A stretch of DNA of 52,938 nucleotides, taken from positions 1-52,938 of the forward strand of contig JAGAYI010000004.1 in the NCBI GenBank assembly GCA_017940545.1, written 5' to 3'. Positions 1-52,938 of this stretch are shown one piece after another. Numbering within the stretch: the stretch's first letter is position 1; the number at the start of each line of letters is the position of its first letter. The notes beneath the pieces were generated by a model. The model had not been told where the DNA came from and made no database searches. It was given only the letters and a program-made list of their open reading frames with translations. The position numbers and the translations under genes were made by a program. This stretch comes from Prevotella sp. (lineage in GTDB: Bacteria > Bacteroidota > Bacteroidia > Bacteroidales > Bacteroidaceae).

Positions 1-81
1 AATAAAAAAATAAAAAAATAAAAAAGGTTAATGGGGAGAAAAAACTTTAAGCTATAACCCCCATAACTCTAAACTTTATCG

Positions 82-89
82 TATCTTTG
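82..89 (+). promoter_or_regulatory. -7 promoter box for the DUF4954 gene
   Basis: The octamer TATCTTTG fits the Bacteroidetes -7 consensus TAnnTTTG. It ends where a GTG codon begins an upstream extension of the reading frame, so transcription would start at about 95. That makes the GTG at 89 unusable and supports the ATG at 122. No clear -33 box is visible. Confidence 0.65.
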
Positions 90-121
90 TGGCCATTGTA
101 ACACCAATACACAAGAAAATT

Positions 122-1975
122 ATGGAGACTTACAGACAACTGACACAAACCGAAATTGAAGTTTTAGAGAATAATGTTTGTTGGGCAGAAGACTGGCAGC
201 GCGTCATGGTGGCTGACGGTTTCAAACCCTATAACTTCCACCGCGTCATGTTCTATGGTGACATACGACTTGGTGAGTTTAACAAGCAGGTGGAAGTGAC
301 AAAAGGTTTTCTCAAGCATTCCGGCATTAACGATGCCACCCTGCGCAACGTGACGGTGGGTAACGACTGCCTGATAGAGAAGGTGGGCAACTACATCAAC
401 AACTACACCATTGGCAACGACTGTTTCATTTCGAACATCTCGACCTTGGAGACGACGGACGATGCTACCTTTGGTGAGGGTTCCACCATTTCCGTGCTGA
501 ACGAGATGGGCGACGGCAACGTCACCATTTTCCGTAACCTGAATTCTCAGGTGGCCGCCCTGATGGTGAAATATTCGCAGGACAAGGTGCTCAAGCAGCG
601 TTTCGCCCAGTTGGTCGAGGACGAGCTGCGGGTGACCCGTCCGGAACGCGGCGTGATAGGCAACAACGTGAAGATTATCAACACCAAGGATATTACGAAC
701 ACCGTCATCAAGGGCGACTGCGAAATCAATGGAGCTGCCCGGCTTCTGGAGTGTACCATCATGTCGTCGCGTGATGCGTCGGTCTATATCGGCACGGGTG
801 TCATTTGCGAGAACTCCATTATCTGCGACGGCTGCAGCATCAACAACTCCGTGAAAATGCAGGACTGTTTCGTGGGCGAGGCCTGCCAGATAACCAACGG
901 CTTCACGGCAGAGGCCAGCCTGTTTTTTGCCAACTCGTTCATGGCCAACGGCGAGGCGTGTGCCGCCTTCTGCGGGCCCTTCTCGGCCAGCCACCACAAG
1001 TCGAGCCTGCTCATTGGCGGGCAGTTCTCGTTCTATAATGCCGGCTCGAACACCAACTTCTCCAACCATGCCTACAAGATGGGTCCCCTGCACTACGGCA
1101 CCCTGGAGCGCGGCACGAAGACCGCCTCGGGAGCCTACGTGCTGATGCCCGCCACCATAGGAGCCTTCTCCGTCTGCTTCGGCAAGCTGATGAACCACCC
1201 CGACATGCGCAACCTGCCTTTCTCTTACCTGATGGCCTACGGCGAAACGATGTACATCGTGCCCGGGCGTAACATCACCACCGTGGGACTGTACCGCGAC
1301 ATCAAGAAGTGGCCCAAGCGCGACAAACGTTCCAAGCAGTCGCGTAAGTCCATCATCAACTTCGACTGGCTGTCGCCGTTCACCGTGGGCGAAATCATGG
1401 AAGGCATTAAGATTCTGAAAGCCCTGCGCGATGCGTCGGGCGACAATGTCTCTGCCTACAACTTCCATGAGTACGTCATCAATGCCTCTTCGCTGCGCAA
1501 GGGTCTGAAGTACTACGACATCGCCCTGCGCATCTATATGGGAGCCGTTCTGAAGCGTGCCCAGAAGGAAGGCTTCTTTGGCCGCCCGGCCAGCACGGTG
1601 GGCGAGGGCCGATGGATTGACCTGAGCGGACTGCTGATGCCAGAGAGCGAGGAGAAACGCATCGTTGCCGACATCAAGAGCGGAGCCATCGAGAACATCC
1701 AGGAGCTGCTTGACCGCTTTGTTGACGTCAACGACCATTATAGTGACTACCGCTGGGCATGGTCCTACCAGCTCATACTGGACTATTACCACCTCAACGA
1801 GCTGACGCCGGCCGACGTGGAGCGCATTCGTCAGGACTATGTGCATGCCCGCCGGGCCTGGATTGCCGAAATACGCAAGGATGCCGAAAAGGAGTACGCC
1901 ATGGGTGACGTGGAGCCGGGTGTCTATGAGGAGTTCCTGCAGAAACTGGACCATGAGATTGACTACGAAAACTGA
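122..1975 (+). CDS. DUF4954 family protein (hexapeptide-repeat-like)
   Basis: The protein is about 617 residues and matches the Bacteroidales DUF4954 family as I know it. The middle of the protein (roughly residues 60-330) is rich in short motifs such as VTVGNDCLIE, YTIGNDCF and YIGTGVIC. These look like the left-handed beta-helix turns of hexapeptide acyltransferases and sugar-phosphate nucleotidyltransferases. The last third is alpha-helical and acidic. There is no signal peptide or membrane segment, so it should be cytoplasmic. I chose the ATG at 122 because the reading frame opens earlier only through a GTG at 89 that overlaps the promoter -7 box. The substrate is unknown; acyl or nucleotidyl transfer is only inferred from the fold. 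Confidence 0.85.
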   Translation: METYRQLTQTEIEVLENNVCWAEDWQRVMVADGFKPYNFHRVMFYGDIRLGEFNKQVEVTKGFLKHSGINDATLRNVTVGNDCLIEKVGNYINNYTIGNDCFISNISTLETTDDATFGEGSTISVLNEMGDGNVTIFRNLNSQVAALMVKYSQDKVLKQRFAQLVEDELRVTRPERGVIGNNVKIINTKDITNTVIKGDCEINGAARLLECTIMSSRDASVYIGTGVICENSIICDGCSINNSVKMQDCFVGEACQITNGFTAEASLFFANSFMANGEACAAFCGPFSASHHKSSLLIGGQFSFYNAGSNTNFSNHAYKMGPLHYGTLERGTKTASGAYVLMPATIGAFSVCFGKLMNHPDMRNLPFSYLMAYGETMYIVPGRNITTVGLYRDIKKWPKRDKRSKQSRKSIINFDWLSPFTVGEIMEGIKILKALRDASGDNVSAYNFHEYVINASSLRKGLKYYDIALRIYMGAVLKRAQKEGFFGRPASTVGEGRWIDLSGLLMPESEEKRIVADIKSGAIENIQELLDRFVDVNDHYSDYRWAWSYQLILDYYHLNELTPADVERIRQDYVHARRAWIAEIRKDAEKEYAMGDVEPGVYEEFLQKLDHEIDYEN

Positions 1976-1977
1976 TA

Positions 1978-2018
1978 TAAAAAGTAAAAAGGTAAAAAAG
2001 TAAAAAGGTAAAAAAACG
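1978..2018 (+). repeat. Left AT-rich tandem octamer array
   Basis: Four to five near-identical units of GTAAAAAG or GTAAAAAA directly after the stop codon of the DUF4954 gene. It is the inverted counterpart of 2397-2436. Confidence 0.8.
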
Positions 2019-2020
2019 GA

Positions 2021-2370
2021 ATGAGCGATAATGTTATTTATACATTAAGTAAGAAATTCGCCCTGCGTATTGTTAAGTTGTTAATTATTTGTACGAACAG
2101 AAAAAAGAATACGTTATGTCCAAACAACTTTACAGATGTGGGACAAGTATCGGTGCAAATCTCTCAGAAAGTATTTATGCTCAGAGTGAGGCAGACTATA
2201 TCAGTAAACTAAAAATCGCATTAAAAGAAGCAAGTGAAACAAAATATTGGTTAGAATTGTTATTTGAAGCAAAATTACTCAAAAAGAATGAGTTTGACTC
2301 TTTAAATAATGATATAAATACAATTATTGGAACATTAGTTAATATAATCAATAAACTTATAAGGAAATGA
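2021..2370 (+). pseudogene. Four helix bundle protein (S23 rRNA intervening-sequence protein family), frameshifted
   Basis: The first frame starts at ATG 2021 and reads MSDNVIYTLSKKFALRIVKL, the usual N-terminus of this roughly 115-residue family. It then fails. A second frame continues from about 2083 with YEQKKEYVMSKQL, SGTSIGAN-like (CGTSIGAN) and LKEASETKYWLELL, the conserved remainder, and stops at 2370. Joining the two at TTGTTAAAT-TAT needs one extra base, so a single-base deletion near 2083 explains the break. The function of such proteins is not settled; relatives occur inside 23S rRNA genes and as Avd proteins of diversity-generating retroelements. Its TGA overlaps the ATG of the M16 gene. 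A sequencing error is the alternative. Confidence 0.7.
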
Positions 2371-5279
2371 AAAAGAAAATTAAATTAGGGTGGGTATTTT
2401 TTTTACCTTTTTACCTTTTTACCTTTTTACCTTTAACAGTAAGTGCGCAGTACAAGTATGAGACGGTTCCCGGCGACCCGATGCAGGCACGCATCTACAC
2501 GCTGCCCAACGGCTTGAAGGTCTATCTGAGCGTCTATAAGGAAGTGCCGCGCATTCAGACCTACATTGCCGTACGTACCGGCGGTAAGAACGACCCCGCA
2601 GAGACCACCGGCCTGGCACACTATCTGGAGCACATCATGTTCAAGGGCACCAGGCAGTACGGCACCAACAACCCCGAGGCCGAAGCTCCCTTGCTCGACG
2701 AGATAGAGCAGCGATTCGAGGCCTACCGCAAGCTGACCGACCCCGCAGCCCGCAAGCAGGCTTACCACGAGATTGACTCCGTGAGCCAGTTGGCCGCCCG
2801 GTACTTCATTCCCAATGAGTACGACAAGCTGATGGCTGCCATTGGTGCTGAAGGAACCAACGCCTACACGTCGAACGACGTGACCTGCTACACCGAGGAC
2901 ATTCCCTCGAACGAGGTAGAGAATTGGGCAAAGATTCAGAGCGACCGCTTCCAGAACATGGTCATTCGCGGTTTCCACACTGAGTTGGAGGCCGTCTATG
3001 AAGAAAAGAACATCAACCTGACCCGCGATGCCCGCAAAATGTACGAGGCACTGCTGGCCAAGCTCTTCCCCAGCCACCCATACGGCCAGCAGAGCGTCAT
3101 AGGCACCCAGGAGCACCTGAAGAACCCCTCCATCACCAACATCAAGGCCTACTTCAACAAGTGGTACGTGCCCAACAACGTTGCCATCTGCATGTCGGGC
3201 GACTTCGACCCCGACCAGGTCATCCGCATCATCGACAAGTACTTCGGCTCGTGGCAGGCAAGGCCCATCGACTATCCCGTATTCCCGAAAGAGCAGCCCA
3301 TCACGGCACCCGTCGATTCCACCGTCTGGGGTAACGATGCCGAGAACATCATGTTAGGCTGGCGCTTCAAGGGAGCCGGTTCGGCACAGATGGACACGCT
3401 CAACATCATCAGCTCCATGCTTGCCAACGGCCGCGCCGGACTCTTCGAGCTGAACCTCGAACAGCCCATGAAGCTCATGTCAGCAGGTGCATACGTCTAT
3501 GACCTGGCCGACTACTCGGCCTTCATCCTCAGCGGACGCCCCAAGGAAGGGCAGAAGCTTGAAGACGTGCGCAGCCTGCTGCTCAGCGAGATGGAAAACC
3601 TCAAGGCAGGAAAGTTCGATGACAGCCTGCTGCCCTCCGTCATCAACAACATCAAGCGCAGTCACTACCGCCTCATGGAGAGCAACTCCAGCCGTGCCGA
3701 CATGTTCGTCAGTTCCTTCATCAACGGCACCCAGTGGGCCGATGAGGTGGGCTATCTCGACCGCGTGTCCAAGATGACCCGTCAGCAGATTATCGACTTC
3801 GCACGTCAGAACTTCGGCAACGACTATGTCTGCATCTACAAGCGCCAGGGCGTTGACTCCACCCAGAAGACCATCGAGAAGCCGCAGATAACCCCCATAC
3901 CCACCAACCGCGACCAGAGCTCACAGTTCCTGCGCGACATTCAGGCATCGCACGTAGAGCCCATACAGCCGCGCTTCGTTGACTTCAAGAACGACCTGAC
4001 CGTCACCGAGACCAAGAAGAAGATTCCCGTGCTCTACAAGCAGAACACCGAGAACGGGCTCTTCAGCCTCTCGTTCCACTACGAGTTTGGCGACGAGGAC
4101 GACCCGCGCTATGAGATTGCCGCCGAGTACCTCATGGACTACCTTGGCACCAACAAGCAGACCGCTGCCCAGCTGAAGCAGGCCTTCTACGGTCTGGCCT
4201 GCGATGCCAACATCTCAACCGGCACCAACAGCATCAGCGTCAGCCTCTCCGGACTCAGCGAGAACATGGAGCAGGCACTCGCCCTGCTCGAAGACCGCAT
4301 GCAGCATGCACAGGTCGATCGAGAGGCCTACCAGAAGTATGTCGATATCGTGCTGAAGGCACGTGCTGACCGCAAGAAGAACCAGCAGAGCAACTTCTCG
4401 GCCCTGCGCCGCTACGCCCAGTTCGGGCAGCACGCACCCATGATGACCAACGACCAACTGAAGGCTGCCGACCCGCAGGTGCTCATCGACCTCATCAAGG
4501 GCCTGAAGAACTACAAGCACACCATCTTCTACTACGGACCCGCTGAGCTCAAGCAGTTCCTTGCCGTCATGGACAAGCAGCACCACGTGGCCAAGACCCT
4601 GCGCGACGTTCCCGAAGGCCCCGTGGCCAAGCCCGTTGCCACACCGGCCGCCGACGTGTGGATGGCACCCTACGACGCCAAGAACATCTACATGGTCATG
4701 TATCACAACGAGAACCGCGAGTGGCACCCCGAGGAGGCTGCCCTGAAAGCCCTCTTCAACGAGTACTTCGGCGGTTCTATGAACGCCATCGTCTTCCAGG
4801 AGATGCGCGAGGCACGCGGCCTGGCCTATTCCGCCTCCGCCTATTACAGCACCCCCTACCGCCCCGGCTTCAACGAGAACTACTATACCTATATTATTAC
4901 CCAGGCCGACAAGATGAAGGACTGCGTCACCCACTTCAACGAGATTCTTGACACTATACCCCAGTCAGAGGGCGCCTTCCGAATAGCCAAGGAAGCCCTG
5001 ATGAAGCGGCTGGCCACCCAACGCACCACCAAGTCGGCCGTGCTCAACGCCTACTGGACGGCCAAGCAGCGCGGCATCGACTATGACGAAGACGAGAAGA
5101 TTTACCGTGACCTGCCCGGTCTGACCTTGCAGGACATCGTCCGCTTCGAACAGCAACTCATGGCACGCAAGCCCTACCGCTACATCATCCTCGGCAATAA
5201 GGACATGCTCGACATGGACTTCCTGCGCACTCTGGGCACCGTCCGTGAACTGACCACCGACGAAATCTTCGGCTACTAA
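2367..5279 (+). CDS. M16 family zinc metallopeptidase (insulinase/pitrilysin type), secreted
   Basis: 970 residues, the length of two-domain M16 proteases. The inverted zinc motif HxxEH is present as HYLEH at residues 85-89, and the downstream glutamate lies in ELEAVYEEKN near residue 210. The C-terminal half has a second, inactive M16 domain with a typical MREARGLAYSASA stretch. The N-terminus is a signal peptide (MKKKIKLG, a hydrophobic core, then VSAQ), so the enzyme works in the periplasm or is attached to the outer membrane. Family members degrade peptides. The start codon overlaps the stop of the preceding broken gene, and the hydrophobic core is encoded by the AT-rich octamer repeat, so the present 5' end seems to have been rewritten by the insertion. 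Confidence 0.93.
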   Translation: MKKKIKLGWVFFLPFYLFTFLPLTVSAQYKYETVPGDPMQARIYTLPNGLKVYLSVYKEVPRIQTYIAVRTGGKNDPAETTGLAHYLEHIMFKGTRQYGTNNPEAEAPLLDEIEQRFEAYRKLTDPAARKQAYHEIDSVSQLAARYFIPNEYDKLMAAIGAEGTNAYTSNDVTCYTEDIPSNEVENWAKIQSDRFQNMVIRGFHTELEAVYEEKNINLTRDARKMYEALLAKLFPSHPYGQQSVIGTQEHLKNPSITNIKAYFNKWYVPNNVAICMSGDFDPDQVIRIIDKYFGSWQARPIDYPVFPKEQPITAPVDSTVWGNDAENIMLGWRFKGAGSAQMDTLNIISSMLANGRAGLFELNLEQPMKLMSAGAYVYDLADYSAFILSGRPKEGQKLEDVRSLLLSEMENLKAGKFDDSLLPSVINNIKRSHYRLMESNSSRADMFVSSFINGTQWADEVGYLDRVSKMTRQQIIDFARQNFGNDYVCIYKRQGVDSTQKTIEKPQITPIPTNRDQSSQFLRDIQASHVEPIQPRFVDFKNDLTVTETKKKIPVLYKQNTENGLFSLSFHYEFGDEDDPRYEIAAEYLMDYLGTNKQTAAQLKQAFYGLACDANISTGTNSISVSLSGLSENMEQALALLEDRMQHAQVDREAYQKYVDIVLKARADRKKNQQSNFSALRRYAQFGQHAPMMTNDQLKAADPQVLIDLIKGLKNYKHTIFYYGPAELKQFLAVMDKQHHVAKTLRDVPEGPVAKPVATPAADVWMAPYDAKNIYMVMYHNENREWHPEEAALKALFNEYFGGSMNAIVFQEMREARGLAYSASAYYSTPYRPGFNENYYTYIITQADKMKDCVTHFNEILDTIPQSEGAFRIAKEALMKRLATQRTTKSAVLNAYWTAKQRGIDYDEDEKIYRDLPGLTLQDIVRFEQQLMARKPYRYIILGNKDMLDMDFLRTLGTVRELTTDEIFGY
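2397..2436 (+). repeat. Right AT-rich tandem octamer array, read as part of a signal peptide
   Basis: Runs of ACCTTTTT, inverted relative to 1978-2018. They are translated in frame as FLPFYLFTFLPL, the hydrophobic core of the signal peptide of the following peptidase. Confidence 0.8.
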
Positions 5280-5299
5280 ACACATATAACAGCATCCCT

Positions 5300-7702
5300 A
5301 TGAGGACAAGGAAAATACAATTACGCAGTACGAAGGCCATCCGTGCCCTCCTGTTAGCAACAGTCATGTCGCTCGGTTTCGCAGCCTGCGCAGACAAAGA
5401 TGATGCCACGGCACAGAATCCGCTCGGCGACAAGATAGTCGGCACGTTCTTTCAGTTGTACCATGCCACGGGAACGGTTGACCATGTGATAGACAAGTCA
5501 GACCCATTGAGTGAGAAAGAAATTTCTCGCGACTACACTCGCGTGGTCGAAGTCTATCAATTCCAGAACAACGGCACCGGACTGTGGAACCGCTACTTCC
5601 TTGACAACAAGAGCAGCGAGCCCTTTGCCGAGCTGGGACAAGGCAGCGGCCACCCGGGAAGCTTCGAATACACGACCCATGCCGACGGCACCGTCAGCCT
5701 GACACTCACCAGTCAGGATATTGCGAACCAGAAGGAGTACCAGCCACTCAGCCGACAGCTGACGATGGCCGACGGACGGCTCACCGCCACGGGCATCGAC
5801 GGCCAGACACTCAGCATGGAAAAGGACGAGGGCGCCTGGGAAAACCTGTTCAGCCAGTGGAATTTGAAACTGCGTGGCGGAGCCGATGCCATCACCTACA
5901 ACATCAACGACGCAGACTTCACCCCCGCCAACTGGCACGACGTGGAGGCCATCTACATCAACGACGGCTCGGTGAACATCACCACCAACAACATGAAAGA
6001 CCCCGCCTCCTATAAGATTGTCAACCTGCCGTGGTACAGCGGCGTGGGCGACGTGGCAAGCAACCTGCCCGACGGCTTCTGCGACAACATCACCCCCGAG
6101 AACGGCTGGGCCCTCGTGCTCAACCGCTGCGGCAGCGTGTCGCCCATCAACGACAACTTCCTCGCCCTCTACCATGCCTACTCGGGCACCCTGCGCTTCT
6201 TCTACTACGTGCCCGACAACTTCCAGGCCGGCAACGACCACGTGTGGGAAGTGACACTGCCCGACGACATGGCCCAGCTCTCGCTCTGGGGCTACGGACT
6301 GCCCACCACGGCCACCATCAAGAAGAAAGAACTCATCAGCGCGGCGGGCTCAGGCACCATGGCCGACATCGTTACGGCATGGAGCGGCGACAAGCTCAGC
6401 AACGGACTGCTCACCCTGCGCACAGGCTGGTGGGCCTTCGACGTTGACCTGTCGCTCTACCGCCCTGACGGCATCGACTTCGAAAAAGACAAAATGAAAC
6501 TGCAGATGTACTCGTGGGACAAGCACGACGTCTCGCTCTTCAGTACCATGGAAGCCGACATCGACGGCACCATCAAGGCCGACATGAAAGCCAAGGGAGG
6601 CAAGAAGAGCGTGTCCGTGGCGAAAGGCATACTCACCGGGCTGCAGGGAGCCCTCAGCCTGGCCAGCGGCATTGCCGGATTCATGGGAGGGAACCCAGCC
6701 ATCGGTTTCGGCGGACTTTCTGGAGCCGCAGGTGCCGGTAGCTCAATAGCCGGCATGTTCGACAACGGTACAACCGTAGCGCTCGATGGCACCATCAGCC
6801 TCGGCATGGACGGAACCATCACTACCGAGGGCGTCATAGCCGGAGCAGCACCCAACATCGGCATAGCCTCGCCCACCATCAGCCTCAGGAACTTCAAGCG
6901 CGACAAGACACCCACCTTCGGCCAGGGCGTCTGGAACATCAAGAACCACCCCACCGTCTATGTCCTCAACAACTGGTGGTCCATCGGCGACGACTCAAGT
7001 CAACGCGGAAACATCCGCGCCAGCTACTACTTCTTCGACCCCAGCAGCATTGAGGTGCTACTGAACCCCACGCTCTTCCCCGAAAGCGACATTGAGTGGA
7101 TGCAGGTAGATGCCACGTGCATAGGTACTAACCAGATGGGCATTGAGGGCACCGACAAATACCGTGAGGCATTCGGGCTGGCAGAGCGCTACTCCATAGA
7201 GCCCGACTACGACGTGTCAACCCACCACGAATACATCTTTAACGTTGCCGGGTTCAACCTTCCTGCCAACGCATGGGACAAACTGAGCATTCCCTTCGAC
7301 TTCCTGAAATTCAGCGACGATAAGGGCGACATGAAATACCCCGTTACCATCTATACCGACGACGTAGGCGGCATCTTCGGACGCGGCTACGACAACAGCT
7401 ATGCCATTGAGCCCACATACATCATCAGCAACGGAGCCTACCACCCCGTCGTCCCGGGTCTGGAGGTCGTCGTCATCGTCACCATAAAAAAGAAAGGCGT
7501 TGACAAACCATACGTCTATTCTCGCAACTATCTGCCTGAACTGCGGGGCATGAACAACTGGGATGCCAGTGACATTTACAAAAGCATCAAGAACCACCAG
7601 CTAAGCACCAAGCAGAAAGACCGCCATGCCAGCTACGACTACCAGCTGCGGCGCATCAAGGCACTTTTAAATAACATTAACTATATAGATGTTGACAGTT
7701 AA
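5300..7702 (+). CDS. Large lipoprotein of unknown function
   Basis: 800 residues. The N-terminus carries a lipoprotein signal with lipobox LGFAAC near residue 30, followed by acidic residues, as for surface lipoproteins in this phylum. Residues about 45-170 (GTFFQLYHATG, YQFQNNGTGLW, a SLTLT stretch) resemble lipocalin-like domains of Bacteroidales lipoproteins. Residues about 435-530 are rich in glycine, alanine and serine and could form a membrane-associating or low-complexity segment. No catalytic motif is visible. It begins 20 bp after the M16 gene and is probably co-transcribed with it; it ends before a strong hairpin. I do not recognise a specific family. Confidence 0.75.
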   Translation: MRTRKIQLRSTKAIRALLLATVMSLGFAACADKDDATAQNPLGDKIVGTFFQLYHATGTVDHVIDKSDPLSEKEISRDYTRVVEVYQFQNNGTGLWNRYFLDNKSSEPFAELGQGSGHPGSFEYTTHADGTVSLTLTSQDIANQKEYQPLSRQLTMADGRLTATGIDGQTLSMEKDEGAWENLFSQWNLKLRGGADAITYNINDADFTPANWHDVEAIYINDGSVNITTNNMKDPASYKIVNLPWYSGVGDVASNLPDGFCDNITPENGWALVLNRCGSVSPINDNFLALYHAYSGTLRFFYYVPDNFQAGNDHVWEVTLPDDMAQLSLWGYGLPTTATIKKKELISAAGSGTMADIVTAWSGDKLSNGLLTLRTGWWAFDVDLSLYRPDGIDFEKDKMKLQMYSWDKHDVSLFSTMEADIDGTIKADMKAKGGKKSVSVAKGILTGLQGALSLASGIAGFMGGNPAIGFGGLSGAAGAGSSIAGMFDNGTTVALDGTISLGMDGTITTEGVIAGAAPNIGIASPTISLRNFKRDKTPTFGQGVWNIKNHPTVYVLNNWWSIGDDSSQRGNIRASYYFFDPSSIEVLLNPTLFPESDIEWMQVDATCIGTNQMGIEGTDKYREAFGLAERYSIEPDYDVSTHHEYIFNVAGFNLPANAWDKLSIPFDFLKFSDDKGDMKYPVTIYTDDVGGIFGRGYDNSYAIEPTYIISNGAYHPVVPGLEVVVIVTIKKKGVDKPYVYSRNYLPELRGMNNWDASDIYKSIKNHQLSTKQKDRHASYDYQLRRIKALLNNINYIDVDS

Positions 7703-7739
7703 TGATTATTCGGAAATAGCCAGGAAACCACAAGTTTTC

Positions 7740-7779
7740 AGCGCCCGCTGCTCTTAGTTTCAGCGGGCGCTCTTTGTTT
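7740..7779. terminator. Bidirectional intrinsic terminator
   Basis: Stem AGCGCCCGCTG (7740-7750) pairs with CAGCGGGCGCT (7761-7771) around a 10-base loop, followed by CTTTGTTT. It separates the convergent lipoprotein and beta-barrel genes. Confidence 0.8.
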
Positions 7780-7837
7780 CAGCGGCGCTGAGGCCTACAG
7801 TTTATGCCAAGGAACTCCATGTTCGGCATCGGCCCCG

Positions 7838-10798
7838 TCAGAAGCGGCGCGGCCCGCCGAAGCCTCTTCCGCCACCGCCGAAGCCGCCGCCTCCGAAGCC
7901 GCGTCCACCACGTCCGCCACCGCCGCGTCCGCCGAAGCCGTCGCCGCGGGGGCCGCCCTGCCTGCCACCAAAGATGTTGAGGCGGTAGATGACGTGGAGC
8001 ATGGCGTACTGGTTGATAGAGTTGTACTCGGTGTCGCTGCGCATCATTTCGTTGATGGCGCTGGTGATGTTGGACTGACGGTGCAGCAGGTCGTAGAACT
8101 GCAGGCTGACGGTGAGTGCATTGCCGCGCAGGAAGCTGTGCGACACCTGTGCGTTCCAGATGAGCTCGTTGGTGTTCATGGACGTGTCGCTGAAGCCGCG
8201 GCGGCTGTTCATGTTCAGGTCGGTGGCCAGACGCGTGCCCCACGGCAGGGTGAGGTTGGCGTTGAACCCGTAGGAGAATATCCACGTGTCGAGGTTGGCG
8301 GTGGACTGCATGGTGTTGCGCGAGTGGGTGTAGCTGAGCGAGCCGTTGGGCTCAACCTCTATCCAGGAGTTGCGGTAGCTGGCGGCGAGTCGTTCTCCGA
8401 CGGTGAACGAGCGTGTGGTGCTGCGCGTGGCATCGGCGCTTTTGTTCAGGTTGACGTAGCCCACGCGGTGGTTGTAGCCCAGGTTGGTGGAGGTGTTGAT
8501 GTTGAAATAGCCTGTTGAGTCGATGGCGGTGTTGAACATGAAGAAGCCGTTGGTGTTCCAGTTGCCGTTGATGTTCTGCGGCTGCGAGATGCGTCCGCCG
8601 GTAGCGGCATCGTAGGTTATCTTGTTGGCTATGGCATTCCGGGTGGTCGAGAAGGTGACGTGGGCCATGATGGCGCGCATGTGGCTGGGAATGTAGTTGT
8701 TGTAGAACAGCCGGAAGTTGTTGGTGAACGAGGGCTTGAGGCCGGGGTTACCTTTGGTGATGTTCAGCGGGTTGCTGTTGTCGGTAATGTCGAGCAGGTC
8801 GGTCATGGACGGCTGGCCGGTTTGTCCGCGGTAGTTGATGCGCAGCTGGCTGACGTCGGAGATTTTCCAGCGGAAGTCGGCGGTTGGGGTGAAGTTGAAG
8901 ACGGTGCGTGTGGTGTCGGTTGCCACGCCCTGGTAGCGCTGCACGAAGTGTGACTTCTGCGGGACGAGCTGCAGGCCGACGTTGAGGTTGTAGGCGGGAC
9001 GTACGACGCGCAGCATGACTTCGGCCGTGTGGATGTAGTTCTTGTACTCTGAGAAGCGGCTCAGGGGCTGGCTGAGGTAGCTGTCCATGGGTTGTGTGAG
9101 CAGTGACAGGTAGCTGTCCCAGCCGCGGTAGGCGGCAGGAATCTGGCTGAAGTCGTAGTCGCGGCTGAAGTCGTAGGTGGAGCGGTCGCTCTTCTGGTAT
9201 CGGTACTGGAACTCGTAGGTGAACTGCAGGTAGGTGCGTGGCAGCAGGGGCTCGCTGTAGGTTGCCTTCAGACTGTAGTTCCAGTTTTTGGTGGGTGTCA
9301 GGTTGTAGCGGTTTGTCTGGTAGGTGGAGTCCTTGCCCAGGTGGTTGACTATCTGGTAGAGGTGTACGGCGGTTGTCTGCAGGTTGCGTCCGTTGTTTTC
9401 GCCGTAGTTGCCGTTGAGCACCAAGGTCACGTTGCGGCCGTTGGAACTGAGTTTTCTGTTAAGCTGCAGCATGCCGCCCAGACTGTTCTGACGACTGTAG
9501 CTGATGCCTTGGCTGATGTTGCTGTTGACAACGTTGCGGGGGTCGGCGGCCAGCAGTGCCTGTATGCCGGCAGCGGTGAGTGGGTCGTCGGTATAGTCGT
9601 ATGGGTTGACGGTGTAGGTTCCTGAGTTGCTTCCAGTCTGACCGTCGGTCAGGTTGTGGCTGAAGGTCGGGCGAAACATGATGTTGGTCATGGTGTCGGG
9701 CTGCCACTCTAAGCGCATTTGGATGTTCCAGCGGTTGCGGCGGCTGTAGTTCTGGTTGCGTGAGGCGGTGAAGGAGTTGTTCTCGCTGAAGAAGTTTTGT
9801 GTGGCCACCTTCGACGCTGCATCTACGTCGCTGTGGTTCCAGCGTACGCTGCCGTCCCACTTGAAGCGGCTGTTGGGCTCGTAGTTGATGTTCACACCGA
9901 GCATCTTGTTGGCGGTCAGTCCCTGCTGGCCCATGCCGCCTCGGAAGCCGCCGCCACCGCCGGGGAAGCCTCTGTCGTTGGTGTTGTTGGCATTGGCGAA
10001 GAGCATGACCTTCAGCTTGTCGTCGAACCGGGCTCCCATCAGTCGGTCGGAATAGCGGTGGTGGGTGCCCACGGCGAGGTCGGCATTGGCAAACATGCCG
10101 CGGTTCATGCCGGGCTTGACGCCGAAGTCGAGGACGGTCTCCTCGTTGCCGTCGTCGATGCCGCTGACGCGCGCCAGGTCGCTTTTCTCGTCGTAGGCCT
10201 TGATGCGGTCAACAATCGACGTGGGCAGGTTCTTCAGGGCGGTCTGCGTGTCGCCGGTCATGAACTCCTTGCCGTCAATTTTGATTTTCTTGACTTGCTT
10301 GCCGTTAATCTTGATGGTTCCGTCCTCGCTGACTTCTGCTCCGGGCAGTTTCTTGACCAGTTCCTCGATGGTGGAGCCTTCGGGGGTACGGAAGGCATTG
10401 GCGTTATAGACGAAGGTGTCTTTCTTGAGCGTCACCTTGGCAGCCTGGGCGGTGACGACGGCTTCGTCGAGCGTGATGGCATCGGCCTTGATTCCGATGG
10501 TGCCTAACGGCACGTCCTTGCCGCTGACGGTGACGCGTCTTGTGTAGTTCACATAGCCCACGTTGGTTATCTGTACTATATAGCGGCCGTCGGCGGGAGC
10601 CTCTATGCCGAAGTGTCCGTCGTCGTCGGTCAGTACGCCCTTCACCATCGTAGAGTCCTGTCTGAGCAGCTTCACGGTGGCGGCAGGCAGTGTCTCGCCC
10701 GACTGGTTGTCAACTACTTTTCCTGAGATTTTGTGTTGGGCCTGAGCGGCAATGGCCGCTGCAAGAATCATTGTCAATAAGAGAACTCGTTTCATCAA
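7838..10798 (-). CDS. Outer-membrane beta-barrel protein with CarboxypepD-like N-terminal domain and Gly/Arg-rich tail
   Basis: 986 residues with a signal peptide ending AAQAQ. Residues about 22-105 form a carboxypeptidase-regulatory-like domain (ISGKVVDNQSGETLPAATV). A plug-like region follows (TIEELVKKLPGAEVSEDG, INGKQVKKIKIDGKEF), then a long barrel with alternating aromatic strands. This is the OMP_b-brl_3 layout of TonB-dependent proteins lacking a clear TonB box. The last 40 or so residues are almost only Gly, Arg and Phe (repeats such as GGRGGGGRGGRG), ending in Phe. It lies 52 bp behind the histidine kinase gene in the same direction, but a small hairpin lies in that gap. Substrate unknown. 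Confidence 0.88.
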   Translation of the reverse strand: MMKRVLLLTMILAAAIAAQAQHKISGKVVDNQSGETLPAATVKLLRQDSTMVKGVLTDDDGHFGIEAPADGRYIVQITNVGYVNYTRRVTVSGKDVPLGTIGIKADAITLDEAVVTAQAAKVTLKKDTFVYNANAFRTPEGSTIEELVKKLPGAEVSEDGTIKINGKQVKKIKIDGKEFMTGDTQTALKNLPTSIVDRIKAYDEKSDLARVSGIDDGNEETVLDFGVKPGMNRGMFANADLAVGTHHRYSDRLMGARFDDKLKVMLFANANNTNDRGFPGGGGGFRGGMGQQGLTANKMLGVNINYEPNSRFKWDGSVRWNHSDVDAASKVATQNFFSENNSFTASRNQNYSRRNRWNIQMRLEWQPDTMTNIMFRPTFSHNLTDGQTGSNSGTYTVNPYDYTDDPLTAAGIQALLAADPRNVVNSNISQGISYSRQNSLGGMLQLNRKLSSNGRNVTLVLNGNYGENNGRNLQTTAVHLYQIVNHLGKDSTYQTNRYNLTPTKNWNYSLKATYSEPLLPRTYLQFTYEFQYRYQKSDRSTYDFSRDYDFSQIPAAYRGWDSYLSLLTQPMDSYLSQPLSRFSEYKNYIHTAEVMLRVVRPAYNLNVGLQLVPQKSHFVQRYQGVATDTTRTVFNFTPTADFRWKISDVSQLRINYRGQTGQPSMTDLLDITDNSNPLNITKGNPGLKPSFTNNFRLFYNNYIPSHMRAIMAHVTFSTTRNAIANKITYDAATGGRISQPQNINGNWNTNGFFMFNTAIDSTGYFNINTSTNLGYNHRVGYVNLNKSADATRSTTRSFTVGERLAASYRNSWIEVEPNGSLSYTHSRNTMQSTANLDTWIFSYGFNANLTLPWGTRLATDLNMNSRRGFSDTSMNTNELIWNAQVSHSFLRGNALTVSLQFYDLLHRQSNITSAINEMMRSDTEYNSINQYAMLHVIYRLNIFGGRQGGPRGDGFGGRGGGGRGGRGFGGGGFGGGGRGFGGPRRF

Positions 10799-10827
10799 TT
10801 TTGTTTTTTATGTTTACTTTGACGCAC

Positions 10828-10846
10828 AAAAAACCGAAAGGTTTAA
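10828..10846 (-). terminator. Short terminator-like hairpin after the kinase gene
   Basis: On the minus strand AAACC, a TTTC loop, then GGTTT is followed by a T run. The stem is only 5 bp, so termination may be partial and allow read-through into the beta-barrel gene. Confidence 0.4.
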
Positions 10847-10850
10847 AAAA

Positions 10851-11765
10851 CTATATGCTGAACCGGAACTCGAGTCCGCCTGCCGCGGGGGTGCTTACTG
10901 TGATGGTGCCGCCATGCAGCAGCACGGCGTTCTTGACTATGGAGAGGCCGAGCCCCGTACCGCCCATATCGCGGCTGCGGCCCTTGTCAATGCGGTAGAA
11001 ACGCTCGAAGATGCGTGGCAGGTGCTCGGCGGGAATGCCGATGCCGTTGTCCTTGAAAGAGAACTGCCAGCGGTCTTCCTGCTGCTCGGCCGATACCTCG
11101 ATGGTGGTTCCCTGGCCGGCATAGTTGACGGCGTTGTCTATCAGGTTGCGGAATATGCTGTAGAGCATGGAGTAGTTGCCTTTAACGATGATGCCCTGAG
11201 GCAGGTAGTTGCGCAGCGACATGTGACGCTGCCCGACGGCAATGGCTGTTTCCTGCACAATGTCGGCAAAGAGGGCAGACACATCGACACGCTCCATCGT
11301 CAGCAGGTCGGGGGCATAGTCCATCTTGTTGAGCGTGGAGATGTCTTGAAGAAGGGCAGTCAGCCGTTGGGCCTGCGTGTGGGTGCGCACGATGAACTGT
11401 TGGCGGGTATGATCGCTGATGGCGGGGTTGTCGAGGATGGTTTCCGTGTATCCGAGAATGCTGGCCACGGGTGTCTTCAGCTCGTGGGCAATGTTCTGCG
11501 TCAGTTCGCGCCGCATGCGGTTTTCCTTCTCGGCCTGTTCGCGGCTGATGCGCTCGTCCATGCGCCGCGCATAGCGATAGAGCAGGAAAGCGAGGCCGCC
11601 CATGACGACCAGCGAGAAGAGCAGCAGGTGCCAGTCGCTGACCTCGTTGAAGGGCATGATGAACTTCCGGTCATAGTCTTCAAAGAGTATGAAGATGGTG
11701 GCATAGGCCAGAAACACGGCCATGACGCTCAGCCACATTTTTCGTCCTTCTGACAGTTTCTTCAT
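10851..11765 (-). CDS. Sensor histidine kinase (PhoR-like)
   Basis: 304 residues. Two membrane helices (about 11-28 and 46-64) enclose a periplasmic loop of only some 17 residues, too short for a classical sensor domain. The HisKA box is NIAHELKTP with phospho-acceptor His94. The ATPase domain has the N box NLIDNAVNYAG, the G1 box DNGIGIP and the G2 box GGTGLGLSIV. It autophosphorylates and passes phosphate to the response regulator encoded just upstream; the two genes overlap by ATGA. The neighbouring Na/Pi cotransporter and the tiny sensor loop suggest PhoR-like phosphate sensing through membrane partners. That role is inference. Confidence 0.92.
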   Translation of the reverse strand: MKKLSEGRKMWLSVMAVFLAYATIFILFEDYDRKFIMPFNEVSDWHLLLFSLVVMGGLAFLLYRYARRMDERISREQAEKENRMRRELTQNIAHELKTPVASILGYTETILDNPAISDHTRQQFIVRTHTQAQRLTALLQDISTLNKMDYAPDLLTMERVDVSALFADIVQETAIAVGQRHMSLRNYLPQGIIVKGNYSMLYSIFRNLIDNAVNYAGQGTTIEVSAEQQEDRWQFSFKDNGIGIPAEHLPRIFERFYRIDKGRSRDMGGTGLGLSIVKNAVLLHGGTITVSTPAAGGLEFRFSI

Positions 11766-12463
11766 CGTTCGTTCTTTTCTTCTTCAAAGCAGTAGCCAAA
11801 ACCCGTGCGCGACACTAAGCAGGAGGAGTAGCGGCCCAGCTTCTTGCGCAACCGGGCAATGTTCACATCGACCGTTCGCGGGGTGACGACCACGTCCTGC
11901 GGCCACACGCTGTCGAGCAGCTGCTGGCGGCTGAACACCTGTCCGCGATGGCCGAGCAGCAGGCTCAGCAGGTCGTACTCCGTGCGCGTCAGGCTCACGG
12001 GGTGTCCCTCCACGGTGACGCTCTTGCTGCCTGTTTCCACGACCAGTCCACCGTACTTCATGCTGTCTGCGTTTTGAGGGGGTCGGGGCATTGCTCCCCG
12101 ACCCAGCACCGCCTTGACTCTTGCCATTACCTCCCGGACGGAAAAAGGTTTCGTCACGTAGTCGTCGGCTCCGAGCGAGAATCCTAACAGCGTGTCGTCC
12201 TCCGTGTCTTTCGCGGTTAAGAATATAATAGGTATATGCTGTGTCAGTTCGTCAGTCTTCAGCTGTCGCGCCAGGTCGTAGCCCGACATGCCCGGCATCA
12301 TGACGTCAAGCAACAGCAGGTCGTACCCCTGGTGCACCACGGCGAGGGCCTCTTCTGCCGAATGTGCCGCCGCTGCCTGATAGCCTGCTGCAAGAAGGTT
12401 GAACAGCAGGATGTCACATAAGTCATGTTCGTCGTCAACTACCAATATGCGCTTTTGTTCCAT
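11762..12463 (-). CDS. OmpR/PhoB-type response regulator
   Basis: 233 residues. The receiver domain has the acidic pair at 10-11, phospho-acceptor Asp53 in LLLDVMMPG, and Lys105 in YVTKPF. A winged-helix DNA-binding domain occupies about 140-230 (TRTEYDLLSLLL, VVTPRTVDVNIARLRKKLG). The linker between the domains (about 121-136) is encoded by a perfect GC-rich inverted repeat. It overlaps the kinase gene by 4 bp and lies 30 bp after the Na/Pi cotransporter gene. A phosphate-limitation regulator is likely from context. Confidence 0.93.
   Translation of the reverse strand: MEQKRILVVDDEHDLCDILLFNLLAAGYQAAAAHSAEEALAVVHQGYDLLLLDVMMPGMSGYDLARQLKTDELTQHIPIIFLTAKDTEDDTLLGFSLGADDYVTKPFSVREVMARVKAVLGRGAMPRPPQNADSMKYGGLVVETGSKSVTVEGHPVSLTRTEYDLLSLLLGHRGQVFSRQQLLDSVWPQDVVVTPRTVDVNIARLRKKLGRYSSCLVSRTGFGYCFEEEKNER
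12080..12103. repeat. Perfect inverted repeat inside the response-regulator linker
   Basis: GGGTCGGGG (12080-12088) and CCCCGACCC (12095-12103) are perfect complements around a 6-base loop. The segment encodes the interdomain linker, where an extra peptide is tolerated. Confidence 0.75.
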
Positions 12464-12493
12464 TGCCAGAGTGCCGAAAAAAACAGAATTGAG

Positions 12494-14248
12494 CTATTGC
12501 TTCCGGAAACGGGCCTCGACGACGTTGACCACGTAGTCGCCCAGCTTCTCCAACTCATTGACCATGTCAACAAAAAGTGTGCCAACAGCGTAGTCGTACT
12601 CATGGTCGTTCACGGCACGCACGTTCTCGGCCTTCAGCTGCTGGCGCAACTGGTTGATGTCGTTCTCTATGCGGTAGGTCTCGCGAATGTCGTGCATTCC
12701 CGCTGACGCGCCTACCCGTTGCCTTTCTGAGCGGTGGCCGTGCATGACGGTCTGCATCTGGGTGAGGGCCTGGTCGCAAAGAGTCATCAAGGTCTGCAGC
12801 CGCTCGGCCTGGTGGGCGGTGAATGCCTTGCCCGACTCTTGCTTACGCTCCATTGTGCGTGCCAGTTTGTAGCAGGCATCGCCAATAGACTCCAGCTCGC
12901 TGATTTCGCGCAGCATCTGCCTGATTTTCTGCTTCGTGTCGTCGCTCAGATGACCGTCGCTCACCTGCTCCAGATAGCGTGCAATGCCTATTTCCATCTT
13001 GTCAGACAGGTCTTCCTCGTGCTCTATCTGGCGGAACAGCTCGGAAAAGTCCTTCGGGTCAGTCTCCTGGAACAGCGTGCGCACCATGCCGAACATGCTG
13101 CCTACGCGCTCGGCGAAGGCTGATGTTTCCTTCTGCGCCTGAAGGACGGCAATTTCCGGTGTCTGTATGAGGTTCGACTGAATATACTGCAGGTGGAACT
13201 CCTCTTCCTGCTGTGCTCCCTTCTCCTTTTCGGGCAGCAGCCAGCAGACCACACGTTCCATCTGCGGAACAAACCAAATAAGAATCAGCGTATTGATGAT
13301 GTTGAAACAGGTGTGGAACATGGCCAATGCCACAGAGACGGAAGCAGAGGCCGTAGCCGAAGCGACACCCACACTCGCCGAGGGAGCTGGAGCCTTGTAA
13401 CCCACAAGGCTGCACACCATGTCAACAAACGGATAGAACACGACGAGCACCCACACCACACCAAAGACATTGAACAGCAGATGCGCCAGCGCAGCACGCC
13501 GTGCCTGCGTGTTGGCTCCAAGAGCCACCAGATTGGCCGTTGCCGTCGTGCCGATGTTCTCGCCCATGACCAACGCAATGCCTAAATAAATGGGCAGCAC
13601 GCCCGTCGAGCAAAGTAGGATGGTGATGGCCATGACCGCAGCCGACGACTGCACGATGCAGGTTATCAGCGTGCCTATGGCAAGGAAAGCCAGTATGGTG
13701 AGGTGACTCGACGTGTCGAACGAGGCGAAGAACGCTATCAGCGATTCGTTATGCTCCAGGTCCATCGACTTTCCCGTAGAACTCAGCATGACCAGCGAGA
13801 GGAACAGGAAGGCCGTGCCGAACAGAAAGTCGCCCAGGTAACGGTGGCGCTTCATGTAGATGAGTATTATTCCGAGCATGAACGACGGAAAGACCACATT
13901 GGTCAGATCGACATTGTAGCCTAACGACATAATCCACGCCGTGAGCGTCGTGCCGATGTTGGCACCCATAATGACGGAGATGGCCTGCGACAAGGTCAAC
14001 AGCCCGGCCGACACGAACGACACGGTCATGACCGTGGTGGCCGACGACGACTGCACCGCACAGGTGACCAGCGTTCCCGTCAGCATGCCCGTCACGCGGT
14101 TGGTGGTCATCTTGGCCAGAATATGTCTCAACTGCGGGCCTGCCATTTTCTGCAGGGCGTCGCTCATCATTCGCATACCGTAAATCAGCAGGCCGAGCGC
14201 ACCGAGCAGCTGCAGAGTCACCATCAGGTAATTAGGACTTGTTTCCAT
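12494..14248 (-). CDS. Na/Pi cotransporter family protein with PhoU-like C-terminal domain
   Basis: 584 residues. It has the two inverted-repeat signature motifs of the NptA/PF02690 family: QSSSATT at residues 66-72 and QSSAAVM near residue 210, each in a hydrophobic hairpin. About eight to nine membrane helices fill residues 8-330. The cytoplasmic C-terminal region (about 370-580) is helical and PhoU-like (ISELESIGDACYKLARTME, MVNELEKLGDYVVNVVEA). It should import phosphate with sodium across the inner membrane. It is the first gene of a minus-strand run with the two-component system, which probably controls it. Confidence 0.93.
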   Translation of the reverse strand: METSPNYLMVTLQLLGALGLLIYGMRMMSDALQKMAGPQLRHILAKMTTNRVTGMLTGTLVTCAVQSSSATTVMTVSFVSAGLLTLSQAISVIMGANIGTTLTAWIMSLGYNVDLTNVVFPSFMLGIILIYMKRHRYLGDFLFGTAFLFLSLVMLSSTGKSMDLEHNESLIAFFASFDTSSHLTILAFLAIGTLITCIVQSSAAVMAITILLCSTGVLPIYLGIALVMGENIGTTATANLVALGANTQARRAALAHLLFNVFGVVWVLVVFYPFVDMVCSLVGYKAPAPSASVGVASATASASVSVALAMFHTCFNIINTLILIWFVPQMERVVCWLLPEKEKGAQQEEEFHLQYIQSNLIQTPEIAVLQAQKETSAFAERVGSMFGMVRTLFQETDPKDFSELFRQIEHEEDLSDKMEIGIARYLEQVSDGHLSDDTKQKIRQMLREISELESIGDACYKLARTMERKQESGKAFTAHQAERLQTLMTLCDQALTQMQTVMHGHRSERQRVGASAGMHDIRETYRIENDINQLRQQLKAENVRAVNDHEYDYAVGTLFVDMVNELEKLGDYVVNVVEARFRKQ

Positions 14249-14270
14249 GTGATATAATCATTTTCGTGTG

Positions 14271-14278
14271 CAAAGATA
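14271..14278 (-). promoter_or_regulatory. -7 box for the Na/Pi cotransporter gene
   Basis: On the minus strand TATCTTTG, followed by CAC, 22 bp upstream of the ATG at 14248. It is divergent from the aroB promoter in the same gap. Confidence 0.6.
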
Positions 14279-14367
14279 GCACCTAACGCTGCATCTGCCA
14301 AGAATTTCGTGTTACGATAAGGTTACATTTTTTTATTCCTTTATTATTTATTTTTTTATTTTTTCCT

Positions 14368-14375
14368 TACCTTTG
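14368..14375 (+). promoter_or_regulatory. -7 box for aroB
   Basis: TACCTTTG followed by CAG, 26 bp upstream of the aroB ATG at 14402, after a T-rich stretch. Confidence 0.65.
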
Positions 14376-14401
14376 CAGCAGAATCCAAACAAAAACGAAA
14401 C

Positions 14402-15451
14402 ATGGAACCACAGAAGATATTTTTTGCAGAACAGCTGCCCCAGACGCTGGCCGAGGCCATGGCAGCCATCAGCTTCGACCGGCTCTTCGTGCTCTGCGAC
14501 GAGCATACGCGCCAGTACTGCCTGCCCTTGGTGCAGGAAACACTCAGTTCGGTCAGTCCGGCACCGACACTCATCACCATCCCCGCCGGCGACACCCACA
14601 AGGACCTGGAATCCATCAGCCACGTGTGGCAGCAACTGCAGCAGGGCGGTGCCACACGCCACTCGCTGCTCGTCAACCTGGGCGGTGGCATGGTGACCGA
14701 CCTGGGGGGCTTTGCAGCCTCAACGTTTAAGCGGGGACTGCACTTCATCAACATTCCCACCACGCTGCTGGCCATGGTCGATGCCTCGGTGGGCGGCAAG
14801 ACGGGCATTAACTTCGGCGGACTGAAAAACGAGATTGGCGTATTCCGCAATGCCGACAGCGTCATACTCGACACCCTGTTCCTGAAAACCCTGGACACCG
14901 AGAACCTGCTTTCCGGATATGCGGAGATGCTGAAGCACGGTCTGATTGACTGCGAGGAGCACTGGGCAGAGCTGGTCTCAGAAGCTCACGACCTTACAAT
15001 CTTACAACCAGGAAAACTGAAAAGAAGCGTGGCCGTCAAGCAGCGCATCGTGCTGGCCGACCCGACGGAACGGGGCATCCGCAAGGCACTGAACTTAGGA
15101 CACACGGCGGGCCACGCCTTCGAGTCGTTCGCCATGCGCCGTCAGCCCGTACTGCATGGCTATGCCGTGGCCTGGGGCCTCATCGTCGAGCTGTATCTAA
15201 GCGTAGTGAAAACCGGTTTCCCCACCCATCGCATGCGCCAGACCGTCAGCTTCATCAACGAGCACTACGGCAAGCTCCCCTTCACGTGCAAGGACTACGC
15301 GGAACTGCTGGAGCTGATGCACCACGACAAGAAGAACGTGGGGCAGGACATTAACTTCACCCTTTTAGGTGACATCGGCGACATACGCATCAACCAGACG
15401 GCAACGGAAGAAGCAATCAAGGAAGCCCTCGACTTCTACCGCGAAGGCTGA
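14402..15451 (+). CDS. aroB: 3-dehydroquinate synthase
   Basis: 349 residues, full length for AroB. It converts DAHP to 3-dehydroquinate in the shikimate pathway, using NAD and a divalent metal. Diagnostic stretches are NLGGGMVTDLGGFAASTFKR (NAD-binding loop), PTTLLAMVDASVGGKTGINF, the metal-ligand region YAEMLKHGLI, and GHTAGHAFES with its metal-binding histidines. It has its own promoter and converges on menE, the two coding regions overlapping by 16 bp at their 3' ends. The shikimate pathway supplies chorismate, the precursor of menaquinone made by the facing genes. Confidence 0.97.
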   Translation: MEPQKIFFAEQLPQTLAEAMAAISFDRLFVLCDEHTRQYCLPLVQETLSSVSPAPTLITIPAGDTHKDLESISHVWQQLQQGGATRHSLLVNLGGGMVTDLGGFAASTFKRGLHFINIPTTLLAMVDASVGGKTGINFGGLKNEIGVFRNADSVILDTLFLKTLDTENLLSGYAEMLKHGLIDCEEHWAELVSEAHDLTILQPGKLKRSVAVKQRIVLADPTERGIRKALNLGHTAGHAFESFAMRRQPVLHGYAVAWGLIVELYLSVVKTGFPTHRMRQTVSFINEHYGKLPFTCKDYAELLELMHHDKKNVGQDINFTLLGDIGDIRINQTATEEAIKEALDFYREG

Positions 15452-16446
15452 GACAGCAGGGCTTCGGCCATGCGCCAGGCTTCGGCACGTGCAGGTTTGC
15501 CGGTAGCCGTCATGGGCAGCTGCCGTACTTGGAGCACGTGGCGTGGCTGCCAGTACTTGGGCAGCACACGGCGACAAACGTCCAAAGCTATAGCCCCCCC
15601 TACGGCTCCTCCTTCGACCAGCAGCACGACCACTTCGCCGAATTTCTCGTCGCGTGCGCGCGTAATAAGATAAGGAACTGAGAGGTGGGGACGCAACAGG
15701 CGCTCCACCTCTTCTATTTGTATCTTCAAGCCACCCGAGCAAATGACGTTGTCCTTCCGCCCAAGAATCTTAAACATCACTCCCCCCTTCCTGCAAGAGG
15801 GACGGGGAGAGAGGCTTGCCATGTCGTTGGTCACCAGAGGGCCGTCATGAACGGCAGGAGCATCAATGACAAGACACCCGTCAGCATTGAGCGACACCGT
15901 AACGCCCTCGAAGGGAGTGTAATATTCCGAAGCATCAGGGCCGTTGAGCCGGCGCAGGGCAATGTGCGACAGCGTCTCCGTCATGCCGTAGGTGCTCCAC
16001 ACGTTGTGGGGAAAGTCTTTGAGCCGTTCCTGCAATGCCTCGTCAATGGCGCCGCCGCCAATGATGAGGTGGCGAATCTGGCGCAGGCGTTCCAGCCCCG
16101 CCGTGTCGTGCAGCAGGTTCCACACCTGCAGTGGAACCATAGCCGCAAAGTCTATGCGGCCGGCATCCCAGCACGGCGTGCCGCTGGCTTCCGTCGTCAG
16201 CAGGCGCAACCCGCAGGTTAGCGCACGCACCACCATCATTTTTCCGGCAATATAGTCAAGGGGCAGGCAGAGCAAAGCCGTGTCGCCCCGCTTCAGTCCC
16301 AGGAAGTTGCACGTAATTCTGGCCGACGCCTCCATGCGCCGTTTCTCTGCGAGCATTGGCTTGGGCTTGCCCGTTGACCCGCTGGTGTGTACCAGGACGG
16401 TAGGCGAGGAGTCGCGCCACTCGTCTAAGAATGTTTCGAGATCCAT
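15436..16446 (-). CDS. menE: o-succinylbenzoate-CoA ligase (AMP-binding)
   Basis: 336 residues, short as is usual for Bacteroidales MenE. It activates o-succinylbenzoate with ATP and CoA in menaquinone synthesis. The AMP-binding P-loop is VHTSGSTGKPKP near residue 20; the adenylate motif is STYGMTET; the hinge is GRKDNVICSGGLKI; the C-terminal catalytic lysine lies in TATGKPAR. Between TNDM and MFKILGRKDN there are about a dozen residues (SLSPRPSCRKGG) encoded by a GC-rich palindromic insertion. The start overlaps the end of menC by 22 bp, so translation is probably coupled. Confidence 0.93.
   Translation of the reverse strand: MDLETFLDEWRDSSPTVLVHTSGSTGKPKPMLAEKRRMEASARITCNFLGLKRGDTALLCLPLDYIAGKMMVVRALTCGLRLLTTEASGTPCWDAGRIDFAAMVPLQVWNLLHDTAGLERLRQIRHLIIGGGAIDEALQERLKDFPHNVWSTYGMTETLSHIALRRLNGPDASEYYTPFEGVTVSLNADGCLVIDAPAVHDGPLVTNDMASLSPRPSCRKGGVMFKILGRKDNVICSGGLKIQIEEVERLLRPHLSVPYLITRARDEKFGEVVVLLVEGGAVGGAIALDVCRRVLPKYWQPRHVLQVRQLPMTATGKPARAEAWRMAEALLSQPSR
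15780..15813. repeat. GC-rich palindromic insertion inside menE
   Basis: On the minus strand it begins CTCTCCCC and ends GGGGGGAG, with CTTGCAGG between. The outer arms are complementary. It is in frame and falls where MenE homologues have a short loop before the GRxDN hinge. Confidence 0.55.
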
Positions 16447-17426
16447 AGTTCGTCGCCGCGCACCTCAAGCGGCATGCTGATATTATCGGTAAACAACTGT
16501 CCGGTGCCCAGGCCTTGCGGCCGGACGATGTGCGTCCCATACACGCTGCTGCACAACTCGGCCACGGCCATCAGTCCTACGTTGCTTTCGAGTGCCGACG
16601 TTATCCACGAGCCTATCTGCATGTCGCGGCCCAGTTCTATCCACTCGCGCGTGCCGGCCATGCCGCCGTGCAGCGAAGGTTTCAGCACGATGTACTGCGG
16701 CTTGATGATGTTCAGCATCTGCCGTTTCTGGTCGGGGTCGTTAATGCCGATGAGCTCTTCGTCGAGGGCTATGGGCAGCGGCGACTCCCGGCAAAGCTCG
16801 GCCATGAACGACCACTGGCCCTGCCTGATGGGCTGCTCAATGCTGTGTATGTTGTACTGTGAAAGAAGCTCAAGCTTGTAGAGTGCCTCGTCGAAGGGGA
16901 AGGCTCCGTTGGCATCGAGCCGCAGCTCTACCTCGTGGTGAGAGAAACGCTGGCGAATGCGCTTCACCAGGTCCAGCTCGCGGTCAAAGTCGATAGCCCC
17001 TATCTTCAGCTTTACACAGCGGAAGCCCAGCTCTAACTTCTGCTCCATGCGACGGAGCATCTCGTCGTAGGTGCCCATCCATACCAGCCCATTGATGGGT
17101 ATGCCCACATCGCCGCGCGTAAAAGCATTGTCGGGCGAGGGCAGCAGCGCCGTCTCCAGTCCGAAGAGCATGGAAGGGTAGTCGCGCAGCTCGTCGTAGG
17201 GAATCATGCCCGTGCGCTCCACGTCGTCGCAGAAATGCCGAAGCACCTCAGCATAGTTGGGAATATCGTCGCAGCTGAGCCGGGGAAGCGGGGCACACTC
17301 GCCCACCTTGACGGAAGAACCGTCACTGACCGTCACGAACCATGAGCGCCGCTCGGTATAGATGCCGCGGCTGGTGCCAGCCGGCTGTTTGAAATGGAGC
17401 ACGCGCTCCTCAATGTCTATCTTCAT
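16425..17426 (-). CDS. menC: o-succinylbenzoate synthase (enolase superfamily)
   Basis: 333 residues. It dehydrates SHCHC to o-succinylbenzoate. The enolase-superfamily catalytic set is visible: KLKIG (the KxK acid-base lysine), the three metal ligands in LRLDANG, SIEQP and ALDEEL, and the second lysine in IVLKPS. It sits between menB (4-bp ATGA overlap) and menE (22-bp overlap). Dipeptide epimerases share this fold, but the men context makes MenC the better call. Confidence 0.94.
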
Positions 17427-18277
17427 GGAATCTTCGGATATTGTTCAAAGTCTGGTTTCCGCTTCTCCAGGAAAGCCTTGCCACCCTCCTGCGCCTCGTC
17501 TAAGAAGTAGTAGAGCATGGTAGCATCGCCGGCCAGCTGCTGTATGCCCGCCTGTCCGTCCAGTTCGGCATTCAGTCCGGCCTTAATCATCCGTAGGGCA
17601 ATGGGCGAGCGCTCCATCATCTCCTCGGCCCAGCTGACGCACTCGTCCTCCAGTTCGCTGAGCGGCACCACCTTGTTGACAAGTCCCATGTCGAGGGCCT
17701 CTTGAGCAGAATATTGACGGCAGAGGAACCATATCTCACGCGCCTTTTTCTGACCGACGATGCGGGCCAGGTAGCTCGAGCCGAAGCCTGCATCGAACGA
17801 GCCTACCTTCGGTCCCGTCTGTCCGAAGATGGCATTCTCGCTGGCAATGGTCAGGTCGCACACCAAGTGCAGCACGTGGCCGCCGCCGATGGCATATCCG
17901 TTGACCATGGCAATGACGGGTTTCGGCAGCCGGCGTATCTGCATCTGCACGTCGAGCACCGAGAGGCGGGGCACGCCCTCGTCGTCAATGTAGCCGCCAC
18001 GTCCCTTCACGTGCATGTCGCCGCCCGAACAGAAGGCGTGCTTCACGTCCTCCGGCCGCTGGCCCTCGGGCACTTCCGACATGGCCCCCGTCAGCAGCAC
18101 CACGCGAATGTGCTGCAGCTCGCGGCACTGGGCAAAAGCCTGGCTCAGCTCCAGCGTCGTCTTCGGCGTAAACGCATTTCTATACTGCGGGCGGTTAATG
18201 GTAATCTTCGCAATACCATGAAACTCCTCGAAAAGGATTTCCTCGAAATCCCTGATTTTCTTCCACTGTCTCTCCAT
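17423..18277 (-). CDS. menB: 1,4-dihydroxy-2-naphthoyl-CoA synthase
   Basis: 284 residues, crotonase superfamily. It cyclises o-succinylbenzoyl-CoA. Characteristic stretches are [21 protein letters not shown] (oxyanion hole), [10 protein letters not shown] and [19 protein letters not shown], which together are typical of MenB rather than of enoyl-CoA hydratases. It is the first gene of the menB-menC-menE unit. menF, menD and menH are not in the window. Confidence 0.96.
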
Positions 18278-18308
18278 AACTTTCCTTGTGTTTTTATTTT
18301 ATTGACGG

Positions 18309-18316
18309 CAAAGGTA
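18309..18316 (-). promoter_or_regulatory. -7 box for the menB-menC-menE operon
   Basis: On the minus strand TACCTTTG followed by CCG, 31 bp upstream of the menB ATG. Confidence 0.6.
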
Positions 18317-18384
18317 GTGCAAACCGAGCGGAATGCAAAATAAATTCCGATTTATTTTCATTTGTATAAAAAAGTCACGAAATG

Positions 18385-18416
18385 TTTGGAGGTCTCAAAG
18401 TAATATTGTAACTTTG
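18385..18416 (+). promoter_or_regulatory. Promoter (-33 and -7) of structured repeat copy 1
   Basis: TTTG (18385-18388), a 20-base spacer, then TAACTTTG (18409-18416). The spacing is ideal for the Bacteroidetes primary sigma factor, and no protein-coding gene follows for 700 bp. Confidence 0.7.
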
Positions 18417-18450
18417 CAGAAAGCAAAAGTGAAGAACATAGCCAACCAAG

Positions 18451-18611
18451 AAGGGACGACACCGTCCGATGACAGACTTAGCAGCGCCCGCTACCATATC
18501 TGGCAGCGGGCGCTGCCAGATGTGGCACCGCCCGCAAAATCCCGGCTACCCCGGCAGAAACTCCCCGTTTCCCCCTACCTTTCTCCCCCGTACCCCGGCA
18601 GTTTCTCCCAG
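18451..18611 (+). ncRNA. Structured intergenic repeat, copy 1 (candidate RNA switch or small RNA)
   Basis: This segment shares its plan with 26910-27070: AAGGGA, then CGTCCG and AGAC, then three arms that can form alternative hairpins, then GTACCCCGGCAG and GCAGTTTCTCCCAG. Both copies are 161 nt. Here arm A is AGCGCCCGCT (ending 18492), arm B AGCGGGCGCT (18505-18514), arm A' CGCCCGC (18529-18535). B can pair with A or with A'. B also lies in the palindrome CTGGCAGC-GGGC-GCTGCCAG (18500-18519). Function unknown. Confidence 0.55.
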
Positions 18612-18653
18612 AGAGGTAGTACTGCTTCGAGACAAACTTTTTTCACCAAAAGT

Positions 18654-18685
18654 TTTGGTGTTTCAACAATTTCTTCGTATCTTTG
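18654..18685 (+). promoter_or_regulatory. Promoter of the candidate ncRNA at 18692
   Basis: TTTG (18654-18657), a 20-base spacer, then TATCTTTG (18678-18685) followed by CAT. There is no adjacent start codon of a convincing gene. Confidence 0.65.
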
Positions 18686-18691
18686 CATTAT

Positions 18692-18968
18692 CGCTTGTCA
18701 GCCTTAGTGGGCAAGGCGGGCGGTCTTATATATGAGAAAGACGTTTTCCAACGTCTGTCGTTGTGGACTACGAACTTCGCAAACTCGTCCAATTCCCGCA
18801 ACAGACAGATGACAACGAAACGTCTGCGTGGTGCGTTTCTATATACATTATTATATATAGTTCGTGCTGGCGTGGGCTGATGAGCGTTGTCTATCCTGTG
18901 TGGGAAGGGCAATGCGAAGGCCTGTAGTCCCAGGATGGGCAGAAGAACATACACCTACGCCTTTTTTG
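18692..18968 (+). ncRNA. Candidate structured non-coding RNA, about 275 nt
   Basis: The segment starts just after an ideal promoter and ends at a stem plus T run. Visible helices: GCCTT/AAGGC near the 5' end, GACGTT (18740-18745) with AACGTC (18750-18755), TCGTTGT with ACAACGA, CTATATA (18839-18845) with TATATAG (18854-18860), and ATCCT...TGGGA (18893-18905) with TCCCAGGAT (18928-18936). A closing helix joins GGCGTGGG (18869-18876) to CCTACGCC (18954-18961), followed by six T. The short reading frames through it lack good codon use. It does not match what I know of tmRNA, RNase P RNA, SRP RNA or 6S RNA. From memory, similar segments recur in Bacteroidales genomes; I cannot name a family. Confidence 0.5.
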
Positions 18969-19082
18969 TGTATCTGTGAGAAACCAAGACAATTTGATTA
19001 ATTGCTGAGCCAGGGGTGTGAGGAGGCGTGAATTTAGAAGGTTTGATCCGTATGTACCAGCTAATGACATGTATATAGGCTA

Positions 19083-19103
19083 TTCCATTGTCGCTCAATG
19101 GAA
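19083..19103. promoter_or_regulatory. Perfect hairpin upstream of the HTH gene
   Basis: TTCCATTG and CAATGGAA flank a 5-base loop, 40 bp before the HTH start codon. It could be an operator for that protein or a weak terminator. Confidence 0.4.
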
Positions 19104-19142
19104 ATTTATATTATGAAATTAGAATTTCTTAATTTATAAAGT

Positions 19143-19370
19143 ATGATAAACATTGGACAAAATATAAAAGATGAACTTTATAGTCAAGAACGCTCAGTCA
19201 GTTGGTTAGCAAAGAAACTAAATTGCACGCGCGGAAGCGTTTACAGACTGTTCGAAAAGAATAGTATTGATACAAACTTACTGCTAAATATATCTATTAT
19301 CCTAAATCGAAATTTTTTTAAGGAACTAAATTTGGAATTTTGTGAAAAACAGCGTCTGTCTCAAAAATGA
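19143..19370 (+). CDS. Small helix-turn-helix protein
   Basis: 75 residues. Residues about 18-40 (VSWLAKKLNCTRGSVYRLFEKN) read as a helix-turn-helix with the recognition helix TRGSVYRLF, and the following DTNLLLNISIILNRNFF fits the next helices of Cro/XRE-like proteins. It should bind DNA; no sensing domain is present. It is AT-rich compared with the men genes, like the genes that follow. A perfect hairpin lies just upstream and may be its own operator. Target genes are unknown; the small secreted-protein genes downstream are candidates. Confidence 0.7.
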   Translation: MINIGQNIKDELYSQERSVSWLAKKLNCTRGSVYRLFEKNSIDTNLLLNISIILNRNFFKELNLEFCEKQRLSQK

Positions 19371-19403
19371 AACAATTATGTAGCAATGTGAATACGCGCA
19401 TTC

Positions 19404-19435
19404 TTTGGTTTACATCATGATTATGCTTAATTTTG
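19404..19435 (+). promoter_or_regulatory. Promoter of the secreted-protein gene at 19468
   Basis: TTTG (19404-19407), a 20-base spacer and TAATTTTG (19428-19435) followed by CA, 32 bp before the ATG. Confidence 0.7.
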
Positions 19436-19467
19436 CAAAAAGTTAATTTTAAAAACATTTATTTACA

Positions 19468-19980
19468 ATGAAAAAGTTATTATTAGTTTGTATTGCTATC
19501 TTAGCTGGTTCAACATGCTTTGGACAAAAAATCAATTTCCAACAGGCGCAAACACGTGTCATTGAACCCATGCAGGATGTTTATGTTCGTCCTTTAGTTG
19601 CAGATTTAGAGATACTTAAAGGAGGACAACGTCAAAAATACATGAGATCCCCACAATTCACTGAAAAGAAATTTTCCGAAATTACTGTTGCAGATTTGGA
19701 GGATGCTAAAATTCTTGCAACTTATGCGGCCGCTGTTCAAGATGATGCTGATGTTATCGTAGGTGCCACTTATAAAGTGACAAATCATATTGATGAAAAA
19801 GGTAAACCATCAGAATATGGTATAGATATTGTCGTTAGTGGCTATCCTGCAAGATATACGAACTGGCATAAAATGGGGGATGATCCCAAGGATGAAAAGT
19901 GGGTACCCCGATTGTTTGACGGTCAGTCTTCACGTAGAGTTGGAGGAGTTACTAAAACAGATGCAGTAAAAGCTAAATAA
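19468..19980 (+). CDS. Small secreted protein of unknown function
   Basis: 170 residues with a signal peptide (MKKLLLVCIAILAGSTCFGQ) that is cleaved rather than lipidated, as no Cys follows the cleavage region. The mature part is a mixed alpha/beta sequence with VYVRPLVADLEIL, an alanine-rich helix (ATYAAAVQDDADVIVGATY) and YGIDIVVSGYPARY. The DADVIVGATY/IVVSGYPA strands recall small periplasmic proteins encoded beside outer-membrane porin-like genes, but I do not recognise a family. It lies 23 bp before a small beta-barrel gene and is probably co-transcribed with it. Confidence 0.75.
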   Translation: MKKLLLVCIAILAGSTCFGQKINFQQAQTRVIEPMQDVYVRPLVADLEILKGGQRQKYMRSPQFTEKKFSEITVADLEDAKILATYAAAVQDDADVIVGATYKVTNHIDEKGKPSEYGIDIVVSGYPARYTNWHKMGDDPKDEKWVPRLFDGQSSRRVGGVTKTDAVKAK

Positions 19981-20003
19981 ATATTAACATTAAAATTAAA
20001 AGT

Positions 20004-20519
20004 ATGAAGAAGTTATTTTTGGTCGCCATTTTGGCTGTTTTAACATCATCTGTTTATGCACAGTTGTTAACATCAACTCGTGTAAGTCGCAGTGAAAGAG
20101 CGCATAACGTTTGGGTTGATTTGGGCGCTGGTGCATATACAGGTGATTATGAAAATGGAGGTTTGGGCCTTAATCTTGGCCTTCGATGGAACAAGATGTT
20201 CAATCAGTATGTTGGATGGGATATTATTAAAGTAGCTGCACAAGCTGACACAAAAGATTTTGGTAGCTCAATTAGTGCAGAAGCATTAACTGGTATCCGT
20301 GGTGCTTCTCCAGTCTTGTTTGGTAATTCTACTGCCTATGCCAATTTTGCAGGTGGCTATCTTTATAATTTTGATTCCAAAGAAGGTGCTTTTGTATGGG
20401 AGATAGGCGCTGGTCTTAATGTTACTCCCCGATTTAGTGTAGGTGTAGCTTATGATAGTTGGAGTAAAAACAGTTTTACAACAGGTTTTGTTAACCTTAG
20501 ACTTGGAGTAGCTTTGTAA
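20004..20519 (+). CDS. Small outer-membrane beta-barrel protein
   Basis: 171 residues with signal peptide ending SVYAQ. The mature protein alternates hydrophobic and polar residues in strands typical of eight-stranded barrels (VWVDLGAGAYTGDY, LGLNLGLRWNKMF, FVWEIGAGLNVTPRFSVGVAYDSW) and ends with VNLRLGVAL, a usual barrel terminal strand. It should sit in the outer membrane. No ligand can be inferred. It forms a two-gene unit with the preceding secreted protein and is followed by a hairpin terminator. Confidence 0.78.
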   Translation: MKKLFLVAILAVLTSSVYAQLLTSTRVSRSERAHNVWVDLGAGAYTGDYENGGLGLNLGLRWNKMFNQYVGWDIIKVAAQADTKDFGSSISAEALTGIRGASPVLFGNSTAYANFAGGYLYNFDSKEGAFVWEIGAGLNVTPRFSVGVAYDSWSKNSFTTGFVNLRLGVAL

Positions 20520-20537
20520 TTTTATTAATTTAAAGAG

Positions 20538-20572
20538 TGACAGCCTCCTAAAAAGGGGCTGCCATTTGTTTT
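20538..20572 (+). terminator. Intrinsic terminator
   Basis: GACAGCCTCCT and AGGGGCTGCC form an imperfect stem around a loop of A residues, followed by ATTTGTTTT, directly after the beta-barrel gene. Confidence 0.65.
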
Positions 20573-20584
20573 GACAAAGAAACT

Positions 20585-21256
20585 ATGAATAAGAAGTTAG
20601 TCATATCATGCACGTTGTTGCTGTTTACTGTAGCAGTAACTGCACAGGTAAACTTTGATGTCACCATTGCAGAAAAGAAACGTATTGTTCAAGGCTCTGA
20701 AATCTTCCAGAAATCAGATGATGAAATATTTGCAAATGCCATGTTGTGGGCTATTAATGAGGGACCTGTACGTAAAGAGGAAATACTTGATTTTGACTTT
20801 ACTAAGCATGAACTTGCGATGATTTATAATCTGAAAAAGGATGGAGATGTGGCTTATTCCTGCCGCCTTACATTAAGAGCCTCTTCTGGCAGGTTATTTT
20901 TCTTGGTAAATGAAATAAAGATCCAAGGTGGTTTTTTCGGTTCTTTCCAAAATTTTGACAAGTTAAATCCTGAAAAGAAAGCTAAGCATAAGGATATTAT
21001 AAATGAATTTGAGCGACTTAATAATTTGAAGATACAAGAGCTCTTTGAATATGTCTCAAATAATAATCCGAAAATAACAAATTGGCGAAATGTTTGCTTG
21101 GGCAAAATAGATAAAGGTATGTCTGTTGATGAAGCTATATTAGTATATGGAAAGCCAATTAATGTGCAAAGTGAAGGAAATAAAGAGCAGTACATGTTTA
21201 GCAGTTTTGTTTACGTTTATATTGAAGACGGATTAATAACTGCTTATGTCAATTAA
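20585..21256 (+). CDS. Secreted DUF4468-like protein with a BamE/SmpA-like C-terminal domain
   Basis: 223 residues with a signal peptide (LLLFTVAVTAQ). Residues about 25-130 resemble the DUF4468 domain with TBP-like fold known from Bacteroidetes (FANAMLWAINEG, EILDFDFTKHELAM, RLTLRASSGRLFFLVNEI). The C-terminal 50 residues (GKIDKGMSVDEAILVYGKP, then a strand pattern ending VYIEDGLITAYVN) resemble the SmpA/OmlA fold of BamE. The protein is likely periplasmic. The combination is reported from sequence resemblance only; no function is known. Confidence 0.7.
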   Translation: MNKKLVISCTLLLFTVAVTAQVNFDVTIAEKKRIVQGSEIFQKSDDEIFANAMLWAINEGPVRKEEILDFDFTKHELAMIYNLKKDGDVAYSCRLTLRASSGRLFFLVNEIKIQGGFFGSFQNFDKLNPEKKAKHKDIINEFERLNNLKIQELFEYVSNNNPKITNWRNVCLGKIDKGMSVDEAILVYGKPINVQSEGNKEQYMFSSFVYVYIEDGLITAYVN

Positions 21257-21354
21257 CGTATTTTGTTTTGTGCAAAAGTCTTTTTTGTTCTTGATGAATA
21301 ATTATTACATGAAGATAGCAGAAATTTTGGTTTCTCAACAATAGCGAAAGTATC

Positions 21355-22227
21355 ATGACCATTATGTACCTAACGTTTGGTAATAATACGGAATATCACG
21401 TTCAAGCCTATCTTTCCATACTTTCGTCTCTCAAACAGATGAAAGCAAATGATCGCATAGTAATGGTGACTACAGTTCCAGAACTTTACAAAAGGGTTGC
21501 CTCTTGGATTGACATTGTAAGTATTGATGAGCAGCAAGTCAAAGAGTGGAAAGGCAAGTATCAATTTATGTTCCGTGCCAAGACGATGATTCTCAAACAA
21601 ATGGTGTCGCACTATGCCAATGACCATTTGCTGTTTCTGGATACTGATACTTTTTTATATGGAAGTCTTGACGAAATAAGAGGTTTACTCGATAATGGGC
21701 AGGCACTCATGCACAAGGACGAAGGGCGAATTAACCAAATGCAAGGTTCTTCATTACAGATGTGGAAGACTGTTGCAGGAAAAAAATATGCAGGCATAGA
21801 AATAAAGGAAGAGCACCATATGTGGAATTCTGGTGTTATTGGAATACCGTGCCAAAAGATGCAGAAAATTTTTGATGATGCGTTGTTGATTCTTGATGGT
21901 ATGTTAGATGAAGGGGTGAAAAGTTTTACTGTTGAACAGTATGCAATGTCCGTAAACATGCTTACACATGCCCAAGTTGTAGAGGGGGACAAATATGTGG
22001 GACATTACTGGGGGAATAAACAGGAATGGCAACAGTTCGCATGTAGTTTTTTACTGGAATCCTATATGAGAAACCGTACCATTGAGGAAGATTTGGAACA
22101 AATTGTCGACTCGCTATGGTCATCAGTCCCGATTTTCAGGCATCGTTCAAATACTGCACGGCATCTAAAAGACCTCATAGGCAAGGTTTTTCCCGATCGT
22201 AACATTCATTATGTCAAGAAGGGTTAA
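21355..22227 (+). CDS. Glycosyltransferase-like protein, C-terminus apparently frameshifted
   Basis: 290 residues in the open frame. The N-terminal part has a Rossmann-type strand order and a DxD motif (LFLDTDTFLYGSL, about residues 92-104). A second conserved block is MWNSGVIGIP. This pattern matches nucleotide-sugar-dependent glycosyltransferases of the GT8-like type. No membrane segment is present. The frame stops at 22227 just after VKKG, but in the -1 frame the sequence goes on with convincing coding text (LKECYAIRDYIYKFYRDAKR). One base lost from a G run at 22221-22223 would explain this. The acceptor is unknown. Confidence 0.75.
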   Translation: MTIMYLTFGNNTEYHVQAYLSILSSLKQMKANDRIVMVTTVPELYKRVASWIDIVSIDEQQVKEWKGKYQFMFRAKTMILKQMVSHYANDHLLFLDTDTFLYGSLDEIRGLLDNGQALMHKDEGRINQMQGSSLQMWKTVAGKKYAGIEIKEEHHMWNSGVIGIPCQKMQKIFDDALLILDGMLDEGVKSFTVEQYAMSVNMLTHAQVVEGDKYVGHYWGNKQEWQQFACSFLLESYMRNRTIEEDLEQIVDSLWSSVPIFRHRSNTARHLKDLIGKVFPDRNIHYVKKG

Positions 22228-22371
22228 AGGAATGTTATGCCATACGAGACTATATATATAAGTTCTATCGTGATGCCAAGCGGTTTCGTGGACTTTCTTT
22301 TGTAGAATCTGAAATAGGGGAAACCGGAAAAAGAAAATCAGCAATTCTAACTTTTAAACAACGAAACAATT
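22228..22371 (+). pseudogene. Displaced C-terminal part of the glycosyltransferase gene
   Basis: In the frame that starts at 22224 this stretch reads as plausible protein (KECYAIRDYIYKFYRDAKRF, then SFVESEIGE) without a start codon or ribosome site. Adding one G at 22221-22223 joins it to the upstream gene. It reaches into the start of the next gene, so the original stop may also be altered. A sequencing error remains possible. Confidence 0.5.
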
Positions 22372-24465
22372 ATGAAGACAAGAAAAATTTTTTGGGGGGT
22401 GTTCCTATTGATATTCCTCTCAGGCCTCGCCGGGTGTAGTAGCGAAAAATACGATGACACACAGTTGTGGAACAAAGTGAACGATCTTGACCGGCGTGTA
22501 AGTACCATCGAAAGTACATTGAGTCGTATGAACAACGACATCAATGCCATCAATGTACTGGTCAACGCTATGCAGACGAATCTGTATGTGACCAGTGTCG
22601 TGGAAACGGTGACAGGCTACCAGATTATGTTCTCAGATAACAGTGTCATTAATCTTTATAATGATAAGGACGGCAAGAACGGTCTTACACCAACCATCGG
22701 CGATAATGGCAACTGGTGGATTGGCGATACGGACACGGGCGTGCGAGCTGCCGGGCGCGATGGCCGTGACGGCATCAACGGCGTTACTCCCCATATCGGT
22801 GACAACGGTAACTGGTGGTTGGGTGATACCGACACCGGCGTATCGGCCAAAGGCATCGATGGTAAGGACGGCGAGACACCGCGCATCGGAGGAAACGGCA
22901 ACTGGTGGGTGGGCGATACCGACACCGGCATCTCGGCCTTGGGCAAGGATGGTCTTACTCCATTCATTGGCGTGAACGGTAATTGGTGGATTGGCGACAA
23001 GGACACGGGGGTGCCGGCCCGGGGCGAAAACGGCCAGAACGGGCAAAACGGTATGATGGGCACGTCTGATACGCCCTACATCAGCATTGCTTTGTATGAG
23101 GGTGACTATTACTGGGTACAAATTGTGAACAACGTGAAGACCTTTATCCTCGACTCCAACGGCAATAAGATTCGCGTAACTTGGGTACAACCCATTATCA
23201 AGGTAGATGTGAACAACTACTGGACCATCAGCTTTGATGGAGGCATCACCTTCATATACATCGTGGACAACGACGGCAATCCCATGAGCGCTGGCAATAG
23301 TGAGTGCAAGAGTTTCTTCAAGAGCGTAGAGATGAAGAACGACTACCTCATAGTGGTGCTTATGGACGACACGGTAATCCGCTTCTACGTGGGACGTGGT
23401 ATTTGTGAAGACTATCCCAACCTGGGCATTCCCTACGAGTATCACCGCAACCCCTATCTTCACAACGAGAACATTACCATCCCAGGAAGTGTAACAATCG
23501 GTTTTGGCAAGGATGCAGCAACGGGTTCTGTTTATGGACGCTTAGAGTTGCCAGGCATTGCTGTACCTGTCGTCGATAGCCATACAGGCAACACCGTATA
23601 TGAGTATCTCGAACTTGTGGGCACCGACCGTACCGGCCATAATGTATGGGTGGAATTGGACGATGAACCGCGAGGTAATATTGTATCAGAACCGACCGAG
23701 ACAAATACCATGAAGATTGACATAGTGTTTGTTGTTGATAACTCGGGTAGTATGAACGAGGAGGCTGATGTGGTGGCACGCGATATCATTCAGTGGGCCA
23801 ACAGTCTCGTCTCTGCCGGCATCGACGCGCGTTTCGGCTGTGTAGGCTATTCGGTAAGTGGCACTATTAATGGTGCTATTGACATGACCAACTCCACGGC
23901 ACTCTCAGCATGGCTCAACCAGGGCAATGGCACCTCACGTACTGTTGGTTTTGCTACAACAGCCCTGCAGAATGCGGCCAACACATCGACTTATAAATTG
24001 TCAGCCGAATGCGGTGCCATGGCTATCCTTTTTGCCGACAGAAATTTCAATTTCCGTACAGGCGTGAACCGCGTCTATGTGAACTTCACCGACGAACCCA
24101 ACCAGCCTAATGGCAATAGTACATACTCTGTAGAATACTTCAGGAACTACTGGTCGAATTCGAAAGGTACCGTCTATACTGTATATAGTGGCTCTACCAC
24201 CTATTCGTGGGAGACTGGTAAAAATGAGAAACCCTGGCTCATCTCTGAATACACAGGCGGCACTACGTTCTACACCAACGGTAATTTCACGGGCGTTTCG
24301 CTGGCAGACCTGCCCGTTACGGGAGCTATGACCCACTCTAACTTCATCTATTTTACTGATGTGAGCCACATCTTTGATGGCAAGCCGCACAAGATAAAAC
24401 TGACAATCTTCCAGCCTGACGGCAGCATACAGGGCGAAAAGATTTTCTATGGAACTGTCCAGTAG
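22372..24465 (+). CDS. Lipoprotein with coiled coil, four GNWW repeats and a VWA domain
   Basis: 697 residues. The lipobox is LAGC near residue 22. Residues about 28-70 form a coiled coil (LWNKVNDLDRRVSTIESTLS), as in DUF4988-type Bacteroides lipoproteins. Four tandem units follow, each containing NGNWWIGDTDTG or a close variant plus a collagen-like KDGxxG linker (about residues 100-220). A beta-rich region comes next. From about residue 450 there is a von Willebrand factor A domain with the MIDAS motif VVDNSGSMNEE. It is likely a surface adhesion or carbohydrate-binding protein; that role is inference. A PL29-like catalytic domain is not visible. Confidence 0.85.
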   Translation: MKTRKIFWGVFLLIFLSGLAGCSSEKYDDTQLWNKVNDLDRRVSTIESTLSRMNNDINAINVLVNAMQTNLYVTSVVETVTGYQIMFSDNSVINLYNDKDGKNGLTPTIGDNGNWWIGDTDTGVRAAGRDGRDGINGVTPHIGDNGNWWLGDTDTGVSAKGIDGKDGETPRIGGNGNWWVGDTDTGISALGKDGLTPFIGVNGNWWIGDKDTGVPARGENGQNGQNGMMGTSDTPYISIALYEGDYYWVQIVNNVKTFILDSNGNKIRVTWVQPIIKVDVNNYWTISFDGGITFIYIVDNDGNPMSAGNSECKSFFKSVEMKNDYLIVVLMDDTVIRFYVGRGICEDYPNLGIPYEYHRNPYLHNENITIPGSVTIGFGKDAATGSVYGRLELPGIAVPVVDSHTGNTVYEYLELVGTDRTGHNVWVELDDEPRGNIVSEPTETNTMKIDIVFVVDNSGSMNEEADVVARDIIQWANSLVSAGIDARFGCVGYSVSGTINGAIDMTNSTALSAWLNQGNGTSRTVGFATTALQNAANTSTYKLSAECGAMAILFADRNFNFRTGVNRVYVNFTDEPNQPNGNSTYSVEYFRNYWSNSKGTVYTVYSGSTTYSWETGKNEKPWLISEYTGGTTFYTNGNFTGVSLADLPVTGAMTHSNFIYFTDVSHIFDGKPHKIKLTIFQPDGSIQGEKIFYGTVQ

Positions 24466-24498
24466 ATAGAGAGATCGTGGGGCTGAACCTCAGCTGAA

Positions 24499-24558
24499 AT
24501 CGTGGGGACAGATTGAATGAATTCGTGGAATTCACTTCAAACAACCTGTCCCTACGAT
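24499..24558. repeat. Long hairpin after the VWA gene
   Basis: ATCGTGGGGACAG (24499-24511) pairs with CTGTCCCTACGAT (24546-24558) with one G-T pair, enclosing TGAATTC-GTG-GAATTCA. No T run follows, so it is not a simple terminator. Confidence 0.6.
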
Positions 24559-24895
24559 TACCACAAATGCAGCTACCAAATGCAGCCACATTCTTGCGTC
24601 CCTTTGGTAGCAAGCGTCTCCTTCGTCACCGAGCGGCAAATGCGGCTGAACGAAATAAAGCCCGTCGGGAATACGAGAAAGGGGAAACGATTTCATGTAG
24701 TACCCCTGAAGAAATGAAGCGCGATATCGATAGTCTATGATTTATAACAAATTGTTCTTCAAAAGATTAAACATGAAAAAGGAAAGAAATCCGAGGAATT
24801 ACTCAACTAACAGTCCTTCCGCTCTTCTGTCTCTGCGCGATTCGGTGTATCAAAATGCTGGAGATGGATAGTAAAAGTGGCCACTTTTTAGATAC

Positions 24896-24961
24896 CAAGT
24901 CAAGCATTTTGACTTACTAAGTCATGCATTTTGACACATTAAGTCATGCATTTTAATATGC
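24896..24961 (+). repeat. Three tandem 22-bp units upstream of fumarase
   Basis: Units start at 24896, 24918 and 24940. Each has AAGTCA(A/T)GCATTTT as core; the second ends GACACAT. The first two also carry TTTTGAC, which mirrors the opening AAGTCA. Confidence 0.75.
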
Positions 24962-25021
24962 CAATCACGTCGTTTTTTGCACTTTTAACGGCAAAGCGCA
25001 TCAACTTTGCAAAAAAAATTG

Positions 25022-25029
25022 TAACTTTG
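25022..25029 (+). promoter_or_regulatory. -7 box for the fumarase gene
   Basis: TAACTTTG followed by ACC, 86 bp before the ATG. A second similar box, CAACTTTG with CAAA, lies at 25002-25009 and has TTTG 22 bp upstream. Confidence 0.55.
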
Positions 25030-25115
25030 ACCCCGTAATTCAAAAAATGATGTCGCACATGCGCAAAAAGAGTATATGACATTAACTGAAACAAATAATA
25101 AAAAAAACGACGATT

Positions 25116-26765
25116 ATGGCACAACCAGTAGATTTTAAGTATGCACCGATGTTCCAGACGGGCGAAGACAAGACGGAATACCGACTGCTCACAAAGGACG
25201 GCGTAAGCACGGCCGAGTTTGAAGGACACGAGATTGTAAAAGTTACGAAGGAGGCACTGACGCTGCTGGCGCAGCAGGCATTCCACGACGTGGAGTTCAT
25301 GCTCCGTCGTGAGCACAACCTGCAGGTGGCAGCCATCCTCAATGACCCCGAGGCTTCGGAGAATGACAAATATGTTGCCCTGCAGTTCCTGCGCAATGCG
25401 GAGACGGCAGCCAAGGGCATCCTGCCTTTCTGTCAGGACACGGGCACGGCGATTATCCACGGTGAGAAGGGCCAGCAGGTGTGGACCGGCTTCGAGGACG
25501 AGGAGGCGCTGTCGCGTGGTGTCTATAACACCTTCACACAGGACAACCTGCGCTATTCGCAGAACGCTCCGCTGAACATGTACGACGAGGTGAACACCCG
25601 TTGCAACCTGCCTGCACAGATTGACATCGAGGCCGTCGAGGGTGCTGAGTACCGCTTCGTGATGGTTGCCAAGGGTGGCGGCAGTGCCAACAAGACCTAT
25701 TTCTACCCCATGACCAAGGCCACCATCCAGAACGAGGGCACACTCATTCCGTTCCTCGTGGAGAAGATGAAGAGCCTCGGCACAGCGGCTTGTCCGCCGT
25801 ACCACATCGCGTTCGTCATCGGCGGCACCTCTGCCGAGAAGAACCTGCTGACGGTGAAGCTCGCCAGCATCAAGTTCTATGACAATCTGCCCACGACGGG
25901 CGACGAGACGGGCCGTGCCTTCCGCGACATCGACCTGGAGAAGAAACTGCTGGAAGAGGCTCATAAGATAGGTCTGGGTGCACAGTTCGGCGGTAAGTAC
26001 ATGGCGCACGACATCCGTGTCGTCCGTCTGCCGCGTCATGGTGCATCATGCCCCATCGGTATGGGTGTCTCGTGTTCGGCCGACCGTAACATCAAGGCGA
26101 AGATTAACCGCGACGGCATCTGGTTGGAGAAGATGGATGCCAACCCCGCTGAACTGATTCCTGCCGAGTATGCCAAGGCTGGCGAGGGACAGAACAGCAT
26201 CGTCATTGACCTGAACCAGGGCATTGACAAGGTGCGTCAGGAACTGACCAAGTATCCTGTTTCTACCCGCGTATCGTTGAAGGGTACCATCATCGTGGCT
26301 CGTGACATTGCACATGCCAAGCTGAAGGCTCGTCTGGATGCCGGTGAGGGCATGCCTGAATACTTCAAGAAGTATCCCGTACTCTATGCCGGACCGGCAA
26401 AGACTCCCGAGGGCTATCCCTGTGGCTCCATGGGACCGACGACAGCCAACCGCATGGACCCGTATGTCGATGAGTTCCAGGATAACGGTGCCTCGCTCGT
26501 CATGATTGCCAAGGGCAACCGAAGCGATGTCGTAACCGAAGCCTGCAAGAAGCACGGCGGTTTCTACTTGGGTACCATCGGTGGCGTGGCTGCCGTGCTG
26601 TCGCAGTCGAGCATCAAGAGCATCGAGTGTGTGGAGTATCCGGAGTTGGGTATGGAAGCCATCTGGAAGATTGAGGTCGAGGACTTCCCCGCCTTCATCC
26701 TCGTCGATGACAAGGGCAATGACTTCTTCAAGCAGCTGAAGCCGTGGTGTCCTTCATGCAAGTAA
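25116..26765 (+). CDS. Class I fumarate hydratase (iron-sulfur)
   Basis: 549 residues, the length of two-domain class I fumarases. It interconverts fumarate and malate in the cytoplasm; in these anaerobes the flow is toward fumarate for respiration to succinate. Three candidate 4Fe-4S ligands are Cys106 (PFCQDTGTA), Cys226 (AACPPYH) and Cys320 ([10 protein letters not shown]). Other family blocks are [48 protein letters not shown] and [10 protein letters not shown]. The last is in the swivelling C-terminal domain. It stands alone between its own promoter and a strong terminator. Confidence 0.97.
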
Positions 26766-26787
26766 TAAACGATTTGTAATGATCATG

Positions 26788-26822
26788 GCGTGCTCGTTAT
26801 TAAAATGAGCACGCCTTTTTTC
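26788..26822 (+). terminator. Intrinsic terminator of the fumarase gene
   Basis: GGCGTGCTC (26788-26796) and GAGCACGCC (26807-26815) form a perfect 9-bp stem followed by six T. Confidence 0.88.
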
Positions 26823-26832
26823 TGGCTATTTA

Positions 26833-26864
26833 TTTGGTTTTTCGATATTATTTTTGTATCTTTG
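26833..26864 (+). promoter_or_regulatory. Promoter (-33 and -7) of structured repeat copy 2
   Basis: TTTG (26833-26836), a 20-base spacer and TATCTTTG (26857-26864) followed by CAAA. It lies just after the fumarase terminator, and the next gene has its own promoter at 27284. Confidence 0.7.
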
Positions 26865-26909
26865 CAAAAAGATTAATTATCAGTTGTTTACTGATAGTAA
26901 AAACCGAAA

Positions 26910-27070
26910 AAGGGATTGACTCGTCCGTGATAGACAATTTCCACGCCCGCGATAAACAATTATCATGGGCGTGTTAATTATTTATCACGCCCGCGGAGTT
27001 CCAGTTTCCCCGTATGAAACTCCCTCGTACCCCGGCAGAATCTACCTCGTACCCAGGCAGTTTCTCCCAG
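26910..27070 (+). ncRNA. Structured intergenic repeat, copy 2 (candidate RNA switch or small RNA)
   Basis: This is the partner of 18451-18611 and has the same length of 161 nt. It keeps AAGGGA, CGTCCG and AGAC at the start, and GTACCCCGGCAG (27027-27038) and GCAGTTTCTCCCAG (27057-27070) at the end. Arm A is CACGCCC (26942-26948), arm B GGGCGTG (26967-26973) and arm A' CACGCCC (26986-26992), so B may pair with either. The arm sequences differ from copy 1 yet stay complementary. A further hairpin TATCAGT/ACTGATA precedes it (26879-26897). Function unknown. Confidence 0.55.
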
Positions 27071-27260
27071 TCTTATGCATCTAAAGTTTTTTCTTCAACA
27101 TCGAAAGGATGCGAAAGGCACTAATGTTCGCAAGAAATCGTTGTGCTTACAATCCATGTTCCGTGATTCCTTAGTGTGTCAAAAATGCCAAAGTGTATTT
27201 TGTAATTAATTCGTTTTCTGTATATTACGTTTTTCTTTTGTGTCAGTATGCTCTGTCCCC

Positions 27261-27291
27261 TTGCATGGAACGAGAAAAAACACTAATTTTG
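27261..27291 (+). promoter_or_regulatory. Promoter deciding the start of the lipoprotein gene at 27316
   Basis: TTG (27261-27263), a 20-base spacer and TAATTTTG (27284-27291) followed by CAAG. It lies inside the longest open frame, so the upstream ATG at 27193 cannot be the start. Confidence 0.65.
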
Positions 27292-27315
27292 CAAGCAGAA
27301 ACAAAGAATAACAAG

Positions 27316-28194
27316 ATGAAGAAGAAAGCAAAACTATTATTAAATGTAATGACGAACCTAAAGACATCCTTCTTTATTATAGTTCTACTGGTAATGACAT
27401 CGTGCCAGAAAACGATTATAAAGAAAGACATTTACGGAGTTTGGACATTAGTGAACAACGTGGATTTCCGTGGAAATGCGTGGGGAAAACTGGAGATAAG
27501 AAACAACAGCAACATCTGGATAGACCCTTGTATCAACGATACGATGTATCATTATAGCCGCATGGATATTAAGGGTGATTCACTGATACTAACTGATTAC
27601 CTGGACCACCAGTTCATTTACACCATTCAAAAATTACAAGACAGCACATTGGTAATTACTAATTTCAAAGATGCCAGCTGCGATTTACAATTCAAAAAGA
27701 TTTATTCGTATTCCACATCCTCAGAAGGAGTCAGCTTTCTACCGATGATATCATATTCTGCAAAAGATCTTCCACAAGACTCGTTAGATGTTATTATAAA
27801 AACAGCCGATATAGTATATCGTGAATATGAAGACGACAGCGCAAAGACAGCCTATATTCTAAACCATGCGGAAATGGAAAAGGCACGCGGTTTATTGGAT
27901 TCATATATAACGAATAAAGAATATTTGAACGATGGTAGCTTGTGGACGGAAGACCGCTATCCTCTTCCGTTTAATGAATATGTCAGGCAATATATGGCAT
28001 ACAAACAAAACGGTCATCTTATCGTCCATGTGAATTTAATGGCAGACTGGGTTTCTGACCCTTCATGTTTATATTACACCTCATTGAAGAAAGATATGTG
28101 GTGCGTGCATGATGGCGGGCCAAGATATGCGTCTGCAGAGATAGACTTGACAAAGGAAAAAGTCATCTTCTTTATGACGAATGGTGTAGCATAA
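27316..28194 (+). CDS. Lipoprotein of unknown function
   Basis: 292 residues from the ATG at 27316, chosen because a promoter lies at 27261-27291; the open frame extends back to 27193. The N-terminus has a long charged region and a lipobox (LLVMTSC, Cys near residue 30). Residues about 35-125 (KDIYGVWTLVNNVDF, KLEIRNNSNIWI, DSTLVITNF) look lipocalin-like. The rest (YPLPFNEYVRQYMAYKQNGHLIVHVNLM) is found in some Bacteroidetes proteins of unknown role. It is lower in G+C than neighbouring fumarase and clpB, consistent with an accessory gene. Confidence 0.75.
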   Translation: MKKKAKLLLNVMTNLKTSFFIIVLLVMTSCQKTIIKKDIYGVWTLVNNVDFRGNAWGKLEIRNNSNIWIDPCINDTMYHYSRMDIKGDSLILTDYLDHQFIYTIQKLQDSTLVITNFKDASCDLQFKKIYSYSTSSEGVSFLPMISYSAKDLPQDSLDVIIKTADIVYREYEDDSAKTAYILNHAEMEKARGLLDSYITNKEYLNDGSLWTEDRYPLPFNEYVRQYMAYKQNGHLIVHVNLMADWVSDPSCLYYTSLKKDMWCVHDGGPRYASAEIDLTKEKVIFFMTNGVA

Positions 28195-28264
28195 GTAAAC
28201 CAGGGGACTCTGGTTTAGAATTATTTAAGACAGAAGATGATGTTATATTCGAATAATGTTGTGA

Positions 28265-28386
28265 GATCGGCGGGACGGTTCCGGTGAGCACTTTTCAAGA
28301 TAAACGGGATGGGATCGGCGGGATGGCTCTTTGACCTGAAGGTACAAAGATGCTCGCTGTCCCGGTTCTGGTGAGCACTTTTTCAA
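28265..28386 (+). repeat. Imperfect direct repeat pair
   Basis: GATCGGCGGGACGG at 28265 recurs as GATCGGCGGGATGG at 28313. CGGTTCCGGTGAGCAC near 28277 recurs as CGGTTCTGGTGAGCAC at 28363, each followed by a T run and CAA. Confidence 0.7.
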
Positions 28387-28728
28387 ATTAAAACATAAAG
28401 AGAAATTTATATGTATTTACAACGGCGGGGAAGTAGATGCTTCCTCGTTGTTGTGATTACTTATTCCGAGCCGTAGTGAGGTGGGGTGCTTGGTTACTTA
28501 GTGCCGTACTAACTGGTACTTTCTGCCGTAGAAACTACCACTTTGGGTTATGGAAACCTATGGTTTGGGTTACTTAAAATGGTCAATTAGTTGTCATCAA
28601 TGCTCAGGTGCCACTTCACCGAGGTTCAGATGCCACTTGAAGCACCTTTAGGTGGCACCTTAGTATCAGAAGGAAGAGATAAGATGCAAAAAATGGTTAT
28701 AAGCAAGAATTTGTGAGAAAAAAGTTGT

Positions 28729-28736
28729 AACTTTGC
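28729..28736 (+). promoter_or_regulatory. -7 box for the M6 protease gene
   Basis: TAACTTTG followed by CAG, 19 bp before the ATG at 28755. Confidence 0.6.
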
Positions 28737-28754
28737 AGAGGAAAACAAAAAATT

Positions 28755-30272
28755 ATGTTTTTACGTAGAACATTGAGCAGCGTGCTGCTGCTGTTTTTCA
28801 TGTTGACGGCATCGGCACAGGATATGATGGTACGAACGGGATGCCGCAGGGGAACGCCAAGGCCGGAAGGCCTGGTGATGCGCCGCGGTGCCCCCGACAG
28901 TCAGCCCAAACAGGTAGGAGGCGACTTCTACCACGGCGAGCGGCACCAGCTGGTGGTGCTCGCCGCGTTCAGCGACTGTCATTTCGAGGGCGACGAGTCG
29001 GCCACGCTGTCGTTGTGGAACAAGATATTCAACCGCGAGGGGCTTGACGAGGAACCGTTTGCGGGCTCTGTGCGCGACTACTTTCTCGACCAGAGCTACG
29101 GACGGTTCGGCCTGACCTTCGACCTGCAGTATGTGCAACTGAAGGACCCCATGGCGAAGTATGGCAGCACAAGGGCTGACGACGAGAACTCGCAATTTCT
29201 GGTGCAGGACGTGGTGGCAGCGCTGGCGGAACGCGACATTGACTGGGGACTGTACGACTGGAATGGCGATGGCTACGTGAACCAGCTGCTCATTGTCTAT
29301 GCCGGCAAGGGCAGCAGCTATGGCGGCTTCGGTGGCGGCTACGATGCCATTTGGCCGCACCAGTGGTGGCTGACTGACCACCGGAACCCCACCACGCTGG
29401 AGTATTGCAGCGCTGAAACGGTGGTCAGCGACGGAAAAAACTTTCTCGTTGACAGCTATTGTGCCGTGCAGGAGCTGACAGACAAAGGCACTTACGGCAC
29501 CTTCGGCACCATTTGTCATGAGTACTCACATTGCTTCGGGTTCCCTGACTTCTACTATGGGATGACGAAAAGTGTAGGCAGCTGGGACCTGATGGACGAT
29601 GGCAATAAAAACAGCGGGGGCTTTTGTCCGCCAGGCTATTCGGCCCATGAGCGATGGCACATGGGGTGGCTGGAGCCTGTCGAGCTGACTGCTCCGACGA
29701 CTGTCAGCAGCATGCCCGCCCTCGGTGACGAGCCGCAGGCGTACTTGATTCGCAACGACGGGCATCATGACGAGTACTACCTGGTTGAGAACCGCCAGCA
29801 GCAGGGCTGGGACGCGTCGCTGCCGGGCAGCGGCATAGTGGTGTTCCACGTTGATTTTGACGAGCGTGTATGGCTGACAGATTATCCTAACGGCACTACG
29901 AAGAGATACAGCATTATTCCAGCCAATAACAGTCTTTACTATCAGGAATATACGTGCAAGAACTGGGCTTACCCCTACAACGGAAATAACCAGCTGACGA
30001 ACGACTCGAAGCCTGCGGCCACGCTGTTGCACGCCAATGCCGACGGCACGCTGTTGATGAACAAGTCGCTCACCAATATGAGTGTTTCGGCGGGGCTTGC
30101 CTCGTTTGACTTCATGGGGGGCGGAGCGTCTGCTATTACTGACATTTCGGACAGCAGTTCGCCAAACGCTGACGTGGTCTATGACCTGCAGGGGCACCGC
30201 CTTTCCCGACGGTTGAACGAACTGCCCCCCGGCATATATATTGTGGGAGGGAAGAAAGCCATAATAAATTGA
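28755..30272 (+). CDS. M6 family secreted metalloprotease (immune-inhibitor-A-like)
   Basis: 505 residues with signal peptide ending TASAQ. The zinc motif HExxH is HEYSH at residues 255-259, followed by CFGFPDFYYG and SVGSWDLMDDG, the usual M6 arrangement. Upstream are GSVRDYFLDQSYGRF and DWNGDGYVNQLLIVYAG, also family features. The C-terminus (VVYDLQGHRL, LPPGIYIVGGKK) matches a short C-terminal module common on secreted Prevotella proteins, perhaps a sorting signal. It should cleave proteins outside the cell or in the periplasm. It has its own promoter and converges on clpB. Confidence 0.92.
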   Translation: MFLRRTLSSVLLLFFMLTASAQDMMVRTGCRRGTPRPEGLVMRRGAPDSQPKQVGGDFYHGERHQLVVLAAFSDCHFEGDESATLSLWNKIFNREGLDEEPFAGSVRDYFLDQSYGRFGLTFDLQYVQLKDPMAKYGSTRADDENSQFLVQDVVAALAERDIDWGLYDWNGDGYVNQLLIVYAGKGSSYGGFGGGYDAIWPHQWWLTDHRNPTTLEYCSAETVVSDGKNFLVDSYCAVQELTDKGTYGTFGTICHEYSHCFGFPDFYYGMTKSVGSWDLMDDGNKNSGGFCPPGYSAHERWHMGWLEPVELTAPTTVSSMPALGDEPQAYLIRNDGHHDEYYLVENRQQQGWDASLPGSGIVVFHVDFDERVWLTDYPNGTTKRYSIIPANNSLYYQEYTCKNWAYPYNGNNQLTNDSKPAATLLHANADGTLLMNKSLTNMSVSAGLASFDFMGGGASAITDISDSSSPNADVVYDLQGHRLSRRLNELPPGIYIVGGKKAIIN

Positions 30273-30302
30273 GTTTTTTTAGTGGAGATTTTTTAGTGGA
30301 AA

Positions 30303-30386
30303 TTTTAGAGTGTAGAGTTTGCTACCGCCCATGAACAGGAGCGGACAAACTCAAACGGTGAGCGGTAGCAAACTCTACACTAAAAT
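30303..30386. repeat. Long near-perfect inverted repeat between convergent genes
   Basis: The left arm (30303-30328) and right arm (30362-30385) are complementary over about 24 bp with a 2-base bulge, including GTGTAGAGTTTGCTACCGC. The loop is 33 bases. A short motif TTTTTTAGTGGA is repeated just before it. It may be a two-way terminator or a MITE-like unit. Confidence 0.65.
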
Positions 30387-30389
30387 AGT

Positions 30390-32897
30390 TTAGTTCCTGA
30401 ACACCAGTCCGTCACCGAACTCGTCGATGATGATGGGCTTGTCGCGGTTCACCTCGTCGGCCAGGATCTTGCGCGAGAGGTCATTGAGCACCAGTTGCTG
30501 GATGGCACGCTTGACGGGACGGGCACCGAAGTCGGGGTCGTAGCCCTCTTGTGCCAGGAACTGAATGGCAGCGTCGGTGGTCTCTAAGCGGATGCCCTGC
30601 GGCTCCAGCATGTCGGTAACGCGTTTCATCTGCAGGCGTACCACGTCGGCAATCTGCTCCTTCGTCAGCTGCTGGAAGGTGATGATCTCGTCGATACGGT
30701 TGAGGAATTCCGGGCGCATCGTCATGCGCAGCTGTTCGCGCGTGGCGTTGCTGGTCATGATGATGATGGTGTTCTTGAAGTTCGCCGTGCGTCCCTTATT
30801 GTCGGTCAGTCGTCCGTCGTCCAGCACCTGTAGCAGGATGTTGAACACGTCGGGGTGCGCCTTCTCAATCTCGTCGAACAGCAGCACCGAGTAGGGCTTG
30901 CGGCGCACGGCCTCCGTCAGCTGTCCACCCTCGTCGTAGCCGACGTAGCCCGGGGGAGCACCAATCAGACGGCTGACGGTGTGCTTCTCCTGATATTCGG
31001 ACATGTCGATACGTGTCATCATGCTTTCGTCGTTGAACAGGTACTCTGCCAGTGCCTTTGCCAGTTCCGTCTTACCCACACCCGTGGTGCCGAGGAAGAT
31101 GAACGAGGCAATGGGGCGCTTCGGGTCTTGCAGTCCGGCACGCGAGCGGCGCACGGCATCAGAGACGGCCGTGATGGCCTCGTCCTGACCGATGACACGA
31201 CGGTGCAGCTCTTCCTCGAGGTGCAGCAGCTTTTCGCGTTCGCTCTGCAGCATGCGCGTAACGGGAATGCCCGTCCAGCGGCTTACCACCTCGGCAATGT
31301 CGTCGGCGGTGACCTCCTCGCGCACCATTGCGTTACCGTCCTGGGCGCTGGCCAGCTGGTTCTGAATCTGCCTGATGTCATCCTCCAGCGCCTTCAGTTT
31401 TGAGTAGCGTATCTCTGCCACGCGCTCATAGTTGCCTTCACGCTCTGCCCTCTCGGCCTCGAATCGCAGGCTCTCCATTTCCTGTTTGTCCTGCTGGATT
31501 TTGTTCACCAGCTGGCGTTCGCCTTCCCACTTGGCACGGAACTGCGTCTCCTGTTCCTTCAGCTCGGCAATCTCCTTGTCCAGCTGCTGAATCTTGGGCT
31601 CGTCGCCCTCCCGCTTGATGGCTTCCCGCTCAATCTCCAACTGTGCCAGTCGGCGCATGATCTCGTCCAGTTCCTCGGGCACCGAGTCGCGCTCCATGCG
31701 CAGTTTTGCGGCTGCCTCGTCCATCAAGTCGATGGCCTTGTCGGGCAGGAACCGCTCAGAGATGTACCGTTCCGACAGCTGTACGGCGGCAATGCAGGCA
31801 TCGTCCTGAATGCGCACCTTGTGGTGGTTCTCGTAGCGTTCCTTCAGGCCACGCAGAATGCTGATGGCCGACAGCTCGTCGGGCTCGTCAACCATGACGG
31901 TCTGGAAACGGCGTTCCAGGGCTTTGTCCTTCTCAAAGTACTTCTGGTATTCGTTCAGCGTTGTAGCACCGATGGCTCGCAGCTCGCCACGCGCCAGAGC
32001 CGGCTTCAGAATGTTGGCAGCATCCATGGCACCTTCGCCGCCGCCGGCCCCTACCAGGGTGTGAATCTCGTCGATGAAGAGAATGATACGGCCCTCGGCC
32101 TTGGTCACCTCGTTGATGACGCTCTTCAGACGTTCCTCAAACTCGCCCTTGTACTTCGCACCGGCAACCAGCGCACCCATGTCGAGTGAGAAGAGCTGCT
32201 TGTCCTTCAGGTTCTCGGGCACGTCGCCACGTACTATTCGCCCTGCCAGACCTTCCACGATGGCCGTCTTACCCGTACCCGGCTCACCAATCAGTATCGG
32301 GTTGTTCTTGGTACGGCGAGAAAGAATCTGCAGCATGCGGCGTATCTCGTCGTCGCGGCCGATGACGGGGTCCAGCTTGCCCTGGCGTGCCATATCGACG
32401 AGGTTCTTGGCATATTTCTCTAATGCCTGGAAGTTCTCGTCGCCGCTCTGGCTCTGCACCTTCTGGCCCTGTCGCAGTTCCTTGATGGCTGCCTCCATGT
32501 CACGCTCCGTGCAGCCGGCATCCTTCATGATGCGGCTGGCGGTGGAGTTGACGGTCAATAGAGCCCACAGGATGGGCTCACACGAGACGAACTCGTCGCC
32601 CATCTTCTTTGCCAGGTCTTCGGCCTTCAGCAGAACGCTGTTGGTCTCGCTGCTCAGGTAGGGCTGTCCACCCTGTACGCGGGGCAGGTGCTGCAGCTCC
32701 TGATTGACGAGCATGCCGATTTGCTGTCCGTTGACGCCTAACTTCTGGAAGATGAAGTTCGTCACGTCCTTGCCTTTCTCCATGATGCCCTTCAGCAGGT
32801 GCACCGGCTCGATGGTCTGCTGCTGGGCCCGTTGCGCAGTATTGACGGCTTCCTGAACCGCCTCCTGCGCCTTGATGGTCAGTTTGTCTAAAGTCAT
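30390..32897 (-). CDS. clpB: ClpB disaggregase with a short second AAA+ domain
   Basis: 835 residues. It is the AAA+ chaperone that pulls apart protein aggregates with DnaK. The N domain (about 1-145), the first AAA+ domain with Walker A GEPGTGKT and Walker B ILFIDE, the coiled-coil M domain (about 400-525) and the second AAA+ domain with Walker A GTTGVGKT and Walker B VLLFDE are all visible. Between the sensor-1 residues MTSN and the RPEFLNR motif only about 10 residues remain ([10 protein letters not shown]) where homologues have 30-37. This agrees with a length some 27 below the usual 862. An unusually good Shine-Dalgarno (AAAGGAG) lies just before the ATG on the minus strand. Confidence 0.95.
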
Positions 32898-33023
32898 TGT
32901 TTACTCCTTTCTTTTTCTTGGTTTCTTTCTGCCTGCTGATGCACAAACTCCGTGCCCAGTGGGTTTGGAGTGACAAAATGTCAGTTTTTCTGCTGAATTC
33001 ATGGTCGGTTGAAAAATATTTCT

Positions 33024-33031
33024 TATTTTTG
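33024..33031 (+). promoter_or_regulatory. -7 box for the GH115 gene
   Basis: TATTTTTG followed by CAAC, 35 bp before the ATG at 33066. Confidence 0.5.
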
Positions 33032-33065
33032 CAACACAATAACGAAAACCCTAAACTGTTGAGTG

Positions 33066-35876
33066 ATGAGAAGAATCGTCTTTTTGTGGCTTTGCCTGGT
33101 GGAGAGCCTCTACATGCCGACGGCGAATGCCACCACCTTTCTGAAGATTACCGATACTCCAGCCACCGGATGGTTTCCCCTGGGCAGTGCTGCCATTTAT
33201 ACTGACGAGAGCGACTTCCGCGTGGTGCAGATAGCCGCAGGGATGTTGGCTGACGATGTGGAGCGCGTTACGGGACAGCGGCCTGTGCAGCAGACGGTGA
33301 AGAAACTGCCTAAGGGCATTGCCGTAGTGGCTGGCACACTGGGGAAGAGTCCGTTGACTGACCAGTTGGTAAAAAAGCTGAAGATAGATGTGGGCAACAT
33401 TCGCGGACGGTGGGAGTCGTACATCGTCACCACCGCTCAGCACCCAAAGACACAGACACCGCTGCTCCTGATTATTGGCAGCGACCGGCGCGGCACGGCC
33501 TTCGGACTGATGTCGCTCTCAGAGGCCATCGGCGTGTCGCCGTGGTACTGGTGGGCCGACGTGACACCAGCCCACAAGGATGCGCTTTACGTAGAGCCGG
33601 GCCGTTCCTGTCAGGGAGAGCCGTCGGTGCAGTACCGGGGCATCTTCATCAATGACGAGCGCTTCGGCGGATGGGCGCGGTGGGCCGAGCGTAGGCACGG
33701 CAAGGTTGGCCCCGAAACCTACCGGAAGGTGTTTGAACTGCTGTTGCGCCTGAAGGCCAACTACCTGTGGCCTGCCATGCACCCTGGCACGCAGGCATTT
33801 AATGATGACCCGGAGAATGCCCGTCTGGCTGACGACTATGCCATTGTGATGGGGTCTTCACACTGCGAACAGATGTTGCGTAACAATGAGGGCGAGTGGA
33901 AGGCGAAAGGCATTTATGGCGACTTCAACTATATGACCAACCGCAAGACCATGCAGAACTACTGGGAAGAGCGTGTACGTACCAATGGCAGGTATGAGAA
34001 TACCTACACCCTCGGTCTCAGGGGTATTCATGACTATCCTATGGAGGGAGCCAATTCTACCACTGAGCGTGTGAAACTGATGCAACAAGCCATTGACGAC
34101 CAGCGCGACATGCTGCGCAGGCACATTAAGCAGCCCGTGGAGAATATTCCGCAGGTGCTCTGTACATACGAGGAGGTGCTCGATGCCTACCATAACGGTC
34201 TGAAAGTGCCTGACGACGTGACCCTGCTGTGGAGTGACGACAAGCATGGCTACTGCCGTAACCTGTGTAACCCGGAGGAACAGAAACGAAAGGGTGGGGC
34301 AGGCATCTACTACCACCTCTCTTATCATGGTGACCCGGCCAGCTGGATATGGCTCTCGCCACTTTCGCCAGCCTTCCTCAGCACGGAACTGACCAAGGCC
34401 TATACCTTCGGGGCACGTAAGATATGGGTGTTTAATGTGGGCGACATCAAACCGGCCGAGAAGGAAATATCGTTCGTCATGGAACTGGCGTGGGACGTGA
34501 ACCGGTGGACACCTGCCGAGGCACACAACTACATGCAATATTGGGCTGAAAAGACTTTCAACCGCGAAGTGGCGCAGGAAGTGGCCGACATGCAGGACGC
34601 ATACTACTGCCTGCAGGCTGCCGGCAAGGATGCGCACGTTTGGTTTGTCAACTACAGCGGGGAACAGATAGCCACCCGTCTGGCACATTGGCGGGCCTTG
34701 GCGGCACATGCCGACGACCTGGCTACCCGTATTCCCGAACGGCTGAAGGCAGCCTACTTTGAACTGGTGCATTACCCCATACGTGGGGCAGCCATGATTA
34801 ACGAGTACCAGTTGCTGGCACGCCGCAGCATGGTGCGTGGTGCTGAGGGCGACCGCACGGGTGCCTTGGCCGATGCCGACTGTGTCAAGGAGATGTTTGA
34901 CAAACTGAATGCCTGGACCAACCGCTATAATAACGAACTGGCAGGAGGAAAGTGGGCTGACTTCTTCAGTTGGCAGCCTTACCATTGGTTCCGTTCTGAG
35001 CAGATAGAACAGCCTTATTGTACCCCCGAAATGTTTGAACAGGCCAAGAACGGCCCCCGGCCACGCTTCCTTGACGTGACTGATGCCCTCAGTACCGATG
35101 GTGTCAACATAGCGTGCGACGAGGATGGCGAGGTGCCGCTCTGGATAGAAGCGTTGACACCCATTCGGAACTTCTCCAAGGAACCTGAGGACAACGTGTT
35201 CTGCCGCGTCATGACAACACATTCGGCACCTGGTGTCTCGCCAACGGCTACCCGCAATTTCGTAGCCTCTGCCACACCTATTAATAATGTATGGCATGCA
35301 CCATACGTCGGTCCGATGTGGAGCAAGGTCGGAAAGCTGCACTTGAAGAAGGGCAGCAACCGTCTGACCATTGCCGAACTGAAGCCCGATGCCCGCATTG
35401 ACAAGATTTACATAGGACTCTGTCCGCCCTTCGAAGAGGAGCCACGCCTTCGCATTCCCGCTTCACAGTTCCAGTGTAAGCAGGGCAACGTCGTGCGCGT
35501 CAAGGGACTGGGATATACCGACGGCGTGCTCGTGCAGCCGTTTGACACACCGTCGTACCAGCAGGTGAGCGAAGCCCCATACGTGGAGTATGACGTTGAC
35601 ATGGCACCCGACGGTGGCACCATAGAAATACGTACACTACCCACCTTGCATGTCTATGAGGGCCGCGATGCCCGCTATGCCGTACAGTTGGCCGACGGTG
35701 AGCCTCAGGTGTTCTCCATTCATGCCGATGACTTCACGGCAGAGTGGCGCTGGAACGTGCTGCGTGGCTATGCCTCGCGGACCATTCGTGTGCAGGGTGA
35801 CTGCCTTGGCCGTCAGCGGTTACGCATCTACTTCCTCGACCCCGGCATTGTGCTGCAAGAGGTGCTGGTGCGATAG
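33066..35876 (+). CDS. GH115 alpha-glucuronidase
   Basis: 936 residues, the usual size for GH115. Members remove glucuronic or 4-O-methylglucuronic acid side chains from xylan. Family blocks are SVQYRGIFINDERFGGWARWA, LLRLKANYLWPAMHPGTQAFN, GIYYHLSYHGDPASWIWL and FGARKIWVFNVGDIKPAE, broken here only by my shortening. The signal peptide (FLWLCLVESLYMPTANA) places it in the periplasm. The C-terminal part (about 780-936) is a beta-sandwich-like domain. ATG 33066 is preferred over the adjacent GTG at 33063. It is followed 38 bp later by an MFS gene, in keeping with a hemicellulose-use role. Confidence 0.9.
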   Translation: MRRIVFLWLCLVESLYMPTANATTFLKITDTPATGWFPLGSAAIYTDESDFRVVQIAAGMLADDVERVTGQRPVQQTVKKLPKGIAVVAGTLGKSPLTDQLVKKLKIDVGNIRGRWESYIVTTAQHPKTQTPLLLIIGSDRRGTAFGLMSLSEAIGVSPWYWWADVTPAHKDALYVEPGRSCQGEPSVQYRGIFINDERFGGWARWAERRHGKVGPETYRKVFELLLRLKANYLWPAMHPGTQAFNDDPENARLADDYAIVMGSSHCEQMLRNNEGEWKAKGIYGDFNYMTNRKTMQNYWEERVRTNGRYENTYTLGLRGIHDYPMEGANSTTERVKLMQQAIDDQRDMLRRHIKQPVENIPQVLCTYEEVLDAYHNGLKVPDDVTLLWSDDKHGYCRNLCNPEEQKRKGGAGIYYHLSYHGDPASWIWLSPLSPAFLSTELTKAYTFGARKIWVFNVGDIKPAEKEISFVMELAWDVNRWTPAEAHNYMQYWAEKTFNREVAQEVADMQDAYYCLQAAGKDAHVWFVNYSGEQIATRLAHWRALAAHADDLATRIPERLKAAYFELVHYPIRGAAMINEYQLLARRSMVRGAEGDRTGALADADCVKEMFDKLNAWTNRYNNELAGGKWADFFSWQPYHWFRSEQIEQPYCTPEMFEQAKNGPRPRFLDVTDALSTDGVNIACDEDGEVPLWIEALTPIRNFSKEPEDNVFCRVMTTHSAPGVSPTATRNFVASATPINNVWHAPYVGPMWSKVGKLHLKKGSNRLTIAELKPDARIDKIYIGLCPPFEEEPRLRIPASQFQCKQGNVVRVKGLGYTDGVLVQPFDTPSYQQVSEAPYVEYDVDMAPDGGTIEIRTLPTLHVYEGRDARYAVQLADGEPQVFSIHADDFTAEWRWNVLRGYASRTIRVQGDCLGRQRLRIYFLDPGIVLQEVLVR

Positions 35877-35914
35877 TGGCAACATAAAATACAGTATAAT
35901 ACGTTAAGATTGAC

Positions 35915-37285
35915 GTGGAACCGACAAAGAATAGTGTTTGGAGTATAGTGGCCATTCCCACCTTGCAACATTTTCTGGTGGATGCGCTGTGCGTGTGCTG
36001 CTTGTACATGCTGCTGGCTGCTGACCCGTTCACCAATCTGCTCATCACCTTTATAATGTATAACGTGCTGGCCTTCCTGACGCAACCGTTGACGGGATGG
36101 CTGACCGACCGCATTGCGCACAAACACTGGCTACTCTTAGCCTCGATGCTGCTGCTGACATTAGCCGTCGCCCTGTTTATTTTCCTCTCTCTACAGGGTG
36201 GGGAGACTGGCGGACCGACTGTAGGGGCTGTCTTCGTGGCCTTGCTCTTAGGTATGGGAAATAGTTTTTTCCACGTGTGGGGCGGTCAGCAGGTTGCTGT
36301 TCTTACTCAGAACGATATGCGTGCCATGGGTGTCTATGTTTCTACAGGTGCTTTCGGCTTAGCCGTGGGAGCTGTGTTTGCCTCTTGGTGGCTGTTGTTA
36401 GCATTACTGGTGGGATATTTGGCATGCTTTGCAGTAGTATTGCATCCGTCATCCGTTGGTCGGCATGCGAAGTGGGAAACGCATACCATGGAGCCTGAAA
36501 ACACAAAAGGGAAAGGCCTGCAGTCACATTCCCCATACCGTTGGTTCTTCCTCCTCCTCATTCTTGCTTTCGTTGCTTTCCGCAGCAAGGCCGGCATTAC
36601 TTTTTCGGCAGGTTTGGAACAGACGCAGCAAATGGTGCTGATGTTGGGATTCGTGGCCATGGCGGGTAAGGCATTTGGCGGTTTCCTTTGCCGCTGGACA
36701 GGATTGTGGCGCGGCGTGGCTGCCATGCTCATCGTCACGGCTACAGCATATATCCTTCCACTTTTCTCCTCCCTCGACCTTTCCCCCTTCTTGGGACTTT
36801 TCGCCATCAACTGTACCATGCCCGTCACGCTATATCTGGCTAACAAGTTGTTGCCCGGACATGAAGGACTCTCCTTCGGTCTTTTGGCAGCAGCCCTTAT
36901 GCCTGCCTATTTGTTGAAAATCCTACCTCATCAGGTTGTTGCAGAGGTGTCAGTATCCTTCCTGCTTCCACTTGTTGCCACCATCGTCATAGAATGGCTT
37001 GTGCTTTGGGCTTTGTACGAACGAAGGCGCTCGGTCATACTCTCGTCGGTTGCCATCAATGTGCTGACCAATGTGCCGCTCAATCTGCTCATTCAGGCCA
37101 GCTGGCTCGACGGTCTCACCCAGCTCGTTGTGGCCGAAGGTGTCATTGTGCTGGTAGAGGCTCTGTGGTATTTCTGCTTTGTGCGTAACAAGCGGCAGTC
37201 ATTCGCCTATAGTGCATTGTGCAACGCCATCAGTTTCCTTGTAGGACTACTGTTTCAGTTTCTATATGTGTATTTCTATTACTAA
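35915..37285 (+). CDS. MFS-like transporter with an extra C-terminal membrane domain
   Basis: 456 residues, nearly all hydrophobic with about 14-15 membrane helices. The N-terminal part resembles MFS proteins (PLTGWLTDRIAHKHWLLLAS is the loop 2-3 motif; GNSFFHVWGGQQVAVL fits a later helix). The last roughly 120 residues, after YERRRSVIL, add four helices that seem to be a separate domain. The GTG start at 35915 is used for lack of a nearby ATG. It lies just behind the GH115 gene and overlaps nothing. Sugar or acid export/import is possible; the substrate cannot be told. Confidence 0.75.
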   Translation: MEPTKNSVWSIVAIPTLQHFLVDALCVCCLYMLLAADPFTNLLITFIMYNVLAFLTQPLTGWLTDRIAHKHWLLLASMLLLTLAVALFIFLSLQGGETGGPTVGAVFVALLLGMGNSFFHVWGGQQVAVLTQNDMRAMGVYVSTGAFGLAVGAVFASWWLLLALLVGYLACFAVVLHPSSVGRHAKWETHTMEPENTKGKGLQSHSPYRWFFLLLILAFVAFRSKAGITFSAGLEQTQQMVLMLGFVAMAGKAFGGFLCRWTGLWRGVAAMLIVTATAYILPLFSSLDLSPFLGLFAINCTMPVTLYLANKLLPGHEGLSFGLLAAALMPAYLLKILPHQVVAEVSVSFLLPLVATIVIEWLVLWALYERRRSVILSSVAINVLTNVPLNLLIQASWLDGLTQLVVAEGVIVLVEALWYFCFVRNKRQSFAYSALCNAISFLVGLLFQFLYVYFYY

Positions 37286-37304
37286 CCCTTTAAATATTAC
37301 TAAG

Positions 37305-37598
37305 ATGCAGTTATTCAATTTATTGTTAGACGTTGCCCCTTATCCCCGAGAGCGGTTCATTCGTTACGATACGGTCAGGGGACAGGTGCCTGGTATGGTG
37401 AAACCAGAATCGACCGACACCATTCGTAATGCAGCTGACACGGCTTCTGCCAGTCAGGACTTGTTGGTTGGTGCATCAGGAAACGGTGACGACATGACCA
37501 TGCTTTTTGTAGCTGTTGGCGTGGTGTTCATGGCCTTGGCTCTTTGCCTTTATTTCGTTTATTCCTATCGTCGCTCGTATCAGTTGAGACTCAAGTAG
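37305..37598 (+). CDS. Small single-pass membrane protein
   Basis: 97 residues from ATG 37305. The N-terminal two thirds are soluble and proline-poor after PGMVKPEST. A single helix (MLFVAVGVVFMALALCLYFV, about residues 66-85) is followed by the basic tail YSYRRSYQLRLK, which suggests the tail is cytoplasmic. It starts 19 bp after the MFS gene and is likely co-transcribed with it, so it may be a partner subunit. Not recognised. Confidence 0.6.
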   Translation: MQLFNLLLDVAPYPRERFIRYDTVRGQVPGMVKPESTDTIRNAADTASASQDLLVGASGNGDDMTMLFVAVGVVFMALALCLYFVYSYRRSYQLRLK

Positions 37599-37616
37599 CA
37601 TAGGCTGGCAGGCTTA

Positions 37617-37664
37617 AAACGAGAAAGCGGACTGCAATCAACGTGCAGCCCGCTTTCTCGTTTT
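37617..37664. terminator. Bidirectional intrinsic terminator
   Basis: AAAACGAGAAAGCGG and CCGCTTTCTCGTTTT form a perfect 15-bp stem, continued inside by CTGCA/TGCAG. With A runs on one side and T runs on the other it can stop transcription from both sides. Confidence 0.9.
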
Positions 37665-37681
37665 GGTTCTTGATGAAAAAA

Positions 37682-40177
37682 TTACATGGTAACTTCCACA
37701 ACATGCTTGCCGGCAGCGTAGGGGACAATGGTGCCGTCGATAGGCTTGCCATCGAGGGTGATGCTCTTTACGCCTTTCTGACTGCCATTTGGATGAATCG
37801 TAATTTCGTAATCTGCCTCACGGAACTTACGGCTAACGGTGTAGTCGCCGGCTGTCTCGGGCAGGCAGGGGTCGATGCGGATGCCGTCGTAGTCGGGCTT
37901 GATGCCGAGGATGAACTCCGAGACGGTGTACCACATCCATGCAGCGGTGCCCGTCAGCCATGAGTTCTTGCCCTCACCGGGCTTGTAGGCATCCTTTCCG
38001 GCTACCATCTGGCAGTTGACGTAGGGCTCCACCTTATGCAAAGTCTGATACTTCTCTTCAACGTACGAGGGGAGTATCTTGGCGTAGTGGCTCCAGGCAT
38101 CATTGCCGCGTCCGGCGAGACACTCACCGATGATGACCCAGGGATTGTTGTGGCAGAAGATTCCGGCATTCTCCTTGTAGCCCTCAGGGTAACTGGATAT
38201 TTCGCCATACTCGTAGATGTACTTGGTGAAGGCGGGATTGTTGAGCACCATGCCATGTTCACATTCCAAGTATTTCTTACAGGAGTCGAGCGCCTTGCCG
38301 ACCATGCCTTCCTCAGCACCAATCTCGGCCATCGTACACCAGCCCTGGCTCTCGATGAAAATCTTAGCCTCGTCGCACTCGTTGGAACCGATTTTGCGGC
38401 CGAAGTAGTCGTACGCACGCAGGTACCACTCGCCGTCCCAGCCATCCTTCTTCACAGCGGCTATCATGGCATCGACAGCCTGCTGCATGCGGTCGGCTTC
38501 AGCCGAAAAATTGAAAGATTGAAGAGTTGAAGAATTGAAGTTTTCAATTTTTCCATTTTTCAATTCTTCAATTTTATTACAGAGGGCAACATAGTCCTTG
38601 CCTGTGACGACGAAGAGTCCGGCAATCATCAGCGACTCGGCCTTGCTTCCCTCGCTCTTGTTCTCGGTGGTCTGGAACGACTCGTTGGGGTCCCACGAGA
38701 AGCAGTTGAGGTTGAGGCAGTCGTTCCAGTCGGCACGGCCGATGAGCGGCAGCAGGTGAGGACCGAGGTTGGACGTGACATGATCCATGGACACCTTCAG
38801 GTGCTCGAAGAGTGTCACCTCCGAGCCCGGCTGATTGTCGAAGGGCACCATCTCGTCGAGGATGGAGAAGTCACCCGTCTCCTTGATGTAAGCCACGGTG
38901 CCGAAGATGAGCCAGCAGGGATCGTCGTTGAAACCACCACCGATGTCGTTGTTGCCGCGCTTGGTGAGGGGCTGGTACTGGTGGTAGCAGCCACCGTCGG
39001 GGAACTGTGTGGAGGCGATGTCGATGATGCGCTGTCGGGCACGTGACGGTATCTGGTGAACGAAGCCTACGAGGTCCTGGTTGCTGTCGCGGAAGCCCAT
39101 GCCACGGCCGATGCCGCTTTCGAAGAAGCTGGCACTACGTGAGAAGTTGAACGTCACCATGCACTGGTACTGGTTCCAGATGTTCACCATGCGGTCGAGT
39201 TTCTCATTGCCGGTGCGTACATTATAGATATTAAGCAGACGGTCCCAGTAGTCCTTCAGCTGAGCAAAGGCAGCGTCAACCTTAGCCGTCGTGTTGAGCT
39301 TGTCGATGATGGCGTAGGCACGCTCCTTGTTAATCACCTTCGGTGCCACGAACTTCTCCTCCTGCGGGTTCTCCACGTAGCCAAGCAGGAAGATGTAGTC
39401 CTTCGACTCGCCAGGCTGCAGAGTTACCTCAATGTAGTGCGATGCTATGGGACTCCAGCCGTGAGCATGGCTGTTGCGGGGCTTACCCTCCATGACGGCA
39501 TCTGGTTCGTTGAAGCCGTTGTAGAGGCCCACGAAGGTCTCGCGGTCAGTGTCGAAGCCCTGTATCTCGGTGTTGACATGGTAGAATGCATAGTGGTTGC
39601 GGCGCTCGCGGTACTCGGTCTTGTGGTAGATGGTAGAGCCCTCAATCTCTACCTCGCCGGTAGAGAAATTACGCTGGAAATTCTCCATGTCGGTGGCAGC
39701 ATTCCACAGACACCACTCCTCGAAGGAGAAGAGCTTGAGCGTCTTCACCTCGTTCGTAGTGTTGGTGAGCGTCAGCTTCTGCACCTCGGCCCAGGTCTTC
39801 AGGGGCACGAAGAAGAGTACGCTGGCCTCTACGCCGTTCTTGCGGCCGGTAATGCGGGTGTAGCCCATGCCGTGACGGCACTCGTAGAAGTCGAGCGGTG
39901 TCTTCATGGGTTTCCAGCCCGGCGACCACACCGTTTCGCCATCCTTGATGTAGAAGTAGCGTCCGCCATTGTCCATGGGCACGTTGTTGTAGCGGTAGCG
40001 GGTGATGCGGCGGAACTTGGCGTCCTTGTAGAAGGAGTAGCCGCCGGCGGTGTTAGAGATGAGTGAGAAGAAATCCTCGTTGCCCAGGTAGTTGATCCAG
40101 GGCCATGGTGTGCGCGGGTCGGTGATGACGTACTCGCGCTGTTGGTCGTCGAAGTGACCGTAACGTTTGTTTTCCAT
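37682..40177 (-). CDS. GH94 cellobiose phosphorylase-like enzyme
   Basis: 831 residues. GH94 enzymes split cellobiose or related beta-glucosides with phosphate. Family blocks are [55 protein letters not shown] and [12 protein letters not shown], in which the catalytic aspartate lies. [12 protein letters not shown] and [11 protein letters not shown] follow. It has no signal peptide and should be cytoplasmic. Between the CNKIEELK and AEADRM parts there is a stretch of about 20 residues rich in Asn, Phe and Ser ([15 protein letters not shown]) made by a palindromic DNA repeat. It lies in one direction with the esterase gene. Confidence 0.9.
38505..38573. repeat. AT-rich palindromic repeat inserted in frame in the GH94 gene
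   Basis: The left half has TTGAA-based units (AAAAATTGAAA at 38506, TTGAAGAATTGAA at 38527-38539). The right half has their complements (TTTCAATTTTT at 38542-38552, TTCAATTCTTCAA at 38559-38571). The G+C content drops sharply against the rest of the gene, and the frame stays open. Confidence 0.8.
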
Positions 40178-40222
40178 TTTTTTTTGTTATAGTTATGATA
40201 GTTGTTATAGTGTCTATAGATA

Positions 40223-41380
40223 TTATAGATGTTCCTTCAGGAACAGGAGGGCGCGTTGCTGTGCCTTTTTGGGACACTCGTGGCCCATGTCCCACAGCTC
40301 GGTTTGCAGTTGCTGGTCGGCCCCCTGACTCTGCCACACGTCGTGCAGGATGCGGAAAGCCTTTTCCACACCGGGTACATGGAACAGCTTGTCCTGGCTG
40401 CCGTTGATAAAGAGCATGGCGTTGGGACAGGCCAGCGAGGCGATGTGCGGGTAGTCCAGCCAGCGGCGCAGGCCGGGCAGACAGTTGGCAAAGCCGCCGT
40501 TCTCCGTGCGCTGGTAGCGGAAGGAGAGCTGGTCGTCGGTAGTGGTCATCCAGCAGATGGCCACGGTGGCCTTGATGTGGGGGCTCAGGGCGGCCAGCAT
40601 CCAGGCGCGGTAGGCCCCCATGGAGAAGCCCATGCAGCCTATGCGCTCCTTATCGACGCAGGGCAGCGAGGCCAACCAGTCGGTGGCGTTCAGGTCGTCG
40701 TAGGTCATGTAGGCCGAGAGGTCAATGCCGTACATCATCATGTTGCCGGCTATCATGTCGTACTTCTCGCGTCGCGGTCCCTCCTCTTGTCCGCGTTCTC
40801 CCCACAGGGGTGCGTCGGTAGAGAGCACCACGTAGCCGTGCTGTGCCAGGTAGTCGCCCACGAACTGTCCGTCGTAGAGCTTGCGTACCCATGCGTCAGC
40901 GTCAGCCCTCACCGTGTCTTCCTCGCAAGCCAGTGGACGTATCATTTTCTCCTTGCCGATGAAGAGGTGTCCCCCGTGGTCGTGCAACAGGTTGACGGCA
41001 GGAAACGGCCCCTCTCCGTCGGGCACAAGCAGGTAGGCCGGTACGGTGTAGTATCGGGATAGTGGCAGATAGATTTTATAGACGGTATAGGAGGAACGGT
41101 GCTCCATGCAGGAGTCCGTAGGTAAGCCTCCCCATCGGGTGGATTTAGGTGGGGCTGGGGGTGTCAGCATACACTCCAGCACCTTGCTTCTGGCAGCAGT
41201 TTTCCACTCGCGGAAGTCGGTGATGTCGCTGTTGCCCCAGGCCAAAGGGTAGGTGAGGTCCTTCAGCAGCGAGTCGGCATAGACCGGCAGGTTGCGGCGG
41301 AACTCATACTTCTGCCGGCGCTGGGCGTGCAGCGCCGTGAGACAGAGAACGGCCAAGAGGCAGCAGAGCAGTCGTTTCAT
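40223..41380 (-). CDS. Secreted alpha/beta hydrolase (acetyl xylan esterase-like, abhydrolase_7 type)
   Basis: 385 residues with signal peptide ending ALHAQ. The nucleophile elbow is GFSMG, in RIGCMGFSMGAYRAWMLAA; the likely acid is in GSQDKLF and the histidine in MGHECP. VNLLHDHGGH supplies the oxyanion region. The layout is that of Axe7-like esterases from Prevotella, which remove acetyl groups from xylan or oligosaccharides. Between VLECMLTPP and DSCMEH there is an extra proline-rich segment encoded by a GC-rich palindrome. It lies just upstream of GH94 on the same strand, so the two probably form an operon. Confidence 0.85.
   Translation of the reverse strand: MKRLLCCLLAVLCLTALHAQRRQKYEFRRNLPVYADSLLKDLTYPLAWGNSDITDFREWKTAARSKVLECMLTPPAPPKSTRWGGLPTDSCMEHRSSYTVYKIYLPLSRYYTVPAYLLVPDGEGPFPAVNLLHDHGGHLFIGKEKMIRPLACEEDTVRADADAWVRKLYDGQFVGDYLAQHGYVVLSTDAPLWGERGQEEGPRREKYDMIAGNMMMYGIDLSAYMTYDDLNATDWLASLPCVDKERIGCMGFSMGAYRAWMLAALSPHIKATVAICWMTTTDDQLSFRYQRTENGGFANCLPGLRRWLDYPHIASLACPNAMLFINGSQDKLFHVPGVEKAFRILHDVWQSQGADQQLQTELWDMGHECPKKAQQRALLFLKEHL
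41118..41160. repeat. GC-rich palindromic insertion inside the esterase gene
   Basis: On the minus strand it reads CCCAGCCCCACCTAAATCC, then ACCCGATGGGGAGGCTTACC. The CCCCA/TGGGG arms are complementary. It is translated in frame as APPKSTRWGGLPT. Confidence 0.5.
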
Positions 41381-41391
41381 GGTGTTGGCGC

Positions 41392-41829
41392 TCAGTTGGT
41401 ATAGATGGACTTCAGCTGTTTGAGGCCGTCAATCTTGTAGGTGTCGCCACTTTTGACGACCGTCAGTTGCACCTCATACTCGTAGCCTTCGTACTTGAAG
41501 TTGACGTTGATGTGGTTCTCGTCGGCAATGCTGAAGGTCGTTGAGGTCAGCCCCATCGTGTCGCCGCCGCCCTCGTAGTAGAACATCCAGCCGGCAAAAC
41601 ACTCGCCGTCGCAGTCATAGTCGAAATTGTCCTTGAGCTGCTGCTGCGCATTCTTGGTGGTGTGGCGCTTGATGAAGGCATAGTCTGATATGCCCTCCTC
41701 CTGCTCTTCCCATTCGCCATAGAACTTCTCCACGAAGGCCATTTTGGCCCTTGCTTCGTCAAGGTTCACGTCTTGTGCAGCCGCCGTCAGTGGCAGCATG
41801 AGCATTAATAGTGCGAATAACTTCTTCAT
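41392..41829 (-). CDS. Small secreted protein of unknown function
   Basis: 145 residues with signal peptide ending LTAAAQ. The mature part begins with a helix (DEARAKMAFVEKFYGEWEEQ) and continues with strands (INVNFKYEGYEYEVQLTVVKSGDTYKI cut short here). The layout resembles DUF3828-type or NTF2-like small periplasmic domains, where such helix-plus-sheet proteins end with a line like KIDGLKQL. It has its own promoter at 41860-41867 and is 11 bp from the esterase start, so the two are probably co-transcribed. Confidence 0.75.
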   Translation of the reverse strand: MKKLFALLMLMLPLTAAAQDVNLDEARAKMAFVEKFYGEWEEQEEGISDYAFIKRHTTKNAQQQLKDNFDYDCDGECFAGWMFYYEGGGDTMGLTSTTFSIADENHINVNFKYEGYEYEVQLTVVKSGDTYKIDGLKQLKSIYTN

Positions 41830-41859
41830 CCATTCTTCAGTTTTTAGTCGTTATTGATG

Positions 41860-41867
41860 CAAAGATA
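41860..41867 (-). promoter_or_regulatory. -7 box upstream of the small secreted protein gene
   Basis: On the minus strand TATCTTTG followed by CATC, 31 bp before the ATG at 41829. It may drive the secreted protein, the esterase and GH94 together. Confidence 0.65.
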
Positions 41868-41936
41868 CGACGAAGCAAGGATAAAACAAAGGAAAGCACC
41901 GAAATTTAATGCTTTTTTCACACTACGGCCGTCCCT

Positions 41937-44210
41937 TTACAGTTTTAGATTCAGACCTACGTAGTAGGTGCGGGGCAGTGCGGGGCCATAGATGTAGGCC
42001 GCGTCGCGGTTCATGCCCCGGTCCAGGTCGGGCTGGTAGTCGTCCAGAATGTTCTTCACACCTGCGTTCAGCTCCAGCGTGTAGTGCTTGTAAAGGTGAA
42101 ACTCGTAGGCTGCCTTGAAGCCCAGCTCGAAGAAGTTCTCGGTCAGTGTCTCGCAGTCTTCGGGCACGTAGCCTGCGTAGTGTTGTACGAGCATGCTGCC
42201 CGTCGCCTTTCCGTCGAGCGAGAAAGTCAGCGGGTGTACGGGGTTGTAGGTCAGTAGGAAGTAACCGTAGCTGTCTGGTGTGCGGAACATGCGTCGCTGT
42301 GGTTTAATGTTGGTGTTCTCGCTCCAGATGAAGTCCTCCGTGTAGCGGCTGCGCTGCAGCGTATAGCCACCTTGAAGCATGAGTAGCCGGCGGTAGCCCA
42401 CCTTGGCCTCCATGTTCACGCCAGCCACGTAGGCACCGGCCGAATTGATGCGGGTGAGCAGCAGGTTGCCCTGTGCGTCGTGTCCGCTCTCCTTGAGGGC
42501 AAACACGTCGTTCAGCCGGGTATAGAAACCTTCGAGTGTCAAGTTGGCTTCCCACTCCCCGAATCGTTGGTACAAATCGGCGCTGCCGCTGATGCTGTGC
42601 GAGTATTCTGGCTTCAGGTCGGGTGCCAGTGTAATGAGTGACACCTCGCCGCCCACGGCTCCTACGTGCAGGTCTTCGTCGTAGGCCTGCGGCGCACGGT
42701 AACCGCTGGAGTAGGAGAGTCGGAAGATGATGTCCTCCACGGGTGTGTAGCGAATGTTGGCACGTGGCGAGAAGACCACGTTTCTCAACAGGTTGTGCTT
42801 TTCTATCCTGGCACCGAAGAGCAGGCTCCACAAGCGGTTCTTCCATTCGTTCTGTACGTAACCGCCCACGATGCTCACGTTCTGCCGCATGTCGCGTCCG
42901 TAGCCCAGCATGCGGTCGTGCAGGCGGTTATGGGTATATTCCGCCCCGACGCTCAGGTCGCCCGTCAGGGTGTTGACGAAGGGGTATGAGCATCGGTACT
43001 GTCCGCCACTCACCACGGTAATATCGCTTGTACGTCCGTAGGCGTTGGGGTTCTTGCCAGTGCCGAAATAGCTCTCGCGGCTGGTGTTCTGCACACTGCT
43101 GTAGAGCGAAAGGTAGTGCTTCTGGTTGTCGGAGTACCAGTCCCACCGCAGTGAGCCGGCATCAATGCTGTGGCGCAGCTGTTCGGCCAGGTCGGTCTCG
43201 TGGGGTGGCTGATCAACGTCACAGCCTCCCCGGCGATACTCGCCCACGTGGTGGTACTCGGCGGTCAGTCGGCTGTAGTCAGAGGTCTTGAAGAAACTGC
43301 GGAATCCTGCCGTCGTGCTGTTCAGCAGCGGTATGTCTGAGAACCCATCGTCGTCGCGGTCGTACTGCTTGCGGTTACGCTGTACGGCAAAAACGAAAAG
43401 CCCCATGGTGCGGTTTTCGGTCACTACCGAGGCGTTGAAGGCCGTATTGATGTCGTAGCCGTTCTTCTCGAGGTACGACGAGTTATGCTGCACGTTGACG
43501 AAGTTGCGTGTCGGTTCCTTGGTAATGATGTTTACTACGCCGCCAATGGCATTGGCACCGTAGAGAGCCGAGCCACCGCCACGCACAATCTCCACACGAT
43601 CGACCATGCCCGCCGGTACCTGCTCCAGACCATAGACCGAAGCCAGCGACGAGAAGATGGGACGCGAGTCCATGAGAATCTGCGAGTACTGACCCTCCAA
43701 ACCGTTGATGCGCAGCTGGGGCACGCCGCAGTTGGAGCAAGTCTGCTCCACACGCAGTCCTGTCTGATAGTTCAACACGTCGGCCATGCAGTGGGCGTTG
43801 GTCGTCTCAAAGAGCACAGGCGACACCACGTTGACGATGCTCGCCGACTCCTTGCGCTTGGTCTGGTATTTGTTGGCGGTCACCACCACGTTATCTACAA
43901 TGAACGATTCCTCCTCGAGTGTGACGTTCAGTTCCAGCATCTGGTCGTGCTGCAGGCTGACGTTACGTTCTGTTCCCAAATAACCTATGCAACTGAATAC
44001 CAGCGTATGCTCACCCACGGGCAGGTCTTTCAAGAAGTAATGACCTGTAGCATCGGTCATGCCGTTATATTGGGTTCCTTTCACCAGAACACTGACAAAG
44101 GGAATATTCTCACCTTCCTTACTGACAACGTGGCCCATGATGTGGGCATCCTGACCTTGTACTTCTGCTATTGACAGCAGGGAGGTCAGCAATAAAAAGA
44201 AAAATCTCAT
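41937..44210 (-). CDS. TonB-dependent outer-membrane receptor (BtuB/CirA-like)
   Basis: 757 residues. A signal peptide (ending EVQGQ) is followed by a CarboxypepD-like domain (MGHVVSKEGENIPFVSVLVKGTQ cut), a plug domain with VADVLNYQTGLRVEQ-like text (MADVLNYQTGLRVEQ), RINGLEGQYSQILMDSRPIF and VDRVEIVRGGGSALYGANAI. A 22-strand-type barrel follows and ends with an aromatic-rich strand (TYYVGLNLKL). Such receptors import siderophores, cobalamin or similar ligands. A Cys pair (CSNCG, near residue 155) in the plug is seen in some metal or haem receptors of this phylum. The ligand is unknown. Confidence 0.92.
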   Translation of the reverse strand: MRFFFLLLTSLLSIAEVQGQDAHIMGHVVSKEGENIPFVSVLVKGTQYNGMTDATGHYFLKDLPVGEHTLVFSCIGYLGTERNVSLQHDQMLELNVTLEEESFIVDNVVVTANKYQTKRKESASIVNVVSPVLFETTNAHCMADVLNYQTGLRVEQTCSNCGVPQLRINGLEGQYSQILMDSRPIFSSLASVYGLEQVPAGMVDRVEIVRGGGSALYGANAIGGVVNIITKEPTRNFVNVQHNSSYLEKNGYDINTAFNASVVTENRTMGLFVFAVQRNRKQYDRDDDGFSDIPLLNSTTAGFRSFFKTSDYSRLTAEYHHVGEYRRGGCDVDQPPHETDLAEQLRHSIDAGSLRWDWYSDNQKHYLSLYSSVQNTSRESYFGTGKNPNAYGRTSDITVVSGGQYRCSYPFVNTLTGDLSVGAEYTHNRLHDRMLGYGRDMRQNVSIVGGYVQNEWKNRLWSLLFGARIEKHNLLRNVVFSPRANIRYTPVEDIIFRLSYSSGYRAPQAYDEDLHVGAVGGEVSLITLAPDLKPEYSHSISGSADLYQRFGEWEANLTLEGFYTRLNDVFALKESGHDAQGNLLLTRINSAGAYVAGVNMEAKVGYRRLLMLQGGYTLQRSRYTEDFIWSENTNIKPQRRMFRTPDSYGYFLLTYNPVHPLTFSLDGKATGSMLVQHYAGYVPEDCETLTENFFELGFKAAYEFHLYKHYTLELNAGVKNILDDYQPDLDRGMNRDAAYIYGPALPRTYYVGLNLKL

Positions 44211-44242
44211 TACATTTTATGATGTTACCTTAAAAGAAGGCG

Positions 44243-44250
44243 CAAAGGTA
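44243..44250 (-). promoter_or_regulatory. -7 box for the TonB receptor gene
   Basis: On the minus strand TACCTTTG followed by CGCC, 33 bp upstream of the ATG. The flanking sequence is AT-rich. Confidence 0.6.
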
Positions 44251-44472
44251 CGAAAAAAAAGCGAAAAAATAGCAGAACAGTTTGTACGTACCGCCAAAAT
44301 ACCTACTTTTAGGTAGGCCGACGTCAGTCATTCTCCATCAGAAAACGTATATATTTCCTCACGTAAACGGCATATTGAGCAACTGGATGTACCGCTTTTA
44401 TCAACAGGAAGTGCCGTGTTTGCAACCTCAAAGCGGCACTTCAGCATGATTTCCCACCGTGGGAATAAAGAG

Positions 44473-46554
44473 TTAAACGGCATCAAAGGGGTGGTTACTC
44501 TCCACCAGGATGCGGGCATCCACTGCCACAATGTCGTCACCGTCGGCCAAGAGCGGGTTGATGTCCATCTCCTTGATTTCAGTGGCAAAGCGCAGCAGGG
44601 TAGAGAGACGCACAATAATCTCGGCATACTTTTTCTCGTTGATGCCTGCCTGTCCGCGGGTGCCCTTCAGAATCTTGTAGCCCCGCAGCGAGTGAATCAT
44701 GGAGTAGGCCTCGCCATAGCTCAGCGGTGCCAGTCCTGACTGCACGTCCTTCAGCACCTCGACGAAGATGCCGCCCAGTCCGCAGAGCACCACATGGCCG
44801 AAACGCTCCTCGTACTTTGCCCCGATAAACAGTTCGGTGCCGCGTAGCATCTTTTGTACCATGACGCCCTTGGCGTCGTCGATTTTCATCATGCGGTCAA
44901 ATTCCAGCGCCAGGTGTTCGGGGGTGCGGATGTTAAGCGTCACACCACCCACGTCGCTCTTGTGGACAGGTCCCACCACCTTTGCCACCACGGGGAATCC
45001 CACCTTCTGGGCGAAGGTGATAAGCTCTTCTTTCTGTTCGCTCACCAGCTCGGGAACCATGGGAATGCCGGCACAGGAGAGAATGGCCCGCACGGTCTGA
45101 GGCGGTACGTAACCGTTCTCCTTGATGCTCATGATAATCTTTTGGAGTTCGGGAATGTCGATGCCGTAGAGCTGCACTTCGGGCGGAGCGGGCATGGGTG
45201 TCCGCATGATTTGGCTGAGGGCCGTGGCCAGCGTCACCTCGTCGCTGAAGTTCACATGCCCCTTGGCCAGGAACTCCGCCACCTCGGGACCTGCGGTGTG
45301 CAGGCTGGGTAGGATGGGGAAGATGGGTTTCTTGCATTCCAATATTTTCTTGTGTAGCGTGTCGTAGGCTTCGTACAGCGTGGTGAGTCCCGGCGTGCCA
45401 TAGATGACGGCAATGGCATCGATGTTGTCAAACTTATGTTCGCAGTAGTCGATGGCGGTTCCCAACTGCTCGGCCGTACCTGTTGCCAGGATGTCGATGG
45501 GGTTGGCAACGGCTGATCCGGGGAAGAGCTGTTCCTTGAGTTCGTCCGCCAGCGTACCTTCTATCTTCGGTACGTTCAGCCCGCCCTTGCTGAGGGCGTC
45601 GGTGAGCATGACACCAGGACCGCCGGCATGGGTGACGATGGCGAAGTTGCGCCCTTTCAGGGGTGGCAAGGTGAAGATACAGCCCACGGTCGTCAGTTCC
45701 TCACGGGAGAAGCAGCGTACGATGCCTGCCTTGCGGAAGAGCGCCTCTACCGCCCCGTCCGACGAGGCAATGGCTCCTGTATGGCTGCTGGCGGCACGGC
45801 TGCCGCTCTCTGACGCGCCTGCCTTGATGGCAGCGATGCGACAACCCTTCTTGATGAGGTTGGAAGCATGGAACAGCAGTTTGTCGGGGTCGGAAATGTT
45901 CTCGATGTACAGCAGCTTCACCAGCGAGTCCTTCTCGGGGTCGAAGTGGTCGTCCATGTATTGCAGCACGTCCTCAATGCCTATCTGCTTGCCGTTGCCG
46001 ATGCTCCAGACGCTGTTGAACTGCAGCCCCTTGATGACGGCACTCTCCAGGATGAACACCGCCGTGGCACCAGAGCCTGAGATGAAGTCAACGCCCTTCG
46101 CGTCGAGTTTCGGGATAGGCTGTGTGAACACCGAGTGGTGTTGACGGTTCATCAGACCGATGCAGTTCGGACCAATAAGGGCGGCACCATACTGTTCGCA
46201 GGTGTCAAGGATGCGCTGCTCCAGTGCAGCGCCAGCCTTTGTCTCCTCGCCGAAGCCAGCCGAGATGATGATGAATGCCCGTACCCCCTTGTCGCGTGCC
46301 AGCAGTTCTGCCGTGTCGGGGCAGAACTTGGCAGGTATGACGAGGATTGCCAGTTCGGTAGGCGGCAGCTCCTTTATGTCGTGAAACACCTTGATGCCCT
46401 GAACTACGTCCTCTTTGGGGTTGACGATGCGTAGTGTGCCGTTATATCCGCCTTGCAGCAGGTTGCGTACAATGGCACCTCCAGGCTTGTGCTGATTGTT
46501 GGAACCGCCGACAATGACGATTGACTGCGGGTCGAGAAGTTCTTTGTTAATCAT
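44473..46554 (-). CDS. Acyl-CoA synthetase, NDP-forming (fused alpha and beta subunits)
   Basis: 693 residues from the ATG at 46554. The N-terminal CoA-binding domain reads SIVIVGGSNNQHKPGGAIV. The central succinyl-CoA-synthetase-like domains include GPNCIGLMN and SSHTGAIASSDG, the latter with the likely phospho-histidine. The C-terminal ATP-grasp domain has VGFPVVAKVVGPVHKSDVGG and LRGTELFIGAKYEERFG. It makes ATP or GTP from acetyl-CoA or another acyl-CoA while releasing the acid. I moved the start from 46602 because a -7 box lies at 46576-46583. Confidence 0.9.
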   Translation of the reverse strand: MINKELLDPQSIVIVGGSNNQHKPGGAIVRNLLQGGYNGTLRIVNPKEDVVQGIKVFHDIKELPPTELAILVIPAKFCPDTAELLARDKGVRAFIIISAGFGEETKAGAALEQRILDTCEQYGAALIGPNCIGLMNRQHHSVFTQPIPKLDAKGVDFISGSGATAVFILESAVIKGLQFNSVWSIGNGKQIGIEDVLQYMDDHFDPEKDSLVKLLYIENISDPDKLLFHASNLIKKGCRIAAIKAGASESGSRAASSHTGAIASSDGAVEALFRKAGIVRCFSREELTTVGCIFTLPPLKGRNFAIVTHAGGPGVMLTDALSKGGLNVPKIEGTLADELKEQLFPGSAVANPIDILATGTAEQLGTAIDYCEHKFDNIDAIAVIYGTPGLTTLYEAYDTLHKKILECKKPIFPILPSLHTAGPEVAEFLAKGHVNFSDEVTLATALSQIMRTPMPAPPEVQLYGIDIPELQKIIMSIKENGYVPPQTVRAILSCAGIPMVPELVSEQKEELITFAQKVGFPVVAKVVGPVHKSDVGGVTLNIRTPEHLALEFDRMMKIDDAKGVMVQKMLRGTELFIGAKYEERFGHVVLCGLGGIFVEVLKDVQSGLAPLSYGEAYSMIHSLRGYKILKGTRGQAGINEKKYAEIIVRLSTLLRFATEIKEMDINPLLADGDDIVAVDARILVESNHPFDAV

Positions 46555-46952
46555 AGACAGTATTCTATTTCCGTGCAAAAATACAAAATAATGCTGACAC
46601 ACGAAAGCGATTTTGGAAGATTAACGCAGTTCGCCCGATAAATAAAGGCAATTCGAGGAAAATTGGGGAAAGTCCGCAAAGTGCCACTAAGCAAATCGAG
46701 GCAGATTGCGGAATGAATTAGGTTTCCAATTCGGACTCGGCTTTGCCGCTTCGCTCGTCGAAGAACCCCCGATAGCCTTATATCGGATAGTTAAACTTTC
46801 TTAACGACCTGCGCAAATCAAGGCATTTCCCGGCAGTTCGAACCGTTTTCACATTTCGTGTTTTTCTTTCCTAAATCTGCCGTGATTTGCATGGCAATTT
46901 ATCCCCAGAATGGTATTACTTTTGCAGCCCGAATTTTAAAACGAATTAGAAG
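46555..46952 (+). other. Intergenic region ahead of the interrupted integrase gene
   Basis: No gene is seen. It contains hairpins CCGATA/TATCGG (about 46768-46785) and GTTAA/TTAAC, a copy of CTCGGCTTTGCCGCT at 46736-46750 that recurs at 52785-52799, and a -7-like box TACTTTTG at 46917-46924 in front of the integrase start. It is where an attachment site of the older element would be expected; I cannot identify one, and no tRNA gene is visible. Confidence 0.5.
46576..46583 (-). promoter_or_regulatory. -7 box deciding the start of the acyl-CoA synthetase gene
   Basis: On the minus strand TATTTTTG followed by CACGG, 22 bp upstream of the ATG at 46554 and inside the longer open frame. Confidence 0.55.
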
Positions 46953-47024
46953 ATGAGTAGAAGCACTTTTTCGGTATTGTTCTACGTGAACAAGGGTAAG
47001 GTCAAGAACGGCATCGTGCCAGTG
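46953..47024 (+). pseudogene. N-terminal part of an interrupted tyrosine integrase
   Basis: 24 codons beginning MSRSTFSVLFYVNKGKVK and ending NGIVPV. This is the arm-binding N-terminus of Bacteroidetes tyrosine recombinases of conjugative-transposon type. The rest resumes at 52614 with MGRITINGTQSQFSCK in the same frame once the intervening element is removed. The gene therefore served as target for the later serine-recombinase element. Confidence 0.85.
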
Positions 47025-47050
47025 ATAAAGAAACTTACCAAAAAATATAC
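47025..47050 (+). other. Left attachment site half (attL)
   Basis: Core AT (47025-47026) with an element-side arm ending AATATAC (47044-47050). The host side is the integrase sequence ending CCAGTG. Confidence 0.75.
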
Positions 47051-47069
47051 GGATATGAAAATTTATTTG

Positions 47070-47077
47070 TACCTTTG
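47070..47077 (+). promoter_or_regulatory. -7 box of the large serine recombinase gene
   Basis: TACCTTTG followed by CATC, 25 bp before the ATG at 47103 and only 45 bp from the left end. It lies inside the element, so expression does not depend on the host gene. Confidence 0.6.
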
Positions 47078-47102
47078 CATCTGGAACCAAATATAATGCC
47101 GT

Positions 47103-48704
47103 ATGTGTAAGAAATGTATCTGTCTAATTCGTGTGAGTACCCTTCAGCAAGATTTTGAAGCACAGAAAAAGGAGGTTGTCCGTGTTGCAAAGGCTGACGG
47201 GTACAAGGATAGTGAAATCGCCATTGTTGAGGGCAAGGAAAGTGCCATAAAACTAAAAGAGGAGCAGAGAGAGACCATTTCAGAAATGAAAGAAATCATA
47301 AATGAAAATCCTTCCATTGAAAGCGTTTATGTCTTCGCTGTTGACAGACTTGCAAGGCGTGTGTCTGTTGTTATTAGTGTAAAAGATTACCTTCTTGATA
47401 AAGGCATAAATCTTGTTTTTCTTAATCCGCACAAAATGGCCACAATGCGGAAAGATACAAAGACGGGGAAAATGGTCGAGGATGAATTAACCGCACTTGT
47501 TCTAATGTTCTTGGCTTATGGTGCAGAAATGGAAATGAAGTTAAAAAATATACGTTTTGAAGTAGCAAAATCCGCATTAAAAAGAAACGGGAAATTGTAT
47601 GGTGGGATTCCTTTGTATGGCTATGTCAAGGCTGAGGACAAATCCATTATTCCTGATGAAGATAATGGAACGGCAAATGTTGTCAGAAGGATTTTTACAG
47701 ATTACGTGAATAAGGAAAAATCACTAATTGTGATATTCAACGAACTTGTACAGGAGGGCATTTTTAAGAGTGCGAAGCCGGGTACAGGAAAGTGCAGAAT
47801 ACACAAAATAATCATCAATCCTGCATATAGCGGAAGGAAACCAATAAAAGGCGAAAACGTATATCCGGCTATTGTGTCAGAAGAATTGCAGGACGCCGCA
47901 ATAATCAAGTGCCACGATTCCCGAATGAAACCTAAAACAACACAGAAAACCGTATACTACGGGAAAGGCATTGTTAGGAATATGGCAACAGGTCACATAA
48001 TGACTGGTACCCGAAACATTATTGCATATCGAGATTTTGAAAGTCGGTTGGTTGTCAATGTAAATGTAATTGACAGCATACTTTGGTATGAGGCTGTCGA
48101 ACTAAAAAAGATAGACTTAGCATATCATTGGGAAGCCAATAAAAAAGGATATCAGTCTGAAATAGAAAAGAACAGCATAAAAATAGAAACGATAAATGGC
48201 CTGTTGTCAGAAATTAAGAGCCGGCAGTCACTCGCATTTAGGTTACTGATGCAGGGCAAGGTGAGTGAAGATGTATATGACGAACAGATGAAAGAAGTTG
48301 AGACTGATGCAAAGAAATGGGAAAAACAACTGGCCCAATTAAACTCTATCAATGAACAATATACTATGATGCTGAATAATATTCAAGAGACAAACTACAA
48401 TGATATATCAGTAAAAGACGTAACGGATGACGAAGAAAGAAAGAAGATAATCCAATCTGTTATTGAGGAGGTACAGGTTACACCTCTCTATGACAAAAAC
48501 AAGTCATTGAAGATACAGATAGTTAGAATTCCACTTTTGAAAAATCCACACGAAGATAGTGAGTATTACATCTATTGGGTACGTGGAGGGGTTGTACACT
48601 TAGAATGGCATCAGCCTTTGAAGGGGCGAATAGTAGATATAAGCCATTCCTATACAAAGAGACTGAAAAAGTACAAATATTCGCAAGGAATAGCGAAAAA
48701 ATGA
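47103..48704 (+). CDS. Large serine recombinase (integrase of the 5.6 kb element)
   Basis: 533 residues. The N-terminal resolvase domain has catalytic Ser12 in CLIRVST and the arginines of VDRLARR near residue 85. The recombinase domain follows (GKLYGGIPLYGYVK, VVRRIFTDYVN, INPAYSGRKPI). A coiled coil occupies about residues 340-425 (KNSIKIETINGLLSEI). The zinc-ribbon region of the family is degenerate: where GLLRCGxCG is usual it reads GIVRNMATGHIM and lacks Cys. It starts 78 bp from the left end, the usual place for such integrases beside their attP. It should cut at the AT core. Confidence 0.93.
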   Translation: MCKKCICLIRVSTLQQDFEAQKKEVVRVAKADGYKDSEIAIVEGKESAIKLKEEQRETISEMKEIINENPSIESVYVFAVDRLARRVSVVISVKDYLLDKGINLVFLNPHKMATMRKDTKTGKMVEDELTALVLMFLAYGAEMEMKLKNIRFEVAKSALKRNGKLYGGIPLYGYVKAEDKSIIPDEDNGTANVVRRIFTDYVNKEKSLIVIFNELVQEGIFKSAKPGTGKCRIHKIIINPAYSGRKPIKGENVYPAIVSEELQDAAIIKCHDSRMKPKTTQKTVYYGKGIVRNMATGHIMTGTRNIIAYRDFESRLVVNVNVIDSILWYEAVELKKIDLAYHWEANKKGYQSEIEKNSIKIETINGLLSEIKSRQSLAFRLLMQGKVSEDVYDEQMKEVETDAKKWEKQLAQLNSINEQYTMMLNNIQETNYNDISVKDVTDDEERKKIIQSVIEEVQVTPLYDKNKSLKIQIVRIPLLKNPHEDSEYYIYWVRGGVVHLEWHQPLKGRIVDISHSYTKRLKKYKYSQGIAKK

Positions 48705-48757
48705 GCCTCAACAAAAAACATTTTCTCAATTCTGAATAAGTTTGAGATATTTTTTAG

Positions 48758-48765
48758 TACCTTTG
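48758..48765 (+). promoter_or_regulatory. -7 box of the lipoprotein leader
   Basis: TACCTTTG followed by CATC, giving a start near 48772 and an untranslated leader of about 287 nt in front of the gene at 49059. TTTG at 48741 is only 13 bp upstream. Confidence 0.55.
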
Positions 48766-48771
48766 CATCGT

Positions 48772-49058
48772 CAAATTTAAAATGTCTGCCTATGATATAA
48801 AAAACAAATAAAGACAAATAGAAAAGATGCGTTAGCAAATATTCTTACTTCTGAAAATCGGGAAAATTTAAAGAAGCAGTCAAGAGTAGATGTTAATGCT
48901 CACGTCACGACGTGGGCTTTTAACTCGTATAAGACTGCAAGGTTTATTTCCCGATACCTCAGAAGTTTAGACGTAGCGACTGGTCCACGTTTTTCTTTTC
49001 TGTCTAACCTCAGCACCTGGGCCACTCTATTATTGCAATAATTAAAAATCGGGAAAAA
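48772..49058 (+). ncRNA. Structured leader with mutually exclusive pairings in front of a lipoprotein gene
   Basis: ACTTCTGA-AA-ATCGGGAAA (48847-48865) pairs with TTTCCCGAT...TCAGAAGT (48947-48966). The same TTTCCCGAT can instead pair with a second ATCGGGAAA at 49048-49056, two bases before the lipoprotein ATG. Between them is a tight hairpin GCTCACGTC/GACGTGGGC (48898-48917) followed by TTTT. The layout suggests a leader that either exposes or hides the start site. A 9-codon frame (MSAYDIKNK) at 48782-48811 could be a leader peptide. Function and trigger are unknown. Confidence 0.5.
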
Positions 49059-49466
49059 ATGAAATTATTTAAAGTAACTTTTATATTGTTGGCTATGATG
49101 GTTACGGCCATAACCTTCACAGCCTGTGGTAGTGATGACGATGAAGATAACATCGTTTCAAGTTCAGAATTAGTCGGTACGTGGGATATGCTTACTATTA
49201 CCTCCTATTACTCCGGGGAAAGTCCCGAAGTTGAGAATGTAAGTGATGCTTATTGGGTTTTTACTGCTGATAAATTAACCGTACACGACAAAACGGACTT
49301 AGCAAATGGAAAGAGTGTTAGTTATACCTATAACGGAAACTCTAAGGAACTAAGCATTATTGGCTATCCTCTATACACGGTAACAGAATTGTCTAAATCG
49401 ACATTGGTTATTCGCTCTGAAGAAATGTTTGGCAGTTATGAAGTTATTAAATTCAAAAAAAGATAA
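49059..49466 (+). CDS. Small lipocalin-like lipoprotein (element cargo)
   Basis: 135 residues. The lipobox is FTAC (Cys near residue 23) followed by GSDDDED, a typical surface-export signal in this phylum. The mature part (LVGTWDMLTITSYYSG, YWVFTADKLTVHD, KELSIIGYPLYTVTELSKST cut) fits the lipocalin-like lipoprotein families of Bacteroidales, with a GTW motif opening the barrel. It is preceded by the structured leader and followed 6 bp later by a second lipoprotein gene. Such cargo may alter the host surface; that is inference. Confidence 0.8.
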   Translation: MKLFKVTFILLAMMVTAITFTACGSDDDEDNIVSSSELVGTWDMLTITSYYSGESPEVENVSDAYWVFTADKLTVHDKTDLANGKSVSYTYNGNSKELSIIGYPLYTVTELSKSTLVIRSEEMFGSYEVIKFKKR

Positions 49467-49472
49467 CAAACA

Positions 49473-50333
49473 ATGAGACAAGTTAGAATAACCCTATATG
49501 CGATACTGACTTTCTGTTTGGTAGTCGTAATTCAAAGTTGTGCAAACGGCAATAAATCAGGAGCAGATGAAAATTCTGTTGAGGGTGCTAAAATGGAAAT
49601 TGTATTGTATAATGACGATACCGGCTCTATTTTAGACGAAAACAAACAAAGAATCTGCGGTTTTGAGTTATCGGGTGGACGTACTGGAACCATTACCGTC
49701 CGCACCTCTACAGACATAGATTTGTTTGGTACAAACACACATCGTTTCTATATTCAAGGTAACTATGTTTATGCCGAATATGGGGATGCTATTAGAGACC
49801 GAACGGAAAACGGAATTCCCGTCAAGAAAATAGAACAAGGTAGCGAGATTCATTTCTATCTTATTCCGGGTACTGACGTAGCAAATACACCGAAAGTAAC
49901 TGAAAAGAAAGAAGAAAGAAAAACGGAAACAACCGAGCGCGAAGTTACAACCTCTACTAACACTTGGACGGGGGCATCTTCTATGGACGAATTAAAGCAG
50001 AAACTTGATGGAACATATTGGCATTTGAACGACCGGGGAATGATGCGTAAATTTCATTTCGCAAATGGTGGCTTAACAATGTACAGCGGATTGGCTAATC
50101 GCGGGCAATGGACTGACCAACATTCCTATTCGTCTTATGATGTCAAAATGCACCGTGATACAGATGGAAACAATTTTGTTGCCGTCTCTTTTGGTGGTGA
50201 AGATGAAAAGATAGAACACCGGGGCTTTTCAATGGCATTTGCTAAAAAATGTATGATAGTTGTCTTATTCCAATTTGGAAATCCCGTAGGACAACTAAAG
50301 TATGGAGATTATAATTGGAGTGATGAACTATAA
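49473..50333 (+). CDS. Lipoprotein of unknown function (element cargo)
   Basis: 286 residues. The lipobox is VVIQSC near residue 23. Residues about 40-135 are strand-rich (MEIVLYNDDTGSI, GGRTGTITVRTSTDIDLFG, NYVYAEYGDAI). A charged Lys/Glu/Thr linker (about 140-170, KVTEKKEERKTETTEREVTT) joins a second domain (YWHLNDRGMMRKFHF, RGQWTDQHSYSSYDV, KKCMIVVLFQFG). It lies 6 bp after the lipocalin-like gene, so the pair is one transcript. I do not recognise either domain. Confidence 0.75.
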   Translation: MRQVRITLYAILTFCLVVVIQSCANGNKSGADENSVEGAKMEIVLYNDDTGSILDENKQRICGFELSGGRTGTITVRTSTDIDLFGTNTHRFYIQGNYVYAEYGDAIRDRTENGIPVKKIEQGSEIHFYLIPGTDVANTPKVTEKKEERKTETTEREVTTSTNTWTGASSMDELKQKLDGTYWHLNDRGMMRKFHFANGGLTMYSGLANRGQWTDQHSYSSYDVKMHRDTDGNNFVAVSFGGEDEKIEHRGFSMAFAKKCMIVVLFQFGNPVGQLKYGDYNWSDEL

Positions 50334-50342
50334 CGTTGAGAG

Positions 50343-50366
50343 GGGTTGCGATTGCAACCCTTCTTA
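50343..50366 (+). terminator. Intrinsic terminator of the lipoprotein pair
   Basis: GGGTTGC (50343-50349) and GCAACCC (50354-50360) form a perfect stem with a GATT loop, followed by TTCTT. It sits between convergent genes. Confidence 0.75.
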
Positions 50367-51026
50367 GTTATCCCTTGATATAAGCCTTTTCACGCTCTCT
50401 GCTGAATGACTTCCACCCCTTGAAGTCTTATAGCCGTGTTCGTTCAAATAACGTGCAATCTGCGAATAATTAGACCATCCCTCCTTCTGCAATTGCCGGA
50501 TGATTGCAAGGCTCTGAATGTTGTTTGTGTTTGTCTGGGCCTTCCGTTTAATAGTGGACGTAGCCTTTTCAATTTCTGCCGTTGTGAAAGTATGTGGATT
50601 GCCGAGGCTATACCCTTGGGCTTTCTTGGCAGCAAGGGCGGCTTTTGTGCGTTTGGAAATTAGGAGGCGTTCCTGCTCTGCGAGACCCGAATATATGGCA
50701 AGTGTTAGCACATCATTAACCATTGGCATATCGAGCGCACGAAACTTGATGCTGTTTTCACGCAAGGCGAAAATAAATGATACCTTACGACTGAGGCGGT
50801 CAAGTTTCGCAAGAAGCAATACCGCATTTTCGTGCTTACAGGCATAGAGTGCCTTCTCAAGTTCCGGTCGTGCATCGTTCTTACCGGATTCCTGCTCTTG
50901 ATATTCGGCTATCAGTTCAGCATCAGCCTCAGCCTTGATAAAATTGTGAACGGCCTCAGCCTGTGCCTCAAGTCCGAGATTCTGACGCTTGGTAGATGTG
51001 CGATAATATGCGATGTACTTTGTCAT
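50364..51026 (-). CDS. Small serine recombinase (resolvase/invertase type)
   Basis: 220 residues. The catalytic domain has Ser11 in YYRTSTKRQ, the conserved LLLAKLDRLSRKVSF stretch and the EQERLLISKRTKAAL helix. The C-terminal part (about 150-220) contains a helix-turn-helix region (WSNYSQIARYLNEHGYKT). It resembles Pin/Hin-type enzymes. It could be a resolvase, an inversion enzyme for cargo promoters or an excision partner of the large recombinase. No inverted crossover sites are evident around the cargo. It is divergent from the Rep-like gene and has its own promoter at 51055-51062. Confidence 0.9.
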   Translation of the reverse strand: MTKYIAYYRTSTKRQNLGLEAQAEAVHNFIKAEADAELIAEYQEQESGKNDARPELEKALYACKHENAVLLLAKLDRLSRKVSFIFALRENSIKFRALDMPMVNDVLTLAIYSGLAEQERLLISKRTKAALAAKKAQGYSLGNPHTFTTAEIEKATSTIKRKAQTNTNNIQSLAIIRQLQKEGWSNYSQIARYLNEHGYKTSRGGSHSAESVKRLISRDN

Positions 51027-51054
51027 AACTTTAAACTAATTGATTTTTCTGATG

Positions 51055-51062
51055 CAAAGGTA
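51055..51062 (-). promoter_or_regulatory. -7 box of the small serine recombinase gene
   Basis: On the minus strand TACCTTTG followed by CATC, 29 bp upstream of the ATG at 51026. Confidence 0.6.
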
Positions 51063-51244
51063 CGAATAAAATTTGATTTCACAAAACCTAAACGTTCATT
51101 TAATATTTGTGAAGCGTATTTTTAACATTATTTATACCCCATCCCCTTAAACATATGTGATAGAAAATTCATAAATGGCTTGAATAACCTACTAACCTCT
51201 GCTATTTATAATGTAAAAGGGTATATTAGCCCTGTATTAATATA

Positions 51245-52090
51245 ATGACAAATATAAAATACAGATTTAGGATTGACCGCTTAGAGGTCAGTTACACAGC
51301 ATCGGAGGACATACTTGAGTCGCTGTCAGAATTGGCAGAAGGTTGTTTCGGAGAAGAATATCAAGATAACGTAAAACTTGTTAGGGTAGATAGCCGGAAC
51401 TATAAGAATGAATTTGAGGTGTACACCATTAGCGAAACCGGATGGAAGGCTTATGGACTTTTGCAGTTTGGAAGTCCTAACCCACATCGCCAATATGTAT
51501 ATCTGTCTGTCTTGAATGAAAGGTTATATGACGGTGGGCTGCACCTGCTGATGTACGTTGAAAGCGTGTTGCATCTATCGTTTCTAAGGGTGTCGAAACT
51601 TGATATTGCCTTAGATGCTAATTGGAACTTGGTACGCTGTTTTTATCGGCTATGGCGAAATCCTGATTATGCTTTTGTACTCCTGGGCCATCGTACCATT
51701 GAGGGTATAACAGAGAATGTAAGTGAAATGATACACATTAGTACAGGAACACGAAAAAACATTAGCAAAAACCGCTCTTTCAGCCTTTCTAACAGCGAAA
51801 ACAGCCTCAGCCTTACAGGATATAACAAAAGCAACGAAATTGTAGCGACAATGAAAAAGTACATAGCAGATGCTACGGAGTTTAAGAAGATTTACCGGCT
51901 TGAAGTACGAATGTCAAGTTACAAGGAGATTAGAAAAACACTTGGTACATTGCCGATGAATGATGAAGAACTATATTGCAGGCTGACAGATGAAAATACA
52001 TTGTTGATGCTGTTTGTCACTTGCTTGTCCCGATTGATAAGAGTTAAGCAAGGGCGCAAGGCTTATGGTTTGTTGGAGTGTTTGATATAA
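51245..52090 (+). CDS. Rep-like protein (replication initiation factor family, tentative)
   Basis: 281 residues, soluble. The central part has LQFGSPNPHRQYVYLSVLN and the motif VSKLDIALDANWN, like the RxDIALD strand of Rep_trans/rolling-circle initiators and of the RstA-type replication factors of filamentous phages. IYRLEVRMSSYKEIR resembles the following conserved glutamate strand. A catalytic tyrosine cannot be assigned with certainty (YRLE, YGLLE and others are candidates). If real, it would let the excised circle replicate. It lies between the two-recombinase block and the NUMOD3-like gene. Confidence 0.55.
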   Translation: MTNIKYRFRIDRLEVSYTASEDILESLSELAEGCFGEEYQDNVKLVRVDSRNYKNEFEVYTISETGWKAYGLLQFGSPNPHRQYVYLSVLNERLYDGGLHLLMYVESVLHLSFLRVSKLDIALDANWNLVRCFYRLWRNPDYAFVLLGHRTIEGITENVSEMIHISTGTRKNISKNRSFSLSNSENSLSLTGYNKSNEIVATMKKYIADATEFKKIYRLEVRMSSYKEIRKTLGTLPMNDEELYCRLTDENTLLMLFVTCLSRLIRVKQGRKAYGLLECLI

Positions 52091-52124
52091 AAGTCAAGTT
52101 GAAAGCAAAAGAATTGATACTACT

Positions 52125-52150
52125 TCCCCCTTGAACGGGGGATTTTCTTT
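52125..52150 (+). terminator. Intrinsic terminator of the Rep-like gene
   Basis: TCCCCC (52125-52130) and GGGGGA (52137-52142) form a short GC stem around TTGAAC, followed by TTTTCTTTT. Confidence 0.7.
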
Positions 52151-52177
52151 TCCTGCCCTGCATTTTCAGTCTATTGG

Positions 52178-52360
52178 TTAATTGGCTGAGGCTGCCCGTT
52201 TTTTTGCATAATACTCTTTTAGAGACTTTGAAATCTTCTCCTTTGTCTCGTCGCTAACCGGGTGGTTTTGCATAGACCTGCTAATGTGCCATTTGTGGGT
52301 GGCTGTTTTGTTCCGGTGTAGGAGCCTCATTGATATTCTCCGCTTAGTGTCACTATTCAT
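52178..52360 (-). CDS. Small basic protein with NUMOD3-like DNA-binding motif
   Basis: 60 residues with many Lys, Arg and His. The stretch HISRSMQNHPVSDETKEKIS followed by KSLKEYYAKK matches the NUMOD3 modular DNA-binding motif of homing endonucleases (pattern SEETKxKIS). No nuclease domain is attached. A small stand-alone DNA-binding protein near the end of an integrative element could be an excision factor or a control protein. It is on the minus strand, with no promoter recognised. The size makes the call uncertain. Confidence 0.55.
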   Translation of the reverse strand: MNSDTKRRISMRLLHRNKTATHKWHISRSMQNHPVSDETKEKISKSLKEYYAKKRAASAN

Positions 52361-52613
52361 TACAGAAATTGTTATATCTATAAATATGGCAGTAACAGGA
52401 TAGTAAGTCCATGTTTGGCAGAAAATTTTTGCCGGAAAAAATCCGGAGCAATCCGTGTTATAGTATTTAGGTTAGGAGGCTCACGTACTCAATCTGAGAG
52501 CGAGAATACCTTGGTAGCCAATTAGATACATCTGATATGATATTAAAAATGCTACTGAAAGTTATAATATGAGCAAAGGGAAATAAGCCGTATATTAAAA
52601 AGTTGAGTTTATT
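52361..52613 (+). other. Right end of the serine-recombinase element, non-coding
   Basis: No convincing gene. It holds GGCAGAAAATTTTTGCC (about 52419-52435), a short hairpin that could be an origin feature next to the Rep-like gene, and the right att arm at 52590-52613. Confidence 0.45.
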
Positions 52614-52615
52614 AT
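52590..52615 (+). other. Right attachment site half (attR)
   Basis: The element arm starts GTATATT (52590-52596) and ends in the core AT (52614-52615), which is also the AT of the resumed integrase codon ATG. Confidence 0.75.
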
Positions 52616-52782
52616 GGGCAGAATCACCATCAACGGAACTCAAAGCCAGTTCAGTTGCAAGCGGAGCATCCCACTGTCGTTGTTGGACGCGAAGGGCCAC
52701 TCGAACTTGTTCGCTTTGCCAAGCAAAGAACTGTGCCAAGGGCAGAAGCAGGGAGGCTCTTAATCTGAACCGTGACCTAGAC
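52614..52782 (+). pseudogene. Continuation of the interrupted tyrosine integrase, further broken
   Basis: ATG GGC AGA continues the integrase as MGRITINGTQSQFSCKRSIP and SLLDAKG. After that a 31-bp insertion (about 52642... ending before AACTGTGCC near 52729) shifts the frame. The next family block, AKGRSREALNLNRDLD, is then read in another frame. It stops at about 52782, where a copy of CTCGGCTTTGCCGCT begins. The remainder of the integrase is not in the window, so the older element cannot be mobilised by this gene. Confidence 0.8.
52736..52750 (+). other. Conserved integrase block in a shifted frame
   Basis: The codons around this position read AKGRSREAL in the frame that starts AAC TGT GCC. 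This matches the integrase block usually seen as NRAKGKSxEAL and locates the 31-bp frame-shifting insertion just before it. Confidence 0.5.
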
Positions 52783-52784
52783 CG

Positions 52785-52799
52785 CTCGGCTTTGCCGCT
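52785..52799 (+). repeat. CTCGGCTTTGCCGCT repeat, right copy
   Basis: Identical over 15 bases to 46736-46750. The core CGGC/GCCG can form a tiny hairpin. It interrupts the integrase remnant right after the DLD codons. Confidence 0.65.
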
Positions 52800-52801
52800 C
52801 T

Positions 52802-52809
52802 TACCTTTG
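52802..52809 (+). promoter_or_regulatory. -7 box near the right edge of the window
   Basis: TACCTTTG followed by CATCGG. A hairpin CGATGTT/ACATCG follows. The gene or RNA it serves is beyond the window or not recognised. Confidence 0.45.
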
Positions 52810-52938
52810 CATCGGATTATAGATAATGTTCTAAATGTCCGATGTTAAACATCGTATAATTTTTAGTTCATGCGGCAACAATTTTGTAGTTTTGCTAAAG
52901 ATTGTGGCCGTGGAGGGTAAGATAATTTGCCGCTAGGT

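Follow-up and report, generated by a model that had tools for sequence, protein, structure and literature searches.

The distal end of a 52,938-bp Prevotella sp. contig (the whole stretch analysed, hereafter the window) carries a tyrosine integrase gene split by an element that encodes a large serine recombinase. Two questions arise from this arrangement: whether that recombinase placed the element there, and whether the integrase gene of another mobile element was a selected target, as originally proposed, or simply an available one.

Element boundaries and the interrupted site

The element and the two parts of the interrupted gene are as follows.

46953..47024, plus strand: target tyrosine integrase, codons 1–24 (attL, B side)
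47025..52613, plus strand: serine-recombinase element of 5,589 bp, counting the AT core once; delimited by junction analysis and by read-through in homologous loci
52614..52782, plus strand: continuation of the target integrase (attR, B side), homologous at the DNA level to other integrases up to 52782, at about codon 70

The left flank (46953–47024) ends in the protein text NGIVPV, and the integrase resumes after the element with MGRITINGT from 52614. The only bases common to both junctions are AT, at 47025–47026 and 52614–52615, and joining the flanks without the element restores a frame that stays open for 73 codons. Junction analysis therefore agrees with the original prediction of an insertion between codons 24 and 25 that shares only AT and rejoins in frame. 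Uninterrupted homologues read through the reconstructed site in every case: codons 20–29 were aligned without gaps in 29 of 29 best-matching loci (L003–L032, minus L006, which is the window itself; ten further places with partial matches lie outside this count). One of these, L015, has a stop within codons 20–29, and its alignment is still ungapped. At the DNA level, nine of the 29 loci were aligned with zero bases gained or lost at the junction. Searches for tRNA genes in the whole window and for Rfam families in 46000–52938 were both empty. These data support entry of the element by site-specific recombination, presumably catalysed by its large serine recombinase, between codons 24 and 25.

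The large serine recombinase and its attachment site

The presumed integrase lies at one end of the element, and the two element ends provide the halves of attP.

47103..48704, plus strand: 533-aa large serine recombinase, the element's presumed integrase (PF00239, PF07508, phrog_95)
47025..47052, plus strand: attP right half, the AT core and an arm ending in AATATACGG at +18..+26
52588..52613, plus strand: attP left half, an arm with CCGTATATT at −26..−18

The recombinase gene begins 78 bp in from the element's left end. Its product has an N-terminal resolvase catalytic domain (PF00239, 61.2 bits; cut-off 23.3) and a recombinase domain (PF07508, 31 bits; cut-off 21.1), and the phrog_95 integrase match spans residues 3–504, nearly the full length including the long C-terminal part. 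The paired zinc-ribbon cysteines seen in L047, L049, L050 and L051, four of the five relatives aligned, are missing at the corresponding position; the fifth, L048, is largely without them too. Since these cysteines are not a strict requirement for large serine integrases, the assignment to this class was kept. No close relative of the recombinase was found in viral_contigs or genome_contigs, and only distant ones were found in the plasmid collection (3 records, 23–26% identity) and the phage collection (2 records, 25% identity). In sampled genomes, matches at E <= 1e-20 occurred in 2 of 301 from the family, own genome included, and in 1 of 393 from the order, which was the own genome; at E <= 1e-12, 5 of 398 from the genus matched, own included. 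The three samples overlap.

When the element ends are joined, perfect 9-bp arms, CCGTATATT and AATATACGG, stand exactly 18–26 bp on each side of the AT. This block is the longest symmetric run among all 5,589 positions of the circularised element. The dyad as a whole is only partly perfect, with 15 of 27 positions pairing (arm-shuffle p = 0.0045), and its total symmetry score, unlike the 9-bp block, is not exceptional (rank 13 of 5,589). The dyad first described here is real and centred on the AT, but its dimensions, given as 7 bases in 50 bp, were measured as 9 bases in 54 bp. attP and attB have only the short core in common, and the attP dyad is centred on that core. The core AT is palindromic, a property that had been overlooked. 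Large serine integrases usually, though not by definition, have a non-palindromic core that fixes the orientation of insertion, and a palindromic AT is unusual. The title of a work in the reference list of PMC3783163 states that for Bxb1 the central dinucleotide alone decides orientation.

Condition of the target and the case for targeting

The remaining features at the target locus are a leader and several further insertions.

46573..46952, plus strand: leader of the target tyrosine-integrase module, from alignment and DNA search; conserved beside different genes in related genomes
46736..46766, plus strand: 31-bp double-hairpin repeat inserted in the leader; three homologous leaders lack it
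52698..52728, plus strand: 31-bp double-hairpin insert that frameshifts the integrase
52785..52799, plus strand: 15 bases that match the first half of the 46736 repeat exactly; the sequence that follows cuts this copy short
52798..52938, plus strand: probable IS110-family leader that ends the contig; two places in the own draft

Leader and integrase gene recur together beside different genes (in the window, G692:C3 and G693:C1), and in G692:C97 the leader occurs alone, at a contig end. This recurrence fits the idea that the target is the integrase of another mobile element, but no such element was delimited around it. The family is abundant: the target N-terminus was matched in 57 of 150 genus genomes, own included, with up to 18 matches in one genome.

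Downstream of the junction the integrase is also damaged, by at least two further lesions that the original prediction missed. The terminal segment 52798..52938 matches G000:C19:1-150 at 99% and, at 85%, a G703 sequence some 200 bp upstream of a DEDD_Tnp_IS110 gene. Deletion of the 3′ part of the integrase was considered and rejected: the gene is followed there by the probable IS110-family leader, with which the contig ends, so the missing part could be at another place. When the own genome was searched for a part adjoining the break, none was found. An integrase fragment on contig C55 was rejected as the missing part, being another decayed copy, and none of the ORFs listed near it is of IS110 type. 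The insertions of roughly 31 bp form a double-hairpin family at this locus and may be mobile; exposed by the same locus, they merit a study of their own, and the palindromic AT core is noteworthy too.

Further insertions at the same codon were sought with an exact pattern for codon 24/25 insertions that excluded the intact ATG. It matched 27 genome_contigs stretches and 3 from viral_contigs. All 30 lacked both the recombinase and a significant match to the integrase N-terminus (best E 0.11); the sole Bacteroides match, L152, proved to be another kind of gene. No second insertion turned up in the collections and samples covered; with so narrow and exact a pattern, this negative result carries little weight. 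Ten places where related integrases are broken near codons 13–25 were fetched as possible further copies, and none shows the element. Six of these partial-match places (L033–L038) have hairpin inserts of roughly 38–43 bp near codons 13–19, so that the 5′ part of this integrase family is interrupted elsewhere by unrelated things.

As the target family is abundant, multicopy and often decayed, it probably offers a frequent and dispensable landing site. We consider it probable that a plasmid-like element was integrated by its large serine recombinase into such a site, in keeping with the truncated genes that lie beside two of five distant relatives of the recombinase. What counts against this is that only one insertion is known for the recombinase, that no close relative was found, that its zinc-ribbon cysteines are missing, that total attP symmetry is ordinary and the core palindromic, that the draft is incomplete, and that unrelated small inserts also enter the 5′ part of the integrase family.

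A recombinase selected to attack the integrases of other elements, disarming competitors or exploiting a spreading landing pad, is a compatible rather than an exclusive possibility, which we regard as doubtful. The site does lie in a strongly conserved coding motif of the abundant integrase family, and streptococcal serine-integrase IMEs enter ICE genes in 12 of the 16 cases described in PMC5357655. However, the insertion is a single case, the target is broken by other inserts that may predate the element, and where a target gene was recognised beside a distant recombinase relative (two of five) it was a truncated gene of another kind, not an integrase: one Mg-chelatase/YifB-like (profile positions 1–88 of 207), the other DUF554 (positions 1–110 of 220). 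The claim that the element disarms its rival was not upheld, since a gene carrying other insertions cannot be said to have belonged to a working rival. It is likewise rather unlikely that the serine integrase evolved to recognise arm-domain codons of this tyrosine-recombinase family, in which case integrases would be portable, self-spreading landing pads and the palindromic AT would let insertion run either way.

Cargo, course of events and known systems

The other genes of the element are listed below.

49059..49466, plus strand: weakly lipocalin-like lipoprotein, 135 aa; sub-threshold family matches only
49473..50333, plus strand: probable lipoprotein, 286 aa; N-terminus as read by eye
50364..51026, minus strand: small serine recombinase, 220 aa, plasmid resolvase type
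51245..52090, plus strand: Rep-like protein, 281 aa
52178..52360, minus strand: NUMOD3-like protein, 60 aa

The 286-aa probable lipoprotein had no Pfam or NCBIfam match and one weak phrog match of unknown function. The Rep-like protein is 26–33% identical to relatives encoded by small elements of the same genus. It had no match in plasmids, phages or viral_contigs, nor in PDB by phmmer, and no significant Pfam or PHROG match; profile searches including PDB gave insignificant matches only. Its motifs, which we take to resemble those of Rep_trans, suggest a role in replication or as a relaxase. In related elements the Rep-like gene has a homologue of the NUMOD3-like gene next to it, encoded on the same strand in those cases. 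The whole element had no megablast match in plasmids.

The presence of a second serine recombinase, with an IS607 match far under threshold (24.8 vs a cut-off of 110 bits), raises the possibility that this smaller protein moved the element, by IS607-like or resolvase-type transposition, with the large one as a passenger. This is very improbable: the 220-aa protein resembles plasmid ‘recombinase family’ proteins (46–49% identity among the best 12 matches), and it is the large recombinase gene that lies next to the dyadic attP. Viral contigs contain 12 relatives of this resolvase, and the five inspected look like ordinary phage contigs. An assembly artefact joining two unrelated contig pieces inside repeated integrase sequence is conceivable, because the draft is incomplete (70.5% complete) and a repeat terminates the contig no more than 325 bp further on, but it is hardly credible given that both junctions fit one two-base crossover and the ends form a symmetric site centred on it.

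Integration by the large serine recombinase would proceed as follows. A small, plasmid-like integrative element would enter the cell as a circle, probably replicating from the Rep-like gene, with multimers probably resolved by the small serine recombinase. The 533-aa protein, if active as a recombinase, would pair the 54-bp attP with attB in the conserved arm-domain codons (NGIVPV|MGRITINGT), and strand exchange at the AT would leave the gene divided between attL and attR, with nothing lost and only the two-base core duplicated. The same, probably dispensable, integrase gene has also received the repeat and probable IS110 insertions, before or after the element.

Small elements of the same genus (L073–L080) are similar in gene content: a Rep-like gene, a small serine recombinase, cargo genes and, as a rule, a small gene of NUMOD3-like type. 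They differ in their integrases: L073 has a tyrosine-integrase-type gene, and the integrase of L079, the one compared, is not detectably related to that of the window. Helper-embedded PICIs (PMC10111431) likewise sit inside a gene of another mobile element, but there the targets are prophage late genes, the tropism is repeated (491 additional cases at 14 sites), and the integrases appear to be tyrosine recombinases, because the Phage_integrase profile was used. The large serine integrases with mapped attachment sites of Durrant et al. 2022 (PMC10083194), most clusters of which are predicted there to be rather site-specific, share a gene-interrupting attB and a dinucleotide core; the palindromic AT and the lack of a close relative in the collections searched set the present recombinase apart. 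Insertion of serine-integrase elements into genes of other mobile elements is already documented for the streptococcal IMEs found in the ICE genes traG, maff2 and snf2 (PMC5357655, PMC5704250). These too have a single large serine integrase, precise insertion into another element's gene and a very short core, and some are described as carrying Rep-type relaxases. Unlike them, the present element has no recognised relaxase and lies in a tyrosine-integrase gene, a target of this kind that our literature searches did not find; the partner of the streptococcal elements is conjugative, that of the present one a putative mobile module. To these systems the locus adds a sharply mapped large serine integrase, with both attP and attB, and tyrosine-integrase genes as a target class; if recurrent, it would be a case of one mobile element using the integrase of another as its address.

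Insertion site and attachment sites

The whole of contig C65 (52,938 bases) forms the window, and the draft genome it comes from measures 2.22 Mb at 70.5% completeness. The style of the genes is Bacteroidales in appearance, Prevotella-like. The element and its surroundings are arranged as follows.

46736-46766, double-hairpin repeat
46953-47024, codons 1-24 of the target integrase, tyrosine-integrase text
47025-52613, the element (5,589 bp)
52698-52731, second double-hairpin copy
52785-52799, half copy of the repeat, equal to the first half of the 46736 repeat

The integrase text picks up again at 52614, the two flanks have only AT in common, and joining them gives an open frame across 73 codons. 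With the joined 67-aa text as query, the target integrase family was found in 57 of 150 genus genomes, including that of the window. The 30 best loci were fetched, 29 of them other than the window. Codons 20-29 aligned without gaps in all 29, one of which (L015) has an internal stop, and in the nine aligned as DNA no base was gained or lost at the junction. Several of the 29 loci are gene fragments or contig-edge cases, and the set is evidence for an uninterrupted site, not for 29 working genes. Ten more partially matching places were fetched and excluded from this count; six of them (L033-L038) have small inserts of other kinds around codons 13-19. The original prediction of a clean insertion precisely between codons 24 and 25 is confirmed by the AT-only overlap, the restored frame and the homologues, all 29 of which read through the joined sequence.

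In the closed element, positions −26 to −18 relative to AT read CCGTATATT and positions +18 to +26 read AATATACGG; with all 5,589 positions considered, this 9-bp match is the circle's longest symmetric run. The total symmetry of attP, the joined element ends, is 15/27 and ranks only 13th (arm-shuffle p = 0.0045), with 6/27 symmetric positions in attB (the uninterrupted integrase site) and 5/27 and 7/27 in the junctions attL and attR. This anatomy fits ordinary attP × attB integration by a large serine integrase, and site-specific integration of the element is very likely. The core AT is its own reverse complement, and orientation in Bxb1 depends solely on the central dinucleotide, according to the title of a reference in PMC3783163; by analogy, the element is predicted to insert in both orientations.

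Integration module, backbone and cargo

The presumed integrase of the element is a 533-aa large serine recombinase with PF00239, PF07508 and phrog_95 matches. No second copy at the codon 24/25 site was found by protein searches or by junction-pattern searches of collections and samples. Of five distant relatives of the recombinase (23-29% identity in alignment), two have an insertion context that was read, and it lies elsewhere: one recombinase (L051) starts about 130 bases past a truncated Mg-chelatase/YifB-like gene, and the other (L050) adjoins a half-length DUF554 gene.

The 220-aa small serine recombinase matches 1,941 plasmid records (486 with at least 80% of its length covered), and the 12 best plasmid matches (46-49% identity) come from Bacteroidota genera. 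The element also encodes a 281-aa Rep-like protein, a 60-aa NUMOD3-like protein and two lipoprotein-like genes, one weakly lipocalin-like. The lipoprotein cargo at 49059-49466 has sub-threshold likeness to Lipocalin_8 and BSAP-5i immunity proteins. The Rep-like protein had no significant match in profile, Pfam or PDB searches; a likeness in its motifs suggests that it may start rolling-circle replication or act as a relaxase.

The Rep-like protein occurs in 9 of 249 genus genomes, again including the window's own, and longer stretches were fetched around the eight other loci (L073-L080). At five of these (L074, L075, L076, L077 and L079) the Rep-like gene is accompanied by a small serine recombinase, an HTH gene, cargo and a 505-555-aa serine recombinase, Pfam families being assigned for L079 and L073 and the remaining L074-L080 loci read from N-termini. 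L073 has a tyrosine-integrase-type gene instead, with arm and SAM-like domains above the cut-off and the catalytic domain below it; L078 and L080 run into contig ends. What these small integrative elements of one genus share is the Rep-like gene and, in most of them, a NUMOD3-like gene; their integrases differ (serine, or tyrosine type in L073). Neither the integrase of L079 (best E 0.027) nor its small recombinase has a detectable relation to that of the window. The NUMOD3-like protein of L077 is related to the window's (E 3e-6), although, compared with the window, its gene flanks the Rep-like gene at the other end and is encoded on the other strand. From these relations, the backbone seems to be common to these elements and the integration module to have been exchanged.

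Other lesions and hairpin repeats in the target integrase

In L114, a full-length homologue, all three integrase domains (arm-binding, SAM-like and catalytic) score above the cut-off. In the window, 31 bases inserted at 52698-52728 shift the frame, and homology stops at 52782, at about codon 70. Next come 15 bases that match the first half of the 46736 repeat exactly (0.2 matches expected by chance, with up to two mismatches). The DNA after these (52798-52938) matches the end of contig C19 at 99% identity; over 124 bases it also shows 85% identity to DNA that lies some 200 bp upstream of a DEDD_Tnp_IS110 gene in another genome (G703). Given these two matches, 52798-52938 most likely belongs to an IS110-family element that ended the contig, its own gene lying outside the window. 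This probable IS110-family leader seems to have been inserted at the central CT of a double-hairpin repeat. The target integrase may continue past it; a search of the draft genome for an adjoining part found none.

The same genome has a further decayed fragment of this integrase family, with a leader alike by eye (L134:4844-4969, G000:C55). The leader of the target integrase is found next to different genes at two places in G692 (one a contig end where the integrase gene is absent) and in G693; the neighbours were distinguished from their ORFs as read, without a family search. This recurrence indicates a target module that is mobile or formerly was.

The original prediction further held that the element, by splitting a rival's integrase, would disarm that rival. 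The insertion into a tyrosine integrase is confirmed and its site-specific nature very likely, and the target is broken in more ways than had been noted; disarming is not inferable, because those additional lesions could predate the element or follow it.

One plan underlies both the 31-bp insert and the 46736 repeat: CT, a hairpin, a hairpin starting CTT and closing AAG, then AAC. Copies elsewhere include L116:2362, L117:1962, L118:2754, L037:3385 and L041:4431, the last two being variants from loci fetched for other reasons. A rule built from the window copies gave 10 distinct 31-33-bp sequences in 747,523 bases and 0 in the same DNA read backwards, in a biased set where many loci overlap and several were fetched by searching for these repeats. 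Paired substitutions occur in the first stem (CGGC/GCCG, CGAAC/GTTCG, CGACC/GGTCG) and the second (CTTTGC/GCAAAG, CTTCG/CGAAG, CTTGG/CCAAG). One variant was present in 5 of 7 genomes searched, at 7 places in total (reversed pattern 0), and viral_contigs gave 2 matches for one variant and 0 for the other. Single-strand DNA folding of the two window copies was modest, with 9 and 5 of 200 shuffles at least as good. Both window copies have homologues that lack the insert, and the family is possibly mobile. The partly accessible literature searched yielded no comparable family, a weak negative.

Different hairpin inserts were seen in other members of the target family. A repeat of about 38 bp with the hairpin GAGAC-TGAGT-GTCTC lies at the same place in four integrase 5' ends (L035-L038; G765, G716 twice, G778) and also at G778:C77, G778:C126 and G724:C27, with a paired variant, GAGAT-TGAGT-ATCTC, elsewhere. 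In L033 and L034 (G724, G749) a different hairpin segment of about 42 bp takes the place of roughly codons 14-23.

Comparison with published systems

No serine-integrase element targeting a tyrosine-integrase gene was found in the partly accessible literature searched. Among streptococcal serine-integrase IMEs, 12 of 16 lie inside the ICE genes traG, maff2 or snf2 (PMC5357655; also reviewed in PMC5704250), and for Streptomyces there is a single mention of a transposon interrupting an integrase gene (PMC9513070). According to Durrant et al. (PMC10083194), 82.8-88.3% of large serine recombinase clusters are predicted to be rather site-specific, and competence genes are enriched among the targets. 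The kind of element described here is already known; its target, a tyrosine-integrase gene, is unusual.
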